The notes under the pieces were generated by a model. That model was given only the letters and a program-made list of their open reading frames with translations. It made no database searches and was not told the origin of the DNA. A stretch of DNA of 64,000 nt. Origin: an uncultured Acidimicrobiales bacterium (GTDB lineage Bacteria > Actinomycetota > Acidimicrobiia > Acidimicrobiales > SHLQ01). Numbering within the stretch: the stretch's first letter is position 1; every line of letters begins with the position of its first letter. The DNA lies in NCBI GenBank assembly GCA_938038785.1, contig CALHTB010000048.1:1-64000 (forward strand), read 5' to 3'. The translations under genes and the position numbers were made by a program. Shown piece by piece: positions 1 to 64,000 of the stretch.

Positions 1-102
1 ATGCGGCTCACGATAGCTGAGATCGCCAACGACATCGAGACTCGGCTTGCCGGCGACTCTCAACTCTCGACGACAACACAAAACGTCGAAAGCCGCCCGT
101 GA
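1..102 (+). pseudogene. Possible murF N-terminal fragment
   Basis: The frame opens with ATG at base 1 and ends at TGA 100-102 after 33 codons. It begins MRLTIAEIANDIETRL and ends near NVESRP. The pattern LTIAEIA...GD...ESR resembles the first 30-35 residues of MurF, the UDP-MurNAc-tripeptide D-Ala-D-Ala ligase, where a D/E-S-R-x-V-x-x-G-D motif follows. A +1 shift at the end gives PVKGDF, which would continue that motif, but nothing MurF-like follows. It could equally be the 3' end of an unrelated gene truncated by the window edge. Low confidence. Confidence 0.3.
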
Positions 103-117
103 AGGGCGACTTCCGGA

Positions 118-261
118 GTTCGAACGAAGTTCGATACGTGGTCTTCGTAGAACAGCTTTCAAACCCGGTTGAGTCTTCGCCTAGCGACGTTTGGAGCCGC
201 TAGGCGAGAAACTCGGGTTCGAACGAAGTTCAATACAGCCGCAGGCGAGAAACTCGGGTTC
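118..261. repeat. Small repeat cluster, site 1 of a dispersed element
   Basis: Two 18-bp copies of GGCGAGAAACTCGGGTTC lie at 203-220 and 244-261. A 20-bp GTTCGAACGAAGTTCRATAC unit lies at 118-137 and 217-236. A perfect 10-bp inverted repeat (177-186 with 198-207, loop 11) overlaps the first copy. Read on the minus strand, the copies give AACCCGAGTTTCTCGCC followed by a GGCT-rich stretch, which recurs at about 23107-23160 and 55428-55478. The cluster starts right at the stop codon of the histidine kinase gene, so it also forms that gene's 3' untranslated region. Confidence 0.75.
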
Positions 262-1613
262 TAACTCACCGAGAAGCCCACGATTGCACCAGTGGGGTCA
301 GTTGCGTTTCGTGCCCAGGTTTCGCCACCTTGGAGCTCGGCAACACGTTTCACGATCGCTAGACCAATGCCGTTTCCTGGGCGGGTCCGAGCGGTGGGAG
401 ACCGGTAGAAGCGATCGAACACGAACTCGAGGTCCTCGGGCGGAATACCTTCGCCCTGGTCACGCACCTCGATCTTTCCATGCGCGACCGTGACGGCCAC
501 CGGTGCAGCTTCAGCGGAGTACTTGATGGCGTTATCGATCAAGTTCGACACCGCCCGACGAACAAGACGAACACGAATTGGGCGAACGTCCTCGCCCCCA
601 TCGACAACAACGTCAATCCGTCGACCGCTGCGCTGCTGATGCTCTGCTGCGACCTCACGAACAAGCGCCGGTAGCGACTGTTCGACCGCGGCCTCGTCTG
701 TACCGCTGGGGTCGGTCGCCAGGACCACGAGCTCGGCAACCAGTTCGCCAAGCTTCTCGACCTCGAGCGCCGAGGTCGAGAGCAACTCTTGGCGCTGGGT
801 GGCGGGCAAATCCGGGGTGGAATCGAGAAGGTCGAGCTTTAGGCGAAGGCTCGTAAGCGGAGTTCGAAGTTCGTGGCTCGCATCGGCGACCAACCGCTGC
901 TGTTGGTCGCGGCTGAGTTCGAGCGCCCCAAGCATCTGGTTGAACGACATGGCGAGGTCACCCACTTCATCGTTGCGATGAACATCGATTGGCGACGGAA
1001 GTTCAGAGCCGAATGACATGTGTCTCGCGGCATTGGCCACCTCGGTGATCGGCGCCGACAGCCGTCTTGCCACCAGTGCCCCGAGCAAACCCGCGACTGC
1101 GATTCCGGCCAGGCTGGCGGCGATGATTTGTTGACGCAATCGAGCGAGTCCCGACTCGAGGTCTTCGATGTTTCGAGCGATTTGGATAATCCCGTTTTGG
1201 CCTCGTCCCCGAATCGGGGCGACCGCCATTCGATAGCGCTCACCGTCTATCTCGATTGTGGAGATCGATGGTGGCGAACCGGGAAGCACACCGGTGACCA
1301 ACGGAAGACCTTCGTCGATCTGGGTCTCTCTTCCAAAGGTCAGCCGGACTCGGGTGAACAGTCGGTCATCGGCTCCACCGGGGTCACCAAACTCCGAACC
1401 TGCGGGCGGAAGGAGGCGGCCAGGGCGTCCGCGGTCGTCGCCGTTGTTGTTTGGGGCGAACTGACGCGGCTGTGCGGCCACCCGTAGCAAGCCGTCGTCG
1501 ACAACACCGCGCTGTTCGTTTGCTGAGAGAACCCAAAACGCAGTCGCCATCGCAATGATCGCAATTGCCGCAGCAAGCGCAACAGTTAGTGCCAGCTTTG
1601 CTTGAAGCCTCAT
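261..1613 (-). CDS. Sensor histidine kinase (HAMP-HisKA-HATPase)
   Basis: This is a 450-residue membrane sensor kinase that autophosphorylates a histidine and passes the phosphate to the adjacent response regulator. It has a transmembrane helix at about residues 8-30, an extracytoplasmic sensor segment to about 160, and a second helix at about 163-183. A HAMP linker with DEVGDLAMSFNQML follows. The H-box ASHELRTPL carries phosphoacceptor His247. The ATPase domain shows the N-box (NLIDNAIKY, 357-365), G1 (DQGEGI) and G2 (GNGIGLAIV). Its start overlaps the 3' end of the regulator gene by 4 bp, so the two are co-translated. The signal sensed cannot be read from sequence. The architecture is close to MprB/BaeS-type kinases. 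Confidence 0.95.
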   Translation of the reverse strand: MRLQAKLALTVALAAAIAIIAMATAFWVLSANEQRGVVDDGLLRVAAQPRQFAPNNNGDDRGRPGRLLPPAGSEFGDPGGADDRLFTRVRLTFGRETQIDEGLPLVTGVLPGSPPSISTIEIDGERYRMAVAPIRGRGQNGIIQIARNIEDLESGLARLRQQIIAASLAGIAVAGLLGALVARRLSAPITEVANAARHMSFGSELPSPIDVHRNDEVGDLAMSFNQMLGALELSRDQQQRLVADASHELRTPLTSLRLKLDLLDSTPDLPATQRQELLSTSALEVEKLGELVAELVVLATDPSGTDEAAVEQSLPALVREVAAEHQQRSGRRIDVVVDGGEDVRPIRVRLVRRAVSNLIDNAIKYSAEAAPVAVTVAHGKIEVRDQGEGIPPEDLEFVFDRFYRSPTARTRPGNGIGLAIVKRVAELQGGETWARNATDPTGAIVGFSVS

Positions 1614-2302
1614 GCAGAAACCCTTGCGACGTAGCCAATGCCCCGCTTGGTGTGGATAAGGCGCGAGCCACCATCGGCTTCCAATTTCTTGCGAAGCGAA
1701 GACACAAACACTTCGAGGCTATTCGAGGAGCTGTCGTCATCGAACCCCCAAACTGCGAGCTGAATGTCATGACGGTCGAGCACGCGGTCTTTGTGCTCGA
1801 GGAGATGCTCGAGCAGGTCAAACTCGATCTTGGTGAGCTCGAGTTCGGTACCTGCTCGAGTGACACGCCTGGTTCGGCGATCGAGCACGACATCGTCAAG
1901 CGCCAGCACTTCGTCGTCGTCGGCCACCGCTACATCAAAGGCTCGGAGCAGCGCCCGAATTCGTGCCAGTAGCTCAGCCAATGCGAAGGGCTTCGGGAGA
2001 TAATCATCGGCTCCTGCGTCGAGGCCCGAGACTTTGTCCTTCACTTCGTAGCGGGCAGTCAACATCAAGATCGGACCGCCAAACCCCGACCCCCGCAGCT
2101 GGCGACACGTTTCGATCCCGTCAATCCCCGGAAGGTTGAGGTCGAGCACGACCAGGTCAACATCACCACTGGCCACGACGCCAAGACCGTCTTCGCCCCG
2201 GTCAACGCCCGACACCCGATAGTTCTGCACGTCGAGAACGACCTCAAGAGCCTCGCGGACCCCCTGGTCGTCTTCGATGATCAGCACATGTGCAGCGGCC
2301 AT
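1610..2302 (-). CDS. OmpR-family response regulator
   Basis: A 230-residue two-domain regulator. The receiver domain (about 5-118) has the acidic pair ED/DD at 10-12, phosphoacceptor Asp54 in VVLDLNLPG, the switch Thr82 in LTAR and Lys104 in KPF. The C-terminal winged helix (about 130-228) ends in the usual RGIGYVARV. It is the first gene of a two-gene operon with the kinase downstream (4-bp overlap). A pair of CCTGAAGG direct repeats 21 bp apart lies just upstream of its start, in the gap shared with the divergent secreted-protein gene. That layout suggests autoregulation and control of the neighbour, which is inference. Confidence 0.95.
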   Translation of the reverse strand: MAAAHVLIIEDDQGVREALEVVLDVQNYRVSGVDRGEDGLGVVASGDVDLVVLDLNLPGIDGIETCRQLRGSGFGGPILMLTARYEVKDKVSGLDAGADDYLPKPFALAELLARIRALLRAFDVAVADDDEVLALDDVVLDRRTRRVTRAGTELELTKIEFDLLEHLLEHKDRVLDRHDIQLAVWGFDDDSSSNSLEVFVSSLRKKLEADGGSRLIHTKRGIGYVARVSA

Positions 2303-2335
2303 ACACGCAACAGTATCGACGCAAGCTAAGAGGAT

Positions 2336-2364
2336 CCTGAAGGACTGTGAGAGAAACCTGAAGG
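2336..2364. promoter_or_regulatory. Putative response-regulator operator (tandem CCTGAAGG)
   Basis: CCTGAAGG occurs at 2336-2343 and again at 2357-2364, start-to-start 21 bp, about two helical turns. Tandem direct half-sites on one DNA face are typical of OmpR-family regulators. The site lies between the divergent regulator gene (start 2302) and the secreted-protein gene (start 2503). The inverted form CCTTCAGG appears again near 3215, followed by a weaker CTCAGG. Function is inferred from layout only. Confidence 0.45.
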
Positions 2365-2502
2365 TTCTTACCCGTGCTTCAGGGAGGGATCAGCGAGAGC
2401 TTGCGCAGCCATCAGATTCTCCTTCCACAGGACCTGTTCGATGATTATCACCGCAACGTGCGGTGCCTCTCCGGAGGATTCGTTGAAGGAAGAAAACCCC
2501 TC

Positions 2503-3144
2503 ATGAAGAACCTAAAGAACCTCTCACTCATCGGCGGCGGCGCTCTCGGCGCAGTTGCACTGACACTCGGAGCTGCCGGTGTAGCCGGCGCTCAAGACGA
2601 GGGTCCAACGCTCGACGAGCCAGCGCCAGTCGAAGAAACTGTCGAAGACGACGCTCGCCCAGAGCGCGGTGACCGCGACGCTCGACGCCAAGCAATTGTC
2701 GACCAGCTCGTCGAGGACGGCGTGATCACCGAGGAACAGGCGGAATCGGTAAGCGAAGTTCGTACTGCCTTGCAAGAGCAGCGAGAAGCCCAACGGGCCG
2801 AGCGCCTTGGCGAGATTGCCGACGCAATCGGCATTGATGTCGAAGACCTTGTTGCGGCCAAGGATGCCGGAACTCCGCTGGCCGAGATCGCCGGTGACAA
2901 CCTCCCGGCAGTTGTTGACGTGCTGGTCGACCGGGCAACCGATCGCATCGAGCAAGCTGTGACTGATGGACGGCTTACCCAAGAGCAGGCAGACGAGAAG
3001 CTCGCTGGTCTTGACGAGCGCATTGAAGCTCGCCTCGAGAATGGCGGAGGCTTCGGCAACAAGGGCGAAGGCCGACGAGGCAAGGGGCATCGAGGACACG
3101 GCCCTCGCGGCGCCGACGCCCCCGCCGAGACCGCAACTGCCTAG
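2503..3144 (+). CDS. Secreted acidic/helical protein with D-G-x-(I/L)-T-x-E-Q-A repeats
   Basis: The start chosen is the ATG at 2503, after GAAGGAAG. It gives MKNLKNLSLIGGGALGAVAL and a signal peptide with a likely cut after GVAGA (about residue 30). The frame is open further upstream, but that extension lacks a ribosome site. The mature part is acidic and helical. Two related segments, DGVITEEQA and DGRLTQEQA, each follow an amphipathic helix, the pattern found in small exported SHOCT-like or YckD-like proteins. The C-terminus is Gly/Arg/His-rich (GRRGKGHRGHGPRG) and may bind metal or polyanions. The gene diverges from a two-component operon with a shared putative operator, so it may be a target of that system. 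Exact function unknown. About 213 residues. Confidence 0.8.
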   Translation: MKNLKNLSLIGGGALGAVALTLGAAGVAGAQDEGPTLDEPAPVEETVEDDARPERGDRDARRQAIVDQLVEDGVITEEQAESVSEVRTALQEQREAQRAERLGEIADAIGIDVEDLVAAKDAGTPLAEIAGDNLPAVVDVLVDRATDRIEQAVTDGRLTQEQADEKLAGLDERIEARLENGGGFGNKGEGRRGKGHRGHGPRGADAPAETATA

Positions 3145-3330
3145 CGCGTGATATTGCCTGATGCTGCCTAAAGCAGCGTGATACTGCCTAACCGATAATG
3201 GGTTTCTTACCTTTCCTTCAGGAAACGCTCAGGAACCACTTGCTTGCGTCTCGGACTGTATGGACGGCAAACAGCAAGAGTGAGGCGGCGGACGCTTATC
3301 AGGAATCTCGAGCTGCAGGCGCCAAAACGT

Positions 3331-3368
3331 AGGAATCGGTGCTTCCGGGCACCGATTCCTCCAGTTTT
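3331..3368. terminator. Bidirectional rho-independent terminator
   Basis: A perfect 12-bp stem AGGAATCGGTGC (3331-3342) pairs with GCACCGATTCCT (3349-3360) around a 6-nt loop. TTTT follows on the plus side and CAAAA precedes it, which serves the minus strand. It sits between the convergent secreted-protein gene and nfuA. Confidence 0.8.
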
Positions 3369-3388
3369 ACCCCAACCACAGAGGTATA

Positions 3389-3427
3389 TCTCCTAGAGAA
3401 CAACGGTCTCTAGGAGAACAACGGTCT
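3389..3427. repeat. Hairpin with overlapping direct repeat downstream of nfuA
   Basis: TCTCCTAGAGA (3389-3399) and TCTCTAGGAGA (3407-3417) form a perfect 11-bp stem with a 7-nt loop. A 14-bp direct repeat GAGAACAACGGTCT lies at 3396-3409 and 3414-3427. It lies directly after the nfuA stop codon on the minus strand, so it may act as a terminator or mRNA 3' stabiliser. There is no U-tract. Confidence 0.5.
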
Positions 3428-3432
3428 GGTGT

Positions 3433-4110
3433 CTAGCTGTAGAACGGGTTCTCGCCCTGCGAGTGATCGGTCGCATCGATCACTTCGGTGACCTCGGGGA
3501 TCATGTCCATAATCGAAGTCTTGATGCCCTCGGTGAGGGTCATTGCGCTCATCGAGCACCCCTGGCAACCGCCACCCATGAGCACGTGTACCTCGGTGTC
3601 GTTCTCGACCTTCACCAGGCTGGCGAAACCACCGTGGGCGGCCAGCGCTGGGTTGATGCTCTTGTCGAGCAGCTGCTTGACCTTCTCGTCGATGGTGCCG
3701 GTGAGCTCGATGTCTTCGGGGGCCAAAACCGGGGGCCGGTTCGGGTTACGGATGACAAGGCCGCCCTGCATTGGGTTGGACGGAATGTCGAGGGTTGAAC
3801 CCCGCATGTCCTCGACGCTGTCGGCCGGGATGATGATGGTCAGCTGGTCGATCTCGTAGACGTGCGCATCGTCGTCGGCTTCTGAGATCGTCTCGAGCGA
3901 CAGGTCGTAGTCGAATTCGACCCCACGGGTTCCAACGATCATCACCCGCAGTGCGGTGTTCTCGGCGTCGTCCTCGCCGTCGCGGATCTCGAGCACCTTC
4001 TCCATTGCGGCTTCGGTAACAGACAAGACCAGTCCGTCGCCCTCAGCGCTCGGAGCTACCGGCTCATCGCCAGCTGCATCGGTCTCGGTGGTGTCGGTGG
4101 CATCACTCAT
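3433..4110 (-). CDS. nfuA: NfuA-type iron-sulfur carrier protein
   Basis: A 225-residue Fe-S cluster carrier that would receive assembled clusters and pass them to apo-enzymes in the cytosol. After an acidic tail of about 25 residues comes a degenerate A-type (HesB-like) domain (about 27-130) without the usual cysteines. A NifU C-terminal domain follows (about 140-215), with HGGFASLVKV and the cluster motif GGGCQGCSMS, whose CxxC binds the cluster between two subunits. This order matches NfuA rather than NifU. The gene stands alone between two terminators. No other suf or isc gene is in the window. Confidence 0.9.
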   Translation of the reverse strand: MSDATDTTETDAAGDEPVAPSAEGDGLVLSVTEAAMEKVLEIRDGEDDAENTALRVMIVGTRGVEFDYDLSLETISEADDDAHVYEIDQLTIIIPADSVEDMRGSTLDIPSNPMQGGLVIRNPNRPPVLAPEDIELTGTIDEKVKQLLDKSINPALAAHGGFASLVKVENDTEVHVLMGGGCQGCSMSAMTLTEGIKTSIMDMIPEVTEVIDATDHSQGENPFYS

Positions 4111-4131
4111 AGGGTCAGGGTACCAATGATC

Positions 4132-4173
4132 TGTACACAGTTTGCCTACCTATACGGTCTGAAACTGTGTACA
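4132..4173. terminator. Hairpin after the ABC-F gene
   Basis: TGTACACAGTTT (4132-4143) and AAACTGTGTACA (4162-4173) form a perfect 12-bp inverted repeat around an 18-nt spacer, just after the stop codon of the ABC-F gene on the minus strand. There is no long U-tract, so termination is likely but not certain. The stem vaguely resembles the TTTGTGCACTT hairpins at 18171 and 25295. Confidence 0.5.
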
Positions 4174-4183
4174 AATCTTTGGG

Positions 4184-5935
4184 TTAGCTGTCGGCCTCTT
4201 CGCTGAGCTCGAGCCAACGCTCTTCGAGCGTTTCGATTTCGGCGACGACCGGGGTTAGCAAGTCACTCACCCGCATGAGCTCTTCGTGGTCTGAACCGGC
4301 CGCCTCGAGATCAGCGGTGAGGGTCGTGCGCTTCTTGTCGAGGCGGGCCATGTCTTTTTCGACGGTCTTCAACTCGTGACGAATCGTGCTGGCTGATCGC
4401 CCACCGGAGTTCTTCGACTTTTTCGGCGCGTCGGAAGTGCGTTTGGTCGAGTCGTTCTTCGACGACGCGTTCTGCGACCGGCGCAGCTTGTCGTACGCCT
4501 CGTAGCCACCGGGAAGCCGGCTTACGGATCCTCCCCCGTCGAACACGATCACATCGTCGACAGTCCGTTCGAGAAACGCCCGATCGTGGCTCACCACGAT
4601 GACGGCCCCCGGGAAGTCCTCAAGGAACCCCTCGAGCACACGCAACGTGTCGAGGTCGAGGTCGTTGGTCGGCTCGTCGAGCAGCAACACATTGGGCTTA
4701 CGCGCCAAAGTAATCAGCAGCTGCAGCCGTCGCCGTTCGCCGCCGCTCAACAACTCGATGGGCGCGTACTGGGCATCGCTGTCGAACCAGAAGCTCTCCA
4801 TCAGCTGCACGTCGGGCCAGTCGGGCTTCACTGCATCCTCACCGACAACGGCCTGCCACACCCGCATCTGCGGGTTGAGCTCGATACCGCGCTGGTCGAA
4901 CAACTCCATGACCACCGTCGACCCGATCGTTACCGTGCCGTTTGTTGGTTCACGTTGACCCGAGATGACATCGAGCAGCGTGGACTTGCCAGTGCCATTC
5001 GAACCGACAATTCCCAGCCGTTCGCGCGGGTCGATCGCAAGTTGGACGCCGCGAAACAACGGGTCGTGATCGGGATGAGCGAACTCAACATTGGACAGGT
5101 CGATCACATCGTTGCCCAACCGGGGTGTGCCGAAGTGCAGATCGAGCGAACCCGAGCGCGCCGCTTCTTGCGGCCGGGCGTTGACGATCTCGGTGGCGCT
5201 TCGGATGCGCGCCTTGGCCTTACTTGTTCTCGCAGGCGCTCCACGACGCAACCAGGCCAGCTCGGTGCGGGCCAGGTTGGCTCGCACCTTCTCGGCCTGA
5301 GCAGCTTGCTCTTCGCGAAGGGCGCGACCTTCGAGGTACGCGTCGTATCCACCCTCGTGCACGAAGGCTGAGCCGCGGTCGAGTTCGAGCACACGGTTGG
5401 TCACCCGGTCGAGCACATGGCGATCGTGTGTGACCAGCAGCAACCCACCCTTGTAGGCCGACAGCCGCTTCTCCAGCCATTCGATTGCATCGACATCGAG
5501 GTGGTTAGTGGGCTCGTCAAGAATGAGCAGATCGCTCGGATGAACAAGCGCCCGAGCCAAGGCAACACGTTTTGCTTCGCCCCCTGACAGCTGTGCAACA
5601 GGAGTGTCTTCGCGGCCTCCCATGCCCAGCTTGTCGAGTACTGCATCGATCTCCCACGACTCGCCGCCCACATGGGTAACGGCGTCTCGCACGGTGCCCG
5701 AACCAAGGTCGGGGTTCTGATCGAGAGCGGCGATGCGGACGTCGCGACCGCGACGAACCGACCCGCTTTCGGGCTCGCGGTTGCCAATCAGCACATCGAT
5801 AAGCGACGACTTTCCGGTGCCATTTAGGCCCACCAAACCAATACGATCCCCCGTCGAAATCGTTACAGAAACGTCCCGAAACAGGTCTCGACCCGGTCGA
5901 ATCATGGTCACATCGGTCGCGTCGATCAAAATCAT
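4184..5935 (-). CDS. uup: ABC-F family ATPase (Uup-like)
   Basis: A 583-residue soluble protein with two ABC ATPase domains and no membrane segment, as in ABC-F proteins that act on the ribosome. Domain 1 (about 1-220) has Walker A GLNGTGKSS, signature LSGGEAKRVALARAL and Walker B LILDEPTNHLD. A linker rich in Arg/Ala/Glu (about 220-270) is the P-site tRNA interaction region. Domain 2 (about 290-470) has GSNGTGKST, LSGGERRRLQ and LLLDEPTNDLD. A Lys/Ser-rich linker and a C-terminal coiled coil (about 515-583, RLDKKRTTL...LEERW) match the Uup C-terminal domain, which can bind DNA. ABC-F resistance proteins are a less likely alternative. Confidence 0.9.
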   Translation of the reverse strand: MILIDATDVTMIRPGRDLFRDVSVTISTGDRIGLVGLNGTGKSSLIDVLIGNREPESGSVRRGRDVRIAALDQNPDLGSGTVRDAVTHVGGESWEIDAVLDKLGMGGREDTPVAQLSGGEAKRVALARALVHPSDLLILDEPTNHLDVDAIEWLEKRLSAYKGGLLLVTHDRHVLDRVTNRVLELDRGSAFVHEGGYDAYLEGRALREEQAAQAEKVRANLARTELAWLRRGAPARTSKAKARIRSATEIVNARPQEAARSGSLDLHFGTPRLGNDVIDLSNVEFAHPDHDPLFRGVQLAIDPRERLGIVGSNGTGKSTLLDVISGQREPTNGTVTIGSTVVMELFDQRGIELNPQMRVWQAVVGEDAVKPDWPDVQLMESFWFDSDAQYAPIELLSGGERRRLQLLITLARKPNVLLLDEPTNDLDLDTLRVLEGFLEDFPGAVIVVSHDRAFLERTVDDVIVFDGGGSVSRLPGGYEAYDKLRRSQNASSKNDSTKRTSDAPKKSKNSGGRSASTIRHELKTVEKDMARLDKKRTTLTADLEAAGSDHEELMRVSDLLTPVVAEIETLEERWLELSEEADS

Positions 5936-5997
5936 CAGTTCATAACAGTACCCGGGCGATTCACACCTTTTCGTGGGGCCGGTTACGCTGAACTGCT

Positions 5998-7872
5998 GTG
6001 AGTGATGTATGGCAAGGCCCCGGTTGGTGGTTGGCCTCAGATGGCAAGTGGTATCCCGCTGATGCGGAACCAGGCGCTGTCTATGACGGCAACCTTCCCA
6101 GCGATGACGATTCGTCCACGAGCGCGCCCGCGGCGGCTGCAGAAGAACCTGCGGTCGGTGCCGACACGCTGGTCGATACCGAGCACAGCCTCGTTGAACC
6201 TGAGATGCCGCTCGGCAGCCCCGATGTTGATGTTGACGCCGACCTCGTCACCACCCCCGGGCTGCCCGATGTCCCAGAGGTTGCTGCGCCAGAAATGCCC
6301 GAAAGCCCTGACCTCGGAACCGCTACCATCGCCGAGCCCGAGTCGATGCCCGAGCCGATCGTCGAATCCTCGACGGGTGGCTGGCAAGCAATTGACGACG
6401 TCCCCGAAGCCGAACCAGAACCTGACCTCGAAGCCGAAGCGTTCGCTTCGCTAGCCCGCACCGGCCCAACTACCGAAGAAGACGGTTGGACGAGTGCCTT
6501 CGAGCAGCGCCAGGCCGACGGAGAGGTACTCGACGATCTTCCCCGGAACGCTGAGACTCTCGAAGCGCCAGAAATGCCTCCGCCGGGAACGATCAGCCTG
6601 TCCGACCTCGGTGAAGTACCGCCAGCACCAGCAATCACCCCCATCCCCGATGTGACAGTTCCCGACGTCGCTGTTCCCGACGTCGCAGTACCAGATGTCG
6701 CTGTTCCCGATGTCGCTGTCCCAGACATGGCGGTACCCGACGTCGTTGTTCCAGATGTCGTTATTCCAGATGTCCCCATGCCCGAGGTCGCAGTGCCGGA
6801 CGTATCGACCCCCGACATCGCAGTACCAGATGTCGTTGTTCCAGATGTCCCCATGCCCGAGGTCGCAGTGCCGGACATATCGGCCCCCGACATCGCAGTG
6901 CCGGACGTGTCAGCCCCTGACATCGGAGTGCCAGATGTCTCCATGCCCGATGTCGCAGTGCCCGACGTGTCGGCTCCCGACATCGCGGTACCAGATGTCT
7001 CAGTGCCCAACCCGAACCTCTCCGCAACAGTTCCTCAGGTAACCAGCCCCGAGGCAACCGTTGAAGAAGTGATGCCACTTGGCGGCGAGGCTCCCGACCG
7101 TGCTCAGCCAGCGGTCCCGATAGAACGCCAAGACGCGTGGCGCAAGCCAATTCAGCCCGACATCGAATCGGCGCGAGCCGATCTCACCACCCCGCGCGGG
7201 GCACCCGATGTGGTCGACCTCGCCATTCCCCAGGACGCACCCCCTCAAGAGATCGAGGCACCGAAACGAAACTGGCGAATGTGGCTTGGAGTGCTGCTTG
7301 CGCTTGCCCTTATTGGTCTCATCGCATGGTTCATCGCAATGCTGTTCAGCGGCAACAGCACCACCGACACCGACAGTGCGAGCACCACGTCTGAAGCGGT
7401 GGCAGTAGACGACAGCACAACTGCGCCATCGAGCGACGTCGCCGAAGACGGCGCGACCGCAGTCCCTGACACCACCGAAGATGCCGAGTCTCCAAGCAGT
7501 ACGCAAAGTCAGCAGGCCTCGGTGTTCGATCTCCGGGCAGGCGATTGCATCGTTGGAGACATCGGTGCTGGCCAGGTCACCAAGGTCGAAAAGGTCGACT
7601 GCGAAATTGAGCATCAGTTCGAGGTCTACCGCGAAGCGCTGATCGAGTCGTCAATCACGACCTTCGATGAGACAGCGATCTCGGCATACGCCGAAGAGGT
7701 TTGCCGCACTTCACTAGCCGCCTACATTCCCGCCGACGACGACCGAAACTTGAAGTTCAAGTTCTTGCAGCCAACCGAAGACTCGTGGAACCAGCCGGAG
7801 GATCCAGATCGCGTCATCACCTGCCTGCTCTTCGACGGCGACGACGACCCCTTGATTGGACGGGCAAATTGA
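5998..7872 (+). CDS. Single-pass membrane protein with VPDV pentad repeat and septum-formation-like domain
   Basis: A 624-residue protein starting at GTG 5998. The N-terminus GPGWWLASDGKWYPAD is a short motif common at the start of actinobacterial membrane proteins. Residues about 30-210 are acidic and Pro/Glu-rich. Residues about 217-338 consist of 24 pentads of the type V-P-D-V-A/V/S, with higher-order blocks repeated. A transmembrane helix lies at about 425-452 (MWLGVLLALALIGLIAWFIA). A Ser/Thr/Asp-rich linker follows. The C-terminal domain (about 507-615, FDLRAGDCI...VDCEIEHQFEVY) has paired cysteines and resembles the actinobacterial Septum_form (PF13845) fold. The repeat arm should be cytosolic and the C-terminus outside. 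The downstream glutaredoxin gene overlaps its stop codon. Confidence 0.8.
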   Translation: MSDVWQGPGWWLASDGKWYPADAEPGAVYDGNLPSDDDSSTSAPAAAAEEPAVGADTLVDTEHSLVEPEMPLGSPDVDVDADLVTTPGLPDVPEVAAPEMPESPDLGTATIAEPESMPEPIVESSTGGWQAIDDVPEAEPEPDLEAEAFASLARTGPTTEEDGWTSAFEQRQADGEVLDDLPRNAETLEAPEMPPPGTISLSDLGEVPPAPAITPIPDVTVPDVAVPDVAVPDVAVPDVAVPDMAVPDVVVPDVVIPDVPMPEVAVPDVSTPDIAVPDVVVPDVPMPEVAVPDISAPDIAVPDVSAPDIGVPDVSMPDVAVPDVSAPDIAVPDVSVPNPNLSATVPQVTSPEATVEEVMPLGGEAPDRAQPAVPIERQDAWRKPIQPDIESARADLTTPRGAPDVVDLAIPQDAPPQEIEAPKRNWRMWLGVLLALALIGLIAWFIAMLFSGNSTTDTDSASTTSEAVAVDDSTTAPSSDVAEDGATAVPDTTEDAESPSSTQSQQASVFDLRAGDCIVGDIGAGQVTKVEKVDCEIEHQFEVYREALIESSITTFDETAISAYAEEVCRTSLAAYIPADDDRNLKFKFLQPTEDSWNQPEDPDRVITCLLFDGDDDPLIGRAN

Positions 7873-8198
7873 GCGACACCACGATCGATTTCTACTGGCG
7901 ACCAGGATGTCCGTTCTGCATGAATCTCGAGCGCAGTCTCGAGAAACTCGATCTGCCACTGAACAAGATGAACATCTGGGATAAGCCCGCCCATGCCGAA
8001 ACAGTTCGGTCGATCGCCAACGGCAACGAGACCGTTCCAACCGTGGTCATCGGCGACGCCAAGATGGTTAACCCAAATGCTGGGCAGGTGCTACAGGCAA
8101 TCGAAGCCCAGGCTCCCGAGCTGATGCCCGACGGGGTTGAAGCACCACGCCCAGGCAAGTTTGCTCAAAAGCTGAACAAGCTCCTCGGCGGCGAATAG
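7869..8198 (+). CDS. Glutaredoxin/mycoredoxin-like protein
   Basis: The start is a TTG at 7869 that overlaps the TGA of the upstream gene, implying translational coupling. The product is 109 residues. It has a thioredoxin fold with redox motif CPFC (Cys14, Cys17) in WRPGCPFCMNLE, the cis-Pro segment TVPTVVIGD, and a helix-forming C-terminus with LNKLLGGE. Actinobacteria use mycothiol, so this is probably a mycoredoxin-type enzyme that reduces mixed disulfides. The family is seen directly, while substrate and partner are inferred. A strong terminator follows. Confidence 0.85.
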   Translation: MSDTTIDFYWRPGCPFCMNLERSLEKLDLPLNKMNIWDKPAHAETVRSIANGNETVPTVVIGDAKMVNPNAGQVLQAIEAQAPELMPDGVEAPRPGKFAQKLNKLLGGE

Positions 8199-8212
8199 CC
8201 ACCTGACTCACT

Positions 8213-8255
8213 AGTTCCTGTGTCGACGCGTTCTGCGTCGACACAGGAACTTTTT
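8213..8255 (+). terminator. Strong rho-independent terminator
   Basis: A perfect 17-bp stem (8213-8229 with 8235-8251, core CCTGTGTCGACGC) with a 5-nt loop is followed by TTTTT and a second T-run. It ends the 5998-8198 operon. Confidence 0.95.
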
Positions 8256-8302
8256 GCTTTTTCGACCTCGGTGTCGCATCCAAACGTCCGAAGTCAGCGT
8301 AT

Positions 8303-8340
8303 TTGACACCAAAGCTAACTTTTAGTGCTAAATTGGTGTC
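8303..8340 (+). promoter_or_regulatory. whiB promoter with palindromic operator
   Basis: A consensus -35 TTGACA sits at 8303-8308, with TGCTAA at 8326-8331 as a possible -10 after 17 bp. The promoter lies inside an inverted repeat, GACACCAA (8305-8312) and TTGGTGTC (8333-8340). Such overlap suggests a repressor or autoregulator. The CarH-like regulator two genes downstream is a candidate binder. Binding is inferred, the motifs are seen. Confidence 0.5.
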
Positions 8341-8355
8341 CCTTAGGGAGGACTC

Positions 8356-8712
8356 ATGCTCGACGAACTTTTTGCGGTGGCTAGCGGAACAAGAGACTGG
8401 GCGCAAAAAGGTCTGTGCGCAGACAAGGCCGACTTGTTCTTTGCCCCATCGGGCGAGCGGCGCACCCGTCGAACCAAGCGCGAGGCACTTGCCCGTTCGT
8501 ACTGCGACAACTGTCAGGTGCTGTTGGCATGCCGCAGCTGGGCCCGAGAAAACCGGGAGCATGGCTTCTGGGGTGGAGAAAGTGAAGAGCAGCGTGCTCG
8601 ACTGGGCTATCCTCCGCGAAGCCCTTCACGGCGCGCTGTCGCCGAATTGGGGCGAACTGCAGCTCGATCGAGGCTCGGGCCAGAAGACCACGGCGAACAA
8701 TTGGCTGGCTAA
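8356..8712 (+). CDS. WhiB-family Fe-S transcription factor
   Basis: A 118-residue WhiB-like protein preceded by the strong site AGGGAGG. Four cysteines at 21, 50, 53 and 59 (C-x28-C-x2-C-x5-C) would bind a [4Fe-4S] cluster that senses O2 or NO. The G-[FVI]-WGG turn (GFWGGES, about 70-76) contacts sigma factor. A basic C-terminus (PRSPSRRAVAELGRTAARSR) replaces the usual AT-hook-like tail. The stop codon overlaps the ATG of the next gene (TAATG), so whiB and the B12-binding regulator are co-translated. The exact Wbl subclass is not assigned. Confidence 0.93.
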   Translation: MLDELFAVASGTRDWAQKGLCADKADLFFAPSGERRTRRTKREALARSYCDNCQVLLACRSWARENREHGFWGGESEEQRARLGYPPRSPSRRAVAELGRTAARSRLGPEDHGEQLAG

Positions 8713-9533
8713 TGACCGAAACACTCACCCTCACCGATGCATCCGAGAGGCTTGGCGTGCACTACATGACGGCCTACCGCTACGTCCGCACCGGACGCCT
8801 GGCCGCCGTCAAAGACGGAGGTCAGTGGAGGGTAACTGTTTCGGACCTTGAGTCTTTCGAAGCCAACGACACCCCTACCCAGCGCGTCGACGTCACCCCT
8901 CCCCGGCTGGTCAAGCGGCTCATGGCCGGAGACGAGAACGGCTCGTTTCAGATTCTCGAAAGCGCCATGGCCTCGGGCGCCGACGCCGAGGAGGTATACC
9001 TCGAACTTCTCGGTCCGGCCATGCACCAAATCGGCGAGCAGTGGGCCAGTGGCGACATCTCCATCGCCGATGAGCACGTTGCGTCGTCGACTGCGCTTCG
9101 GGTCACCTCTCGCCTCGGTCAGCGGGTCGACAGCCGGGGCCGCAATCGGGGCACGGTCCTACTGGCCTCGGTATCGTGGGACTACCACTTTCTTCCAACC
9201 GCAATGATCCGAGACCTCCTCAGATTTCGAGGCTTCAACGTGCTCGACCTCGGAGCCAACACACCGGCCGAGTCGATCATCGACATGGCCAACACCATCG
9301 GTGACGACCTCATCGCCATCGGCATCGCGGCAACCAACCCCGATAGCGACGAGATCGTTCGTTCGACGCTCGCTACCGTAAACGCCGAGCTCGACCTGCC
9401 AATCGTCGTTGGCGGCGCCGCCTTCTCTGGCGCCGAACACATCCAAAGCCTTGGCACCTGCATCCCGTCGATGTCGGGCAGCGAAGTGCTCGACATCTTC
9501 GAGACGATCTACACCGAAGCGCGCTCCCGATAG
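8712..9533 (+). CDS. CarH/LitR-like cobalamin-binding light-responsive regulator
   Basis: A 273-residue regulator. Residues 5-50 form an excisionase/MerR-like helix-turn-helix (LTDASERLGVHYMTAYRYV). Residues about 63-140 match the four-helix B12-binding cap and contain the CarH photosensor signature W-x9-E-H (Trp111, Glu121, His122). Residues 147-265 form the Rossmann cobalamin domain. Its D-x-H (Asp157, His159) would supply the lower axial ligand, although the usual G two residues later is Pro. In CarH and LitR, adenosylcobalamin makes a tetramer that represses DNA until light breaks the Co-C bond. The flanking whiB, nei and ferrochelatase genes fit a photo-oxidative regulon. Family is clear, light sensing is inferred. 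Confidence 0.85.
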   Translation: MTETLTLTDASERLGVHYMTAYRYVRTGRLAAVKDGGQWRVTVSDLESFEANDTPTQRVDVTPPRLVKRLMAGDENGSFQILESAMASGADAEEVYLELLGPAMHQIGEQWASGDISIADEHVASSTALRVTSRLGQRVDSRGRNRGTVLLASVSWDYHFLPTAMIRDLLRFRGFNVLDLGANTPAESIIDMANTIGDDLIAIGIAATNPDSDEIVRSTLATVNAELDLPIVVGGAAFSGAEHIQSLGTCIPSMSGSEVLDIFETIYTEARSR

Positions 9534-9542
9534 CGTCACTAC

Positions 9543-10337
9543 ATGCCTGAAGGCCACACTATTCACCGCCTTGCCAAGGACCTGAACAAGTCCCTGCGTC
9601 CTGCCAAGGTCACCGCCAGCTCTCCGCAAGGCCCGTTCGCCGACGGAGCGTCCACGCTCGACGGCAAGAAACTCCGAGCAGCTGAAGCGTGGGGCAAGCA
9701 CTTGTTTCTCGACTTCACGGGCGCTCCCCTGCTGCACATTCACCTCGGGCTTATCGGCAAGCTTCGTCCCAAGCCATTGGAGACACCCGAGACCGACGGG
9801 GCCATACGGCTTCGCCTCGAAGGCAAAGAAAAGCTGTGGGACCTCACCGGCCCCATGGTCTGCGCACTTATCGACGACGACGATGCTGAGGCTGTCACCG
9901 CCAAGCTCGGTCCGGATCCGCTGCGTCGAGACGGCAAGGCCGACGAGTTTGTTTCGCGATTGCTCCGCAAGAAGGTGCCGCTGTCAGCAGCGCTGCTCGA
10001 CCAGAAGGTGATCGCTGGCATCGGCAACGTCTACCGCTCCGAGTTCTGCTACCTCGCCGGCATCAACCCGAGCACACCAGCGAACGCGCTCGACGAGGAC
10101 ACGGCCCGGTTGCTGTGGGACATGGCCACGAACCAGCTCAAGCTCGGCGTGAAGCTCAATCGCATCGTCACCCGCGAACCAAGCGAGGTCGGCACCACGC
10201 CAGCCAAGATCGGCAACGAGGATCGGCTCTACGTCTACAAACGCGAAGGCCTTCCGTGCCATCGATGCGGCGACGAAATTCAACTGCTCGAAATCGCCAA
10301 GCGCAAAGCGTGGCGATGCCCAACCTGCCAGCCGTGA
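9543..10337 (+). CDS. nei: Endonuclease VIII-like DNA glycosylase (Nei)
   Basis: A 264-residue Fpg/Nei-family base-excision enzyme that removes oxidised pyrimidines and cuts the AP site. Catalytic Pro2 and Glu3 are in MPEGHTIH, the PEGHTI form typical of Nei rather than the PELPEV of Fpg. A helix-two-turn-helix with GIGNVYRSE lies at about 158-166. The C-terminal zinc finger has CHRCG and CPTC. It starts 9 bp after the B12-regulator gene and ends 10 bp before ferrochelatase, so it is within the same operon. A true MutM homologue is at 29412. Confidence 0.92.
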   Translation: MPEGHTIHRLAKDLNKSLRPAKVTASSPQGPFADGASTLDGKKLRAAEAWGKHLFLDFTGAPLLHIHLGLIGKLRPKPLETPETDGAIRLRLEGKEKLWDLTGPMVCALIDDDDAEAVTAKLGPDPLRRDGKADEFVSRLLRKKVPLSAALLDQKVIAGIGNVYRSEFCYLAGINPSTPANALDEDTARLLWDMATNQLKLGVKLNRIVTREPSEVGTTPAKIGNEDRLYVYKREGLPCHRCGDEIQLLEIAKRKAWRCPTCQP

Positions 10338-10347
10338 TTGGACATCC

Positions 10348-11364
10348 ATGAGCACGCATCCCTACGACGCCATCCTCGTCGTCTCGTTTGGCGGGCCCGA
10401 AGCCCCCGACGAAGTCGTGCCGTTCTTGGAGAACGTCACCCGGGGTCGAGGCATCCCAAAGGAACGCCTCGAACAGGTTGGTGAGCACTATTTCCTGTTC
10501 GGCGGCAAGAGCCCCATCAACGACCATTGCCGAGAGCTGATTGCCGACATCGAGCCGGCCCTGGCTGCGGCTGGCATTGACCTGCCCGTCTACTGGGGCA
10601 ACCGAAATTGGCGACCAATGCTGACCGACACGGTGCAGCAGATGGCCAACGACGGCATCACCAATGCCATCGCGTTCGTCACTTCATCGACGAGCTCCTA
10701 CTCGGGTTGCCGCCAATACCGCGAAGACATCGAGCGCGCCCGCGAGGTTGTTGGTGATGCAGCACCGGTCATTCACAAGATTCGCCAGTACTACGACCAC
10801 CCGGGCTTCATCGAGCCGATGATCGACCACGTGAAGGCGTCGCTCGACGAGGTTGGCAGCGATGCTCGCCTGATCTTCACTGCGCACTCTGTGCCGATGT
10901 CGATGGCGTCCACGTCCGACTACGTCGACCAACTCACCGAAGCCTCCCGGCTCGTGGCAAAGGGCGTCGGCCGAGACGACTTCGACCTGGTCTGGCAATC
11001 GCGTAGCGGCCCACCCCAGATGCCGTGGCTCGAGCCAGACATCAACGACCACCTCGAGGCCATCCACGCCGAAGGAACCGAAGCCGTGGTGGTGTCGCCG
11101 ATCGGTTTCATCTCGGACCACATGGAGGTCATGTTCGACCTCGACACCGAGGCCAAAGCAACCGCCGAACGCCTCGGTTTGCGCTATGCCCGCTCCGGCA
11201 CGGTTGGGAACGACCCCCGATTCATTTCGGCGATCGTCGAGCTCATCGAAGAGCGCAGGTCCAATGGGCCAGTTCGAGCATTGGGCAACCTTGCCGTGCG
11301 ACCCGACTTCTGCGCAGCCGATTGCTGCCCCGCGCCGCAGCGGCCGCCATCACGCCCGTCGTAA
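10348..11364 (+). CDS. hemH: Coproporphyrin/protoporphyrin ferrochelatase
   Basis: A 338-residue class of chelatase that inserts Fe2+ into a porphyrin. In actinobacteria the substrate is normally coproporphyrin III (CpfC) in the coproporphyrin-dependent haem pathway. Seen: N-terminal VVSFGGPEAPDEV, the catalytic-His region TAHSVPM, and IGFISDHMEV. The C-terminal FCAADCCP together with Cys in SSYSGCRQYRED provides four cysteines for the [2Fe-2S] cluster known in actinobacterial enzymes. It is the last gene of the whiB/B12-regulator/nei run. Free porphyrins are photosensitisers, so light control would make sense (inference). Confidence 0.92.
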   Translation: MSTHPYDAILVVSFGGPEAPDEVVPFLENVTRGRGIPKERLEQVGEHYFLFGGKSPINDHCRELIADIEPALAAAGIDLPVYWGNRNWRPMLTDTVQQMANDGITNAIAFVTSSTSSYSGCRQYREDIERAREVVGDAAPVIHKIRQYYDHPGFIEPMIDHVKASLDEVGSDARLIFTAHSVPMSMASTSDYVDQLTEASRLVAKGVGRDDFDLVWQSRSGPPQMPWLEPDINDHLEAIHAEGTEAVVVSPIGFISDHMEVMFDLDTEAKATAERLGLRYARSGTVGNDPRFISAIVELIEERRSNGPVRALGNLAVRPDFCAADCCPAPQRPPSRPS

Positions 11365-11375
11365 TTCAGCTCTCC

Positions 11376-11421
11376 TAAATCACCCGTGTAAATCACCCTT
11401 GTAAATCACCTTGTAATTCCC
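11376..11421. repeat. Short tandem repeat TAAATCACCCNTG
   Basis: Units TAAATCACCCGTG (11376-11388), TAAATCACCCTTG (11389-11401), TAAATCACCTTG (11402-11413) and a partial TAATTCCC lie just after the ferrochelatase stop. Too few and too short for CRISPR. Possible replication-slippage tract or regulator-binding array. Confidence 0.8.
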
Positions 11422-11438
11422 ACCGAGGGTCCCCAACT

Positions 11439-11837
11439 GTGGGGGCGTGCGCGCGTAACTTCGATTTTGTGAACCACGCACGGATCGCCGAACAAGCGCT
11501 GCACTACCGCAACGCCATGGTGTCGGACTCCTACACCGCTGGACGGTTTAACCCTGCCGCGGTCGCGCACGTCGCTGTCGAGTGCGGCGAGCCGATCATC
11601 GACTCGGCTATCCGGCAGATCGCTACCGCATGGACGCGCGGTGGGCTCGATCCCGAACTGCTTATCGAGCCATGGTCGGGTCCACAGGTCAAAGAGATTT
11701 TCGCAAGCGACCCAAGCTTGCTCGATGCCATCGACGACATCATCCGCACCGTTCACCGCGTGCAGTTCTCACGCCCACGGGTGCTGAACCGATCACGCCG
11801 CCAGGGCGCCACCCGCCCCCTCCGCTCGTACCGCTAA
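11439..11837 (+). CDS. Conserved-looking hypothetical protein
   Basis: A 132-codon frame from GTG 11439. A second GTG at 11469, giving MNHARIAEQALHY, is an equally plausible start and makes 122 residues. The protein is soluble and mostly helical: EQALHYRNAMVSDSYT, then PAAVAHVAVECGEPIIDSAIRQIA, then a basic Arg-rich tail (RSRRQGATRPLRSYR). Codon use is like its neighbours, supporting a real gene. No family recognised. It is convergent with the histidine kinase gene, 20 bp apart. Confidence 0.6.
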   Translation: MGACARNFDFVNHARIAEQALHYRNAMVSDSYTAGRFNPAAVAHVAVECGEPIIDSAIRQIATAWTRGGLDPELLIEPWSGPQVKEIFASDPSLLDAIDDIIRTVHRVQFSRPRVLNRSRRQGATRPLRSYR

Positions 11838-11857
11838 ACACGAAGAGAGCTAGTTGG

Positions 11858-13057
11858 TCAGTCGTCCTTCGATGCGTCGAGGTGGAGCTTGACGATCGCG
11901 CCACCGTCGGACCGGTTCGCAGCAGAGACCGACCCGCCATGTGCTTCCACGATCGACTTCGCAATTGCCATGCCGAGCCCGGTCGACCCACGATTGTCGC
12001 CGCGCCGAAAACGCTCGAACACATGGGGCAAGATGTCCTCGTCGAAGCCCGGACCGTTGTCAGCGATTTGGATCGTGACGAGGTCGCCGGCACGCACAAC
12101 CGACAGGTCGACCATGTCGGCCCGCGACGCTGCGTTGTGCGTAAGGTTCTCGAGCACCTGACGAAGCAGCGCATAGTCGGCGTCGACGACGATCGACTCG
12201 GCCGTGTTGGCCATAACTTCGGTCTCGTCGACGCGAACACTCGATGCGACCTCCTCGATGAGCAGGTCAACTCGCAAGGGTGCTTTGCGTGGTTGGGCCT
12301 GGCCAGCGTCAAGGCGGGCCAGTTCGAGCAGTTCACCGACACCCGAGCCAGCTCGCTCGGTGGCCGCCAGAATCTCGGCGAGGGCTTGCTGGTAAGCCGG
12401 CGCTTCGCGATCTTTCGAGAGTGCGTGGCTTGATGACGCTCGAATGACGGCGAGCGGAGTTCGCAGTTCGTGTGCGGCGTCTGCAATGAAGTCTCGTTGG
12501 CGAGCCATCGCTGCCCGTGTCGGCTTGAGCGCACGGCCTGAGATCCACCACGCCACTGCCGTCGTGAGCAACGTGGCAGCCAAGGCGGCGAGCAGCACGC
12601 GGAATCGGAACGACCGTTGGTCCTGTTCGTAGCCGCGAAGATCGATCGCGGTGATGATCACGTGGTTGTCCTCTTCGACCGGCTCGGCATAGGCAAGCCA
12701 CGCTCCGTCAGAATCAAAATCGGCGTAAGTTGGACCGCCGTTTTTCAGCGCGTTCTCGGCAATCGTCATTAGCGGAGGCTCGATCCACGCGCTTCCGAAC
12801 GGGTTGCGCCATCCGTCGTTCACGCTGACCCTCCACGTGTTGGAGGGCTGGGTGTTGTTGTCGACCTCTTCTTCGGGCGGTGGCCATAAGCTGCTGAGGG
12901 CCAGTTCCCGAACCACGTTCTCGGCCTCGCGCTCGGCCGAATCGAAGATTTGGTCGGTTCCTGTCGAGATTGCCATCCAGGCCAGCAACCCCACCGCAAG
13001 CGCAGCGAGCAACGCATACATTGCGGTGAGTTGAAGGCGGATTCGGTGCAGGTTCAT
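11858..13057 (-). CDS. Sensor histidine kinase
   Basis: The start is taken at ATG 13057 (MNLHRIRLQLTAMY), whose ATGA overlaps the stop of the regulator gene. The frame is open upstream but runs into the regulator. The product is 399 residues. It has TM helix 1 at about 8-32, an extracytoplasmic region of about 130 residues with a W/P-rich stretch, and TM helix 2 (VLLAALAATLLTTAVAWWI). The H-box DAAHELRTPLAVIRASSSHAL follows directly, with little or no HAMP. The ATPase domain has NLTHNAASRA (N-box), DNGPGF and GSTGLGMAIAKSIVEAHGG. Partner of the regulator just upstream. Ligand unknown. Confidence 0.93.
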   Translation of the reverse strand: MNLHRIRLQLTAMYALLAALAVGLLAWMAISTGTDQIFDSAEREAENVVRELALSSLWPPPEEEVDNNTQPSNTWRVSVNDGWRNPFGSAWIEPPLMTIAENALKNGGPTYADFDSDGAWLAYAEPVEEDNHVIITAIDLRGYEQDQRSFRFRVLLAALAATLLTTAVAWWISGRALKPTRAAMARQRDFIADAAHELRTPLAVIRASSSHALSKDREAPAYQQALAEILAATERAGSGVGELLELARLDAGQAQPRKAPLRVDLLIEEVASSVRVDETEVMANTAESIVVDADYALLRQVLENLTHNAASRADMVDLSVVRAGDLVTIQIADNGPGFDEDILPHVFERFRRGDNRGSTGLGMAIAKSIVEAHGGSVSAANRSDGGAIVKLHLDASKDD

Positions 13058-13734
13058 GAGGTGCTTTGTGGTCGCAGGCGGTAGCCAACACCACGGACGG
13101 TTTCGATCGGATCGTCTTGTCCCGATAGCTCTAGCTTGCGACGCAAATTGGCAATATGCACATCGACGACATTTGACAGGCCGTCGTAGTTGGCGTCCCA
13201 CACGTGTTCGAGAAGGTCGGTTCGAGCGTGGGTGGCCTCTGGTGCCCGCATCATCATTTCGAGCAACGAGAACTCCCGCGCGGTCAGCGGGATCGTGATC
13301 GACGACCGCGAAACCCGACGGCTCGCCGGGTCCATTTCCAGAGTTCCATGGATGAGGATCGGGGCCTGCGCCGATGTTGGACGCCGCAACAATGCGCGCA
13401 TGCGAGCGGTGAGCTCGGGATAGTCGAACGGTTTGGTCAGGTAATCGTCCGCTCCAGCATCGAGGCCTTCGACCTTGTCGCCCAAGCCGTCCCGGGCAGT
13501 GAGCATAAGCACGGCGGTGCCATCGCCGTTGCTACGCATTCGGGCGCAAAGGTCTCGACCGTCACCATCGGGCAGGCCTCGATCAAGCACCACAAGGTCG
13601 TAGTCGTTGGTGTCGACGGCGTGCATTGCGTCAGCGAGCTTGCCCACTACGTCGGTGGCGTAACCGTCCTCGACCAGACCGCGCCGAAGTACCTCGGCCA
13701 GGGGCGCGTCGTCTTCAACGACGAGGATTCGCAT
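13054..13734 (-). CDS. OmpR-family response regulator
   Basis: A 226-residue regulator. In the receiver, Asp51 lies in LVVLDRGLPDGDG, with EDD at 7-9, LTAR and YLTKPFDYPEL. The winged helix at about 128-222 ends RGVGYRLRPQ. It is the first gene of a two-gene operon with the kinase (4-bp overlap). The upstream gap of 85 bp is shared with the divergent DUF1800 gene and contains a perfect 14-bp palindrome, so the regulator may control that pair. Confidence 0.94.
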   Translation of the reverse strand: MRILVVEDDAPLAEVLRRGLVEDGYATDVVGKLADAMHAVDTNDYDLVVLDRGLPDGDGRDLCARMRSNGDGTAVLMLTARDGLGDKVEGLDAGADDYLTKPFDYPELTARMRALLRRPTSAQAPILIHGTLEMDPASRRVSRSSITIPLTAREFSLLEMMMRAPEATHARTDLLEHVWDANYDGLSNVVDVHIANLRRKLELSGQDDPIETVRGVGYRLRPQSTS

Positions 13735-13751
13735 ACTCCCAAGGTACAGAA

Positions 13752-13765
13752 CTCTTCATGAAGAG
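13752..13765. promoter_or_regulatory. Palindrome in the divergent promoter region
   Basis: CTCTTCATGAAGAG is a perfect 14-bp palindrome 18 bp upstream of the regulator start and 55 bp upstream of the DUF1800 start. A second CTTCA occurs downstream near 13780. It is a possible operator, with function inferred from position only. Confidence 0.35.
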
Positions 13766-13819
13766 ATCATTAAGGCGTTCTTCACCATCCTTTCATAGGC
13801 CGTTGCGTATATCTGGGTC

Positions 13820-15064
13820 ATGGCAACCGCAGAGCAAGTGGCACACACCCTTCGCCGAACCAGCTTTGCTGTCCACCCTGGGCAGGTCAGTTCGTTCGCC
13901 GATACCGACATTCACGACGTGATCGATGAGATCCTGAGCGACGAAGGTTGGGCGCTATCGGAAGAAGAAACCGCCTCCCGAAACCTTGAGGACGCCCAGT
14001 GGGACACGCTCCCCAGTGAGTGGATCGACCGGATGATGCAGCCTGACGCCAAGCTGCACGAACGGATGGTGTGGTTCTGGCATAACCACTTCACGACTAA
14101 CCGCCAGGAGACGAAACGCTCGCTGGTGTGGCGTCAGCATCAGACCATTCGCCGCCATGCCATGGGGAACCTCCGTGACTTGGCACGGGCGATCATCACC
14201 GACGGAGCGATGTTGCATTTTCTCGATGGCTCGGGGTCCCGAGGTGACGCCCCAAACGAGAACTTCAGCCGCGAGTTCATGGAGCTCTTCATGCTTGGCC
14301 GCAATGCTGGGTACACCGAGCGCGACGTGCGCGCTGGCGCTCGTATCTTGTCGGGCTGGTACGTGGACTGGGAAACCGACGATGTTGGGTTCAGCAACGA
14401 AGACAACTACGCCCGACCGGTCGAGTTCCTCGGACAACGGAAACGCTGGAACCTCGATAGCTATCTTGACGCCGTCATGGCGCAACCAACGTGTGCTGGC
14501 CACGTGGCCGGCAAGCTTCACGACTACTTCGTTTCGACCCCACTGACCGACGAACGCCGTAACGAACTTGGCGAGGTGCTTCGATCGAACAACTGGGAAC
14601 TTCGCCCGCTGATGTCGGAAATGTTGCATCACGACGACTTTGTGAACGCCCTCGGCGTCCGCACCCGCGAGCCGGTGGAATGGCTGACTGCTGCGGCGGC
14701 AATCTTCGACCTGGAGAACGTTGGCGAAGATGAGGGGTTCAAGTTCTGGCAGATCTACCAGACCGGACAGGTGCCGTTCGAACCGCCCAACGTGGCGGGC
14801 TGGGTGAACGACGAACGCTGGAGCTCGGCCAGCCAAGTGATGGTTCGAGGCAACACCGTCTTGAACTGGCAGGTGAGCGATCGAGTCATCAACTCGGTGA
14901 CACCCACACCCGAAGCCGTGCTGGCCCACTGCGGGATCTTCTCACCGTCGGAGAGCACGCTCAACGCACTCCATGAAGCTCTTGCAGTCCAAACCGAATA
15001 CGACCACGGCCTCGAGCTCTTGTTGACAATGGCTGTGCTTTCGCCCGAATTCGCAACGATCTGA
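13820..15064 (+). CDS. DUF1800 family protein
   Basis: A 414-residue DUF1800 (PF08811) protein. Diagnostic segments seen are RRTSFAVHPGQV at the N-terminus, MVWFWHNHFTTN, NFSREFMELFMLG, ERDVRAGARILSGW, and PFEPPNVAGW near the C-terminus. No signal peptide is obvious. The family nearly always precedes a DUF1501 Tat-exported protein, as here (12-bp gap). Its biochemical role is unknown, and a cell-surface or secretion-linked role is commonly supposed. It diverges from a two-component operon. A second pair is at 49169-51858 on the other strand. Confidence 0.9.
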   Translation: MATAEQVAHTLRRTSFAVHPGQVSSFADTDIHDVIDEILSDEGWALSEEETASRNLEDAQWDTLPSEWIDRMMQPDAKLHERMVWFWHNHFTTNRQETKRSLVWRQHQTIRRHAMGNLRDLARAIITDGAMLHFLDGSGSRGDAPNENFSREFMELFMLGRNAGYTERDVRAGARILSGWYVDWETDDVGFSNEDNYARPVEFLGQRKRWNLDSYLDAVMAQPTCAGHVAGKLHDYFVSTPLTDERRNELGEVLRSNNWELRPLMSEMLHHDDFVNALGVRTREPVEWLTAAAAIFDLENVGEDEGFKFWQIYQTGQVPFEPPNVAGWVNDERWSSASQVMVRGNTVLNWQVSDRVINSVTPTPEAVLAHCGIFSPSESTLNALHEALAVQTEYDHGLELLLTMAVLSPEFATI

Positions 15065-15076
15065 ACTGAGGCTGAT

Positions 15077-16504
15077 ATGACGAACCACACTCCAAGCTGG
15101 TATCCATCGAGCGCTGGCGACCCCTCGCCGGACAACCTTCCCGTCGTTGTTCCGGCTACCGACATCGAGCGAATCAACACCCTGCCTATCAACACGGTGC
15201 CCATCAACACGGCACCTATCTACACCGCACCACGGTCGAGCAGGCGCAAGTTCCTCGGCTTCGCCGCCGCCGGAGCCGCCACTGTTGGGGCCGGGGCGAT
15301 CGCGCTCAACCGAACCGACTCGATCCCAAGCGTTGAAGAAGCCACCGAAGCCGTCGCCGACGCACTTCCCACCCCGACAACTCGACCACTGGTGGCCAGC
15401 GAAGATGTGGCTGGCCGGACGCTGGTCGTCGTCGAGCTCCAGGGCGGCAATGACGGCCTAGCGACCCTGGTGCCGCGCAACGCAGGTGTTCTCTACGACC
15501 GACGCGAGAACCTGCACATACCCGACGAGGAGCTCATTGACTTCACCGACGAGTATGGCTGGAACCCGGGCCTCGAGGCTCTCGCCGGACACGGCATTGC
15601 TGCGCTCGTCGGCCTCGGCGCGACCGACATGCCCGATGGCAGCCACTTCGAGATGGAGCGCCGCTGGTGGGCTGGCAAGTCTTCTGGCGTCGACCTGCCC
15701 GGTACGGGATTCCTCGGCCGATTGTGCGACCAACTTGTGGTCGACCAGCCCGTGACCGGCGTGTCACTCGGTAGCGGGCCCAGCCCAGCAATGCGCGGCG
15801 AGAAGGCGGTAACCGTTGGCTTGAGCGACCCTGAAGCATCGTGGTTCTTGCGAAACGAAGATCCGTGGTTCGTCAACCTTCGCAACGGAATGGCCAATAT
15901 GGCACTCGAATCCGAGCCAAATTTCGGCCCGATGAGCCATGCACGTGGAGGGCTCAACGACACGTTGGCGTTCGCCGAGACCCTCCAAGAGATCGACAAC
16001 GACGCAATTCGCGAGCGTTACCCCGACACCAATCTCGGCCGATCGCTTGGAACAGCCGCCCAGCTGATTAGCCAGGAGGCTGGCTTGCGTGTCTTGCACG
16101 TCTCCCTTGGCGGCTTCGACACCCATTCAGACCAGCGTGGCACCCACGAGAACTTGATGCGTGAGCTTGCCGAAAGCCTCGATCCGTTTCTCGTTGACTT
16201 GGCCGAACGGGGCCAAGCCGAATCAACCCTTGTGTGTACTACCAGCGAGTTCGGTCGCCGCTTGGCCGCCAACGACGGCGGCACCGACCACGGTGCTGCG
16301 GGCATGGCCATGCTGGCCGGCCCGGTCGCCACCGGCGTCTATGGCGAAATGCCGTCGCTTACCACCCTCGACGACGGCAACCTCATTGCTTCGGTCGACT
16401 TCGAGCAGTACTACGCCACCATTGCCGAGAAGTGGTTCGGCATCCCGTCGTCGGAAGTTCTCGACTCGGGGGTTGCTCCTCTCGAAGGCCTCCTGACCGT
16501 GTAG
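15077..16504 (+). CDS. DUF1501 family Tat-exported protein
   Basis: A 475-residue protein of the sulfatase-like DUF1501 (PF07394) family. A 50-residue N-terminal extension with four INT-P repeats precedes a twin-arginine signal, SRRKFLGFAAAGAATVGAGA (about 54-73). The mature part has LQGGNDGLATLVPR (about 118-131), VSLGGFDTHSDQ and STLVCTTSEFGRR, then DHGAAGMAML, the family's conserved Asp/His segments. Paired with the DUF1800 gene just upstream. Secreted or surface-bound hydrolase-like, substrate unknown. Confidence 0.9.
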   Translation: MTNHTPSWYPSSAGDPSPDNLPVVVPATDIERINTLPINTVPINTAPIYTAPRSSRRKFLGFAAAGAATVGAGAIALNRTDSIPSVEEATEAVADALPTPTTRPLVASEDVAGRTLVVVELQGGNDGLATLVPRNAGVLYDRRENLHIPDEELIDFTDEYGWNPGLEALAGHGIAALVGLGATDMPDGSHFEMERRWWAGKSSGVDLPGTGFLGRLCDQLVVDQPVTGVSLGSGPSPAMRGEKAVTVGLSDPEASWFLRNEDPWFVNLRNGMANMALESEPNFGPMSHARGGLNDTLAFAETLQEIDNDAIRERYPDTNLGRSLGTAAQLISQEAGLRVLHVSLGGFDTHSDQRGTHENLMRELAESLDPFLVDLAERGQAESTLVCTTSEFGRRLAANDGGTDHGAAGMAMLAGPVATGVYGEMPSLTTLDDGNLIASVDFEQYYATIAEKWFGIPSSEVLDSGVAPLEGLLTV

Positions 16505-16509
16505 GCCTG

Positions 16510-16548
16510 ATTGGCGGTGGCTGGTCCCGCGCACCGGCCATCGCCAAT
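16510..16548 (+). terminator. Hairpin after the DUF1501 gene
   Basis: A 15-bp stem (16510-16524 with 16534-16548, two G-U wobbles) with core ATTGGCG/CGCCAAT lies 6 bp after the stop codon. There is no U-tract, so it may be a weak terminator or 3' stabiliser. Confidence 0.5.
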
Positions 16549-16566
16549 CCCCGGCACAATGGGTTG

Positions 16567-18171
16567 GTGTTGTCTCGCCTGACTCCCCTCGCGGTCTGCT
16601 GTGCGCTGATTGCCTTTGCCTGCACGAGCGCACCGGTCGAGGACCTCGTTGGCACACCCACTACGACCGCGGTCACCTCGACCACCAGCACAACGCCGGA
16701 TGGGGCGACGACGTCTACTGCCGAACCATCGACGAGCTCGACCACGTCCGACACGAACACATCAAGCACAACCACGTCAAGCACGAGCGCCGAGGCATCC
16801 ACCACGACCGACGCCGAGACCACCACGACCGATGCGGCTGATTCGGTCGATTCGGTTGCCGGTGGTGAATCGGTTGGCGATCCCTACTACCCCACCATTG
16901 GAAACACCGGCTACGACGTGCAGTCCTACGATCTCGACCTCACCATCGACATCGACGGCGTCGACCGGCTGGCAGGTATCGCAACGATCGAGCTTCTTGC
17001 CACTGACCCGCTCAACTCGCTGTCCTTCGACTTTGTCGGGCTGGACGTGTCCGAGGTGTTGGTCGACGGAGTAGCAGCCGAGTTCACCCAAGGCGACGAC
17101 AAGCTGCGAATCTCCCCGGCCGCTGCGTTCGCAGCCAACAGCGACCACGTCATCACGGTCACCTACGGCGGCACTCCCACGACCCTCGACTCGACCACGC
17201 GTATCGGCCAGATCGGCTGGTTCGACCGGCCAATCACGAGCGTCGCGATCGGCGAGCCAATGGGTGCACGCACCTGGTATCCAGTGAATGACCATCCGAG
17301 CGACAAAGCCACCTATGCCTTCACGCTGCGCGTGGACCCCGAGCTTGCCGGCGTGGCTAACGGTTCGCTGGTCGATACGACAATCGTTGACGGACGTGAA
17401 GTCACCCGCTGGGAAATGAACGACCCGATGGCCTCGTACCTTGCCACGGTGACCGTTGGGAACACCGAGTACGTGGAAGCTGACAGCGACGGCATAACTC
17501 CGGTCGACAACTCGTTCCCGGTCGACCTGGTCAATGTTGGGCCCGGTGACTTTGACCAGACCGACGAAATGCTCGAGACGTTCACCCAGCTCTTCGGGCC
17601 GTACCCGTTCGATGAGTATGGCGTCATGGTGATAGACGCCGACTTTGGCTTTGCGCTCGAAACCCAGGGCCGCAGCATCTTCAGCGCCATGCTGGTCGAC
17701 GGCGACGGATCGATCGAGCGAATTGTCGCCCACGAGCTCGCACACCAATGGTTCGGCAACCACGTCAGCCCGGCCACTTGGAGAGACATCTGGTTGAACG
17801 AAGGTTTTGCCAGCTACGCCGAAGACCTCTGGCTCGAATTTGGGCGCGGCCAGAGCCTCATCTCCCTCGAGGAACGCCTGCTGCAACGAGCCACAATCGC
17901 ACCAACCCCAGCCCCAGGTGACCCCGGCCCTGCGGGCCTGTTCGACCCGAGCGTGTACCGGCGAGGCGGGCTCACGATGCACGCGCTGCGTCTCGAGGTT
18001 GGCGACGATGCGTTCTTCAAAATCTTACGTGAATGGAGCGTTCGCTTCGGCGGCGGAACTGCGTCAACGGCTGACTTCTTGGAGCTAAGCGAAGAGCTCA
18101 GCGGCAAACAGCTCGACGACTTCTTCGCCGCCTGGCTCGGAGACGGCCCACTACCAGCGCTCAATTCCTGA
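16567..18171 (+). CDS. M1-family zinc metallopeptidase, probably a lipoprotein
   Basis: The start is set at GTG 16567 (MLSRLTPLAVCCALIAFAC). The upstream open frame only antisenses nothing useful and overlaps the previous gene. The cysteine near residue 20 may be lipidated, though the lipobox is not canonical. A Ser/Thr-rich linker (about 25-95) follows. The aminopeptidase N-like domain has an N-terminal beta region (SYDLDLTID), an ALETQ segment in place of GAMEN, and the zinc site HELAHQW with the downstream Glu in NEGFA. At 534 residues it lacks the long helical C-terminal domain of PepN, as in other short actinobacterial M1 enzymes. Extracellular peptide trimming is likely. Confidence 0.88.
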   Translation: MLSRLTPLAVCCALIAFACTSAPVEDLVGTPTTTAVTSTTSTTPDGATTSTAEPSTSSTTSDTNTSSTTTSSTSAEASTTTDAETTTTDAADSVDSVAGGESVGDPYYPTIGNTGYDVQSYDLDLTIDIDGVDRLAGIATIELLATDPLNSLSFDFVGLDVSEVLVDGVAAEFTQGDDKLRISPAAAFAANSDHVITVTYGGTPTTLDSTTRIGQIGWFDRPITSVAIGEPMGARTWYPVNDHPSDKATYAFTLRVDPELAGVANGSLVDTTIVDGREVTRWEMNDPMASYLATVTVGNTEYVEADSDGITPVDNSFPVDLVNVGPGDFDQTDEMLETFTQLFGPYPFDEYGVMVIDADFGFALETQGRSIFSAMLVDGDGSIERIVAHELAHQWFGNHVSPATWRDIWLNEGFASYAEDLWLEFGRGQSLISLEERLLQRATIAPTPAPGDPGPAGLFDPSVYRRGGLTMHALRLEVGDDAFFKILREWSVRFGGGTASTADFLELSEELSGKQLDDFFAAWLGDGPLPALNS

Positions 18172-18219
18172 AAATTTGTGCACTTGTCCACCTCAGCGGT
18201 GGCGAAGTGCACAAATTTT
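18171..18219. repeat. Long palindromic element, copy A
   Basis: The left arm 18171-18192 and right arm 18198-18219 pair over 20 of 22 positions around a TCAGC loop. The left arm reads AAAATTTGTGCACTT then a CCACC segment. The same left arm occurs at 25296. The stem starts at the last base of the M1 peptidase stop codon and may act as a terminator. A family of palindromic gene-end elements is inferred from the two copies. Confidence 0.75.
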
Positions 18220-18251
18220 CCGAGTTGGGCCGTGAGACGTACGCTCTCGGC

Positions 18252-19310
18252 ATGGTGATCGAGCGGTTAGACACTCGAATTGTTGAGGTGCCGTTGCCCA
18301 GGCTGATTGGAACAGCCATTCACCAGATGCGGTCGGTCGGCTGCGTGCTCACCACTCTCACCACCTCCGACGGCGTCACGGGCGAAGGGTTTGCCTTTGC
18401 GCTCAACGGCGACCGTATCCGCGCCTTCGATGAGGCAATCAAGGGGCTCGCCCCCTATGTCGTGGGCAAAGACCCTGGCAGCGTCGAGCAAATCTTCGAG
18501 GACATCTGGGCCGCACTGAACCCGAGTGGACACGCGGGCATTGGCATCAGTGCACTCTCGGCGATCGACGTGGCCCTATGGGACATCGTGGGCAAGGCCT
18601 CGAACACCTCGCTGGCCACGCTCTGGGGTTCCGAACGCACCCACGTCGACACCTACGCCAGCAGCGGCCTCTGGCTCAGCGACTCGATCGACGATCTCAT
18701 CGCGGAAGCGGGGCGCTTCATCGAGCAGGGCTTCACCGCAATGAAGATCCGCCTCGGCTCGCCCGACGCATCGACCGACGTCGAACGGGTACGAGCGCTG
18801 CGCGACGCCGTGGGAACTGACATCGCCATCTACTCCGACGTCAACCAGGGGCTGGATGTCGAGGCAGCAATCACGCTTGGCAACCTGCTCGAACCGTTCG
18901 AGCTCGCCTGGATCGAAGAGCCTGTCGTCTACTACGACTTCGCTGGCCACGCCCAGGTGCGAGCTGCGCTGAACACCCCGATTGCCTCGGGGGAAACCGA
19001 ATACACCCGGCTCGGCATGCAGCGATACCTCGACGCCGATGCGGTCGACGTGTTGATGCCCGACCTACAACGAATGGGCGGCTACACCGAGTTCCGTCGA
19101 GCCTGCACCATCGCGGCCACCCACAACGTCCCCACGTCGAGCCACTTCTTCACCGAATACAGCCTCGCGCTTGCCGGAGCGATCCCCAATTGTGCTCTGG
19201 TCGAACACGTCGACTGGTTCCAGCCGCTGTTCAACGAGTCGATCGAAATCGAAAACGGCCAGCTGGTCATCCCCGACCGCCCCGGAACTGGGTTTACGTT
19301 TCGGGATTGA
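18252..19310 (+). CDS. Mandelate racemase/enolase-superfamily enzyme
   Basis: The start is set at ATG 18252 (MVIERLDTRIVEVPL). An upstream start would lie inside the palindromic element. The product is 352 residues. The N-terminal capping domain spans about 1-125 and the barrel about 126-350. Catalytic elements seen are the KxR-like MKIRLG (general base Lys), metal ligands Asp in YSDVNQ, Glu in WIEEP and Glu in SGETEY, and a late His in SSHFFTEY. This fits the MLE/MR group that removes a proton alpha to a carboxylate, for example sugar-acid dehydratases. The substrate cannot be read from sequence. The 3' end overlaps the convergent gene by 17 bp. Confidence 0.88.
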   Translation: MVIERLDTRIVEVPLPRLIGTAIHQMRSVGCVLTTLTTSDGVTGEGFAFALNGDRIRAFDEAIKGLAPYVVGKDPGSVEQIFEDIWAALNPSGHAGIGISALSAIDVALWDIVGKASNTSLATLWGSERTHVDTYASSGLWLSDSIDDLIAEAGRFIEQGFTAMKIRLGSPDASTDVERVRALRDAVGTDIAIYSDVNQGLDVEAAITLGNLLEPFELAWIEEPVVYYDFAGHAQVRAALNTPIASGETEYTRLGMQRYLDADAVDVLMPDLQRMGGYTEFRRACTIAATHNVPTSSHFFTEYSLALAGAIPNCALVEHVDWFQPLFNESIEIENGQLVIPDRPGTGFTFRD

Positions 19311-19881
19311 GCTCGATGGACTCGAGCGTGCAGGTCGGTATCGGCGACGCCACTACAGCACCCAACGCATCGAGGTCAGGGGCTGCGATGACCACACGCG
19401 GGGCAATTACCTCGGGAGACAGCTCGATATCGGCGCTCTCGAGGAAGGTTGTGTCAACGTCATAGCTGAAGGTGACGTTAACACGAGCGACCGTGACCTC
19501 ACGATGGAAGTCGGTCCGGTCAAATGTCGCAAAGTATCCGTCTTCGGTGCATTCGGTGCGCAACGGCTGTGGTTCTTCGTCGCCGAGGAATAGCCAACCC
19601 AACACGCCCACAACAGCCAGCAGCGCAATCGGCGCTCCAAGGAAGAGCATCATCAGCTGGCGGCGATCGTTGTTGCTCTGCGCAGGTGTGTACCCGCCAC
19701 CGGAAATGTCGAGGGTGTCTTGGGTGTACTCCTCCTTGGGCTTGGGCTTGCGGAAGCCGCCGTAGCTCGCGGTGTGCACGTCGTCGAGGCCGCGCACCTC
19801 GATGGGCTTGCTGCCCGGCATCTTGAATCCGCCAATCGATGACCTGCCCCGATTTGGATCGTTTGGTCCCACTTCGTCCAC
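19294..19881 (-). CDS. Single-pass membrane protein of unknown function
   Basis: The start is taken as GTG 19881 (MDEVGPNDPNRGRSS), preceded by AAGGGA. The frame is open further upstream but has no ribosome site there. The product is 195 residues. It has a cytosolic Gly/Pro/Lys-rich N-terminus (GGFKMPGSKPIEVRG, KPKPKEEYTQ), a transmembrane helix at about 84-108 (MLFLGAPIALLAVVGVLGWLF), and an extracytoplasmic beta-rich domain with paired cysteines (RTECTEDGYFATFDRTDF ... PTCTLE). No family recognised. Confidence 0.7.
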   Translation of the reverse strand: MDEVGPNDPNRGRSSIGGFKMPGSKPIEVRGLDDVHTASYGGFRKPKPKEEYTQDTLDISGGGYTPAQSNNDRRQLMMLFLGAPIALLAVVGVLGWLFLGDEEPQPLRTECTEDGYFATFDRTDFHREVTVARVNVTFSYDVDTTFLESADIELSPEVIAPRVVIAAPDLDALGAVVASPIPTCTLESIELNPET

Positions 19882-20172
19882 GGTGTTGTTCCCTTCGCCT
19901 AAGAGGAAGAGTACGTCGCTTGTTCGGCGGGCCCGCGGTTGGTTCGCCGGGGAGACCTCCCCATTTCGTAACGCCCAAATCGCGAGCAAGATGATGTCAT
20001 CAAGAGCGGGGAGTTGCGGCGGCGGGCCGCAACTCTGGTTTCGAAGATTCCCGAAATCGGACGAAACCTGCATCTCTTACCCAATTCCAACTCGAAGTGG
20101 GAATGAACAGATCCGCTCGACAGTTCTACTTAGTAACTCCGCAACAAGCGGATAAAGCGGGAAAGGAATCCC
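19882..20172. other. Divergent intergenic region (291 bp)
   Basis: Sits between the minus-strand membrane protein and the plus-strand 78-residue protein. It has the ribosome site AAAGGA at its right end and a T/A-richer stretch near 20110-20135 that may hold the small gene's promoter. No convincing gene, RNA or repeat was found. Confidence 0.4.
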
Positions 20173-20409
20173 ATGAACACAGAAAGCACCGAAGTACAGA
20201 ACGACCTCATCGATCTCACCAATGAGCGCATCGACAACCTCGCCGCACTCATCACCGTGACCGCTGAGCAGCTCGATGATCGCATCACCGCCGAGAAGGC
20301 ACTCGAGTCCGATGCTCATCGCACCTCCGAGCTCATCGAGCTCGTCTTTGGTTCCGAGACCCCATCGGTCGAGAACTACCTCGCTAGCCGAACCCTCCAG
20401 GCTGCGTAA
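20173..20409 (+). CDS. Small acidic helical protein
   Basis: A 78-residue protein beginning MNTESTEVQNDLIDLTNERIDN, with a good ribosome site (GGGAAAGGAATCCC). It is acidic and predicted almost entirely helical, with heptad-like spacing of Leu/Ile in LIDLTNERIDNLAALI and a second helix TSELIELVFG. Two hairpins follow directly, the second with a U-tract, so it is its own short transcript. That makes it an abundant small protein candidate. No family recognised. Confidence 0.75.
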   Translation: MNTESTEVQNDLIDLTNERIDNLAALITVTAEQLDDRITAEKALESDAHRTSELIELVFGSETPSVENYLASRTLQAA

Positions 20410-20426
20410 GTCCCCTCCACATAACT

Positions 20427-20459
20427 CGACGAATCGAGGTTCCCTCCCCCGATTCGTCG
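20427..20459 (+). other. Hairpin 1 after the 78-residue protein gene
   Basis: CGACGAATCG (20427-20436) pairs perfectly with CGATTCGTCG (20450-20459) around a C/T-rich 13-nt loop. It lies just upstream of a true terminator, forming a double-hairpin 3' end. Confidence 0.6.
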
Positions 20460-20467
20460 CAAGACAC

Positions 20468-20515
20468 AGACCGGATCCGTTTCCCCCTCCTTGCGGATCC
20501 GGTCTTTGTCGTTTT
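20468..20515 (+). terminator. Rho-independent terminator
   Basis: AGACCGGATCCG (20468-20479) and CGGATCCGGTCT (20494-20505) form a perfect 12-bp stem with a 14-nt loop, followed by TTGTCGTTTT. Confidence 0.85.
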
Positions 20516-20680
20516 CATGCACCCCACCTCCGTCGCGAGGTTCGCTGAAAGTGGCGCACCACGAGTAAATCGGCACGCTACGGTCGAGACGTCCGATGAT
20601 AAGATGCGAACGCCTGTTCGTACGCGGCAGCGATAGCTTCCGTCATCGCAACCCAAGTTCTCGACCCAATTGGAGCATCC

Positions 20681-23128
20681 GTGCCCGACCAGCCTGGTCT
20701 CTTTAGTAACAACTTCGCCGCCGAGGTGATCGACACCCCTGTCGCCGACGAGATGAGCGAGAGCTTTCTCGCCTACTCCTTGTCGGTCATTACCGCCCGC
20801 GCTATCCCCGACATTCGTGACGGGTTGAAGCCGGTGCAGCGGCGCATTCTGTATTCGATGCTGCAGCAGGGCATCCGGCCCGATGCCGACTTCCGCAAGT
20901 GCGCCGGTGTTGTGGGCGACACGATGGGCAAGTACCACCCTCACGGCGATTCGGCCATCTACGAGACGCTTGTACGGATGGGGCAAGACTTCTCCCGCGG
21001 GCTCACGTTCATCACCCCACAGGGAAACTTCGGTTCGCTCGACCATCCGCCCGCCGCCTACCGATACACAGAGTGCAAGCTGTCCCAAGCCGCCATGGAC
21101 ATGGTTAGCGAAATCGACGAAGAAACGGTCGACTTCACCCAAACCTTCGACGGCCTTCGCGACGAGCCAACCGTCCTTCCCGCGCTCATTCCGAACCTGT
21201 TGGTCAACGGCACCACCGGCATTGCGGTCGGCATGGCCACAAACATGCCTACGCACAACTTGCGCGAGGTGTACGCAGCCATCGAGCTGGTGATGAAGAA
21301 GCGTCGCCCGAAGCCAACCGTCGACGAACTGATGAAGGTTCTTCCGGGCCCAGACTTCCCGTCGGGCGGCATCCTCATCGACGACTCGCTGCGCGAGGCG
21401 TACGAAACCGGGCGTGGCACGGTCCGCATCCGCGCTAAGGCCGAGACCATCAAGCTCACCCGGGCCCGCGAGGCGCTCGTCATCACCGAGCTTCCCTACA
21501 TGGTTGGCCCAGAAAAAGTCATCACCAAGATCAACGAGCTTGCGTCGGTTGGCAAACTCCCCGGCGTCGACGAGCGCGAGGGCGCGAAGAACCTGTCGGA
21601 TAAGAACAATCCGCTGCGCATCCAGATCGACCTTCGTCCCGGCGCCAGCTCGAAGGCCGTGCTGGCCAACCTCTACCGAATGACCCCGCTCGAAGAGACC
21701 TTCGGCATCAACAACGTGGTGCTCGTCGACGGCGTGCCAACCACCGTTGGCCTGTGGGATCTGTGCAACCACTACATCCAACATCGCCTCGAAGTGATCG
21801 TCCGTCGGACCGAGTTCCGCCTCGCCAAGTGGGAAGCACGGCTTCACATCGTTGCGGGCTTGCTGATCGCGCTCGACAACATCGACCGGGTCATCGAGAT
21901 CATCCGAGCGTCAAAGGACGCGGCCGAGGCGAAGTCGTCACTCATGAGCGAGCTCGACCTGTCCGAGGTGCAAGCCACCCATGTGCTCGACATGCCGCTT
22001 CGTCGCCTCACCGCTCTCGAAGTGCAAAAGCTTGAAGACGAAGCGTCCGAACTCGAAGAGAAGATCACCGATGCCCAGAAGCTGCTGGCCAGCGAACAGC
22101 GTCAGCGCACCGTGGTGCTTAACGAGCTCAAGGCCGCGGTCGACGAGTACGGCGTCGACCGCCGCACCGTCATTACCTCCGAGGACGAGTTCGCAAATAT
22201 CGACCTGACGGTGCTCGACGGCGGAGGCGACGACGACATTCCCGACACACCATGTGTCGTTACGTTGTCGACGAGCGGCATGGTTGGCAGGGCGCCAACC
22301 GAGGGAGCTAAGCGAGCCACTCCAGGGCGACACGATGTTGTTGTCGCCAGCCGCATGGCGTCGACACGCGCCCCCATCTTTGCGGCCACAACCGATGGCC
22401 TGGCCCGGCTCGCTCTCGGCCTCGAAATTGGTGAGGTCGGCGGCAGATCTCGCGGCACCGATACCCGCAAGTTGTTCGGCACGAACAAAGGCGAAGAGGT
22501 GCTCACGATCATGGCGCCGAAGTCCGAGGGTGCCGAGAACTTGGTGCTCGTCACCGAGAACGGCGTAGCCAAACAGCTGAGCGCCGAAGAGGTCGCGGGC
22601 ACGCGACCAGGCCAGAAGCTCATCAACCTCAAGCCCCAAGATTCGCTCGTTGCCGCGTTCACCGCACCCGCCGGTGCCGACATCGCGATCGTGGCCAGCG
22701 ATGGCCAGGTGCTTCGCACCGCAGTTGACAACGTCAGCGTGCAGGGCCGTAACGCGTCGGGTGTTTCAGGCATGAAGCTGAAGGGCAGCGCCAAGGTCAT
22801 TGCCGCCGGCGTCATCTTGAGCGACGAACCGATTCTCACCGTGACCGACAAGGGCACGGCCAAGCTCACGCCGTCGTCAGAATTCGAAGCGAAGGGCCGA
22901 GGCGGCAGTGGTGTGCGTGTCACCCGGTTCACCGACGAGAAAGCGCTGGTCTTCGCCCACATCGGTAAGACCGAGGGCATGCTCGCCATCGTCGGGTCTG
23001 ACGACGACAAAACCAAGCCCGCACCCGACCCGGTGCCGATCGAGCTCGAGCTCACCAAACGAGACCTCGTCAGCACAACCACCGACCAACCAATTCTGGC
23101 CGTAGGCGTCGCTCGCTTCGCTCGCTAA
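20681..23128 (+). CDS. parC: Type IIA DNA topoisomerase subunit A (topoisomerase IV/ParC-like)
   Basis: An 815-residue subunit A that cuts and rejoins DNA. The GTG start has GGAG 7-8 bp upstream. Seen: N-terminal FLAYSLSVITARAIPDIRDGLKPVQRR, quinolone region YHPHGDSAIYETLVRM, catalytic Tyr129 in AAYRYTE, and FGINNVVLVDG. The C-terminal beta-pinwheel blades start at about 520, with repeats such as GRAPTEGAKRATPG and GRNASGVSGMKL. The canonical GyrA box (QRRGGKG) is not seen, which favours a decatenase (topoisomerase IV) over gyrase. The partner B subunit follows after 91 bp. The last residues (VARFAR) are encoded by a dispersed repeat. No dnaA neighbourhood is present. Confidence 0.88.
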   Translation: MPDQPGLFSNNFAAEVIDTPVADEMSESFLAYSLSVITARAIPDIRDGLKPVQRRILYSMLQQGIRPDADFRKCAGVVGDTMGKYHPHGDSAIYETLVRMGQDFSRGLTFITPQGNFGSLDHPPAAYRYTECKLSQAAMDMVSEIDEETVDFTQTFDGLRDEPTVLPALIPNLLVNGTTGIAVGMATNMPTHNLREVYAAIELVMKKRRPKPTVDELMKVLPGPDFPSGGILIDDSLREAYETGRGTVRIRAKAETIKLTRAREALVITELPYMVGPEKVITKINELASVGKLPGVDEREGAKNLSDKNNPLRIQIDLRPGASSKAVLANLYRMTPLEETFGINNVVLVDGVPTTVGLWDLCNHYIQHRLEVIVRRTEFRLAKWEARLHIVAGLLIALDNIDRVIEIIRASKDAAEAKSSLMSELDLSEVQATHVLDMPLRRLTALEVQKLEDEASELEEKITDAQKLLASEQRQRTVVLNELKAAVDEYGVDRRTVITSEDEFANIDLTVLDGGGDDDIPDTPCVVTLSTSGMVGRAPTEGAKRATPGRHDVVVASRMASTRAPIFAATTDGLARLALGLEIGEVGGRSRGTDTRKLFGTNKGEEVLTIMAPKSEGAENLVLVTENGVAKQLSAEEVAGTRPGQKLINLKPQDSLVAAFTAPAGADIAIVASDGQVLRTAVDNVSVQGRNASGVSGMKLKGSAKVIAAGVILSDEPILTVTDKGTAKLTPSSEFEAKGRGGSGVRVTRFTDEKALVFAHIGKTEGMLAIVGSDDDKTKPAPDPVPIELELTKRDLVSTTTDQPILAVGVARFAR

Positions 23129-23160
23129 CCGAGTTTCTCGCCTTGGGGCTCGAAACATCG
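23107..23160. repeat. Dispersed gene-end element, site 2
   Basis: Reads CGTCGCTCGCTTCGCTCGC, then TAACCGAGTTTCTCGCC, then TTGGGGCTCGAAACATCG. The topoisomerase A stop codon (23126-23128) is inside it. It matches 55426-55476 and the minus strand of 177-261. Confidence 0.75.
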
Positions 23161-23219
23161 CGTTCGGGAAGCACCCCTCTTAGAGCAACAACCACTCCCA
23201 CTAAGATCAGATCAACTAC

Positions 23220-25283
23220 ATGGCAACAATGACCAAAAACTCCCCGAAAAAGTCCAACTACGATGCCGATTCGATCGAGACCCTCGAGGGCCTCGATGCG
23301 GTGCGCAAGCGCCCCGGCATGTACATCGGCGGCACCGGTTCGGCTGGCCTCATGCACCTCGTGTGGGAGCTGATCGACAACGCCGTCGACGAGGCTGCTG
23401 CGGGCGAAGCCAACAAGGTGTTCGTCACATTCCATCGCGACGGGTCCATCGAGGTAGCCGACAACGGCCGCGGAATCCCGGTCGACAAGCACAAGAAGCG
23501 CAAGGTTTCAGCGCTCGAAGTTGTGCTCACCGAGCTGCATGCTGGCGGCAAGTTCGGTGGCGGTGCCTACGCATCGTCGGGCGGCTTGCACGGCGTTGGC
23601 GCATCGGTGGTCAACGCACTGTCGGTGAAGCTCAAGGCAGAAGTCGACCGCCAAGGCCACACCTGGGCTCTCGATTTCAACGAACGGGTCGCAGGCCATT
23701 TCAGCGGCTCGTCGTTCAAGAAGGGCCACGAGCTCAAGAAGATCGCCAAGACCAAGAAGACCGGAACCCGCATCCGCTTTTGGCCAGACCAAGACATCTT
23801 CGACCCCGAAGCGTCGATTGAATGGGACGAGGTCGTCCGTCGAGTCAAGCTCGCTTGCTTCCTCGTGCCCGGTCTTCGCATCACCCTCGAAGACAAGCGG
23901 AGCGGCTCGAAGAAGGCCCCGGTCGAGTTCCTTAGCCGTGGGGGCCTCAAGGACCTCGTCAACGATCTTGTTGGCGAGAGCACCACAGTCACCGACGTCA
24001 TCACGTTGTCGGGCATTGACACCTTCGAAGAGAAGGTGCCGGTCAACGGCAAGATGAAGATGGTCGAGCGCGAGTGCACCGTCGACGTCGCGCTTCGTTG
24101 GGTCGAGGGCTACGACACGAACATCGTCACCTTCGTAAACACCATTCCAACGAGCGAGGGCGGAACCCACCTCACCGGCTTCGAACGCTCGATGAACCGC
24201 GCCGTCAACGATGTCTTGCTCAAGGACATGCGCAAGCTGGCGAAGCTGGCAAAGAACAACAAGCACAAGGCGGTCAACGACGACGTGCAAGAGGGCCTCA
24301 TTGCGGTATGCAAGGTCACCTTCCCCGAACCGCAGTTCCGCGGGCAGACCAAGCAAGAGCTCGGCACGCCCGGTGTGCAGAAGATCGTGTACGAAGTGGT
24401 CAAGCAAGGCATGGTCGACTGGTTCAACGGAGTCGGTTCGAAGAAGACCCACGTCAACGGCATTCGCGACAAGATCGCAAACGCCATCCTTGCTCGCCAC
24501 ACCGCCAAGCAGGCGCTCGACAACAAGCGCAAGGTAGCAAGCCTTGGCAGCACCGGCATGCCCGGCAAGTTGGCCGACTGTCGAGTGCACGGCCCCGATA
24601 GCGAGCTGCTCATCGTGGAGGGCGACTCGGCGGCTGGCCCGGCGATTCGTGGTCGCGACGCCCAATACATGGCCGTCCTTCCGTTGCGCGGCAAGGTGGT
24701 CAATGCTGGCAAGGCCACGCTCAAGCAGGTGCTCGATAACAGCGAAGCACAAGCGCTGTTCACTGCCATCGGCGGCGGTTCAGGCAAGGACTTCGACCTC
24801 GACCAAGCCCGTTACGGCCGCATCGTGATCCTGTGTGACGCCGACGTCGATGGCAGCCATATTCGGTGCCTCGTGTTGACGTTGCTCTACAAGTACATGC
24901 GGCCGCTGATCGAGGCCGGCCGCGTCTTCGCCGCGCAACCTCCGTTGTTCAGCACCAAGGTCGGCGGGCAGACGTATCGAGCGTTTAGCGACGAGCACCG
25001 AGACCAACTCACCGCCGAGCTGGCCAAGGGCAACCGCAAGGCCGAGAACATCAAGTGGCAACGGTTCAAGGGCCTTGGCGAGATGAATGTCAACGAGCTC
25101 GAGCACGCTGCGCTCAACCCCGAGACCCGCATCCTTCGACGCCTCACCATCGACGAGGCCGAGAAAGAAAAGCGCCGCGCCGAGAAGATGTTCGACGTGC
25201 TCATGGGCTCGGACGTTGCGGTCCGGCGCGACTACATCATCAAGAACTCCGACGAGTTCGACGCAGCAGCCCTCGACGTCTAA
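23220..25283 (+). CDS. parE: Type IIA DNA topoisomerase subunit B (topoisomerase IV/ParE-like)
   Basis: A 687-residue ATPase subunit. The GHKL ATPase domain has TLEGLDAVRKRPGMYIGG, DNAVDEA, DNGRGIPV, and the ATP lid GGKFGGGAYASSGGLHGVG. A transducer domain follows. The TOPRIM domain has VEGDSAAGPA (about 467), PLRGKVVNAGKA and the metal site DADVDGSHI. The C-terminal segment has QRFKGLGEMN. The length lacks the large insert of Gram-negative GyrB. With the upstream A subunit it forms the heterotetramer that decatenates chromosomes. The gene order A then B is the reverse of gyrB-gyrA, further supporting a second enzyme. Confidence 0.9.
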   Translation: MATMTKNSPKKSNYDADSIETLEGLDAVRKRPGMYIGGTGSAGLMHLVWELIDNAVDEAAAGEANKVFVTFHRDGSIEVADNGRGIPVDKHKKRKVSALEVVLTELHAGGKFGGGAYASSGGLHGVGASVVNALSVKLKAEVDRQGHTWALDFNERVAGHFSGSSFKKGHELKKIAKTKKTGTRIRFWPDQDIFDPEASIEWDEVVRRVKLACFLVPGLRITLEDKRSGSKKAPVEFLSRGGLKDLVNDLVGESTTVTDVITLSGIDTFEEKVPVNGKMKMVERECTVDVALRWVEGYDTNIVTFVNTIPTSEGGTHLTGFERSMNRAVNDVLLKDMRKLAKLAKNNKHKAVNDDVQEGLIAVCKVTFPEPQFRGQTKQELGTPGVQKIVYEVVKQGMVDWFNGVGSKKTHVNGIRDKIANAILARHTAKQALDNKRKVASLGSTGMPGKLADCRVHGPDSELLIVEGDSAAGPAIRGRDAQYMAVLPLRGKVVNAGKATLKQVLDNSEAQALFTAIGGGSGKDFDLDQARYGRIVILCDADVDGSHIRCLVLTLLYKYMRPLIEAGRVFAAQPPLFSTKVGGQTYRAFSDEHRDQLTAELAKGNRKAENIKWQRFKGLGEMNVNELEHAALNPETRILRRLTIDEAEKEKRRAEKMFDVLMGSDVAVRRDYIIKNSDEFDAAALDV

Positions 25284-25294
25284 CTCTAAGTCCC

Positions 25295-25345
25295 GAAAAT
25301 TTGTGCACTTCGCCACCTGAGACGTGGTCAACTGCACAAAATTTC
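25295..25345. repeat. Long palindromic element, copy B
   Basis: The left arm GAAAATTTGTGCACTTCGCC continues to CACC (ends about 25317) and pairs imperfectly with CGTGGTCAACTGCAC... ending at 25345. It shares its left arm with copy A at 18171. It lies 11 bp after the parE stop codon and ends just before the ribosome site of the next gene. Confidence 0.7.
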
Positions 25346-25358
25346 GAGAAGGATGGCA

Positions 25359-25814
25359 ATGTCAGATCAACCACCGGCTCCCGACCCGATCAGACTGTCG
25401 ATCCAGAAGGCGGAGGAGCTCGCCGAGGCAGGAAAGTGGCTCGAGGCGATGGACGGTATTAACGCTGCCCTTGAGGTCGACCCGACGTCGAAGACAGCGC
25501 ATCTGGCGCACATTGCGATCATCGCTGAAATCCCCGAGCTCACGAACGTGAACTATCGAAAGGCGTTGCTGGCCCGGGCGGCCCAGTCAGCGAAGGTGCT
25601 GGTGTTTGCCCACCCCGACGACCCCGAGGCCCACGAAGCAAAGGCCCGGGTCCATCTGATGGCCAAGGAAAACGCACGGGCACTTGAGGCAGCCGAAGCC
25701 GCCCTGAAAATCGACCCGAGTTATGAAGCCGCGTACCGAATCCTCGATCAAACGCAAAGCAAACTCAGCAAACGGCTGAGCAAAATGTCGAGGCACAAAA
25801 AGAGCCGCTGGTAG
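25359..25814 (+). CDS. TPR-like helical repeat protein
   Basis: The start at ATG 25359 is preferred over 25353 because AGAAGG (25347-25352) is then 6 bp away. The product is 151 residues. Three helix pairs resemble tetratricopeptide repeats: KAEELAEAGKWLEAMDGINAAL-EVDPTS, a middle pair with KALLARAAQSAKVL-AHPDDPEA, and KENARALEAAEAAL-KIDPSYEAA. A Lys/Arg-rich tail (RHKKSRW) follows. Likely a protein-interaction adaptor. It lies just upstream of the TGA-interrupted rhodanese, with a 65-bp gap. Confidence 0.75.
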   Translation: MSDQPPAPDPIRLSIQKAEELAEAGKWLEAMDGINAALEVDPTSKTAHLAHIAIIAEIPELTNVNYRKALLARAAQSAKVLVFAHPDDPEAHEAKARVHLMAKENARALEAAEAALKIDPSYEAAYRILDQTQSKLSKRLSKMSRHKKSRW

Positions 25815-25879
25815 GCCGCGAACGCTAGGTCGGGCCGACCCCGTGCATCGCTCTGTGGCCATGAGCTAGCTTCATCCGT

Positions 25880-26293
25880 ATGGCTATCCGATCCGTAAAC
25901 GAGATGATGGCGGCAGCGCGGGCTGAGATCTCCAACCTCACCCCGGCCGAATCCAAGCGGCGTGCCGACGAGGAAGGCGCCCTCCTCGTCGATATTCGTG
26001 ATGTACGTGAGCTTCAGAAACTCGGAGTCATCCCTGGAGCAAAGCATGCACCCCGGGGCATGCTCGAATTCTGGGTCGACCCAGAGTCGCCGTACCACGA
26101 CCCGTTCTTTGCTCAGGACTGTGAGTTCATCTTCCATTGAGCCGCCGGAGCCCGGTCAAGTTTGACCGCCAAGTTGCTTCAGGACATGGGGATGGCCAAG
26201 GTCTCCCACATCGACACCGGCTTTACCGGCTGGGTCGAGGACGGCCTCGAAGTCCAGCCCTACGACGAGTGGAAAGCCGCCAAGAACGGCTAG
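25880..26293 (+). CDS. Rhodanese-like sulfurtransferase with in-frame TGA at the catalytic Cys (candidate selenoprotein)
   Basis: One continuous 138-codon frame from ATG 25880 to TAG 26291-26293, broken only by TGA 26138-26140 at codon 87. Before it: LLVDIRDVREL (about 35-45), GAKHAPRGMLEFW and CEFIFH. After it: AAGARSSLTAKLLQDMG, VSHIDTGFTGWVEDG and a short tail. This is a complete single rhodanese domain. The usual active loop is (F/Y/H)-C-x-x-G-x-R-S, so TGA falls exactly where the persulfide-forming cysteine belongs. Either TGA is read as selenocysteine, or a TGC/TGT to TGA mutation killed the gene. No second stop or frameshift is present, and a hairpin follows the TGA. A further Cys81 precedes it. 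Sec machinery is not in the window. Confidence 0.7.
26141..26170 (+). promoter_or_regulatory. Candidate bacterial SECIS hairpin
   Basis: CGGTCA (26153-26158) pairs with TGACCG (26163-26168) around loop AGTT (26159-26162). There are 18 nt between TGA and the loop. Bacterial SECIS elements have a short apical loop with a G in its first two positions, 16-37 nt after the UGA, and this one complies. The stem codons TCA, AGT and TTG are ones this genome otherwise avoids in favour of TCG, AGC and CTC. Confidence 0.5.
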
Positions 26294-26346
26294 TAAACCT
26301 GGGCTCAGCGCCGTGCGTGTCACACCCCACTGCTAGAACTACATAC

Positions 26347-27294
26347 ATGACATTTACCGATCTCGACACGAGCGAGAAGCTGTACGACGTTGGTGGCGAA
26401 CGCCCCCACGATGCGGCTGACACGCGAATCGACGATCGGCTTATCGTCAAGCCCGCGGGCCCACCGCCGTATTTGTCTCCCTCGAGTGCGTCCACGTTCC
26501 GGTCGTGTGCACGTCGCTGGAAGTTCCGCTACATCGATCGCCTCCCCGACCCCGCAGGAGAAGCCGCCATCGCAGGCACCTTTGCCCATCGCGTACTCGA
26601 GCTGTTGATGGAAGAGGCTGGCCCGTCTCGCACCACCGACCGAGCCCGCGAGATCGCCCGCGAGGTGTGGCCCGAAACTGCCGAGCACGACGACTTCCTG
26701 GCGCTCGGCCTCGACGATGCCGAGCAGCGTCGGTTCCGGTGGTTGGCATGGACGGCTATCGAAGGCTTGTGGCGGCTCGAGAACCCCGCCGAGGTTGAGG
26801 TGGTTGCCAACGAGCAGAAGGTCGACACCCATCTGGGCGACGTGCCGTTTCGCGGCATCGTCGACCGCCTCGAACGCGAACCTGGCGACGCCACTGGCCT
26901 GGTCGTCAGCGACTACAAGTCTGGGCGAGCTCCATCTCGACGTTTCGCCGATGCTCGGTTGGAGCAGGTACTGCTCTATGCAGCAGCGGTCGAAGCATCC
27001 ACTGGCGAACGCCCAAAGGCTGCCCGGCTCTTGTACTTGGGCCAGTGCATCATCGAAACCGAAGTCACCGAAGAGCTCATCACCACCGCGGTCGATGCGC
27101 TGGGCGAAACGTGGACGATGCTCAACGATTCGGTCACATCGGAGACCTACCAGGCCTCCCCCGGGCCCCTGTGTGGCTGGTGTCCCTATGCTGGCGAATG
27201 CCCCGAGGGCCTCGCCGAGCTTGAGCTACGGCACTCGTCAGGCCGCATTCGAGCCTCGGCACCTTCGCTTCGCTTTGTCGCTGCGGCGAGCTAA
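26347..27294 (+). CDS. RecB-family PD-(D/E)XK nuclease with Fe-S cysteines
   Basis: The start is ATG 26347 (MTFTDLDTSEKL). Upstream reading is excluded because it overlaps the rhodanese frame. The product is 315 residues. After an N-terminal tail comes LSPSSASTFRSCARRWKFRYIDRL, the nuclease entry motif, then GTFAHRVLELLM with the motif-I His. Catalytic residues are in GIVDRLER and VSDYKSG (D...D-x-K), and QVLLYAAAVE follows. The first Cys (RSC) and the C-terminal CGWCPYAGEC give the four cysteines of a [4Fe-4S] staple as in AddB/Cas4. A stand-alone RecB-type nuclease of this kind is common in actinobacteria. No helicase or cas genes are near. Confidence 0.87.
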   Translation: MTFTDLDTSEKLYDVGGERPHDAADTRIDDRLIVKPAGPPPYLSPSSASTFRSCARRWKFRYIDRLPDPAGEAAIAGTFAHRVLELLMEEAGPSRTTDRAREIAREVWPETAEHDDFLALGLDDAEQRRFRWLAWTAIEGLWRLENPAEVEVVANEQKVDTHLGDVPFRGIVDRLEREPGDATGLVVSDYKSGRAPSRRFADARLEQVLLYAAAVEASTGERPKAARLLYLGQCIIETEVTEELITTAVDALGETWTMLNDSVTSETYQASPGPLCGWCPYAGECPEGLAELELRHSSGRIRASAPSLRFVAAAS

Positions 27295-27368
27295 CCGGCC
27301 AACATTCACAACACATTGCGGTCGGCCCGCTACGTAACGCGGCATTTTTGGTCGGTATCATCACATCT

Positions 27369-28196
27369 ATGTCCAGTCCCGAGCCGGTCGCGCAACCTCA
27401 GGTCGCCTCGATCACCCGCGCCGCTCCCCCAGCGCTGACCACTCGTTCGACCCCACAGATCGACCACCTTTTCTCCTCGATGGTGGGCGCCGCGTTCGAT
27501 CTGATGGAAGAGCTAGGCCCGGTGAGCTTGGCGGCCTACCTCCACGTGCCCCACGATGACCAGCCATTGTTCTTCGCTCGTCACCCAAAGCTCGAACTGC
27601 TAACCCCAACCGAGAACTTCCGGTTGATGCACACCATCACCATGTTGTCGAACGGCCGCAAGCCGGTCGCGGCCTTCAGACACGGCGCCCTCAGCGGGCA
27701 CTACGTGCGCACAACTGGCCCCGACTCCGACGGCCTCTTTGTGTACGGGCCAATCCAAGCCCCCGAGACGGCCAAGCGAATCACTGCCATCTCGCGGGCG
27801 TTCGCCAGGGTGCTTCACCAATTCCACCTCGACGACGGCGGGGCCGGGTTCGAACCACCGTTGCTCTCACTCGACCAAATCGAAGATGTCTCCCAGGCAA
27901 CCATCACCATCGAGCTCGACGGCCAAGGCTTCCAAGGCACAGCGTCAGCCACCCGCCCTGAGGACGCCGTGGCGAAAGCCGTCATCGTTGCCATTGCACC
28001 CGATCACACGTTCAGCGAGGTCCGCACCATCGACGTCGGCACCCGGTCGGCGGTGCTCGTTGTCGCTCACGACCCAAAGGGTGTGCTTCGTTTGGGCCTT
28101 GCAATCTCCGATGGCGACGTGCTCCAGACCACCGCCGAAGCAGCCAAACGCTCACTCATCGATATGAGAAACCCTGACGTCGAGGCGTCCGGTTAG
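27369..28196 (+). CDS. Hypothetical protein
   Basis: The start is set at ATG 27369 (MSSPEPVAQPQVASI). The product is 275 residues. A Pro/Ala-rich N-terminal 35 residues precede IDHLFSSMVGAAFDLMEELG, a beta-rich segment, and KRITAISRAFARVLHQFH. This order (helix, sheet, long helix) resembles GAF or roadblock-like sensor folds, but no motif allows assignment. Residues about 180-260 form a second alpha/beta unit (ATITIELDGQGFQGTASA...AVLVVAHDPKGVLRLGLAIS). Soluble and acidic. Its 3' end overlaps the convergent gene by 4 bp. Confidence 0.7.
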   Translation: MSSPEPVAQPQVASITRAAPPALTTRSTPQIDHLFSSMVGAAFDLMEELGPVSLAAYLHVPHDDQPLFFARHPKLELLTPTENFRLMHTITMLSNGRKPVAAFRHGALSGHYVRTTGPDSDGLFVYGPIQAPETAKRITAISRAFARVLHQFHLDDGGAGFEPPLLSLDQIEDVSQATITIELDGQGFQGTASATRPEDAVAKAVIVAIAPDHTFSEVRTIDVGTRSAVLVVAHDPKGVLRLGLAISDGDVLQTTAEAAKRSLIDMRNPDVEASG

Positions 28197-29386
28197 CTCC
28201 ACGAGGCAATTGCGGCCCGAGGCAACAGCCAGCGGGCTGCAGGCGTGACTTTGCCGTGCTCATCGAGCACGCCGGTCACTTCCCACGAATACAGCATCTG
28301 CTCGAACGCCCACGCCAGGCGAGGGGCATCTTTCTTGGGGATCGTCGTGGTGATCTCGGGCGCCTTGTTGATGAACCGCACCAACGCGTCGCCGTCGATG
28401 TCGGTTCCCGGGGCGGCGCGCGACATTCCGAGAATCACGCCGATCCAGTCGGCTGGCTCGAGCTCGATCAGCGCAGCGAACTGCGGATCGGTGTGTGGAT
28501 CGAGGTTCTTCGGGGCCAGGTAGCTGCCGACGAGCTCGATAAATCCGTCGATGTCGAGCTCGTTGGTTGGGTCGAGCTCGGCAATGTCGTACACGGTGAG
28601 CGCGTCAGGGTCATCGCGAGCGACCCGGGCCGCGAACTGATCGAGAGCGTGCGACACCTCTTCGGGCTGATCTTCGGCGAGCTGTTTGCGAAGCGCCGAA
28701 CTGAGCAACTCCACCGAGTAGCGGTCGTCCTCCACATCGCGTTCGGGCAAGGTGCGGTCGGTGGTAGCCCCAGCGAACTCGGTGAGCTCATCGATCGAGA
28801 AGCCGACACGTCGCACGACGAGCGGCAACGTGGCCTCGGCTGCAGCTGATAGCTGCCCGAGGGGTTGGCCGAGCGCCTCGCGCACGATCTCGATCGCTCG
28901 GCGAGGTTCGAGGTCTTCGACCTGCATGCCATCGTGGTCGGCTTCGACAGCAGCGATGGCCAAACCTTCGGGCCCGACAGCAATACCGACAATGGCGTCG
29001 GCTTCGATCGAAACCGACAGGTCGTGGCGTTCGCCCGATGGGGCGGTGTATTCGAGGATGACTCCGGCATCGCTGGCGCCGCTTTGATGAATGCGCACCG
29101 CCTTGGTGAGTTCATGGCGTCCGAAGTCGGCAAGCCACTCGGGTTCGTCGGCCGCAGCTGGCGCATCAGCACCATCGATCCACTCGATGAGCTGCGCGGC
29201 CAGGGGTGCCCGGTCGGCGACTTTGCTGGCCAGGCGGCCTTCAGCTCCGTCGAGCGCAAGCCACTCGGCCACCGCACCTGACGCCCACGCCTCGGCCACA
29301 GCAGCCGACTCGACGTCGGCCAGCACAGACGCAGCTCCGAGGAGCTCGTCGAGGTAGCGGTCACGGATTTGATCTGGTGTCGGCAT
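28193..29386 (-). CDS. Hypothetical acidic protein
   Basis: A 397-residue soluble, very acidic and Ala-rich protein. It has no signal peptide or membrane helix. An N-terminal helical part (RDRYLDELLGAASVLADVES) is followed by a beta segment (GVILEYTAPSGERHDLSVSIEADAIVG split by turns) and a long helical C-terminal half with LEPADWIGVILGMSRAAPGT and WAFEQMLYSWEVTGVLDEHG. The last part may be winged-helix-like. No family recognised. It diverges from mutM by 25 bp. Confidence 0.75.
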   Translation of the reverse strand: MPTPDQIRDRYLDELLGAASVLADVESAAVAEAWASGAVAEWLALDGAEGRLASKVADRAPLAAQLIEWIDGADAPAAADEPEWLADFGRHELTKAVRIHQSGASDAGVILEYTAPSGERHDLSVSIEADAIVGIAVGPEGLAIAAVEADHDGMQVEDLEPRRAIEIVREALGQPLGQLSAAAEATLPLVVRRVGFSIDELTEFAGATTDRTLPERDVEDDRYSVELLSSALRKQLAEDQPEEVSHALDQFAARVARDDPDALTVYDIAELDPTNELDIDGFIELVGSYLAPKNLDPHTDPQFAALIELEPADWIGVILGMSRAAPGTDIDGDALVRFINKAPEITTTIPKKDAPRLAWAFEQMLYSWEVTGVLDEHGKVTPAARWLLPRAAIASWS

Positions 29387-29411
29387 TGGAGGGCGAGGCT
29401 AGCGTGCACTC

Positions 29412-30233
29412 ATGCCAGAGTTGCCCGAAGTCGAAACGATTCGACGCCAGCTCGAACCGCTCGTCCGTGATGCGGTCATCGTGGCGGCCGATTCGCATTG
29501 GAGCGACAAGTTCACACCCGCCCTCGATGCGGTCGGTTCGACGATTACCGGAATCGCCCGGCGCGGGAAGTATCTCCTCTTTCAGCTCGACGACGACCAC
29601 GAACTGGTGGCTCACCTGGGGATGACCGGCTCGTTCCATCTCGAAACCGGCAACGGCTCCGATCCGTCGTGTGCAGCTCACGGCAAACACACGCGGGCGG
29701 TGTGGGCGTTCGATGACGGGAGACACCTGGTGTTCGACGACACCCGGCGGTTTGGACGTCTCCGCGTCGTGCCAAAAGGCGACTATGGCGACATCGCGAC
29801 GCTGCACCAGATGGGCCCCGAGCCACTCGATGGTGACTTCACCGGAGCGTCTCTCCACGCTGCCATTGTTGGCCGCTCGCGCTCGATCAAGACGCAGCTA
29901 CTCAGCCAACGGCCTGTTGCTGGAGTGGGCAATATCTACGCCGATGAGGCGCTGTTTCTGGCCGGAATCGACCCGCGGGCACGTCGTGTTGGCCGCGAAC
30001 GGTGCGATCGTCTGGCCGACTCGGTCAAGCAGGTTCTGGCTACGGGAATCGACAATGGCGGCACGACATTGCGTGATTATGTCAACGCCGAAGGCGACGA
30101 GGGGCAGAACCAACACGCCCTTCTCGTGTACGGCCGAGGGGGCGAGCCGTGCACGAATTGCGCCGAGCCACTCAGCACAATTGTGATCGACGCAAGGACA
30201 ACGACGTTCTGCAGGCGCTGCCAAAAGCGCTGA
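29412..30233 (+). CDS. mutM: Formamidopyrimidine-DNA glycosylase
   Basis: A 273-residue Fpg that removes 8-oxoguanine and other oxidised purines. Seen: catalytic N-terminus MPELPEVETIRRQL (Pro2, Glu3), LVAHLGMTGSFHL, the DNA-binding GVGNIYADEALF, and the C-terminal zinc finger with CTNCAEPL and CRRCQ. Together with the Nei-like enzyme at 9543 the window holds both Fpg/Nei branches. It is followed by the sigma-like gene with a 55-bp gap, co-directional. Confidence 0.95.
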   Translation: MPELPEVETIRRQLEPLVRDAVIVAADSHWSDKFTPALDAVGSTITGIARRGKYLLFQLDDDHELVAHLGMTGSFHLETGNGSDPSCAAHGKHTRAVWAFDDGRHLVFDDTRRFGRLRVVPKGDYGDIATLHQMGPEPLDGDFTGASLHAAIVGRSRSIKTQLLSQRPVAGVGNIYADEALFLAGIDPRARRVGRERCDRLADSVKQVLATGIDNGGTTLRDYVNAEGDEGQNQHALLVYGRGGEPCTNCAEPLSTIVIDARTTTFCRRCQKR

Positions 30234-30288
30234 TTTGCGCGGAAATTCTCTCCCGTGGCGTTATATCGGCAGGCGCTCTGCGGCTACT

Positions 30289-31122
30289 ATGACCCACGAG
30301 ATGACCGCCCCGTCCACATCCGCGATTGAGAGAATCGGCACCTTCCCGCCGGTGACCCCAGCCGACTGGCGAAACATGTTCTACGGATCACCCACACCGG
30401 TGAATCCCGAAGCCGCCCAAATGGTCTACGACATCTGCTGGTTCCTCGTGAAGGACGGCAACGTCGCCACTCGCCTCACCATCGTGACGTTCCGGGTGGC
30501 GCTCAGTCGATTCAACGATCACCACTTGCCCGCTCCAGCGGCATACACGGCATGGCTTGCCTCGATCGCCAGCAACGAAGCCCACCGCTATCTCGAAGAA
30601 AACCCGACCCGCCGTCTCAGCTCGGCGCTGCTTGAAGGCAGCGAAAATCGGGCGTCGTTCTACCTTGCTGACACGCTTTCGGAGATGCGAGCCGACTACA
30701 AGCTGGCCCTGTTGTTGCGCTACCGCTACCAAACACCACCGAAGTTCATCTGCATGGCGCTCGATATGCGCCCACGCCGCCTCGCGCGAGTCTTTGTAAA
30801 GGCCCGAGCTCAATTCGCCGAAAACAGCTCGATCGCTCCCGCCCGCCTTGGGCAGGTCGATCCGCCCCGAACACGAAGCCTTCCCCAGGTCATCGAGCCG
30901 TATGCAAAGAAGGACATGCGCCGAAAGATTCTGGGTTACGAATGGCTTCCTTCGGAATTTCCGATTATTCCTGAACGCGACGAACGTCGAGCACGATGGG
31001 TCACGGCGGTACTTACCTTGGTTATCCTTCTAGCTATCGGCGCCGTTATTACCAATCCGTGGGGAGCCGAGCGACCGAGCTTCGAGTCCGACCCCCCAGC
31101 TGTGGAGCAAATTGATGGCTAA
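30289..31122 (+). CDS. Membrane-anchored sigma-factor-like protein
   Basis: The start is set at ATG 30289 (MTHEMTAPSTSAIER) and ATG 30301 is possible. The product is 277 residues. Residues about 50-120 (DGNVATRLTIVTFRVALSRF ... AYTAWLASIASNEAHRYL) look like sigma region 2. Residues about 150-190 (LALLLRYRYQTPPKFICMAL-DMRPRRLARVFVKAR) look like the region 4 helix-turn-helix of ECF sigma factors. A single transmembrane helix lies near the C-terminus (WVTAVLTLVILLAIGAVI, about 236-255), with a short extracytoplasmic tail. Such a tether would keep the DNA-binding part at the membrane until release. The next gene starts within its last codons. The assignment is by pattern only. Confidence 0.55.
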   Translation: MTHEMTAPSTSAIERIGTFPPVTPADWRNMFYGSPTPVNPEAAQMVYDICWFLVKDGNVATRLTIVTFRVALSRFNDHHLPAPAAYTAWLASIASNEAHRYLEENPTRRLSSALLEGSENRASFYLADTLSEMRADYKLALLLRYRYQTPPKFICMALDMRPRRLARVFVKARAQFAENSSIAPARLGQVDPPRTRSLPQVIEPYAKKDMRRKILGYEWLPSEFPIIPERDERRARWVTAVLTLVILLAIGAVITNPWGAERPSFESDPPAVEQIDG

Positions 31123-32656
31123 GTCCGAGATCGCACCCCCCACAACTTCGCGTCAGCGCATGACGCGGGTGGTATTTGCATTGTTGATGGTGTTTGGCAT
31201 GCTCGCCACCACTACCGCGCCCGTCGACGCGCAAGGCACCAAGACCGACGATCAGCTAGAGCTTGAGTCACGCGAGGCTCGCCTGCTCGATGAGGTGACA
31301 AACGCCGAGCGGACTATCGACGAGCTCAACATCGAGCGCTCGCAGGTTCTCGTCGACATCGACGCCGGAACCGCAGCGATCGAAGGTTCCGCAGACGCAC
31401 TCGAATTCCTCGCCCTCGCCCGCCGCCAGCCTGCTCTGGTTCGGGTCAACATGGCGCTCGAACGATTTGTTAGCGGCCAACCCGCCCAGACTGCCTTTGC
31501 GCGCGAGCTCCAAGCACTTGAACACGATTCGAGCCCATTGCAGAACCAAGAAGTCTTTGGCTCGGTAGTTGAAGCCGCAGACAGCGAGCTAGCTCGCATC
31601 GACGGCGAGATCACGTCACTTCAGGCCAACGTGCCCGAGCTGATGGCTGCTCGCCAAGAGCTTGCGAACCGGCTGATCACCATCGATGCCACCGTGCGCG
31701 AGCTGCAGGTCGGCATGGACGATGCCAACAACGAGCTTGCAACGGTGAAGCAAGCACTCGCGTGGTACCGCAACTCGGGAAGCCGTTCGCAGCTCACCGG
31801 CCGTAACAACCCGCACGGCAACAACCGGGCGGCGTTGGTAGTGAAGATCGACAACGTGCCTCGAGCTCGTCCGCAAGCCGGTATCAACGACGCTGACATG
31901 GTCTTCGTCGAGCTTGTCGAAGGTGGCCAGACCCGTTACGCCGCGGTCTTCCATTCCGAAGAGGTTGGCACCGTCGGTCCAGTTCGCTCGATGCGCACGA
32001 CCGACATCAACCTCGTTCGCCCATTGAACAAGCCGTTGTTCGCCAACTCGGGTGGCAACTCTCGCACCACCAGCGCCATCAACGCTTCGCCGCTGGTAAA
32101 CATCGGACATGCCACCAGTGCTGGTCGGGCGTACTTCCGCAACAACAGCCGTCCAGCACCGCACAACCTCTTCAGCTCGACCGCAGCGCTGCGTCGTGCC
32201 GGTGGAAGCGCTCCTGGCGTGCCGCCACAGATGTTCACCATCCGCCGCCCAGGCACCCCGAACCCGAACAAGACCGCCGCCACCAAGGGCGTCAACGTCA
32301 GTTACGAGAGCACGAACGTGAGCTACACGTGGAACGGTTCTGGTTGGGCTCGCTCTCAGGACGGCCGGGCCACGGTTGACACCGCTGGCGTGCGTACCGC
32401 ACCGGAAACGGTCATCGTGCAGTTCACCCCGTACGGCGTAAGCCCCGCCGACCGCAACTCGCCCGAAGCCAACGTCATTGGCAAGGGCCGGGCGTGGATC
32501 TTCACCGAAGGCAAGCTCATTCGCGGCAGCTGGCGTAAGCCAAACGCAAACGCTGTTCCGCTGTACTTCGACTCCGAAGGCAACCCGCTGCAGCTGCTGC
32601 CAGGCCGGGTGTGGATCGAGTTGCCAAGGCCCGGCGACGCCACCCTTCGCAACTAG
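31115..32656 (+). CDS. DUF3048 (YerB-like) exported protein with N-terminal coiled coil
   Basis: The ATG 31115 overlaps the end of the sigma-like gene by 8 bp, suggesting coupled translation. The product is 513 residues. Signal peptide: VVFALLMVFGMLATTTAPVDA. Residues about 45-225 form a long coiled coil rich in Leu/Glu/Arg (RLLDEVTNAERTIDEL). From about 230 the DUF3048 fold has ALVVKIDNVPRARPQAGI, VELVEGGQTRYAAVFHS, VGPVRSMRTTDI and the C-terminal part PETVIVQFTPYG. YerB-type proteins are lipoproteins of unclear role. Here the coiled coil may position the domain in the envelope. The pairing with a membrane-tethered sigma-like protein is notable. Confidence 0.85.
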   Translation: MAKSEIAPPTTSRQRMTRVVFALLMVFGMLATTTAPVDAQGTKTDDQLELESREARLLDEVTNAERTIDELNIERSQVLVDIDAGTAAIEGSADALEFLALARRQPALVRVNMALERFVSGQPAQTAFARELQALEHDSSPLQNQEVFGSVVEAADSELARIDGEITSLQANVPELMAARQELANRLITIDATVRELQVGMDDANNELATVKQALAWYRNSGSRSQLTGRNNPHGNNRAALVVKIDNVPRARPQAGINDADMVFVELVEGGQTRYAAVFHSEEVGTVGPVRSMRTTDINLVRPLNKPLFANSGGNSRTTSAINASPLVNIGHATSAGRAYFRNNSRPAPHNLFSSTAALRRAGGSAPGVPPQMFTIRRPGTPNPNKTAATKGVNVSYESTNVSYTWNGSGWARSQDGRATVDTAGVRTAPETVIVQFTPYGVSPADRNSPEANVIGKGRAWIFTEGKLIRGSWRKPNANAVPLYFDSEGNPLQLLPGRVWIELPRPGDATLRN

Positions 32657-32703
32657 CCACGGCCTTCACGGCGTCTTTCGGCGCGACATGGTTGACTCGT
32701 TCT

Positions 32704-33327
32704 ATGACGAACGCGCCGCACACCATTACAACGATCGAACAACTTGAAGCTCTCTACGGCGACGTCTCGCTTGGGGCCCGAACCAAAGAGCAGACGTACC
32801 TCGCTCCGGTGTATCAGCAGATGATCGCAGCGTCGCCGTTCTGCGCGCTTGCGACGGTTGGGCCCAGCGGAACCGACTGCACGCCTCGTGGCGACGGGCC
32901 CGGCTTCGTCCGGGTTGTCGACGAGCACACCCTCGAGCTGCCCGACCGCAAGGGCAACAACCGTATCGACAGTCTTCGCAACATTGTCGAGGACGGACGA
33001 GTGTCGCTGTTGTTCCTCATTCCACACCGCATCGACAGCATGCGGGTGAACGGACGCGCCGTCATCATCACCGACCCAGACGTCCTCGAATCACACGCGA
33101 TCGACGACAAGGCCCCCGCAATCGTGCTTCGAATCACCGTCGACCAGGCCTATTCCCAGTGCGGCAAGGCCATGATCCGTTCGCAGCTCTGGGAGCCCGA
33201 CACGTGGCCATCGGTCGACGGGCTTCCGACACCGGGGCAAATCTCGAACAGCTTCAAAGACTTTGAGATGGACATCGAGGCATACGACGCCAACTACGAG
33301 CAGGGCCTACGCGACGAGCTGTTGTAG
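32704..33327 (+). CDS. Pyridoxamine-phosphate-oxidase-like flavin-binding protein
   Basis: The start at ATG 32704 (MTNAPHTITTIEQLEAL) is chosen because the longer frame overlaps the previous gene. The product is 207 residues. The split-barrel fold is seen in SPFCALATVGPSGTDCTPRGDGPGFVRV, LPDRKGNNRIDSLRNIVEDGRVSLLFLIP and MRVNGRAVI. The GNNRIDSLRNI segment binds flavin phosphate in the MSMEG_1061/DR2398-type subgroup. Such enzymes reduce or oxidise small molecules with FMN or F420. The substrate is unknown. Confidence 0.85.
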   Translation: MTNAPHTITTIEQLEALYGDVSLGARTKEQTYLAPVYQQMIAASPFCALATVGPSGTDCTPRGDGPGFVRVVDEHTLELPDRKGNNRIDSLRNIVEDGRVSLLFLIPHRIDSMRVNGRAVIITDPDVLESHAIDDKAPAIVLRITVDQAYSQCGKAMIRSQLWEPDTWPSVDGLPTPGQISNSFKDFEMDIEAYDANYEQGLRDELL

Positions 33328-33400
33328 CTCTCAAAAGTTCACATGCATTGGTGCCTTGTAGACCCTGCGTACGGCCTGCGACGCAATACGATTAGAACCT

Positions 33401-34834
33401 ATGGCTCGACTCCCCTTTCGTTGTGACGATGACGTGATCTGCAAGGGCCTCGACGCTCTGCGAACCGAGCTTGAGGTGCCCAAGGCGTTCCCCGACGAGG
33501 TCATTGCCGAGGCCGAAGCGAGCGCTGCTGCCGGCCCGCAGATCCCCGACGGCTCAGCCGCAACGGTGGTTACCGATCGAACCGATATCGAGCTGGTTAC
33601 GATCGACCCACCAGGTTCGATGGACCTCGACCAAGCCGTGCACACCTCGAAGACCGACATGGGCTGGCGCGTCTACTACGCCATCGCCGACGTGGCCGCC
33701 TGGGTGAAGCCCGGTGGCGCCATCGACCTCGAAAGCCAAGCTCGGGGCTTCACGATGTACTCACCCGACAGCCGTTCGCCGCTGCACCCAAAGGCCATCA
33801 GCGAAGACGCCGCCAGCCTGCTGCCAGATCTCGACCGGCAATCGCTGCTGTGGACTATCGACCTCGACGAGCGCGGCGAGATCGTCGACGCCAACCTCGA
33901 ACGAGCGTTGGTCCGGTCGCGGGCAAAGTTGTCCTACCGGGCAGCTGAAGATCTCATCGCCGACGGCGACGACATGCTCAACACGCTCAAACAAGTTGGC
34001 CTGCTCCGTGAAGCCCTCGAAGTAGAACGCGATGCGGTGTCGCTGCGGCTTGCCTCCCAAGAAGTCGTTCCGACCGAAACCGGCTTTGCCTTGGAATACG
34101 ACGAGTCGCTTCCGATCGAGGGCTGGAATGCCCAGATCAGCCTGCTCACCGGGATCGCTGCAGCGAAGATCATGATGGACGGCAAAGTTGGCATCCTCCG
34201 CACGCTGCCGCCGCCGCAGAACCGCACCATCAAAGAGCTGCGTCGAATAGCGAAGGGCCTCGGCATCGAGTGGCCAAGGTCGGTGACATACCCGGCCATG
34301 GTGCGAAGCCTGAACCCCAACAACCCAATCGATGCTGCGATGATCGCCCAGTCAGCACGAGGTCTTCGAGGCGCTGGGTACGAGGCCTTTGATGGTGAAC
34401 TACCCAAGCTCACCCAGCACTCGGCCATCTCTGCCGACTACGCCCATGTGACAGCGCCACTGCGCCGCCTCGGTGACCGTTACGCCAACGAGTGTGTGCT
34501 GGCGGTGCTCGCAGGCGTACGACCTCCCGAGTGGGTGCTCAACACCTTGCCCGAGCTCCCCCGATTGCTCGGTGCTGCTCGAAACCGTGAGGGTTCACTC
34601 GACCGGGCCATCTTCGACATGGTCGAAGCCGCGCTGCTGGTCGACCGAGTTGGCGAGACATTCCACGGCTTCGTCACCGCAGTCGACGAGAAGAAGAACC
34701 GGGTACGCGTCCAACTCAACGACCCAGCCGTCGTGGCCTACGCCGACGGCCACACCGAGCTCGGCACCGAAGTTCTCGTACGGGTCGACGCAGCAGACAT
34801 CCACGCCCGAAGGGTCAATTTCACCCTGGTGTGA
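33401..34834 (+). CDS. RNB-domain exoribonuclease (RNase II/R family)
   Basis: A 477-residue 3'-5' exoribonuclease core. RNB catalytic motif: IDPPGSMDLDQAVH with Asp69, Asp75 and Asp77. The fourth family Asp is Gln78, a variant I associate with actinobacterial members. Other segments are YAIADVAAWVKPGGAID, FTMYSPDSRSPLHPKA, and the RNA-clamping YAHVTAPLRRLGDRYAN. A short C-terminal S1-like part follows (HGFVTAVDEKKNRVRVQL). The N-terminal cold-shock domains of RNase R are missing, so it is a short RNB protein. The start is ATG 33401. Confidence 0.9.
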   Translation: MARLPFRCDDDVICKGLDALRTELEVPKAFPDEVIAEAEASAAAGPQIPDGSAATVVTDRTDIELVTIDPPGSMDLDQAVHTSKTDMGWRVYYAIADVAAWVKPGGAIDLESQARGFTMYSPDSRSPLHPKAISEDAASLLPDLDRQSLLWTIDLDERGEIVDANLERALVRSRAKLSYRAAEDLIADGDDMLNTLKQVGLLREALEVERDAVSLRLASQEVVPTETGFALEYDESLPIEGWNAQISLLTGIAAAKIMMDGKVGILRTLPPPQNRTIKELRRIAKGLGIEWPRSVTYPAMVRSLNPNNPIDAAMIAQSARGLRGAGYEAFDGELPKLTQHSAISADYAHVTAPLRRLGDRYANECVLAVLAGVRPPEWVLNTLPELPRLLGAARNREGSLDRAIFDMVEAALLVDRVGETFHGFVTAVDEKKNRVRVQLNDPAVVAYADGHTELGTEVLVRVDAADIHARRVNFTLV

Positions 34835-34909
34835 GGCGCCGACGATACCGCCCCGCTAGGTCCGGAGAGTCCAGTCTTAGATGTCATACCCCGTGATTAG
34901 TGTTTGGGT

Positions 34910-35353
34910 ATGTTCACTTGGGAAGTCGGTTCGAATGGTTCGCTGCGGGGGCGGCCATTGCGATATTTGCTGGTGCGGTTACTGCACGACGCGTCGAAGG
35001 GTCCTGATGGGCCCGGTAGCGCTGGTGCGGTGTTGACGGTTCGTGAGTTGGTGGCCGGGTGTGAGGCAGCCGGTGTTGTCTTCACCGACCGTGCTTCGAA
35101 GCTCGTGTCTGATTCGTTGCGCTGGGAGGTTCGGCGTGGTCGTGTCCGTCGAATTGCTCGTGGGGTGTATGTGTTTGCCGATGCACCTCGGTCGACGTTG
35201 TGGCGGATCCGCAAGCGGACGTCTGAGTATCTTGTTCGCCTAAGCGAGATTCGTGAGGCCCGCTGGTTAGCTGCCGAGCGTGGGCGCGCACAGGTGGGCT
35301 CTGCCCCGGTGCCGCTCGGAGGGTCGACTCGGTCGCTTCCGCTGCGCTGTTGA
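34910..35353 (+). CDS. Small protein with AbiEi-like winged helix, possibly truncated
   Basis: The start is set at ATG 34910 (MFTWEVGSNGSLRGRP). The product is 147 residues. Residues about 45-95 (VRELVAGCEAAGVVF ... LRWEVRRGRVRRIARGVYVFAD) match the winged-helix entry domain seen at the front of AbiEi-type antitoxins and related regulators. The rest is helical and Arg-rich, ending abruptly in SLPLRC. Third positions are richer in T and G (GTT, GTG, CGT) than in the flanking genes, suggesting recent transfer. The repeat-rich gap follows, so the original 3' part may be lost. No toxin gene is visible. Confidence 0.55.
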   Translation: MFTWEVGSNGSLRGRPLRYLLVRLLHDASKGPDGPGSAGAVLTVRELVAGCEAAGVVFTDRASKLVSDSLRWEVRRGRVRRIARGVYVFADAPRSTLWRIRKRTSEYLVRLSEIREARWLAAERGRAQVGSAPVPLGGSTRSLPLRC

Positions 35354-35989
35354 TTACTTCCACGCCGATTCACTCCGCCATCAGGGCAACACCTCGGGTG
35401 CTGACGCGCCCTGAGTCGAGATCATCTGCAGTTTTCGAGCTCGCCGGGCACGGGTGGCCGTTCTTGCACGCCCTTTTGGCTCGCTAGCCGAGTGTCAATG
35501 GTGAGGAAAGCACGGCCGGAGGGGTCCGCGCCCCCATTCCTGCCCGCGTCATAGCGACAACATGCGGCGACGACCTTTCGGGGTTCACCCGCAAAAAGAC
35601 AACTCGAATTGTCGCTACGACGCGGGCACTTTCAGAAACCCACGCCAATCGGGGGACAGGCCCCATGACGCATGACGCAAGAAGACAACTGGGAATTGTC
35701 GCTACGACGCGGGCACTTTCGGAAGCGAACGGCCTTTCGGACGCGTGGCGACAGCCGTAAGTACTGAGAACGCCTCGCGTGGAACCCCTTTAAGCGGCTG
35801 TCAGCTCTCGTTGACTTGATGGAACGACTCAACGAGCTCTATAAATCGCTCAAGCGTCTTCGACGTATCAACGAATGACGCTCCACTCAAATGGTCAAGA
35901 AGTAGCCCTTCAGAAAGGCTGACGTGACCGCTCCGCCCAGAAGCACTTCGTCGGGGTCGTCATCAGGGCGAGCGGCAAGAGGAGGAAAA
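35354..35989. other. Repeat-rich region without supported gene (636 bp)
   Basis: It holds three copies of a GTCGCTACGACGCGGGCA unit (listed separately). A diverged fragment of the dispersed gene-end element lies at 35478-35496 (GGCTCGCTAGCCGAGTGTC). Near 35801-35930 on the minus strand a short frame ends HLSGASFVDTSKTLERFIEL and QVNES. It looks like the C-terminus of a lost protein but has no proper start. The right end carries the ribosome site of the P450 gene. The whole stretch looks like a decayed insertion site. Confidence 0.6.
35541..35725. repeat. Three copies of an ~20-40-bp repeat, one inverted
   Basis: The core GTCGCTACGACGCGGGCA lies at about 35611-35628 and 35698-35715 in direct orientation and at 35541-35558 inverted with one mismatch. 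The two direct copies share more flank (AGACAACT before, CTTTC after), giving 35598-35635 and 35683-35722. Each direct copy also holds a GACAA...TTGTC inverted repeat. Confidence 0.8.
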
Positions 35990-37288
35990 ATGACGATTGG
36001 ACATGTAAAGCTAGGTGACCTCGTCAAGGCTGCTCGTCGAGACAATCTCGAATCGATGGCACTGCTGCCTGACGGAGCTGATGTGTCGACTGTAGGCAAG
36101 CTTCCCTTCGTCGTTGCGCAGAGCCACACCAGTGCCCAGCGAGTGCTGGTGGAGGATGCTGAGTCGTATCGAAAGCCTTGGGTGGTGCGACAAGTAATCG
36201 TCGATGGCCTTGGCGAGAACCTCTTCACCCTCGACGGCGACCGCTGGCTCGCTCGCCGCAAACCGGTCGCGCCGGTCTTCGGGCTTCACAACCTCGACGC
36301 CCTGGCCTCGCTCATGCTCACCACGGTCGATGAGGCTGCATCCACGTGGCACCCAGGCGAGATCGACATTCAAGAAGCCATGACCGACCTCACAATTCGC
36401 GTCGCCCTGAGGGGTCTTCTGGGCGTCGAAGAAAACAACAACGAGCTGGCGATCGAGGTTCGGCGAACGTTCGAGGAGATTCTGGAGTGGATTACCTATC
36501 GATTCAACTCGCCACTGTCGCCGCCGCTCCTCGCGCCGACCCCTCGCAACCGACGCCTGAGGAAATCCAAAGCCAATCTTCAAGCGGCGATGCACGAACT
36601 TGTCGCCCACCGGCGAGCGCAATCCACTCGGTCCATGGACATCTTAGGCCAGCTTCTCCAAGCCCAGAGTGGAGACGGAACCGAGCTCGCAGACAAAGCC
36701 ATCGTTGATGAGTGCATCGGCTTTATGTTCGCCGGGCACGAGACCACCGCTTCGACGCTGACGTGGGCGCTCTACGAACTGTCGCTACGCCCCGACCTCC
36801 AAGCCGCCGTCGCAGCTGAAGGCGGCGCTCTTGGAATGGCAAATGAAGGGCTCGTCACCTCCCTTCAGTCGATGCCGACGACCGAAGCCGTCATGCACGA
36901 AACGCTACGAATGTATCCGGCAGGAATTTCCATCGTTCGATCCGCGAAGCGAACCACCGAGCTCGCCGGCAAGAAGCTCCGCAGAGGCACCCTCGTCATG
37001 ATTCCGGTGTATTCCATCCAACGATCCGAATCTCTGTGGGAGAACCCCAATGAGTTCAACCCGAATCGTGAGTATGACGAACGGGCCGAGGGATCCCTGC
37101 CGTTCGGACTTGGCCCTCGCCGATGCCTCGGAGCACGATTTGCGAGGACCGAGTTGCTGATTGCACTCAGCCGAATCTGTCGACAATGGGAACTGACGTT
37201 CACCCAAGACGAACCGCCACGCCCGATCACCGCACCGTCTCTGCGAGCCGAAGGAACACTGAACCTCGACATAGCACGCCGAGGCTAG
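35990..37288 (+). CDS. Cytochrome P450
   Basis: The start ATG 35990 is preceded by AGGAGG. An upstream extension (Ser/Gly-rich) is unlikely. The product is 432 residues, soluble, of bacterial class I type. Seen: the I-helix oxygen-activation motif FAGHETTASTLTW, the ExxR pair ETLRMYP, an aromatic/meander segment (FNPNREYDERAEG), and the haem-thiolate motif FGLGPRRCLGARFA. The strong homology of length and motifs to CYP102- or CYP110-like fatty-acid or steroid hydroxylases is suggestive, but the substrate is unknown. No ferredoxin or reductase gene is adjacent. The stop is 3 bp from the convergent DUF1853 gene. Confidence 0.93.
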   Translation: MTIGHVKLGDLVKAARRDNLESMALLPDGADVSTVGKLPFVVAQSHTSAQRVLVEDAESYRKPWVVRQVIVDGLGENLFTLDGDRWLARRKPVAPVFGLHNLDALASLMLTTVDEAASTWHPGEIDIQEAMTDLTIRVALRGLLGVEENNNELAIEVRRTFEEILEWITYRFNSPLSPPLLAPTPRNRRLRKSKANLQAAMHELVAHRRAQSTRSMDILGQLLQAQSGDGTELADKAIVDECIGFMFAGHETTASTLTWALYELSLRPDLQAAVAAEGGALGMANEGLVTSLQSMPTTEAVMHETLRMYPAGISIVRSAKRTTELAGKKLRRGTLVMIPVYSIQRSESLWENPNEFNPNREYDERAEGSLPFGLGPRRCLGARFARTELLIALSRICRQWELTFTQDEPPRPITAPSLRAEGTLNLDIARRG

Positions 37289-37291
37289 TTC

Positions 37292-38098
37292 TTACGTTCC
37301 TGGCCAGGCGTTGGGTACGACGAAGCAGCGTTCTGCCTCGGTGCCGTCGCTGTCGCGGAGGCTGACCATCACGGGGTAGGCGGGGCCGTCGAAGTGATCG
37401 TTGAGCTGGGCCAGAAAGTCTGCTCGGCTGACGATCTGGGCATCGTGTAGCGGTGCGAACCAGTGGGGCTTCTGCACAAAGTGAAAACCGACATCACCAA
37501 ACGTGTCGAGGTTGGCGACATCGCGCTCGCTCACCCACGCTCCACCGAGACAGGCCGGGTTCATGCGATCTGGAAGATCGGCAGGCTCGGGTGCGCCAAC
37601 CTGTTTGAAGACCCGGCCCTTCACAATGCCAACGCGCTTGGTGACGTCGGGGACGTGTTCCTGGCTGAGCTCGAGCTGCACATCGAACAGCTGATTGGCC
37701 TTGCGTTCGAAGTTGTCACGGGCAGCAGGGCCTGGGAAATGACTGCCAGCCTCGTTCGGGTAATGCAGGAAGAACTTCACAGCGACCTCGCAGTGGGTGA
37801 GTTCGCCCTGTTCGTCTCGATAGAGGAAGTCGATCTCGCCGAGGGTCCGGCGGTCAGCGTCGATGATCTGCATACCGACCTCGACCACGTCGACCTTGCG
37901 GACGTGCGCTAGCCAGTAGTGCATCAGGTGCTCGAAGTATCGCCCCACCCGATGCTCGCCACGTTCGGCCATGAACGCTTCGAGGTGCTCGACGTCTACT
38001 TCATTCGCATCAAACGGCACTGCGCCGAGAGCTCGCGGGTCATCGACCAACGACGGCGATGTCAGCACCCACTCGAGGTCTGCAAGCGGTTGGCTCAA
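37292..38098 (-). CDS. DUF1853 family protein
   Basis: A 268-residue DUF1853 protein. Family-like segments are VGRYFEHLMHYWLAHV, TLGEIDFLYRDEQGELTHCEVAVKFFL and ERKANQLFDVQLELS. The arrangement E-x-D ... E-V-A-V-K resembles a PD-(D/E)XK nuclease core (Glu, Asp in GEIDF and Glu/Lys in CEVAVKF), so a nuclease-like role is possible. It overlaps the methionine aminopeptidase gene by 4 bp, so the two form an operon. Confidence 0.8.
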   Translation of the reverse strand: MSQPLADLEWVLTSPSLVDDPRALGAVPFDANEVDVEHLEAFMAERGEHRVGRYFEHLMHYWLAHVRKVDVVEVGMQIIDADRRTLGEIDFLYRDEQGELTHCEVAVKFFLHYPNEAGSHFPGPAARDNFERKANQLFDVQLELSQEHVPDVTKRVGIVKGRVFKQVGAPEPADLPDRMNPACLGGAWVSERDVANLDTFGDVGFHFVQKPHWFAPLHDAQIVSRADFLAQLNDHFDGPAYPVMVSLRDSDGTEAERCFVVPNAWPGT

Positions 38099-39048
38099 CT
38101 AGTGACGGCCTCAGGCTTTGGGGCGTACAGCTCGGCAGCTGTCGTGCCATCGCTGGCGACGGTGAGCAGCTCGTAGCCGTCGTCGGTAACAACCAGCGTG
38201 TGCTCGAACTGGGCGCTACGGCGGCCGTCCATGGTGAGCGCCGTCCACTCGTCTTCCCACAAGTACAAGCCAGGGTCGCCGAGCGTGAGCATGGGCTCGA
38301 CCGTGAAGGTCATGCCCGTCAGCAGCTCGGTCTTGGCCCGGCTGTCGTAGTAGTGCGGGATCTGAAGATCGGAGTGAAACTCGGTACCAACACCGTGCCC
38401 GATGAACTCTTTGACCACACCCAGGTTGTGGGCACGTGCATGGCGTTCGATGGCCCGGCCGATGTCGTGCACCTTCGAACCGTTGCGCACGGTCTTGATG
38501 CCCTCCATCATCGACACATACGTCTCGGCGACGAGCAGGCGGGACATCTCGTCGACATCGCCCACGAGGAACGTGCAGCTGTTGTCGCCGTGCACGCCGT
38601 CCTTGTAGACGGTGACATCGATGTTGATGATGTCGCCGTCGGCGAGCGGACGGTTGTCGGGGATGCCGTGGCAAATGACTTCGTTGATCGAGGTACACAC
38701 CGACTTGCGGAAGCCCCGATAGTTGAGCGGTGACGGGTAACCGCCGCGGCGGATGGTCTCGTTATGAACGATCTCGTCGATCTTGTCGGTGGTGATGCCC
38801 GGCTCGACGAACTGTCCAGCGTGAATGAGCACCTCAGCGGCGATTGCCCCGGTGCGGCGCATGGCGTCGAGCTCGTCGGGAGTGCGGGTAAGCGATGACA
38901 CCGACGGCCCGGGGTCACCGGTTGCGGCGTACGGGGGCTTGACGATGTCAGCGGGCACGGTGCGGCTTAGGCCAATAATTCCGGGGCGCATCGGAGGATC
39001 AGAGGCAGGGGCGAGTACCACCTGCTTCTTGCGACGTCGCTTTGCCAT
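38095..39048 (-). CDS. map: Type I methionine aminopeptidase
   Basis: The start is set at ATG 39048 (MAKRRRKKQVVLAP), preceded by GGAGG. The longer open frame upstream is not supported. The product is 317 residues. A basic N-terminal extension of about 65 residues precedes the pita-bread catalytic domain. Metal ligands are seen in INIDVTVYKDGVHGD (two Asp), IGHGVGTEFH (His), FTVEPML (Glu) and QFEHT (Glu). The substrate-pocket CHGIP is intact. It removes the initiator Met from nascent proteins. The N-terminal extension is like that of actinobacterial MetAP1c enzymes, which bind the ribosome region via a PxxP segment. Confidence 0.95.
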   Translation of the reverse strand: MAKRRRKKQVVLAPASDPPMRPGIIGLSRTVPADIVKPPYAATGDPGPSVSSLTRTPDELDAMRRTGAIAAEVLIHAGQFVEPGITTDKIDEIVHNETIRRGGYPSPLNYRGFRKSVCTSINEVICHGIPDNRPLADGDIINIDVTVYKDGVHGDNSCTFLVGDVDEMSRLLVAETYVSMMEGIKTVRNGSKVHDIGRAIERHARAHNLGVVKEFIGHGVGTEFHSDLQIPHYYDSRAKTELLTGMTFTVEPMLTLGDPGLYLWEDEWTALTMDGRRSAQFEHTLVVTDDGYELLTVASDGTTAAELYAPKPEAVTS

Positions 39049-39170
39049 GAAAACCTCCGAGTAATCAGTGATCCCCAGTGTAGAAGCTGCTGGCGAGGCT
39101 CGTCGGAGCGGCGTTACGGTTGCCACTGCGCCCAGCGCAGACAACACCCAGAGCAAACCCGGAGAAGAAC

Positions 39171-39554
39171 ATGATCGTTCGATCGCTACAAGACCTCGAG
39201 GCGAACGGAAACACTGCCGAGAAGCCCGGCGTGTGGCACAGTGCCCGCTATCTGTTGCGCGGCGACGATGTGGGCTTCTCGCTGCACGCAACCTCGGTGA
39301 GTGCCGGTGCGAGGTTCACCATGGAGTACAAAAACCACATCGAGGCGAACCTGATCATCGAAGGCTCGGGAACCGTCACCGACGTCGCCACGGGCGCAGT
39401 ACACGAGCTTGGGCCCGGCGTGATGTACACCCTCGACAAGCACGATCGCCACGTGCTCGAGGCCGCCACAGACATGCGTATCGTCTGCGTCTTTACACCG
39501 GCCCTACTCGGCCCCGAAACCCACGATGAGGACGGTTCGTACCCGCTCCTCTAG
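39171..39554 (+). CDS. ectC: L-ectoine synthase
   Basis: A 127-residue cupin that closes N-gamma-acetyl-diaminobutyrate to ectoine. Start ATG 39171 with GGAGAAG upstream. It follows the family closely: MIVRSLQDLE, VGFSLHATSVSAG, the metal/substrate segment YKNHIEANLIIEG, TGAVHELGPGVMYTLDKHDRHVL and the C-terminal HDEDGSYPLL. ectA and ectB are not next to it: a minus-strand map lies on one side and a minus-strand AAA+ ATPase on the other. It is therefore a solitary ectC in this window. It could serve precursor uptake or be one part of a scattered pathway. Confidence 0.93.
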   Translation: MIVRSLQDLEANGNTAEKPGVWHSARYLLRGDDVGFSLHATSVSAGARFTMEYKNHIEANLIIEGSGTVTDVATGAVHELGPGVMYTLDKHDRHVLEAATDMRIVCVFTPALLGPETHDEDGSYPLL

Positions 39555-39559
39555 ACGAG

Positions 39560-42500
39560 CTACTCGTCGTCGTCGCCGCCAAAAAACGTAGTACCTACGA
39601 GAACTTCAACCACGCTGTGCAGCGGCACAGCGGTGCCTGCTGGCGGTTCGGTGCTCACGACCATGTCTTCGAGCTCAAATCCGTCGATTCGGGCGACTTT
39701 TAGGTCGGCCTCGAATAGCCGCTGCAGAGCGTCGGCTAGACGCATGCCGCCAACCTCAGGAATCTGCACATCTGAGACCGGAGAAGTTGGCTCCGCCTTT
39801 TTGGCCGGACTGGATTGTGATGGTCCCGCAGCACCAGCCACCGCAACGCCACCAGAAGCGGCAGGTGCAACACCAGCAGCGGCCGGTGCCGACGCAACTT
39901 GCTGGACAACGACGGTCTCGGTTGCTCGAGCCCTTGGTTGGCGCTTCAGCGTCTCGCCGATCTCGCTCAATGACTCGGCCACAAGAAGCATCGGGTCTCC
40001 GTCGCTTCCGCCGCGTCGCTGGATCCGAGCAAAGGACTCCTTGATGGCGTCCCAGCGTTCTTGGTCTTCGTCGCTCAGGGTTCCCCGTAGCTCACCCAGC
40101 TTCAGCAGGTTCGCCTCGGTGCCGCTGGTGAGGGTTTGCGCTTCGCCTGCATAGTGATCGTCGATGAGGGTTTCGATCTCCGCGTCGTTCATCACCGGAA
40201 GCACCTTCTCGGCAAGGCGGGCCATGTTTCGATACGAGCCCTGCAGCTGGAACGGCGGTTCGGTGCGGTGGTCGTCCGACATCGATGCCGACGCGATGTA
40301 TTGCATGTTCACCGACAGCAACACCTTTTGTACGTGGAGCAAACGCTCCATCGTGGCCACCATGTCGTTCAGCTCTTCGCTCGTATACGGGTGCTGGAGG
40401 TTCTGGGGCGTACCACTACCCCGCTTTGCCATCTCGACCAGGGCCGGAACATCGGCAAGGTCGCGGGTCGTCATTGGTTTGAGCACCGGGCTCGACGCAA
40501 TGGCGTTCTCGATATACGACAACGCAAACAGGTCGTCCTGGCCCGACAACACGTCGCCAAGGTTGTAGGTGTCGGCACGGTTCGCCAACATGTCGGGAAT
40601 CGCGAACCGCTCCCCCGACTCGGTGTACGGGTTACCTGCCATGACTACGGCGAACCGTTTGCCCCGCAGGTCGTAGGTCTTGGTCCGGCCCTTCCACACG
40701 CCTTCCATGCGGCGCTGAGCATCGGTCATCGAAATGAACTTCTGCAGTAGCTCGGGGTTCGTGTGCTGAATATCGTCGAGATAGAGCAACACGTTCGAGC
40801 CCATCTCGAGCGCAAAGTTGATCTTGTCGACCTCTTGGGCAGCTGTTGCATCGGGAGCTTCACTCGGATCGAGCGAGGTCACACCAGTTCCAAGGGCCGG
40901 CCCGTTCACCTTGACGAACACCATGCCAAGGCGGTTGGCCACGTACTCCATGAGCGTCGTCTTGCCGTAGCCAGGAGGCGAGATCAGCAACAGCAATCCC
41001 ATCTGGTCGGTGCGGCCGCTATCGAGGCTGCCGAGCTGCTTGGCGAAGTTGTCACCGATCATTGGCAGATAGCTCTGATCGATCAGCTGGTTGCGCACAA
41101 ACGCGCTCATCACCTTGGGCTGGAACTCGTCAAGGCGCAGTTCGTCACGGGTCGTTGCGAGCGCCTTGCTCCGAGCAGCTTGATAGGCCTCGAACGCAGG
41201 GCGTTCGTCGCGGCGATACCGGCGAACGGTCGTCAGCATTTCATCGGCACGTCCGTGAAGCACGCCGTTGTCGATCTTTTGGTGGGTGCCGAGCAAGCCA
41301 GTCACATCGATGCCTAGCGCAGGCGCATGCGGGTCTCGTGGCACGTCGTCGCCGGCGATCATGACGATCGCTTCCGGCACGACCGGCAAGCGGTCGGGGT
41401 CTTGAGCGGAAGCGAACGCCGTAAGCCAAGCCTCGGTCAGCTCAAGACGATCGTCGAGGTCGGGTAGCGACGCAATCTCGGCGGCGGTCCGGTCGCCTGC
41501 GGTTTGGTGCAGGCGAAACGCGTCGGCCAGAGCTATTGCATCGGCGCTCGTGTCGAAGCTCAGTACGTCCTCGGCAAGTTCCTCGAAGAGGTACTCAGCG
41601 CTCGTCGCCGGGTCGTTAGCGTGGCCGTGCTCGGCCACATCGACAGCGAGCTCGGCGATGGTGTCGGCAATGGCCGGCGACCGAGCAAATTCGGATCGCA
41701 GCCGGCCAAGGCTCCGACAACGCGCCGCCCATGCGTCGCGTTGTCCGTCGTCGAGGCCATCAAGCCAAAAGACGATTGCGTCGGCGCGAACGTTGGCGTC
41801 ATAGCGCAGCAGTCCTGCGTTGCTGATGGGGTCGAGCAACGCATCGAGCAACAGCGCAGCGTCATGGTCGTGAACACCACGCTCGTATCCCTCGTCAACG
41901 CGTTGCTCAGCCGCAGTACGAGCGAGGGTGGCGAGGCCATCGGCTTGGGTTTGCAACGACCGAAGGTCGTCGAGGGTGTGCTCACCGGTTCCGCCAAGCG
42001 CATCGAGAAGGATCGTGCCAGCCAAGTACATGGCCCGGCCAACGTCGGCGTTCTCCGAGGCCAGGTGTTGGGTCCAGAAACGTTCCGACCCGTCGAGCAC
42101 CTCATCATGCAGCGGCTGGCGGTAGTCGGTGCCGGTGAGGACCGCGTTGAGCTCGTCATCGATCACACCAACGGTGAGTTCGAGCGGTTCGGTGTCAACC
42201 GAGAACCGATGGTTGCCAAGGCGGATGACGTTGCCGCCCTCTTCGAAGATGTCAGAGCGGTCACGAAGCGACCGGCCAGCGTCTTCTCGGGCGGTGTCGA
42301 GGCGACGGAGAAGTTCGTCAGCTGACACGGCTTGGTCGAGCTCTCGAAGGTCCTCGGCGAGCGATCGGACCTTGCCGACCATCGGGTCGGACACAAACCA
42401 CGAGTTCAGTTCGTCCGTACTCTCGAAGCGTTCGATTCGTCGGCCCACACCGCCGAGGATCCGGTCGGCGGCGTCTATGAGGCGCTGTGCGTTTCGTTGG

Positions 42501-44812
42501 CGCTCGTCGAGCAGCGACTGCTTTCGTGACGAAAGGCTCTCGTACACCTCGTCGCGGCGATGGCCAATCTCGACGAGCTCATCATCGAACTCGGCAAAGC
42601 GCGATTCGAGCTCTTCGAGCTGAAGCAACAGACGGCCCAGGGCTTCGTCGGCCAGAGCGGGGGTCGTTGCCCTTGCCAGCTCGCCCGACACGGCTTGGGA
42701 CAAAAGCGTCATCTCGACGCTGAACGCCGCCGCGCCTTCCGAGGTTGCGAGCGACTTGCGTTGGTTCTCGCCGATCGCCCGGCATCGATTCAAGCCAGCC
42801 ATCACATCGGACAGTCGGCCGAGGATCTCAGTGCGAACGGTTGGGTCGTCGATCTCTAGGCCCGACACGACTTGGGTAAGCACGTCGAGGCCCTCGCCCA
42901 GGGCATCGAGTTCGGCTCGTGGTTCGTCGAGCTCGGGCGTACGAGTGGCCGAGGTGAACGCGTTCTCGATCGATTCGAGGTCGGTGTGGAACGACACGAA
43001 CGCTTCATTTCCTGCGAAGAAACTGGCCGCGCTGGTGGATGAAGCCTCGAAAGCTGCGACGACCTCGGCTTCGAGGGCATCCATGGCGTCGAGGTCGATG
43101 TAGCGAACATCGCGCAGCGTGATCAGGTGGCCCTGCTGCTGGCGCAGACGCCGGAGCGCACCCACGTGCTCGCTGGCGTTTGCGGACGGCGCAGCTTCGA
43201 TCTCGTCGACGAGCGCCGCAACCTCGGCACGAGCCTCGGCCAGAGTCGTTGCCGCAGCTGCGTGGAGGTTCTGCACTTTTTCGAACTCGTCGATAATGAG
43301 CGTGGACGTTGCCGCGATTTCGGTGAGCGGCTCGGCGAGATTTCCCGTCTCTTCATCGCTGAGCCAGAAGTAGCCGTTGAGAACACGGGACGCCGAATTC
43401 TGCAGGTCGGCGTACACCGCAGCTGAGGGTTCGGCCTCTTCGGTTTGGCGGGCGATATTGAGCGAGTCGGAAATGCCTCGCACCAGGTCGGCGTTACCCA
43501 AGCGCTGGAGGGCCGAGTCACCAACGGGCTGTTTGGCGTGAAACTCGTCGGAAACGAACGGTGTGTGCCACACCTGCATCGGGTGCACCCGGGTTGGTTC
43601 GGCATCCTCGCGGAAAACGATCAGGCTGCCGTCGTCGAAAATCGAGTAGCCGTGTGCTGTGATGGGCTGAGATGCCTCGCGTCGGATCAAGTTGTATGCA
43701 AGCAAGATCGACAGACCAGACGCCCGCTCGTGGAAGACGTACAGCACGTCCTCCCCATTTGGCGAACGCCGGATCGCCTCAAAGCCCATTCCGGCGGTCT
43801 CTACCTCGAACAACTTGGCTTCGCCTGTGCGAAGCACAAAGCCGCTCGGCGTGATGATGCCGTGGTCCTCGGGCAGCTGCAAACAGCTGGTCAGAATCGA
43901 ATCGTTACGAACCGCTGTACGCGTGAGGGTGTTGACCACAAAGCCACGAGGGTTCTCTTCGCGATACGGCAGTACCGACAGCACCACCAGGTCGCCAAGC
44001 ACGGCGTAGGAAATCAGCGAATCAGCCAGCGACTGATCGGCGTCGTCGACCGGTTCGGTCAACAGCGTTTCGCCCGCAGGGGTGTTGTCCTCGAGACGGA
44101 TCGACAGGTCGCCGCCCGTTGGGTCGACGAAGACGACGTCACCGATGTTCACATACGGCGAGCGGCCATCGACGTGATCTTCCCGGGTCGCCTGCGCCCA
44201 CTCGAAATCGAACTGTTCGGCCCGGACGTAGTCGCGCTCGCCTCGGTTGTCGAGATAGGAGACCTCGCCATCGGCGTTCACCGACCAGCGAAAGACACGA
44301 ATGTCCTCGAGGCTCTTCCCGGTTTGGAACGCAGCAAGTAAGCGGCCTTCGCGCCGCTGCAACTGAAGTAACCGAGCATCCTTGTAGTAGGTGTACAGCT
44401 CGCCAAAGTCACGTTGGAAGTTTGGGTCGTGAAGCCAGTTGTCATCGGCATTGTCGGGCGCGGTGTCGAACCGCAACTCGCCATTGGCCGATGAATAGTG
44501 GTGGAGGCTGAAGACGTCGTCGACGGTTGTCTCGGTCTTGAGGCCGATGAACACGTTGTAGCCAAAGAGCAGGTCGCCTCCCACCGCAACGATGTCGCGA
44601 GGGACGGTGTTGTTCTCGGTGCGGATGCGCTCGACGCCAGCAACCTCAAACTTGCTCGACCCAAACGCTTCGACTCGTTGCGCGTTCAGTGCGTCGCTGC
44701 GTTCTGCGAGCGTCTTTGCATGCCCGAGCAGACGGGCGCGCAGAAGCTCGTAGGTGCCAGCACCTGCCTCGTCGTGAACCTCTGGGGAGCCCCCAGAGCT
44801 GGGGTCAGACAT
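39560..44812 (-). CDS. Giant AAA+ ATPase (DUF3686/'DNA repair ATPase' type) with C-terminal PASTA-like domain
   Basis: A 1750-residue cytosolic protein. Residues about 40-460 form a beta-rich N-terminal part (DUF3686-like, repeated GDVVFVDPTGG-type strands). Residues about 470-1000 form a long helical/coiled-coil region. The AAA+ domain lies at about 1260-1480, with Walker A SPPGYGKTT (about 1283), Walker B VLLYLDDIQ (about 1340) and sensor-1 VVMAGNPYTES. A helical tail and an Ala/Pro-rich linker (about 1630-1683) follow. Residues about 1685-1743 look like a PASTA domain (IPEVGGMRLADALQRL ... STEPPAGTAVPLHSVVEVLVG). It is the last gene of an operon with flotillin (7-bp gap) and a YqiJ-like protein. 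Likely a membrane-stress remodelling ATPase. Confidence 0.85.
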   Translation of the reverse strand: MSDPSSGGSPEVHDEAGAGTYELLRARLLGHAKTLAERSDALNAQRVEAFGSSKFEVAGVERIRTENNTVPRDIVAVGGDLLFGYNVFIGLKTETTVDDVFSLHHYSSANGELRFDTAPDNADDNWLHDPNFQRDFGELYTYYKDARLLQLQRREGRLLAAFQTGKSLEDIRVFRWSVNADGEVSYLDNRGERDYVRAEQFDFEWAQATREDHVDGRSPYVNIGDVVFVDPTGGDLSIRLEDNTPAGETLLTEPVDDADQSLADSLISYAVLGDLVVLSVLPYREENPRGFVVNTLTRTAVRNDSILTSCLQLPEDHGIITPSGFVLRTGEAKLFEVETAGMGFEAIRRSPNGEDVLYVFHERASGLSILLAYNLIRREASQPITAHGYSIFDDGSLIVFREDAEPTRVHPMQVWHTPFVSDEFHAKQPVGDSALQRLGNADLVRGISDSLNIARQTEEAEPSAAVYADLQNSASRVLNGYFWLSDEETGNLAEPLTEIAATSTLIIDEFEKVQNLHAAAATTLAEARAEVAALVDEIEAAPSANASEHVGALRRLRQQQGHLITLRDVRYIDLDAMDALEAEVVAAFEASSTSAASFFAGNEAFVSFHTDLESIENAFTSATRTPELDEPRAELDALGEGLDVLTQVVSGLEIDDPTVRTEILGRLSDVMAGLNRCRAIGENQRKSLATSEGAAAFSVEMTLLSQAVSGELARATTPALADEALGRLLLQLEELESRFAEFDDELVEIGHRRDEVYESLSSRKQSLLDERQRNAQRLIDAADRILGGVGRRIERFESTDELNSWFVSDPMVGKVRSLAEDLRELDQAVSADELLRRLDTAREDAGRSLRDRSDIFEEGGNVIRLGNHRFSVDTEPLELTVGVIDDELNAVLTGTDYRQPLHDEVLDGSERFWTQHLASENADVGRAMYLAGTILLDALGGTGEHTLDDLRSLQTQADGLATLARTAAEQRVDEGYERGVHDHDAALLLDALLDPISNAGLLRYDANVRADAIVFWLDGLDDGQRDAWAARCRSLGRLRSEFARSPAIADTIAELAVDVAEHGHANDPATSAEYLFEELAEDVLSFDTSADAIALADAFRLHQTAGDRTAAEIASLPDLDDRLELTEAWLTAFASAQDPDRLPVVPEAIVMIAGDDVPRDPHAPALGIDVTGLLGTHQKIDNGVLHGRADEMLTTVRRYRRDERPAFEAYQAARSKALATTRDELRLDEFQPKVMSAFVRNQLIDQSYLPMIGDNFAKQLGSLDSGRTDQMGLLLLISPPGYGKTTLMEYVANRLGMVFVKVNGPALGTGVTSLDPSEAPDATAAQEVDKINFALEMGSNVLLYLDDIQHTNPELLQKFISMTDAQRRMEGVWKGRTKTYDLRGKRFAVVMAGNPYTESGERFAIPDMLANRADTYNLGDVLSGQDDLFALSYIENAIASSPVLKPMTTRDLADVPALVEMAKRGSGTPQNLQHPYTSEELNDMVATMERLLHVQKVLLSVNMQYIASASMSDDHRTEPPFQLQGSYRNMARLAEKVLPVMNDAEIETLIDDHYAGEAQTLTSGTEANLLKLGELRGTLSDEDQERWDAIKESFARIQRRGGSDGDPMLLVAESLSEIGETLKRQPRARATETVVVQQVASAPAAAGVAPAASGGVAVAGAAGPSQSSPAKKAEPTSPVSDVQIPEVGGMRLADALQRLFEADLKVARIDGFELEDMVVSTEPPAGTAVPLHSVVEVLVGTTFFGGDDDE

Positions 44813-44819
44813 TGTCGAC

Positions 44820-46721
44820 TTAGTCCGAAAGCTTGTCGGCGAGGGCCTTTAGTGCAGCCGCCGCAGACATGTCTCGAAGATCTTCGGTCTTGACGTTCTC
44901 GAGCAGGCTGCCGATTTCATCGACGAGTTGCTCGCGGCTCTCACCGGAGTGCTTCACAAAGCCATCGACGGTCTTGCCCGCAGTGACGGCCCCCATCAGA
45001 CGGTCGATAAACATGTCCGAGCCACCAACGATGTCGATGTTGGCGCTTTCGAGTCCCTTGCCAACCACGTTGGCTTGGGCTTCCGCGATGCCGATGCCAG
45101 CCTCGATCTCGGCCAGGTTGATTTCCTTTTCGACCTCGAGCTTGCGTACGAACTCTTCGAATTCTTGGCCAACGCCTTCGAGCTCGCGCATCGCCGCAGC
45201 CTTTTCTTTGAGGCCAGCGGCTTCGCCACGAAGCAGCGCTTCCATCGCTGACGCCTCGGCGTCACCGGTCTTGGCAATCGCCCCTGCTTCAGCTTCGGTG
45301 ACCCGAACCTCAGCGAGGCCAACCTTTTCGATGGCGACGGCGTCGGCTTCACGAACCTGGGCTTCAGCGAGGCCGGTTGCGGCCGCCTCAGCTTGGGCTG
45401 CTTCGGCAAGACGAATGGTGGCCCGTGCATCGAGGTCGCTGGCTTCGAGGTCGGCCTTTGCGGCGACGACGCGCTCGGCGGCCAGGTGGGCTGCGGCCTG
45501 TTCGGCGGCTTCGGCTCGCTTGATGTCCTTTACGAATTCGCCCTGCGCTTCGGCTTCAGCCTGGATGACTACAGCGTCGCGTTGACGGTTGGCCTCTTCG
45601 ACCACTCGCAGCGTGGCGATTGCTTCGACTTCTTCAGCGACGGTCTTCTCGACCGCAACTCGCTCGCGTTGGATCTCGGCGATCTCGGCCTTTTCCTTCT
45701 CGACCGACTTCTCCGCTGCGGTGACCTCTACCTCAGCGGCGACGATCTCGAGCTTGCGAGCCTTGGCCACACGCTCTTCCTCGACCGCAACGATGCGTTC
45801 TTTGTTCTTCTCGGCAACCGCAACCTCGCGGTCGAGGTTCTCTTGGGTGATTGCGACTTCTTCGTCGGTGGCGAGGCGAGCCCGCTCGGCCCGGAGGCGC
45901 TCTTCGTTCTGCACCTTGACGGTCTCGGCCTGTTCACGAGCCTGCACGGTTGCGATCTCGCGGCTCTGACGTGCTTCGGCGTCGGCCTGTTGACGCATGA
46001 GTTCGAGGACCGCTTCGCGGGTCTCGACGTCTTTGGCGGTGATCTGCTTCTCTTCTTCACGCGACGCAACGTTGGTGGCAACGTGTTGAATCGCGGTGAG
46101 CTCGGTGATCTTGCGGATGCCCTGGGCGTCGAGAATGTTGTTCTCGTCAAGGTTTCCGAGTGGGGTCTGCTCGAGGTAGTCGATTGCTGCGTCCTCGAGG
46201 ACGTAGCCGTTGAGGTCGGTGCCAATGACCTCGATGATCTCGTCACGGAAACGGCGGCGCTCGGTGTAGAGGTCCTCAAAATCGAGTCCCTTACCCACGG
46301 TCTTGAGCGCTTCAGAGAACTTCGCGACGAAGAGCTCTTCGAGCGTTGCCTGGCTGCTTGCACGCTCAACGCCTATCGACTGGGCCACCTTAATGACGTC
46401 CTCTTCGGCCTTGTTCACACGAACGAAGAAGTTCACTTTGATGTCTGCGCGGATGTTGTCGCGACAGATCAAGCCCTCTGTTGCGCGACGGTCGATCTCG
46501 ATCGTCTTGACCGAGGTGTCCATGATCTCGGCCTTGTGAATGATTGGCACAACAAGTCGGCCAGTGAAACTCACGACCACGCTCTTGGTCGTACTGACGA
46601 CCAGAGCCTTGCCCTGCGGCACCTTCTTGTACAGCGAGCTGTACACAACGGCCATGAGAATTGCAAGAACGGCCACAACGCCGATCACAATTCCCACAAT
46701 GATCAAGATATTGAGAAGCAC
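44820..46721 (-). CDS. Flotillin (SPFH/YqiK-like)
   Basis: The start is set at GTG 46721 (MLLNILIIVGIVIGVV), preceded by GGAAGGTGG. The product is 633 residues. It has an N-terminal transmembrane helix at about 3-27, then the SPFH domain at about 30-230 (VPQGKALVVSTTKSVVVSFTG, GLICRDNIRADIKVNFFVRV). A very long coiled-coil 'flotillin' stalk at about 235-540 is rich in Ala/Glu/Arg (repeated EAEAQ/AEAA types), followed by an assembly tail. It should form ring-like scaffolds in functional membrane microdomains. YqiJ-like upstream and AAA+ ATPase downstream match the yqiJ-yqiK type arrangement. I infer roles in membrane fluidity or envelope stress. Confidence 0.92.
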   Translation of the reverse strand: MLLNILIIVGIVIGVVAVLAILMAVVYSSLYKKVPQGKALVVSTTKSVVVSFTGRLVVPIIHKAEIMDTSVKTIEIDRRATEGLICRDNIRADIKVNFFVRVNKAEEDVIKVAQSIGVERASSQATLEELFVAKFSEALKTVGKGLDFEDLYTERRRFRDEIIEVIGTDLNGYVLEDAAIDYLEQTPLGNLDENNILDAQGIRKITELTAIQHVATNVASREEEKQITAKDVETREAVLELMRQQADAEARQSREIATVQAREQAETVKVQNEERLRAERARLATDEEVAITQENLDREVAVAEKNKERIVAVEEERVAKARKLEIVAAEVEVTAAEKSVEKEKAEIAEIQRERVAVEKTVAEEVEAIATLRVVEEANRQRDAVVIQAEAEAQGEFVKDIKRAEAAEQAAAHLAAERVVAAKADLEASDLDARATIRLAEAAQAEAAATGLAEAQVREADAVAIEKVGLAEVRVTEAEAGAIAKTGDAEASAMEALLRGEAAGLKEKAAAMRELEGVGQEFEEFVRKLEVEKEINLAEIEAGIGIAEAQANVVGKGLESANIDIVGGSDMFIDRLMGAVTAGKTVDGFVKHSGESREQLVDEIGSLLENVKTEDLRDMSAAAALKALADKLSD

Positions 46722-46759
46722 AAGTCCACCTTCCAACCGTGCTCTCTCGAGCACGGCAA

Positions 46760-47449
46760 CTATGTGCGTTCCATGTCGGCAGATACCCGGAAGATTTCAG
46801 AATCTTCGTCCACGTCAAAAATGAGTGTTCGCGAACCGGCGGTTAGTTCGTTGGCTTCATCGCAGCGCACCTGAACCACAAGCGAATCTCCTTCGGCCGT
46901 GCGAACCTCTGCCTGTCCGAACGTGTCGGTGACCTTGAGCGTGGTTACGGTGCACGTTGACCCGACGAGGTCACCACGCCGAAGCGCCCGCGTGGGGATA
47001 AAGACTGGCTCGAGTCGGGTAGCGATGCGATTGGTGAGAAAGCGTGCCCCAACAAGGGAGGCCGCAGCAACCACAAGCCCGATGAGTAGCCGTGAGGTGC
47101 CAGAGACTTCACCAATGACGGTCATGGCGATCATCGACAACGCCCAAGCAAAGATCGACAGCAGGTTCAAGGCAAGAAGGATGGGCATACCCGTGATGCC
47201 CAAGAACTCCATCGCGCTACGCAGAAAGCCCGAACCAGAGTCCGAGTCGAGATCGGCACCACCATCGACATCAACCTCGACGTCGAGATCAACGTCAACA
47301 TCGGTATCGAAATCAAGATCGAGTTCGCCCAAGGAGTCGAACCCCGACCCAATCAGCGTGGTCACGACCCAAAAGCCGAGGAAGAACAACGAGCTAACCG
47401 TGAAGATGACCGCGGGGAACGACACCAGATTGTTCGTGAACTCACTCAT
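46760..47449 (-). CDS. YqiJ/NfeD-like membrane protein with OB-fold tail
   Basis: The start is set at ATG 47449 (MSEFTNNLVSFPAVIF), after GAAAGGTG. The product is 229 residues. Membrane helices lie at about 10-32, 90-115 and 122-140. A very acidic loop of alternating Asp and Val (LDFDTDVDVDLDVEVDVDGG, about 42-70) lies between helices 1 and 2. The C-terminal OB-fold-like domain (about 155-225) has GDLVGSTCTVTTLKVTDTFG and AEGDSLVVQVRCDE. This is the NfeD/YqiJ layout that always partners a flotillin. The Asp-rich loop may bind cations. First gene of the flotillin operon, 38 bp before flotillin. Confidence 0.85.
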   Translation of the reverse strand: MSEFTNNLVSFPAVIFTVSSLFFLGFWVVTTLIGSGFDSLGELDLDFDTDVDVDLDVEVDVDGGADLDSDSGSGFLRSAMEFLGITGMPILLALNLLSIFAWALSMIAMTVIGEVSGTSRLLIGLVVAAASLVGARFLTNRIATRLEPVFIPTRALRRGDLVGSTCTVTTLKVTDTFGQAEVRTAEGDSLVVQVRCDEANELTAGSRTLIFDVDEDSEIFRVSADMERT

Positions 47450-47576
47450 AGGCACCTTTCTACCCTGCCCATCGGCCACAGCCCGGCGTGCTTTACTGCT
47501 TCCTGTTGCTCTATGCCCCCGGTAATCGGTGGTTTGTCACTATCGTTCGGGGGTGCGTTCTTCGCCCGCTTCCTCG

Positions 47577-48290
47577 ATGTCGCGCCGGTTGCTCTGGCTA
47601 GCGGTGACATGCGCGCTCGCACTAAGCGCGTGTGCTGAAGACGAGCGTCGAGGCATTCGCCTGACACCAACCTCGACGGTGGAGACGGGCGTGCGAGTCC
47701 TCGTTGATAACTGCCCCGGCCCGTCCACGGTGACACTGGCTGTTCGTGAAGACGTGCTCTGGGAAATCGAAGGTCCACCGGCCCCCGAGCCCGTCGTCGA
47801 AGACGACGACAGCAACGATGACAATGACGATGACGACGAATCTGTGCCCAGCGAACCTGGGCCCCCGGGCATTGCCGAGTTCCTTGTTGGCACCACGCCT
47901 GAAGGCTGGACCACGACCACGCCGCTCAGCGGGCCGCTCGAGCCAGGCGTTCGCTACACCGTTCGCACCCAGCCCGACGGACAGGCAATCGACTTCAGCA
48001 CGCCCGACCTAGCGGGCGGCCTGCTGTGGGACGGACAGGGCAACTCACGTTTCAACCCGAACCTCGTCAACGTCGAGTGTTCCGAGCCAGCCGATATCGG
48101 CGCGTTCACTCGCAACATTGCCGTGTTGGGGCTTCTTGGAGTCACTGCAGCAGCGACGGTGCTCGTCGCAATCATCCTGCTGCTATTCGTTATCACCCGC
48201 AGATTCAGCCGCGTCCGATCAATTCAGAAGAAGGCCCGCGCTGAAGCAGGCCTCGGGCCTCAGCGGCCAAACGCTCGTTCCAAGAGCTGA
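47577..48290 (+). CDS. Lipoprotein with C-terminal membrane helix
   Basis: The start is set at ATG 47577 (MSRRLLWLAVTCALAL) and GTG 47553 is an alternative. The product is 237 residues. A lipobox at LSAC (Cys about 20) predicts a lipoprotein. A linker with a run of Asp/Asn/Glu (DDDSNDDNDDDDES) lies at about 75-90. A beta-rich domain with two cysteines (DNCPGP ... NVECSEP) follows, then a C-terminal transmembrane helix (IAVLGLLGVTAAATVLVAIILL) and a basic cytosolic tail. Unusual in having both a lipid anchor and a TM helix. No family recognised. It diverges from the flotillin operon. Confidence 0.7.
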   Translation: MSRRLLWLAVTCALALSACAEDERRGIRLTPTSTVETGVRVLVDNCPGPSTVTLAVREDVLWEIEGPPAPEPVVEDDDSNDDNDDDDESVPSEPGPPGIAEFLVGTTPEGWTTTTPLSGPLEPGVRYTVRTQPDGQAIDFSTPDLAGGLLWDGQGNSRFNPNLVNVECSEPADIGAFTRNIAVLGLLGVTAAATVLVAIILLLFVITRRFSRVRSIQKKARAEAGLGPQRPNARSKS

Positions 48291-49102
48291 TCTGCCAACT
48301 CCTTGCGCCGCATCTTGCGGATGCGCTGCGTGTGCTCCGTCGATACCTCGTCGGGGCGATCGGCGCGCCAAAGCGTCGCCAGAGCGTTGGCTCCCACCGC
48401 ACCTGCAACGCAAAGGCGGATGGCGTCGGAATGGCGCTCGATGGTGGCGTCAAGAGTTTCGCTTGCACGCAAGCAGAGAAGCTGAGTTGAACCGCTACCG
48501 GTGGCGGCAAGCCGTTCAGAATCGTCAGGCGACACATAGTCGAGCTCGCTGTGCATGACCGCAAACCGACACGTCAGTTCGTGAATGGCTTCGTCAGCTC
48601 CATCCACATCGAGGTTGACAAGCACTACTGCCGCCGAGTCGTCACGCTTGGCCCATTCGACCAACAGGTCGCGAAGCTGGCCGGTGGTCCAACCAGCCTC
48701 TGCAAGACCAGTGATCGAGCGATCGATGACCTTGTCTCCGCCATCGCGGCGCACACAAGTGCGAGCGCTTCCAATGGAAACTGCGGCGGCGGACGCACCT
48801 CGAACGAGTTGTCCTCCCGAGGCGAACGTCACCGCAAGTTCTACCTCCGGCGAGGTCATCAGCTCAGCGGCCAAGGTCGCAACCGTTGGCTCGTTGTCGC
48901 GGGTAGCAAAGTCGTCGGACATGCTCACCCAGTTGTGCGCTGACGGAGTCGAATCCTCGCCAGCGAGCTGTTCGAATGCCAAGAGGTGCACGAGCACGTC
49001 TAGGCGGTTCGGTTGAAAGTAGATGGATCCGAAACCGGCCTCAGGCTCTGGTGCCTGTCCCCGCCAAGACGATGTCGGAACTAGCGATGTGGGGGTATCC
49101 AC
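48260..49102 (-). CDS. Hypothetical protein
   Basis: A 280-residue soluble protein whose 3' end overlaps the convergent lipoprotein gene by 31 bp. Segments: FGSIYFQPNRLDVLVHLLAFEQLA, VSMSDDFATRDNEPTVATLAAELM, AVVLVNLDVDGADEAIHELT, and a basic C-terminus (RIRKMRRKELADQLLERAF). Alternating alpha/beta character. No motif or family recognised. Codon use like the neighbours supports a real gene. Confidence 0.65.
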   Translation of the reverse strand: MDTPTSLVPTSSWRGQAPEPEAGFGSIYFQPNRLDVLVHLLAFEQLAGEDSTPSAHNWVSMSDDFATRDNEPTVATLAAELMTSPEVELAVTFASGGQLVRGASAAAVSIGSARTCVRRDGGDKVIDRSITGLAEAGWTTGQLRDLLVEWAKRDDSAAVVLVNLDVDGADEAIHELTCRFAVMHSELDYVSPDDSERLAATGSGSTQLLCLRASETLDATIERHSDAIRLCVAGAVGANALATLWRADRPDEVSTEHTQRIRKMRRKELADQLLERAFGR

Positions 49103-49168
49103 GCCGAGCTCCTTAAGTTGTGTAGCCGATCAAGCCTACTGCGAAACCACTCAGTGTCGATGTTTCCC

Positions 49169-50548
49169 CTAGAAACTTGGTGTGTGCAGAAGCAGATAGT
49201 CGTCGGCGTCTTCCTTGCGTCGATCGCGAATCTCTTGGGCTCGGCGGCTGAGCGCACTCTCGGCGGGCTTGCTCTCACCAAACAGGTTGAGCGTCGCGTA
49301 GCCCTGGCCAAGAATGGACGCAGCTGAACCACCGAGGCCCTGTTCGACCACGGTTGCATACACATCGCGGAAGTCGACCGTCACTTGGAAGTCGCCCCGG
49401 TCATCGAGCTGGTTCAACGGAGGTGGGTCGCCATACAAGCCACCCTTCACACGCCTTCCAAGGAAGAAGACGTGGTTGGCCGTGCCGTGGTCGGTGCCGT
49501 TCGAACCGTTTGGTTCAACACGGCGCCCGAACTCGCTGTAGAGCATGACAATGACACGTTCAGCCATGGGGGCTGACAGCGTGTTGAAGAAGGTGTCGAG
49601 CGCGACATCGAGCTCGCCGAGCAGGTCGGCGTGGTCGCCAACGCCCGAGCTTGCTCCGATCTGATTGTCGTGGGTGTCGTAGCCGCTCTGCCAAACGTTC
49701 AACGCCCGCGTGCCAAGGTTCAGGTTGATCATGCGGGCAGCGACAACCATGTCGGCGATCAGCCGATCTTCAGGCAGTTCGTTCTTGAACGCAGGTGCAA
49801 CGGCTTGAGCCGCGTCGATTGCCTGTGCCCCGACTTGGCCAACGCGGTTGACCCACGGTCCGCGGTCGGACTCCTTACCCATCTGGCGGATCGCACGATA
49901 CATACGCTGATCTATCTGGTTGCTTCGGTCTGAGCCGTACAACGATCCACCGCCACGAGGCAGGTCGGTCACTGGGGCCGACGAGCCGCGGAAATGCAAG
50001 GGCACTCCCTGGCCGCCGATCGCCAGGCCGGTGAACTGACTGTTGGACTGACCGTCGAGCCAACGACCAACCCATCCAGTGCCGCTGATCTGACCTCCGG
50101 GGTTGGCCGACTGCCAACGGGCCAGGTTGGAGAAGTGGCTGTGGTCCTTGAGCGGTTCGCCAACGCCGCGAACAATGGCCACGTCGCCTCGACGGTATCG
50201 AGTAGCTGTTCGACGCATACTCGGATGGAAAGACAGGTTGTCGCCAATCGAATGCGCGGTAGCCGGGTTGATTGCGAGACCCTTTCGCAGATCGCGATAG
50301 CGGCCGTTGGAGAACGGTCCCACGGTGTTGAGTCCGTCGTTGCCACCGGCCAGCGTGACCGTGACGAAGATGGTGTCGTTGCCAGCTTGGGCAGCGGCTT
50401 GTTCGGCGAACATCGTCGGCACCGCGACGGCTGCACCGCCAGCGGCGAGAGCACCCTGCAAGAACCGGCGTCGCTGCATGAGGTTGAGCGGCCGTTCAGG
50501 GTCTCGCTCCATCTGGTTCGCAAGTTTGTCAAAGTCGAAATCGGTCAT
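49169..50548 (-). CDS. DUF1501 family Tat-exported protein (second pair)
   Basis: The start is set at ATG 50548 (MTDFDFDKLANQM), whose ATGA overlaps the DUF1800 stop by 4 bp. The product is 459 residues. A Tat signal QRRRFLQGALAAGGAAVAVP lies at about 24-43. The mature part has VTLAGGNDGLNTVGPFSNG, DNLSFHPSM, HSHFSN-like DHSHFSNLARWQ, SGYDTHDNQIGASSG, and VMLYSEFGRRVEPNGSNGTDHGTANH, the DUF1501 metal-ligand-like positions. The same family as 15077-16504 but clearly diverged and on the other strand. Surface-exposed hydrolase-like, substrate unknown. Confidence 0.9.
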   Translation of the reverse strand: MTDFDFDKLANQMERDPERPLNLMQRRRFLQGALAAGGAAVAVPTMFAEQAAAQAGNDTIFVTVTLAGGNDGLNTVGPFSNGRYRDLRKGLAINPATAHSIGDNLSFHPSMRRTATRYRRGDVAIVRGVGEPLKDHSHFSNLARWQSANPGGQISGTGWVGRWLDGQSNSQFTGLAIGGQGVPLHFRGSSAPVTDLPRGGGSLYGSDRSNQIDQRMYRAIRQMGKESDRGPWVNRVGQVGAQAIDAAQAVAPAFKNELPEDRLIADMVVAARMINLNLGTRALNVWQSGYDTHDNQIGASSGVGDHADLLGELDVALDTFFNTLSAPMAERVIVMLYSEFGRRVEPNGSNGTDHGTANHVFFLGRRVKGGLYGDPPPLNQLDDRGDFQVTVDFRDVYATVVEQGLGGSAASILGQGYATLNLFGESKPAESALSRRAQEIRDRRKEDADDYLLLHTPSF

Positions 50549-51858
50549 GCGCACTGGACCTCCGGCATAAACATGCCCACGGCGAACGGCTCGTAGGCCA
50601 TCGCCCACGGTCGCTCTTCTCGAGTCGTCTCGATGAGTACCTTCATGTTGTTCCTCGTCTGATCCGAGACCTCAAAGATCGAGAAGAACGTGAGGATTAC
50701 GTTGACGACCTGATCCGAGCTCAGGTTGTCGAGATTCTGTAGAACGCCTCGTTCGTCGGCGCCCCACTTCAGGTTGTTCGTCCAGCGCGATTTTGCCCAC
50801 GTACGAGCGGTTCCGAGCCAGTACCCGTTCTTTCCCCAGCCAGCGACGTTCGGCGGTTCGAATAGGACCATTCCCATTCCTTCCATCCTCCACCGGACGT
50901 GTTCGCCGTCGCTTCTGAGGCCGTTGCGTCGCATGTTGTCGACCATGAACTCGACCGGGCTCTTGACCAACGCATATCGGGTTGAATCCGCCCAGAACTC
51001 GGGGTGCAGGAGAATCGACTTCAGCAGTTCCTTGATGTTCAGACCGCTGTTTCGGAAGCCTGCGGCGAGCTGGTCAACGACGGCTTGAGACGGGTTCGTG
51101 TGGGCGTAGAACTGGAACATCTTGCGGGCGATGTAATCGGAGGTGGCGGTTGCCTTCACCCCGAAGCACAGCTCGTCGAGCGTCTCGAGCGCGTTCCAGT
51201 TCTTCTTGATCCCGAAGAGCGTCTTGGTTGTGTTGTTGTGCTCAGCAGCCTTGAAGACGTAGGTCGGGTCGTACTTCCAATTGTTCTCTCTCGTGCGGCC
51301 GACCGTGTTGTGTCCAGTCCACGCCTTTGCCATGGCGACAACATCTCGTTCAGAGAAACGGCCGTTGCCAATAGTGAAGAGCTCCATGAGCTCACGAGCA
51401 AAGTTCTCTTGTTCCGCGCCCTTCACGTTGGACTCGTTGTCGAGGTAGATCAACATGGCCGAGCCAAGTGAGATCTTCTCGAGGAGCACGCGAAACGAAC
51501 CTTGGCCATGTTGGCGAAGCAGGAGGTGCTGATCCCACATGAGACGGGCGTCCTCAACCTTGTCGATGCCGGTGGCGAAGTGATCATGGAGGAAGAGGGT
51601 GAGCTTCTCTTCAATCGATGGAGGTGCGGTGATCATGCGATCAACCCACCAATCGATCATCTTCTCGTGAGCGACCCAGAACCTGTCTCCGCTATCGAAC
51701 CGTCCCCAGCCTGGGAGGCTTGGATTGCCCGAAGTGTTCAGGAGGCGATTGACCGCCTGTTCGCGCGTAAGGCCCACAAAGGTGTCGATTTGGGCCGTGG
51801 TGCCGCCCATTGCGGCTCGCCGCAAGAGATGTGCGGCACCTGCTCTGCTCAACGCCAT
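50545..51858 (-). CDS. DUF1800 family protein (second pair)
   Basis: The start is set at ATG 51858 (MALSRAGAAHLLRRA), with GGAGAAG 8 bp upstream. ATG 51891 is an alternative. The product is 437 residues. Family segments: AHLLRRAAMGGTTAQ, KLTLFLHDHFATGI, ENFARELMELFTIG, RDVVAMAKAWTGH and LFEPPNVAGWGKNGYWLGTARTW. First gene of the pair, translationally coupled to DUF1501. The pair lies just downstream of the third two-component system on the same strand. Confidence 0.9.
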   Translation of the reverse strand: MALSRAGAAHLLRRAAMGGTTAQIDTFVGLTREQAVNRLLNTSGNPSLPGWGRFDSGDRFWVAHEKMIDWWVDRMITAPPSIEEKLTLFLHDHFATGIDKVEDARLMWDQHLLLRQHGQGSFRVLLEKISLGSAMLIYLDNESNVKGAEQENFARELMELFTIGNGRFSERDVVAMAKAWTGHNTVGRTRENNWKYDPTYVFKAAEHNNTTKTLFGIKKNWNALETLDELCFGVKATATSDYIARKMFQFYAHTNPSQAVVDQLAAGFRNSGLNIKELLKSILLHPEFWADSTRYALVKSPVEFMVDNMRRNGLRSDGEHVRWRMEGMGMVLFEPPNVAGWGKNGYWLGTARTWAKSRWTNNLKWGADERGVLQNLDNLSSDQVVNVILTFFSIFEVSDQTRNNMKVLIETTREERPWAMAYEPFAVGMFMPEVQCA

Positions 51859-52039
51859 AGCGTTCTTCTCCTCAGCCCACGAATTCAACATAGCGACCTT
51901 GTCGGTCCCAGGAGAGAGGTCTCGGCACGGAGCGTGAGATTCTTGAGGCAAATGTTACAGAATGATTGCGATGAGCTTTTTCTGTTCAATTTGCTAGCGG
52001 CCGTTTGCTGGCGCGCTCGATTTCGTAGCGAGGGAGGGT

Positions 52040-53428
52040 TCAGGCCGACAGGCTGGGGAGGTCAGGGGCAATCGTGAACCCAACCACCGCTCCTCCACCG
52101 TCCCGATTCTGCGCGTACGTCTCACCGCCATGAGCAAAAGCAATATCGGAGACGATCGCCAGGCCCAGACCCGAACCCGGCATCGTACGGGTTGCATCGG
52201 ACCGATAGAAGCGGTCGAAGATGCGTCCGAGGTCGTCGGGGTCGATGCCCGGGCCACGATCGTGCACTTCAACACACTCGGGGCCGACCACGATCGTTAT
52301 TGGATGTTGGGCCCCGCTGAACTTCACTGCATTGCCAACCAGGTTGCCAATGGCCCGACCAAGACCACTCGGGTCACCAAGCACCGGGGCCGCGTCCACA
52401 CCCTCGACATCGATCGTGCGGCCGGTACGACGAATCGTGCGCGCTGCGGTCTCCCGACACATAGCGGCAAGATCAACCTCAACAAACGATTCGGGGTCGA
52501 GGTTGGTTGAGTTGGTGGCGAAACCAACCAACTCGGTCACGAGCTCGGTGAGCTCACGAACTTCACCGTCCATCTCCTCGATGATCGAGTTGCGCTGCTC
52601 GGGCGCGATGTCGTCATGTCGGCGGCGAAGCACATCGAGGTTGGTCCGCAAACTGGTGAGCGGTGTGCGCAGCTCGTGGTTAGCGTCGCGCACGAGACGT
52701 TCCTGTTGCTCCCGCGACGCTCGAAGCGTCGACAGCATCGAGTTGAAGCTTCGAGCTAGCGCGCCCAGCTCGTCGCTTCCCTCAACGCGTAGGTCAGCAT
52801 CAAACCGTCGGGTCTCGGCAACCTGCTCGGTCGCTGCAGCGAGACGCGATACTGGCCGCAAAACCCGGTCAGCTACGAGCCAGCCAACAAGACCAGCGGC
52901 CAACGAACCCGAAATGCTGATCATTATCAACCATCCACGAAGACCGTTCAGGGTTTGGGTGACATCCTCCATCGACCGGCCAACCATGAGCGCGCCACGC
53001 GGGTTCGACGAAACAAGCACCCGATACTTCACGCCGTTGACCGTTCGATCACCGACACTTCGCACGATGTTGTCTTGCGGCGGGAGGTTCGCGATTTCGA
53101 GGTCGGTGGCAGACACAGGAAGGCGGGGCCTGGAGATCACAAAGGCCCGTTCGCCCTCGTCCAAAAGAAGCTGAATGCTCGCATCAGCTCGGGTCAAGGT
53201 AAAGAAGGTCCCGGTCTGGAATGCAGCTGCTTCCGAAGACAGGTCAACCGGGAGCGCGTCAGCGGTGTCGAGGCCCTGCTCGGTTTCGAGCGAACGCGTC
53301 CGCAGGAAGCTGTTCACTTGGGAATTGAGCTCTCGCTCAGCGCTGACATAGGCAAGAAAGCTCGCGGTGAACAACATGAGTGCAACCACACCACCAATCA
53401 CGGCGGTGAGGCGCCAGCGAAGGCTCAT
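52040..53428 (-). CDS. Sensor histidine kinase (MprB-like)
   Basis: A 462-residue kinase. It has TM1 at about 8-28, an extracytoplasmic sensor domain of about 130 residues, and TM2 at about 165-186 ([20 protein letters not shown]). HAMP at about 187-240 has [18 protein letters not shown] and [14 protein letters not shown]. The H-box is [18 protein letters not shown]. The ATPase domain has [19 protein letters not shown] and [18 protein letters not shown]. The layout is the MprB/BaeS type found in actinobacteria that react to envelope stress. It follows its response regulator by 27 bp. A 181-bp gap separates it from the DUF1800 gene downstream. Confidence 0.95.
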
Positions 53429-53455
53429 AACGCTCGGCTCACAGGGTCTGGGCGA

Positions 53456-54151
53456 TCACGCTCGGGCCGTGTACCCAACGCCGCGAACGGTGTGGATGAG
53501 GCGAGGAAGATCGTCAACTTCGGTCTTGCGCCGCAAATACCCGATGTACACATCGAGCGACTTCGAGTTCGTCTCGAAGTCGTAACCCCAGATTCGTTCG
53601 TAGATGACCTCGCGGGTGAGGACGATGCCACTGTTGTGCATCAGCAACGCCAGAAGCTCGAATTCGGTCTTGGTCAATTCGATGACCGTGTCGCCCCGGC
53701 GAACTTCGCGGCGCGCAAGATCGAGGATCATGTCTTCGACCTCGAGCACCTCAGCTTCAGATTCGACCACCGTGCCACGACGCACCAACGCCCGCAGTCG
53801 AGCCAAGAGCTCTTCGAGGTCAAAGGGCTTGACCAGGTAGTCGTCAGCACCGGCATCGAGACCGGCGACCCGGTCGGCCACGTCGACCCTGGCGGTAAGC
53901 ATCAGAACCGGAGTCCGGATGCCCTTCTCCCGAATCCGACGACACGCCGTAAGGCCGTCAACCGCCGGCATCATCACGTCGAGCACAATCACTTCGGGCT
54001 CGAACGTGATGAGCGCTTCGAGTGCTTGGGCGCCGTCGCTAACCGCGTGCACGTCGTACCCCTCAAACTTCAGCGCACGTTCGAGCGCCTCGCGGACGCT
54101 CTGGTCATCTTCGGCGAGTAGGAGTGGCGTTTGGCCAGGTGAGGTTGCCAT
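53456..54151 (-). CDS. OmpR-family response regulator (MprA-like)
   Basis: The start is set at ATG 54151 (MATSPGQTPLLLAEDD). A longer frame would start in the terminator hairpin. The product is 231 residues. The receiver has AEDDQ, VIVLDVMMPAVDG (phospho-Asp), LTARVD and YLVKPFDLEEL. The winged helix ends RGVGYTARA. It has a strong resemblance to MprA/TcrX. There is no clear ribosome site, so its transcript may be leaderless. It is the first gene of the operon with the kinase. Confidence 0.94.
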   Translation of the reverse strand: MATSPGQTPLLLAEDDQSVREALERALKFEGYDVHAVSDGAQALEALITFEPEVIVLDVMMPAVDGLTACRRIREKGIRTPVLMLTARVDVADRVAGLDAGADDYLVKPFDLEELLARLRALVRRGTVVESEAEVLEVEDMILDLARREVRRGDTVIELTKTEFELLALLMHNSGIVLTREVIYERIWGYDFETNSKSLDVYIGYLRRKTEVDDLPRLIHTVRGVGYTARA

Positions 54152-54164
54152 ACCTATAAACGTA

Positions 54165-54193
54165 GAAGAGCCCGGCACAAGGCCGGACTCTTC
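54165..54193 (-). terminator. Terminator of the FAS1-OmpA gene
   Basis: On the minus strand GAAGAGTCCGGC pairs with GCCGGGCTCTTC (one G-U) around a CTTGT loop, 56 bp after the stop codon. A T-containing tract (TACGTTT) follows. Confidence 0.75.
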
Positions 54194-54248
54194 TTACACA
54201 CTTATTTGGCTTTTCTGGCGCTAGCCCGAAGCAGCGACAGCTGCTCAA

Positions 54249-55247
54249 TTAGCGGATGATGAACTCAATTCGACGTGACGCAGCCTTGTCTTCGACGCCG
54301 TCTACGAGGATTGGCTGGGTCTCGCCAAGACCAACTGGGGTCAAGCGCTCTTCGGCGATTCCGTTATCGACGAGGAACTGCTTCACAGCATCTGCACGGC
54401 TCTGCGAGAGGTTGAGGTTGCCCTCTTCGCCACCATCGGTGTCGGTGTGACCCTCGATGACAGCGTTCGACTCGTTGGCAGCGAAGAATTCGACAGCCTT
54501 CTGCAGCTCGGCCTGGCCTGCCGGCGTGATGTTCGCCGAGCTGACCTCAAACTCGATGTTCTCGAGCCCGAGAACCTGGTTGACGGTCGGCGGGGTGAGC
54601 ACCGTGTCGATGATGTGCACAACGCCGTTGTCGGCGGTGAAATCGGTATCGACGACCTTGGTGTTGCCGTTGATGACGACCTCGCCATCCACAACCGTGA
54701 TGGCAAGCGGAAGACCCGTGAGCGAGTCGACCGAGGTTCCGTCAAGCGCCACAATGTCCTCGGCACTAAGAGCACCCGGCAAGATGTGATAGCCGAACAG
54801 TGCCGCTGCCTGATCTGGGTCGGCAGCAACTGCGTTGAGCGTTGCAGGATCGAGGCTGGCAAGCGCCGCATCAGATGGAGCAAACAGCGTCCGCTGGGCA
54901 GGCTCGACACCTTCGAGGGATTCCTGGAGGCCAAGAGCGCTGCCAATGGCGACCAGCTGACCGGCTTGACCCGAATCGTTGAGCGCACCCCACATCGTGG
55001 TTGGCTCCGGAGCTGCCGCTTCAGTAGTTGCCGGAGCCTCGGTGGTGGTCTCGGGTGCTGCGGTGGTGGTCGGAGCTGCCGTGGTAGTTGGAGCTTCGGT
55101 GGTTTCCTCCGGTGCAGGACCTGTCACGGTGGACGCTGGAAGGTCGTCGCCGCTACGAGCAACGACGGTCACGATCAGCAGGATCGCAGCCAGGACACCA
55201 AGAACTAGGAGGAAGAATCCGTTGTCTTCTTCTTCGTCATCGAACAT
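54249..55247 (-). CDS. Membrane-anchored FAS1-OmpA fusion protein
   Basis: The start is set at ATG 55247 (MFDDEEEDNGFFLLV), with GAGGGAAG upstream. The product is 332 residues. An N-terminal transmembrane helix lies at about 10-31. A Thr/Ala/Pro-rich linker with TTTAAP and TTEAP repeats spans about 45-85. A fasciclin (FAS1) domain spans about 90-215 (TLFAPSDAALASL, LFGYHILPGALS, ADNGVVHIIDTVLTPP). The OmpA-like peptidoglycan-binding domain spans about 222-332 (IEGHTDTDG ... LSQSRADAVKQFLVDNGI). It would link the cell membrane to the peptidoglycan while displaying an adhesive FAS1 domain. The combination is uncommon. Confidence 0.9.
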   Translation of the reverse strand: MFDDEEEDNGFFLLVLGVLAAILLIVTVVARSGDDLPASTVTGPAPEETTEAPTTTAAPTTTAAPETTTEAPATTEAAAPEPTTMWGALNDSGQAGQLVAIGSALGLQESLEGVEPAQRTLFAPSDAALASLDPATLNAVAADPDQAAALFGYHILPGALSAEDIVALDGTSVDSLTGLPLAITVVDGEVVINGNTKVVDTDFTADNGVVHIIDTVLTPPTVNQVLGLENIEFEVSSANITPAGQAELQKAVEFFAANESNAVIEGHTDTDGGEEGNLNLSQSRADAVKQFLVDNGIAEERLTPVGLGETQPILVDGVEDKAASRRIEFIIR

Positions 55248-55389
55248 GTAACGCTTCCCTCTGTAAGTCATGCCCGACTGCCGTGCGTCGAGCCACGGGA
55301 AAGTGTACTTGCAGATCGGCGTTCGAGGTGTAGCTGACCGACTGTGACTTTCATCCCCAAACGTGAGGGCTCGCTATCGGAAAAGCGAG

Positions 55390-55422
55390 TTACGCGTAAG
55401 ACACCTGGCAGAAGCCGTGGTT
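55390..55422 (-). pseudogene. Duplicated 3' tail of msrA
   Basis: The minus strand encodes NHGFCQVSYA and a TAA stop, identical in protein to the last ten residues of the intact MsrA gene whose stop is at 55491-55493. The 33-bp pair differs at five third-codon positions only (His, Gly, Val, Ser, Tyr). A dispersed element separates the two tails. Confidence 0.85.
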
Positions 55423-55425
55423 GCG

Positions 55426-55478
55426 CCGTTCGCTGCGCTCTCTAACCGAGTTTCTCGCCTGGAGGCTCGAAACATCCT
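55426..55478. repeat. Dispersed gene-end element, site 3
   Basis: Reads CCGTTCGCTGCGCTCTC, then TAACCGAGTTTCTCGCC, then TGGAGGCTCGAAACATC, matching site 2 at 23107-23160. It lies between the intact and duplicated msrA tails, oriented opposite to msrA. Confidence 0.75.
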
Positions 55479-55490
55479 GCGGCATAGCTA

Positions 55491-56123
55491 TTACGCATAC
55501 GAAACCTGGCAGAACCCATGGTTGCAGTAACCGCCGGGGTTCTTCTCGAGGTACTGCTGGTGGTAGTCCTCGGCGTAGTAAAAGATGCCAGCATCGGCGA
55601 TCTCGGTGCTGATCTGGCCGAAGCCCTTTTCGGTGAGCTTGGCCTGGTACTTCTCGACCGACGCATCAACGACGGCGCGCTGGTCGGAAGAGTTTGTGTA
55701 GATCGCGCTGCGGTACTGGGTACCGACATCGTTGCCCTGGCGATTGGCGGTCGTGGCGTCGTGGTTCTCCCAAAAGACCGCAAGGATGGCCTCGAGGTCG
55801 ACCTTCGACGGGTCATAGACAACGAGTACCGCTTCGGTGTGTCCGGTCTTGCCCGTGCAGGTCTCTTGGTAGGTCGGGTTTGGCGTGTGGCCGCCCGCAT
55901 AGCCAACTGCTGTGGTGTACACGCCTTCCATCTGCCAGAAGAAACGCTCGGCTCCCCAGAAACAGCCCATGCCAACAACGATCTGTTCCATGCCGTCAGG
56001 GAACGGCGGCACCATCGGCGTGCCAAGAATCAGATGCTCGGCAGCAACCGGCATCGACTCGGCGCGCCCAGGAAGCGCATCAGCAGCAGAAATCATCTCA
56101 GGCTCGCGTTGTTTGAAGAACAT
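55491..56123 (-). CDS. msrA: Peptide methionine-S-sulfoxide reductase
   Basis: A 210-residue repair enzyme that reduces methionine S-sulfoxide in proteins. The catalytic motif GCFWG has Cys54 in IVVGMGCFWGAERFFW. VGYAGGHTPNPTY and TGHTEAVLVVYDP are conserved. The C-terminal resolving cysteines are in YCNHGFC. The tail of about 40 residues before the catalytic site matches the long actinobacterial/enterobacterial MsrA form. Downstream sits a copy of its own last codons, so the 3' end has recombined. Confidence 0.94.
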   Translation of the reverse strand: MFFKQREPEMISAADALPGRAESMPVAAEHLILGTPMVPPFPDGMEQIVVGMGCFWGAERFFWQMEGVYTTAVGYAGGHTPNPTYQETCTGKTGHTEAVLVVYDPSKVDLEAILAVFWENHDATTANRQGNDVGTQYRSAIYTNSSDQRAVVDASVEKYQAKLTEKGFGQISTEIADAGIFYYAEDYHQQYLEKNPGGYCNHGFCQVSYA

Positions 56124-56180
56124 ACTTCACACTAACGCGGCCCCCGCTCCACGAATTCCCAACCGTGATTTGGGTGCTGG

Positions 56181-57902
56181 TTAACTAGCGGCTTCGTCTC
56201 GGAGCTGGCGCTTGAGGACTTTGCCGTTTGGGTTCTTTGGTAGTGGCTCGTCGTGAACGAACACGTGCGCAGGAACCTTGAACGCTGCCAACGACTCTTT
56301 CGCGAACTCTTGCAGCTCGCTCGGGTCGATCGTCTCTCCGGCAATCGGGTAGACGGCCACGGCGACTTCTTCACCGAGGCGCTCGTGGGGTACGCCGAAC
56401 ACTGCGCACTCGTGAACAGCGGGGTGTTTCGCAATCGCAGCCTCGACCTCGGCCGAGCCGACGTTCTCACCGCCGCGAATGACGACGTCCTTTGCCCGGT
56501 CAACAATGGAGACGAAGCCGTCCTCATCGATGATGGCGATGTCGCCGGTATGGAACCAACCTTCGGGGTCGATCGCCTCAGCGGTTGCCTCAGGCTTGTT
56601 GTGGTATTCGACAAAGACGTGTGGACCGCGCAGGCACAGCTCGCCCCGCTCGCCGTTCGGCAAGGCGTTTCCGTCTTCATCGATGACCTTGATCTCGCCG
56701 ACCTTGGGCGGGACGCCACACGAACCCGGCTTCTCCTTGTAGAACATGCCGCCATTGGCGGTCGCAATACCGCTGACCTCGCTGAGGCCGTAACCCTGGG
56801 TCGCTGTTGCGTTCTCGACCATCTCATCGACCTTGGCCACCATGTGCGGTGGGTTCGGTGCGCCACCACTGCCCATGCCCGACAGAGTGGACGTGTCAGT
56901 GGTCTCCCAATTCGGCGAGGCAAGCATGTCCATGGTCATGGTCGGAACGCCAGTGAAGCTCGAAACCTTCTCGCGTTCGATGAGCTCAAGAGCCTTCTCG
57001 GCGTCCCACTTGTACATGAGCACAAGCTTTCCGCCGGTGCAGGTGATCGGCAACATGACGCAATGCGAACCGGTGACGTGAAACAGTGGAACGGCGACCA
57101 GCATGACGGTCTGCGGAGCGTTCTCGACATCGGCGGCTGCGGCCATTGCATCGCCACCCATGGCCGACACCTCGGCCAAGCGCATCCCGACGGTCAGGAA
57201 CACCATGTTCATGTGGTTCGTGACCACATTGCGCTGAGAGTGGACAACCCCCTTGGGGAACGCGGTCGTGCCCGACGTGTAGACCATCGCCGACCGGTCC
57301 TCGGGGCCAATTTCAACCTGGGGGACCTCCTCGGCGCCGGTGACATCTTCCCAGCGAACGGTGCAGTCACTCAGGTCTCCGTCGCCGCGCACAAGAATCA
57401 TCTTCATGTCGATACCTGCGTCGGCGACCGTGTCTTGCTGACTCACCAGAGAGTCGTGTCGAGCCTGATCGACAATCATCACCGCCGAACCGCTATCGGT
57501 CACCCCATAGGCAAGCTCTTCAGCGTTCCAGAACGAGTTCATCTCGACCGCAACAGCACCAGCCATTTGGATGGCCCACCAGCCGAGCACCCACTCGGGG
57601 TAGTTGCGAAGGGCGAGGCCGACACTGTCGCCTGGCTTCACGCCGAAGTCGTTGATGAGACCATTGGCCACCTGAAGGACACGAGCCCGAGCTTCGCCAT
57701 AGGTCATGCGCTCGTCCTCGTAGACGAGATAGTCAGCGCTGTCGTCGGCCTTGATCGCCATCCATAGCTGGCGAACCTGGGGTGGCGCGTTCTTATACCC
57801 CGTGTACTTCTGGCCGCGAACCTCGATCTCGGTCGTCTCGAACGGCAAACCTTCAGCGCTCAGGAAATCTAGAACGCCATGGACATGTGTGACAGCTGAC
57901 AT
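56181..57902 (-). CDS. Acyl-CoA synthetase (AMP-binding, ANL superfamily)
   Basis: A 573-residue enzyme that activates a carboxylic acid as acyl-AMP and then acyl-CoA. Seen: P-loop-like YTSGTTAFPKGVVHS (about 212-226), the A5 segment GYGLSEVSG, A7 GWFHTGDIAIIDEDG, A8 RAKDVVIRGGENV, and the catalytic Lys in NPNGKVLKRQL near the C-terminus. Ends in EAAS. The length and lack of extra domains fit a medium- or long-chain fatty-acid or aromatic CoA ligase. The substrate is not deducible. No other beta-oxidation gene is adjacent. Confidence 0.92.
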   Translation of the reverse strand: MSAVTHVHGVLDFLSAEGLPFETTEIEVRGQKYTGYKNAPPQVRQLWMAIKADDSADYLVYEDERMTYGEARARVLQVANGLINDFGVKPGDSVGLALRNYPEWVLGWWAIQMAGAVAVEMNSFWNAEELAYGVTDSGSAVMIVDQARHDSLVSQQDTVADAGIDMKMILVRGDGDLSDCTVRWEDVTGAEEVPQVEIGPEDRSAMVYTSGTTAFPKGVVHSQRNVVTNHMNMVFLTVGMRLAEVSAMGGDAMAAAADVENAPQTVMLVAVPLFHVTGSHCVMLPITCTGGKLVLMYKWDAEKALELIEREKVSSFTGVPTMTMDMLASPNWETTDTSTLSGMGSGGAPNPPHMVAKVDEMVENATATQGYGLSEVSGIATANGGMFYKEKPGSCGVPPKVGEIKVIDEDGNALPNGERGELCLRGPHVFVEYHNKPEATAEAIDPEGWFHTGDIAIIDEDGFVSIVDRAKDVVIRGGENVGSAEVEAAIAKHPAVHECAVFGVPHERLGEEVAVAVYPIAGETIDPSELQEFAKESLAAFKVPAHVFVHDEPLPKNPNGKVLKRQLRDEAAS

Positions 57903-57917
57903 AGTTCGACCACTATC

Positions 57918-58673
57918 TCACGCGCAACGATCAGCGACCACTTCTACTGATGGGTCGATCGAATTGATAAACGCATCGATCTCGCTCGAACGGACTGCAT
58001 AACCCCTCGGAAGGTTCCGGTTCTTCGACTGGATCAGACCGATCGCGTCCCGATCGTTGATGAGGAGCGGCGAACCCGAATCCCCCTTGCGAATCTCTGC
58101 GTCGACTCGGATACCCCGATATCTCGACTCGCTGTCGCGGAACACGCCGTCCCAGTTGACGATGACGGGAGCATCAACGCTGAACTCGACCTCGTTGATG
58201 ATGTTCTCCTGGTTGAGTGTTCGAATGCCGACCGCAACACCATCGACGACCGGCACCTCGGTCACCAGATTCAACGGACGGAACGAGCCTTCATCAACAC
58301 GCAGGAGCGCAAGGTCGAGATCAGGGTCGAACCCGACGAGCACAGCCGGGAATTCGGTGCCGTCGAATTGCTGAACCGACATCGTTTCGGGGTCGCGTCC
58401 GGTGACGATATGACCGTTGGTCACGATCAGGTTCGTATCAACAGCGAAACCAGTGCCGACGGTGGGAGCACCACATCCGAAGGCCACGATCCGAACGATC
58501 GAATCGTCCACAACTTCGATCACTGGACGCTCTACGGGAGCCGACGGTTCTTCGGTACTACCCCGAACAGGGGGCCCCAACTGTTCGTCCCCACCGCATG
58601 CGGCGAGGATCAGCGCAAGTAGCACCGCCAAAGCGACACGTCGAAGACAGATCACACGTCGAAGACAGATCAC
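57918..58673 (-). CDS. Trypsin-like serine protease lipoprotein
   Basis: The start is set at GTG 58673 and later GTGs within the repeat are possible. The product is 251 residues. The signal sequence contains VICLRRVICLRRV, encoded by an exact 18-bp tandem duplication, then LLALILAACGG with a lipobox Cys. The protease domain carries the triad His in VTNGHIV, Asp in PDLDLALLRV and Ser in RKGDSGSPLL. There is no PDZ domain, so it is a short extracytoplasmic S1C/chymotrypsin-like enzyme. Lipid-anchored on the outer face of the cell membrane. Confidence 0.85.
   Translation of the reverse strand: MICLRRVICLRRVALAVLLALILAACGGDEQLGPPVRGSTEEPSAPVERPVIEVVDDSIVRIVAFGCGAPTVGTGFAVDTNLIVTNGHIVTGRDPETMSVQQFDGTEFPAVLVGFDPDLDLALLRVDEGSFRPLNLVTEVPVVDGVAVGIRTLNQENIINEVEFSVDAPVIVNWDGVFRDSESRYRGIRVDAEIRKGDSGSPLLINDRDAIGLIQSKNRNLPRGYAVRSSEIDAFINSIDPSVEVVADRCA
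58637..58672. repeat. Exact 18-bp tandem duplication
   Basis: CACGTCGAAGACAGATCA at 58637-58654 is repeated at 58655-58672. It doubles a hexapeptide in the signal sequence of the serine protease and keeps the frame. Confidence 0.95.
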
Positions 58674-58767
58674 GAGGTCGGAGGTTACCCCTTGATATGC
58701 CCGGTCGGGAACCGCGGCGATCATCGACCGACGTCGACGGGAAGTCCTAACGGGTTAGTGTGCAGGT

Positions 58768-59403
58768 ATGCGAAACAGTTGGATTCGAGCGTGGATCGCC
58801 GCCGTTGGCTTGTTGATCGCCGCCGCCGTCGTTGTCCGAAATCGAACGTCGATGCTGTTGAAGGTTGAAGAGCCGGTCATGGAGTGGCTCCTCGACGGCA
58901 CCGACACGAGCATCTGGGATGGTGCTGCAATCTTTAGCCGCAACTGGGTGCTGCTGCTCGGCACGGTCATCTTGGCCGTCGTTGGCTTCGTTCTCGATCG
59001 GCGTGTCGGAATAGCGGTCGTCATCACCTCGGTCTTCGCCCGCATCCTGACCAGTTTGGTCGGGGGTCTCGTTGGCCGGGTCGCCCCGACCGAGGGCATA
59101 GACGCCGGTTCGTTTCCCAGCAGCGAGGTCGTCAACGCAGGTGTTTTTTGGGGTCTCGTCGTCATGATGTTGTGGTGGGTCGGCGCCCCACGGCTCGTGT
59201 GGCAGATCGTGCTCGAGGTCGCCATCGTAATCACCCTCATCGTTTCGGTTCGGTTGATCGTCTCGGGCGAGGTCTGGCCAAGCGATGCGCTCGGCTCGAC
59301 GATCGTGATCGCCCTCTCGCTCATCACTGCTGCAGTCGTCCTTGAGGCCAACCCGCCCCAGCTCCCGACCAAGACCGCAACCGACAACATGGCGGCCGCA
59401 TGA
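58768..59403 (+). CDS. Degenerate PAP2-like membrane protein
   Basis: A 211-residue integral membrane protein with about five or six helices. The order of features is that of a PAP2 phosphatase, with an Arg/Pro segment (GRVAPTEGID), FPSSEVVNAG in place of F-P-S-G-H, and RLIVSGEVWPSDALGS in place of SR-x5-H-x3-D. The catalytic His positions are replaced, so it should not be a working phosphatase. It could be a lipid-binding or structural relative. ATG 58768. It overlaps the next gene by 4 bp. Confidence 0.65.
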   Translation: MRNSWIRAWIAAVGLLIAAAVVVRNRTSMLLKVEEPVMEWLLDGTDTSIWDGAAIFSRNWVLLLGTVILAVVGFVLDRRVGIAVVITSVFARILTSLVGGLVGRVAPTEGIDAGSFPSSEVVNAGVFWGLVVMMLWWVGAPRLVWQIVLEVAIVITLIVSVRLIVSGEVWPSDALGSTIVIALSLITAAVVLEANPPQLPTKTATDNMAAA

Positions 59404-60002
59404 AACACACATCTGCCCGCACCTTCGCGGCGCTCTTCCTCGCGGCGCTCTTTATCGCAGGGTGCTCAGCCGAAGTGACGGTTAGCGACGACGAAGCATC
59501 GGTAACCATTGGCGACTCCGATGTCACGGATGCTGACGTTGATAGCTCCGAAGTTGCCGACGCCGATGAACCAGACAGCGAAGTTGCCGACGCCGATTCG
59601 GACGCGACAACGGCCGCAGCTCCAACGACAACGGCCGAACCTGTCGCACCCCAGCCGGTCACCGCGTCGACGGTGCATGAGTCTCGTAGCGACGACTTCC
59701 CCGACATCCTCGCGGCCCAAGCAACTCCCGAAGGTGACGGAACCTGGCGATTCGACGTAACCGTTTCATCGCCCTACGACACACCCCAGCGATATGCCGA
59801 TGCCTGGCGGGTCGTTGGCCCCGACGGCACCGAATACGGCATCCGAGTTCTCACTCATGACCATGCCAGCGAGCAGCCGTTCACCCGCTCCCAAAGCGGC
59901 ATCCCAATCCCCGCCGACGTCTCTACCGTGACCATCGAAGGCCGAGACCAGGCCAACGGTTGGGGCGGCGGTTTCCTCACCGTCGATCTCTCCGCTGGCT
60001 AG
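59400..60002 (+). CDS. Lipoprotein with acidic repeats
   Basis: A 200-residue lipoprotein. Signal: FAALFLAALFIAGC, with lipobox Cys about 22. An acidic linker with repeated DSSEVADAD/DSEVADAD blocks spans about 25-70. A Thr/Ala/Pro-rich stretch and a beta-sandwich-like domain (about 95-200, TWRFDVTVSSPYDTPQRYADAWRVV ... FLTVDLSAG) follow. ATGA overlap with the PAP2-like gene indicates an operon. No family recognised. Confidence 0.75.
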   Translation: MKHTSARTFAALFLAALFIAGCSAEVTVSDDEASVTIGDSDVTDADVDSSEVADADEPDSEVADADSDATTAAAPTTTAEPVAPQPVTASTVHESRSDDFPDILAAQATPEGDGTWRFDVTVSSPYDTPQRYADAWRVVGPDGTEYGIRVLTHDHASEQPFTRSQSGIPIPADVSTVTIEGRDQANGWGGGFLTVDLSAG

Positions 60003-60004
60003 AC

Positions 60005-60094
60005 ATGCAACGTCGACAGCTGGCCTTGATTGGCCTTGCGCTTGCGCTGTTCCTCATCCCGCTCGCCGTCGCCGGAGTTGCCTGGCTGACCTAG
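60005..60094 (+). CDS. Putative 29-residue single-pass membrane microprotein
   Basis: A frame from ATG 60005 to TAG 60092-60094 encodes MQRRQLALIGLALALFLIP and ends GVAWLT. It has a basic N-terminus and one clean transmembrane helix. It sits 2 bp after the lipoprotein gene and overlaps the convergent hydantoinase stop by 4 bp, so it fills the space exactly. No strong ribosome site is seen. Coupling to the upstream gene is likely if it is real. Confidence 0.45.
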   Translation: MQRRQLALIGLALALFLIPLAVAGVAWLT

Positions 60095-62088
60095 ACCACC
60101 GGCCGAGCTTGTAGCTCGAGGTTTACCAGGGCCGAATACATGCCCTCGTCGGCGACCGCGTCGGGTGCGTCGTGGCGCTGCACGTCGACGAGTTCGACAG
60201 CCTGGCCTCGGTTGTCCAACCCAGCGCACCGTTCCTCGAGCGCAGCCTTGGCCGCGTCGCGGGCTCGTTGGGTGGCAAGTTCGATCGCCTCGGCGGCATC
60301 GGCAATCTGCTCGGACCCCGAGCCGCTAACAACCCGAAACATGCCGGGCCCATCGGAATGCACCTCGGCGTGACTTCGCACCACGATCTGGCCAGCTGCA
60401 GCACCAACGGCGTTCGCGACAGCGAAGTTCGCCGGCGTGACGAGCTCGGATCCGCAGCGTCGCGCCACCTCGTCGTAGTAGACCGCGGCTGGCCCACCAA
60501 CCGCAACGATCGGAGCGTCGAGCGACAGGTTCACCCCCACTCCCCCAATGCGCCCCTCGCCACGTGCGGCAGAATCGGCAAGCGGGTTGGCCAACGAGTC
60601 ACCGAACGTCACTGCATCGGGCACATCAAAGGCGACATCGAGGATGCAACCGGCGCTGCGGCGCACGGTTTCGGACCACACCCGTTGACAGAAGTCCTCG
60701 GGCTCCTCGCCGGTGTACCACGCCATAAGCGCAGCGCCAGCGTGAGCCCCGTCGGCCGACCAGTTCGCCTGCAACCCCAACACGTGCGCAGCATCGGAGG
60801 GAGTGAACCCCGACATCTGCGCGATGCCCTTGTCGATGAGGACGTTTAACGCTCGGCGTTCGAGCGCCCCGGCGGCCACATCTCGAAGGGACGTTGGAGA
60901 GGTGGACAATCGATCAAAGACTCGTTGTTCGATCGAGGACAGGCCTGAGAGCTCGACGACGTCGCCAATACGAAACGCGAAGCGTCCCGCCAGATCGCGC
61001 GATGGCGGCTCGGAAAGGTCGGCGCGTAGCGTTCGCACAATGTCTGGATGGTCCTGAGCCAAAAGCGACAATGGCACGTGACGCTGCGGGCCGACCGTGA
61101 TTTCGGTTCGGTCGGTGTTGACCTCGCTATCGCCACCGAGGCCGGTGGTGCGAACGTCGATGGCCTCGACCATCGTTCGCCATCCGCCCACGCGTGCACC
61201 ATCGGCAGTGAGGCGAGGTCTCCCACTACGAAGCTGACCAACATCGGTTGTGGTACCGCCAATGTCGGACAGAACGAAGTCATCGAGACCAGTAAGCGTG
61301 GCAGCACCAACGATCGACGCTGCTGGGCCCGACAGCACCGTCTCGATGGGCCGGCGCGCAACCGACTCGGCGGCAGCCAGCGAGCCGTCGCCCTTGGCCA
61401 CCATGACCGGCGCCGTGATGTTGAGTTCGGCTAGAGACCGGGCCGATGCCTCGACCAAGTCGCTGATGCGCGACAACAGGCGGGCATTCAGCGCCGTAGT
61501 CAGCGCTCGACGGGGAGCGTCCAACGACTCGCTCAGCGATGACGACACTGTGACCGGCAGGTCAGATTCGGCCATCACCAAGTCGCGTACAGCGTGTTCG
61601 TGTGCCGCGTTTCGAACCGCGAACGTTGACGCGACCGCGACAGCTTTCACGTTGGGGCCATGGGTGGCCAGCGCTGCCACCACGGCATCGCGGTCGAGCA
61701 GCGCCTTCTCTGACCCATAGTGGTCGTGCCCGCCGGCGATGACTTCGACGACGGCATCGCTGAAGGATTCGTGGATACGGGTGCGCTCGAGCATCTTGTC
61801 GTCGAACCCGACCAGCAACACAAGAACCGGGCTGCCGTGGCCTTCGACTACCGCGTTCGTTGCCAGTGTGGTCGAGATCGATACCAGCTCGACACGCGCC
61901 GGGTCGAGTGATTCGGAGATCGCCGCAAACGCGTTGGACACACCGACGCTGAGATCATGGCGAGTTGTCAGTGCCTTCGCCGATGCCAGCACGTCACGCG
62001 TGTCAGCATCGAGCACCACAGCATCGGTGTAGGTGCCGCCGGTATCAACACCGAGGAGCAGTCGGGGGGAAGTCTTGGTTGAGGCCAC
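60091..62088 (-). CDS. Hydantoinase/oxoprolinase A-type ATPase
   Basis: A 665-residue HyuA-family protein. The actin-like ATP site is in LGVDTGGTYTDAVVLD (about 12-27). Conserved blocks are STTLATNAVVEG, LSGPAASIVGA, DIGGTTTDVG (second phosphate loop), VRTTGLGGDSEV and APIVAVGGPA. The family opens cyclic amides such as hydantoins or 5-oxoproline, usually with a separate B subunit. No B subunit lies next to it. It diverges from the aminotransferase gene by 29 bp. The substrate is unknown. Confidence 0.88.
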   Translation of the reverse strand: MASTKTSPRLLLGVDTGGTYTDAVVLDADTRDVLASAKALTTRHDLSVGVSNAFAAISESLDPARVELVSISTTLATNAVVEGHGSPVLVLLVGFDDKMLERTRIHESFSDAVVEVIAGGHDHYGSEKALLDRDAVVAALATHGPNVKAVAVASTFAVRNAAHEHAVRDLVMAESDLPVTVSSSLSESLDAPRRALTTALNARLLSRISDLVEASARSLAELNITAPVMVAKGDGSLAAAESVARRPIETVLSGPAASIVGAATLTGLDDFVLSDIGGTTTDVGQLRSGRPRLTADGARVGGWRTMVEAIDVRTTGLGGDSEVNTDRTEITVGPQRHVPLSLLAQDHPDIVRTLRADLSEPPSRDLAGRFAFRIGDVVELSGLSSIEQRVFDRLSTSPTSLRDVAAGALERRALNVLIDKGIAQMSGFTPSDAAHVLGLQANWSADGAHAGAALMAWYTGEEPEDFCQRVWSETVRRSAGCILDVAFDVPDAVTFGDSLANPLADSAARGEGRIGGVGVNLSLDAPIVAVGGPAAVYYDEVARRCGSELVTPANFAVANAVGAAAGQIVVRSHAEVHSDGPGMFRVVSGSGSEQIADAAEAIELATQRARDAAKAALEERCAGLDNRGQAVELVDVQRHDAPDAVADEGMYSALVNLELQARPVV

Positions 62089-62117
62089 AGCGCACCATCG
62101 TGGCAGAATCTGACGTC

Positions 62118-63290
62118 ATGGTTGAAGCTCTGCGCAATCCTCGTCTTCACGGGTTCGGAACCACCATCTTCAGCGAGATGAGTGCGCTCGCCCAAAAGAC
62201 CAACGCGGTGAACCTCGGACAGGGCTTCCCCGACACCGACGGACCGGCCGAACTTGCTGAAGTTGCGGCCAACGCGGTGCTGAACGGACCGAACCAATAT
62301 CCGCCTCTTCCTGGCCAGCCGGGCCTGCGCGCAGCGGTTGCCGAACATCAAGAGCGCTTCTACGGGCTCACCTACGACCCGGACACCGAGGTGCTCATTA
62401 CCGCCGGTGCCACCGAAGCAATAGCCGGGTCGATGTTCGCGCTGTGCGATCACGGCGACGAGGTCGTCACGTTCGAACCCAGCTACGACAGCTACAGCGC
62501 GTCGATCGCGATGGCCGGCGCCATCAAGAAACCGGTGTTGCTCGATGCCCCCAGCTATCCCCTCGACATCAACGCATTCCGTGCAGCCGTTACCGACAAG
62601 ACCCGCGTCATCCTGCTGAACACACCACACAACCCGACCGGCAAGGTCTTTACTCGCGACGAGCTCTCCCAGATCGCCGAGGTAGCCATCGAACACGACC
62701 TGGTCGTGGTGAGTGACGACGTCTACCAACACATGGTGTTCGACGGCGAGCACATCCCAATCGCAGCCCTGCCCGGCATGCGAGAGCGCACGATCAGCAT
62801 CGGCTCGGCGGGAAAGACGTTCTCATTCACCGGTTGGAAGGTTGGATGGGTTACTGCGCCAGCCGAGCTGCGCAATGCGGTGATGACAGCCAAACAGTTC
62901 TTGACGTTTGTGAACGCCGCTCCCCTGCAGCCAGCGGTCGAGGTTGGTCTGCGGTTGGGTGATGAGTATTTCGACGGTCTCCGAGACGACTTGTTGGCCA
63001 AGCGCGATCGACTGAGCGAAGGGCTTCAGGCCGCTGGCTTCGACGTGCTGCACACCCAAGGCACCTACTTCCTGACATGCGACATTCGAGGCGTCGCCCA
63101 GCGCAACAACCTGCCCGATACGAGCATCGAGTTCTGCTTGGCCCTGCCCGAGGCCGCCGGCGTCGTGGCCGTTCCGAGCGAGGTCTTCTACACGACGAAG
63201 GAAGCCGGACGTCACCTCGTGCGCTTCGCCTTCTGCAAGAAGGACGAGGTTCTCGACGAAGCCATCCGTCGGTTGGCCGTGCTTGCGTGA
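62118..63290 (+). CDS. PLP-dependent class I aminotransferase (DapC-like)
   Basis: The start is set at ATG 62118 (MVEALRNPRLHGFGTT) and GTG 62100 is possible. The product is 390 residues. Seen: LGQGFPDTDGP, YPPLPGQPGLRAAVAEH, ITAGATEAI, NTPHNPTGKVF, SDDVYQHMVFDG, and the PLP lysine in SAGKTFSFTGWKVGW. The segment at RHLVRFAFCKKDE holds the substrate-binding Arg. The pattern matches N-succinyldiaminopimelate aminotransferase (mycobacterial DapC) or broad-range aminotransferases for methionine-derived keto acids. Role between lysine biosynthesis and methionine salvage cannot be decided here. Confidence 0.88.
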   Translation: MVEALRNPRLHGFGTTIFSEMSALAQKTNAVNLGQGFPDTDGPAELAEVAANAVLNGPNQYPPLPGQPGLRAAVAEHQERFYGLTYDPDTEVLITAGATEAIAGSMFALCDHGDEVVTFEPSYDSYSASIAMAGAIKKPVLLDAPSYPLDINAFRAAVTDKTRVILLNTPHNPTGKVFTRDELSQIAEVAIEHDLVVVSDDVYQHMVFDGEHIPIAALPGMRERTISIGSAGKTFSFTGWKVGWVTAPAELRNAVMTAKQFLTFVNAAPLQPAVEVGLRLGDEYFDGLRDDLLAKRDRLSEGLQAAGFDVLHTQGTYFLTCDIRGVAQRNNLPDTSIEFCLALPEAAGVVAVPSEVFYTTKEAGRHLVRFAFCKKDEVLDEAIRRLAVLA

Positions 63291-63306
63291 CGGCCGTGGC
63301 AAACTC

Positions 63307-64000
63307 ATGGCCGTGCCGAGCTCGACTTCCCCTGCCACCCATGTAGCGCTCGTCAGTCGTGCTGCCCGCGGCGGACATCCTCGCTATTGCGCCGAAGTGG
63401 CGAACGCGCTCGCCGCTCAAGGCGCCGAGGTCACGCTCATCGAACCCGCCGCCGCCTTCGCAACGCATCAGCATCTGCACGCTGATCAACACGTGATCAA
63501 CGCACCGATCAGCGGCCCAGACGCTGGTTGGTTTCGCCAAGAAATCGAAATCGGCCGAATCCTTCGACGCCAACGAAAGTCGGGTGGCATCGTTGTGTTC
63601 CAGGACACGTCCCCAGTCCGCGCCGGGCTCATCGGGATGCTTCGAACAACGACGTCCTGGATACCGGTGACCATGGTGCACAACACGAAGGCGCATCTCA
63701 CCTCCAAACGCGAACAGATCAAACACACGGCTGCGATCGCGGCGCTCGCGATCCCGCACCGTGCACTCGTTCACAACGAACGCCAGCGCGCCGAGCTCGT
63801 CAAGCTCCCGTTCGTTCGCAGCGAGATCGATCTCGTGGCACACGGAACGTGGTCCGACGTGGCAGCGGCCGGTGAGGTCGAGCGGTCGGGAATCTTGTTC
63901 TTCGGCGCCATGCGCAACAACAGCGGCGTCGGCGAGCTGCTCAAAATCGCGGATTCGCTCGACCGCGAGCTGCCTGCGGGTTCGATCACCGTCGCAGGCT
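63307..64000 (+). CDS. Glycosyltransferase-like protein, partial at window end
   Basis: An open frame from ATG 63307 (MAVPSSTSPATHVALVS) runs to the end of the window with no stop (about 231 codons). The N-terminal half looks like a GT-B fold: ARGGHPRYCAEVANALAAQGA and VTLIEP (first Rossmann strand and glycine-rich loop), VTMVHNTKAH (strand with His), ALVHNERQRAELVKL, VAHGTW (domain hinge), and GILFFGAMRNNSGVGELL (start of the second Rossmann domain, donor side). This suggests a family 4-like glycosyltransferase. The C-terminal catalytic part lies outside the window. Confidence 0.75.
   Translation, partial: MAVPSSTSPATHVALVSRAARGGHPRYCAEVANALAAQGAEVTLIEPAAAFATHQHLHADQHVINAPISGPDAGWFRQEIEIGRILRRQRKSGGIVVFQDTSPVRAGLIGMLRTTTSWIPVTMVHNTKAHLTSKREQIKHTAAIAALAIPHRALVHNERQRAELVKLPFVRSEIDLVAHGTWSDVAAAGEVERSGILFFGAMRNNSGVGELLKIADSLDRELPAGSITVAG

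Follow-up and report, generated by a model that had tools for sequence, protein, structure and literature searches.

A rhodanese gene of Acidimicrobiales with a UGA codon predicted to encode selenocysteine at its catalytic position

Does an in-frame TGA at the catalytic codon of a bacterial rhodanese gene encode selenocysteine (Sec), or does it mark a damaged gene? The question is raised by a 64,000-nucleotide stretch of DNA from an uncultured Acidimicrobiales bacterium (hereafter, the window), which belongs to a 73% complete MAG (G000) that was searched by family. We put the probability that the gene is a true selenoprotein gene, with UGA 87 decoded as Sec, at about 0.92. This reading is drawn from sequence comparison: the UGA is kept across four families, a SECIS hairpin follows it, selection acts on the downstream protein, and the genome carries a Sec-decoding apparatus. 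The features of the locus are as follows.

25880-26293, plus strand: predicted selenoprotein gene, a single-domain rhodanese of 137 amino acids including Sec87; stop codon TAG at 26291-26293
25940-26239, plus strand: rhodanese domain PF00581, residues 21-120 (Pfam match, model pLDDT 95.7, Foldseek match to 2hhg)
26138-26140, plus strand: TGA codon 87, predicted to be read as Sec; relatives have Cys at this catalytic position in the rhodanese loop
26138-26155, plus strand: active-site loop of six residues, U-A-A-G-A-R (residues 87-92)
26153-26168, plus strand: putative bacterial SECIS hairpin, with stem CGGUCA (26153-26158) / UGACCG (26163-26168) and apical loop AGUU (26159-26162)

The plus-strand translation of 25880-26293 reads MAIRSVNEMM...CEFIFH-[TGA]-AAGARSSLTAK...VSHIDTGFTGWVEDGLEVQPYDEWKAAKNG-TAG, and the TGA at 26138-26140 is its sole interruption, as the initial annotation had stated. 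The read-through protein matches the Pfam Rhodanese model PF00581 over residues 21-120 of 137 (E 3.9e-15, 56.6 bits; gathering cut-off 22.2 bits). In the alignment with relatives, the TGA stands opposite their invariant catalytic Cys, in agreement with the earlier proposal that it takes the place of this residue in the rhodanese loop. The loop U87-A-A-G-A-R92 has the C-x4-R form of the active site with Sec replacing Cys, and the non-TGA relatives examined all have Cys there. Annotation under the standard code yields an 86-residue fragment of this protein.

An ordinary pseudogene or a sequencing error has some points in its favour. Cys codons TGC and TGT become TGA by a single base change, one or the other stands at this position in nearly all distant relatives, and the assembly is an incomplete MAG. 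Orthologues were searched in the 11 genomes of the genus, then in the class, the order and all GTDB species genomes. The same in-frame TGA gene is present in six of the 11 genus genomes, namely the window's own and G005, G006, G004, G002 and G007, whose rhodaneses are 86%, 75%, 71%, 61% and 61% identical to it, respectively. A further genome of the genus, G003, has an orthologue with TGC at the catalytic codon, and the remaining four carry distant rhodaneses only. Altogether, the searches gave 13 separate TGA loci, spread over four families of the order (f1, f20, f22 and f72), all with the TGA at exactly the equivalent of codon 87 and diverging to about 60% protein identity. Around 118 distinct relatives have TGC or TGT at this position; the TGA is shared by close relatives, and Cys is found in those further away. 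Acidimicrobiales MAGs make up the named relatives, together with many Alphaproteobacteria for the Cys forms, and three genomes (G237, G618 and G631) have Sec and Cys copies side by side.

Some apparent further cases were rejected. Four genomes of family f91 (L195-L197, L205) had been flagged as having a TGA inside the gene, but their catalytic codon is TGC. The catalytic codon in G1019 is likewise TGC, and its TGA is the terminal stop. One Cys-form relative (L094, in G089) has a single in-frame TAA within the matched stretch.

Both halves of the gene evolve as protein-coding sequence. Pairwise Nei-Gojobori dN/dS for the pairs listed was 0.03-0.22 before the TGA and 0-0.46 after it; these values are rough, as several pairs have a nearly saturated dS, and all are well under 1. 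The half beyond the TGA is thus under purifying selection. With the catalytic codon alone masked, the 13 Sec forms fall into one clade (98/91) within the Cys forms of Acidimicrobiia, and this nesting suggests that the change went from Cys to Sec. Masking the hairpin codons as well gives a best tree with two changes, so that the Sec form may have arisen once or twice.

In bacteria, Sec is inserted when SelB with Sec-tRNA(Sec) binds a hairpin behind the UGA. Such a hairpin, which did not figure in the initial annotation, is the strongest single item for the Sec reading. In the element at 26153-26168, a stem of 6 bp closes a 4-nt loop whose second position is G, with U next; the spacing from the UGA to the loop is 18 nt, and the MFE is -8.5 kcal/mol (34 nt). 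The published bSECIS model allows a loop of 3-9 nt, a stem of 4-16 bp, G within the first two loop positions, a spacing of 16-37 nt and an MFE of at most -7.5 kcal/mol (PMC13188914), and the hairpin lies within all of these limits. Its motif, GGWCAAGTTTGWCC, occurs once in the window, where 0.06 occurrences are expected. The pattern CGGWCA-AGUU-UGWCCG is present in 13/13 TGA forms, and the loop block AAGTTT is found in none of the 118 Cys forms.

Across the alignment of hairpins, 97.2% of cells are paired; sliding the partners lowers this to 17-50%. A compensatory swap between U-A and A-U (four versus eight distinct sequences) is seen at one stem pair and no other, with coordinated changes of Ser and Thr codons in the two arms. 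In two orthologues the basal pair of the stem is a C-A mismatch, and another orthologue has one wobble. Folding 56 nt with flanks against shuffled sequences was uninformative, as the hairpin region was not unusually stable in that comparison (z 0.17).

The hairpin also leaves its mark on the protein. Codons +5 (CGG), +7 (AGT) and +8 (TTG) are invariant among the 13 Sec sequences while +1 to +4 vary, and codon +7 encodes Ser in all 13, versus Ala in 122 of 126 Cys forms. Given these frozen codons and the split between Ser and Ala, the RNA element appears to dictate the protein sequence at this site. The locus would thus offer a view of a SECIS element altering its own protein, from Ala to Ser.

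These observations decide against the point mutation from TGC or TGT that the initial annotation had kept as its alternative. The 13 TGA orthologues rule out a mutation or assembly error, as do the purifying selection behind the TGA and a specific hairpin that is kept in every TGA form, is absent from Cys forms and has frozen codons beneath it. The chance of a pseudogene or error is accordingly negligible. A subtler reading is that the UGA is in part a real stop, either as a selenium-sensing switch between the 86-residue and full-length products or as a site of readthrough with another amino acid. Sec codons are generally known to terminate in part, and the frame 25880-26140 has no other lesion. 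Yet a product that ends at residue 86 would stop just before the catalytic residue and lose one third of the fold, and purifying selection acts on both halves, making this reading very improbable. The earlier proposal of a single-domain selenorhodanese is, by comparison, supported by the orthologous TGA codons, the hairpin, the selection and the Sec machinery described below.

The Sec genes looked for in this genome were recovered in part. SelB scored 285.7 bits against a cut-off of 242.25, tRNA-Sec (anticodon TCA) 66 bits against 47, and SelD 267.4 bits against 125, the last within a fused ORF; selA was not found in the assembly. The contig carrying selB ends 81 bp upstream of that gene, and each of the ten sister genomes has selA immediately upstream of selB. 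The gap is thus probably one of assembly in a 73% complete MAG. The contig (C52) breaks at the place where selA ends in the sister genomes, and this terminal stretch (3105-3186, the end of L069) consists of imperfect GTCGAC-type repeats (reading VDRKCRQ...). All 11 genomes of the genus have selB. An examination of 56 genomes found tRNA-Sec in 50 and SelA in 55, the one exception for SelA being the window's own genome.

UGA is very probably decoded as Sec in a second protein of this genome, judging from an FdhA-like formate dehydrogenase gene (L237, C9:118872-120737) with a single TGA in the classical R-U-HAPS Sec motif. That TGA is followed by a hairpin of the fdh type, whose loop contains GGTCT. 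An FdhA-like copy with one TGA is present in nine of the 11 genus genomes. The genus also has two types of SelD (L229, 1402-3891, minus strand; L225-L228). The window's genome and several sister genomes encode it in a long fused ORF without a TGA, the upstream part of which, in the window's genome, looks by eye like an NADH-dehydrogenase-type flavoprotein; the SelD genes of G001, G002, G003 and G007 have an in-frame TGA (GAG-U-GCK).

What would a Sec rhodanese do? An AlphaFold2 model built from 39 sequences has a pLDDT of 95.7 and a pTM of 0.89, versus a poor model (pLDDT 37.7) from the single sequence. In it, Sec87 sits between a strand (83-86) and a helix (91-102), the usual position of the rhodanese active site. 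The closest solved structure is 2hhg (Foldseek TM 0.87-0.90, 42% identity; profile E 1.5e-42), and model and match together place the protein in the alpha/beta rhodanese fold. 2hhg is RPA3614 of Rhodopseudomonas palustris, an uncharacterised protein of the same subfamily and length but with a catalytic Cys. The single-domain rhodaneses GlpE, YgaP and Sud share the fold and the active-site position; they are Cys enzymes, with 26-31% identity in the fold alignments. The residue two before Sec87 is Phe or Leu in the Sec forms. Other Cys residues are absent from 12 of the 13 Sec forms, leaving Sec as the sole Cys/Sec residue.

From these features we lean towards a sulfurtransferase or persulfide carrier without a conserved resolving Cys. 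SelB with Sec-tRNA(Sec) would bind the hairpin 18 nt past UGA 87, and Sec would be inserted. The product would be a rhodanese of ~15 kDa whose selenolate sits where a beta strand ends, within the anion-binding loop. Sec87 would then attack a sulfane-sulfur donor (thiosulfate, polysulfide or the persulfide of a desulfurase), and the sulfur would be held as Se-S(-) before being passed to a thiol or other acceptor. Since 12 of the 13 forms have no other Cys, resolution would depend on a thiol or thioredoxin from outside, not on an internal selenenyl-sulfide.

Sec is reduced and oxidised more easily than Cys, and the rhodanese scaffold might instead serve thiol or persulfide redox chemistry, such as persulfide or peroxide reduction or Se-dependent sensing, with no transfer of sulfur. 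Characterised selenoproteins are mostly redox enzymes (PMC9312934), and some rhodaneses are persulfide or thiol redox domains, with YgaP and persulfide-reductase fusions among the fold matches of the model. However, the loop is the standard six-residue loop of sulfurtransferases, a conserved second Cys is absent, and two Sec copies adjoin genes for sulfur-anion transporters. We regard the redox reading as rather unlikely.

Selenium itself could be the cargo, carried as Se-Se or Se-S-Se to SelD. A precedent is the protein selenopersulfide formed from rhodanese, selenite and GSH, proposed as a selenium donor to SelD (Ogasawara et al. 2001, as cited in PMC10298544), and this organism produces selenophosphate and contains at least two selenoproteins. 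The distribution of the gene argues otherwise. All 11 genus genomes have selB, but five of them lack the Sec gene, and with SelA in 55 of 56 genomes the Sec rhodanese is evidently not needed for Sec synthesis. In addition, it is not near sel genes, and Cys orthologues are common in Alphaproteobacteria. Selenium delivery to SelD therefore fits poorly and is improbable. Also doubtful is a broader version, in which the protein would be a dedicated carrier of selenium or of sulfur species poorly handled by Cys rhodaneses. If true, its hosts, several of which also have a Cys paralogue, would gain a new Se-dependent step in sulfur or selenium trafficking. Because the subfamily contains both Sec and Cys forms, in some cases within a single genome, and includes a solved Cys homologue (2hhg), the benefit of Sec to a sulfurtransferase is directly testable.

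Rhodanese selenoproteins have been listed since the metagenome surveys (PMC1088965, PMC2398784), and a 'rhodanese-related sulfurtransferase' recurs among selenoproteins (PMC9312934, PMC5029168, PMC2398784). One rhodanese selenoprotein family was assigned to 24 organisms (PMC5029168). More recently, five rhodanese-like selenoprotein forms were described, two of them with UxxG (PMC13188914). These two, forms 2 and 4 (MBM9537886.1 and MCY3690685.1), combine PF00581 with UxxG, and the present protein, which has U-A-A-G, resembles them in domain and motif. Acidimicrobiia are not mentioned in PMC13188914; a text search for papers that mention selenocysteine together with Acidimicrobiia returned one, on a sponge metagenome. 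The protein is thus less novel than the initial annotation implied, as its type was already catalogued (PMC13188914, PMC5029168, PMC2398784). On sequence grounds, the Acidimicrobiales Sec rhodanese is a new, well-supported lineage of this known type.

This lineage falls outside the curated NCBIfam selenoprotein models NF041203 and TsoB. NF041203 (rhodanese_LYCAU, rhodanese-related (seleno)protein) shares the rhodanese domain, but the profile match is weak (20.8 bits against a cut-off of 115). Its Sec lies in a CxU motif, whereas the catalytic site here stands alone with Phe or Leu two residues before Sec, which sets the protein outside that family. TsoB (NF045694), a rhodanese/DsbD fusion-like selenoprotein, also combines a rhodanese domain with Sec. 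Its model, however, spans 572 positions with two Sec residues in UxxxxU and a fused part, in contrast to the single domain of 137 amino acids found here, and the match of 15.4 bits against a cut-off of 805 excludes membership.

Gene neighbourhoods of the rhodanese loci showed no conserved partner and so say little about the substrate. Neighbours in the window include gyrA and gyrB (named from their translations), a TPR protein and a PD-(D/E)XK nuclease. None of the defence-gene models matches the rhodanese, and an Rfam scan around the gene returned nothing relevant. In two genomes the Sec rhodanese has a transporter gene nearby, which weakly supports a sulfur role. In G002 it is a TauE/SafE gene for a sulfur-anion exporter, oriented divergently from the rhodanese; in G233 it is a Sulf_transp gene. 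The G233 locus (L213, 2-4600) also includes an ABC permease and a methyltransferase-like ORF, all on the same strand as the Sec rhodanese and in one run with it. Finally, five of 17 loci (L212, L214, L215, L222 and L224), with Sec as well as Cys forms among them, have a gene resembling CoA-transferase III close to the rhodanese; as this family is abundant, the proximity may be due to chance.
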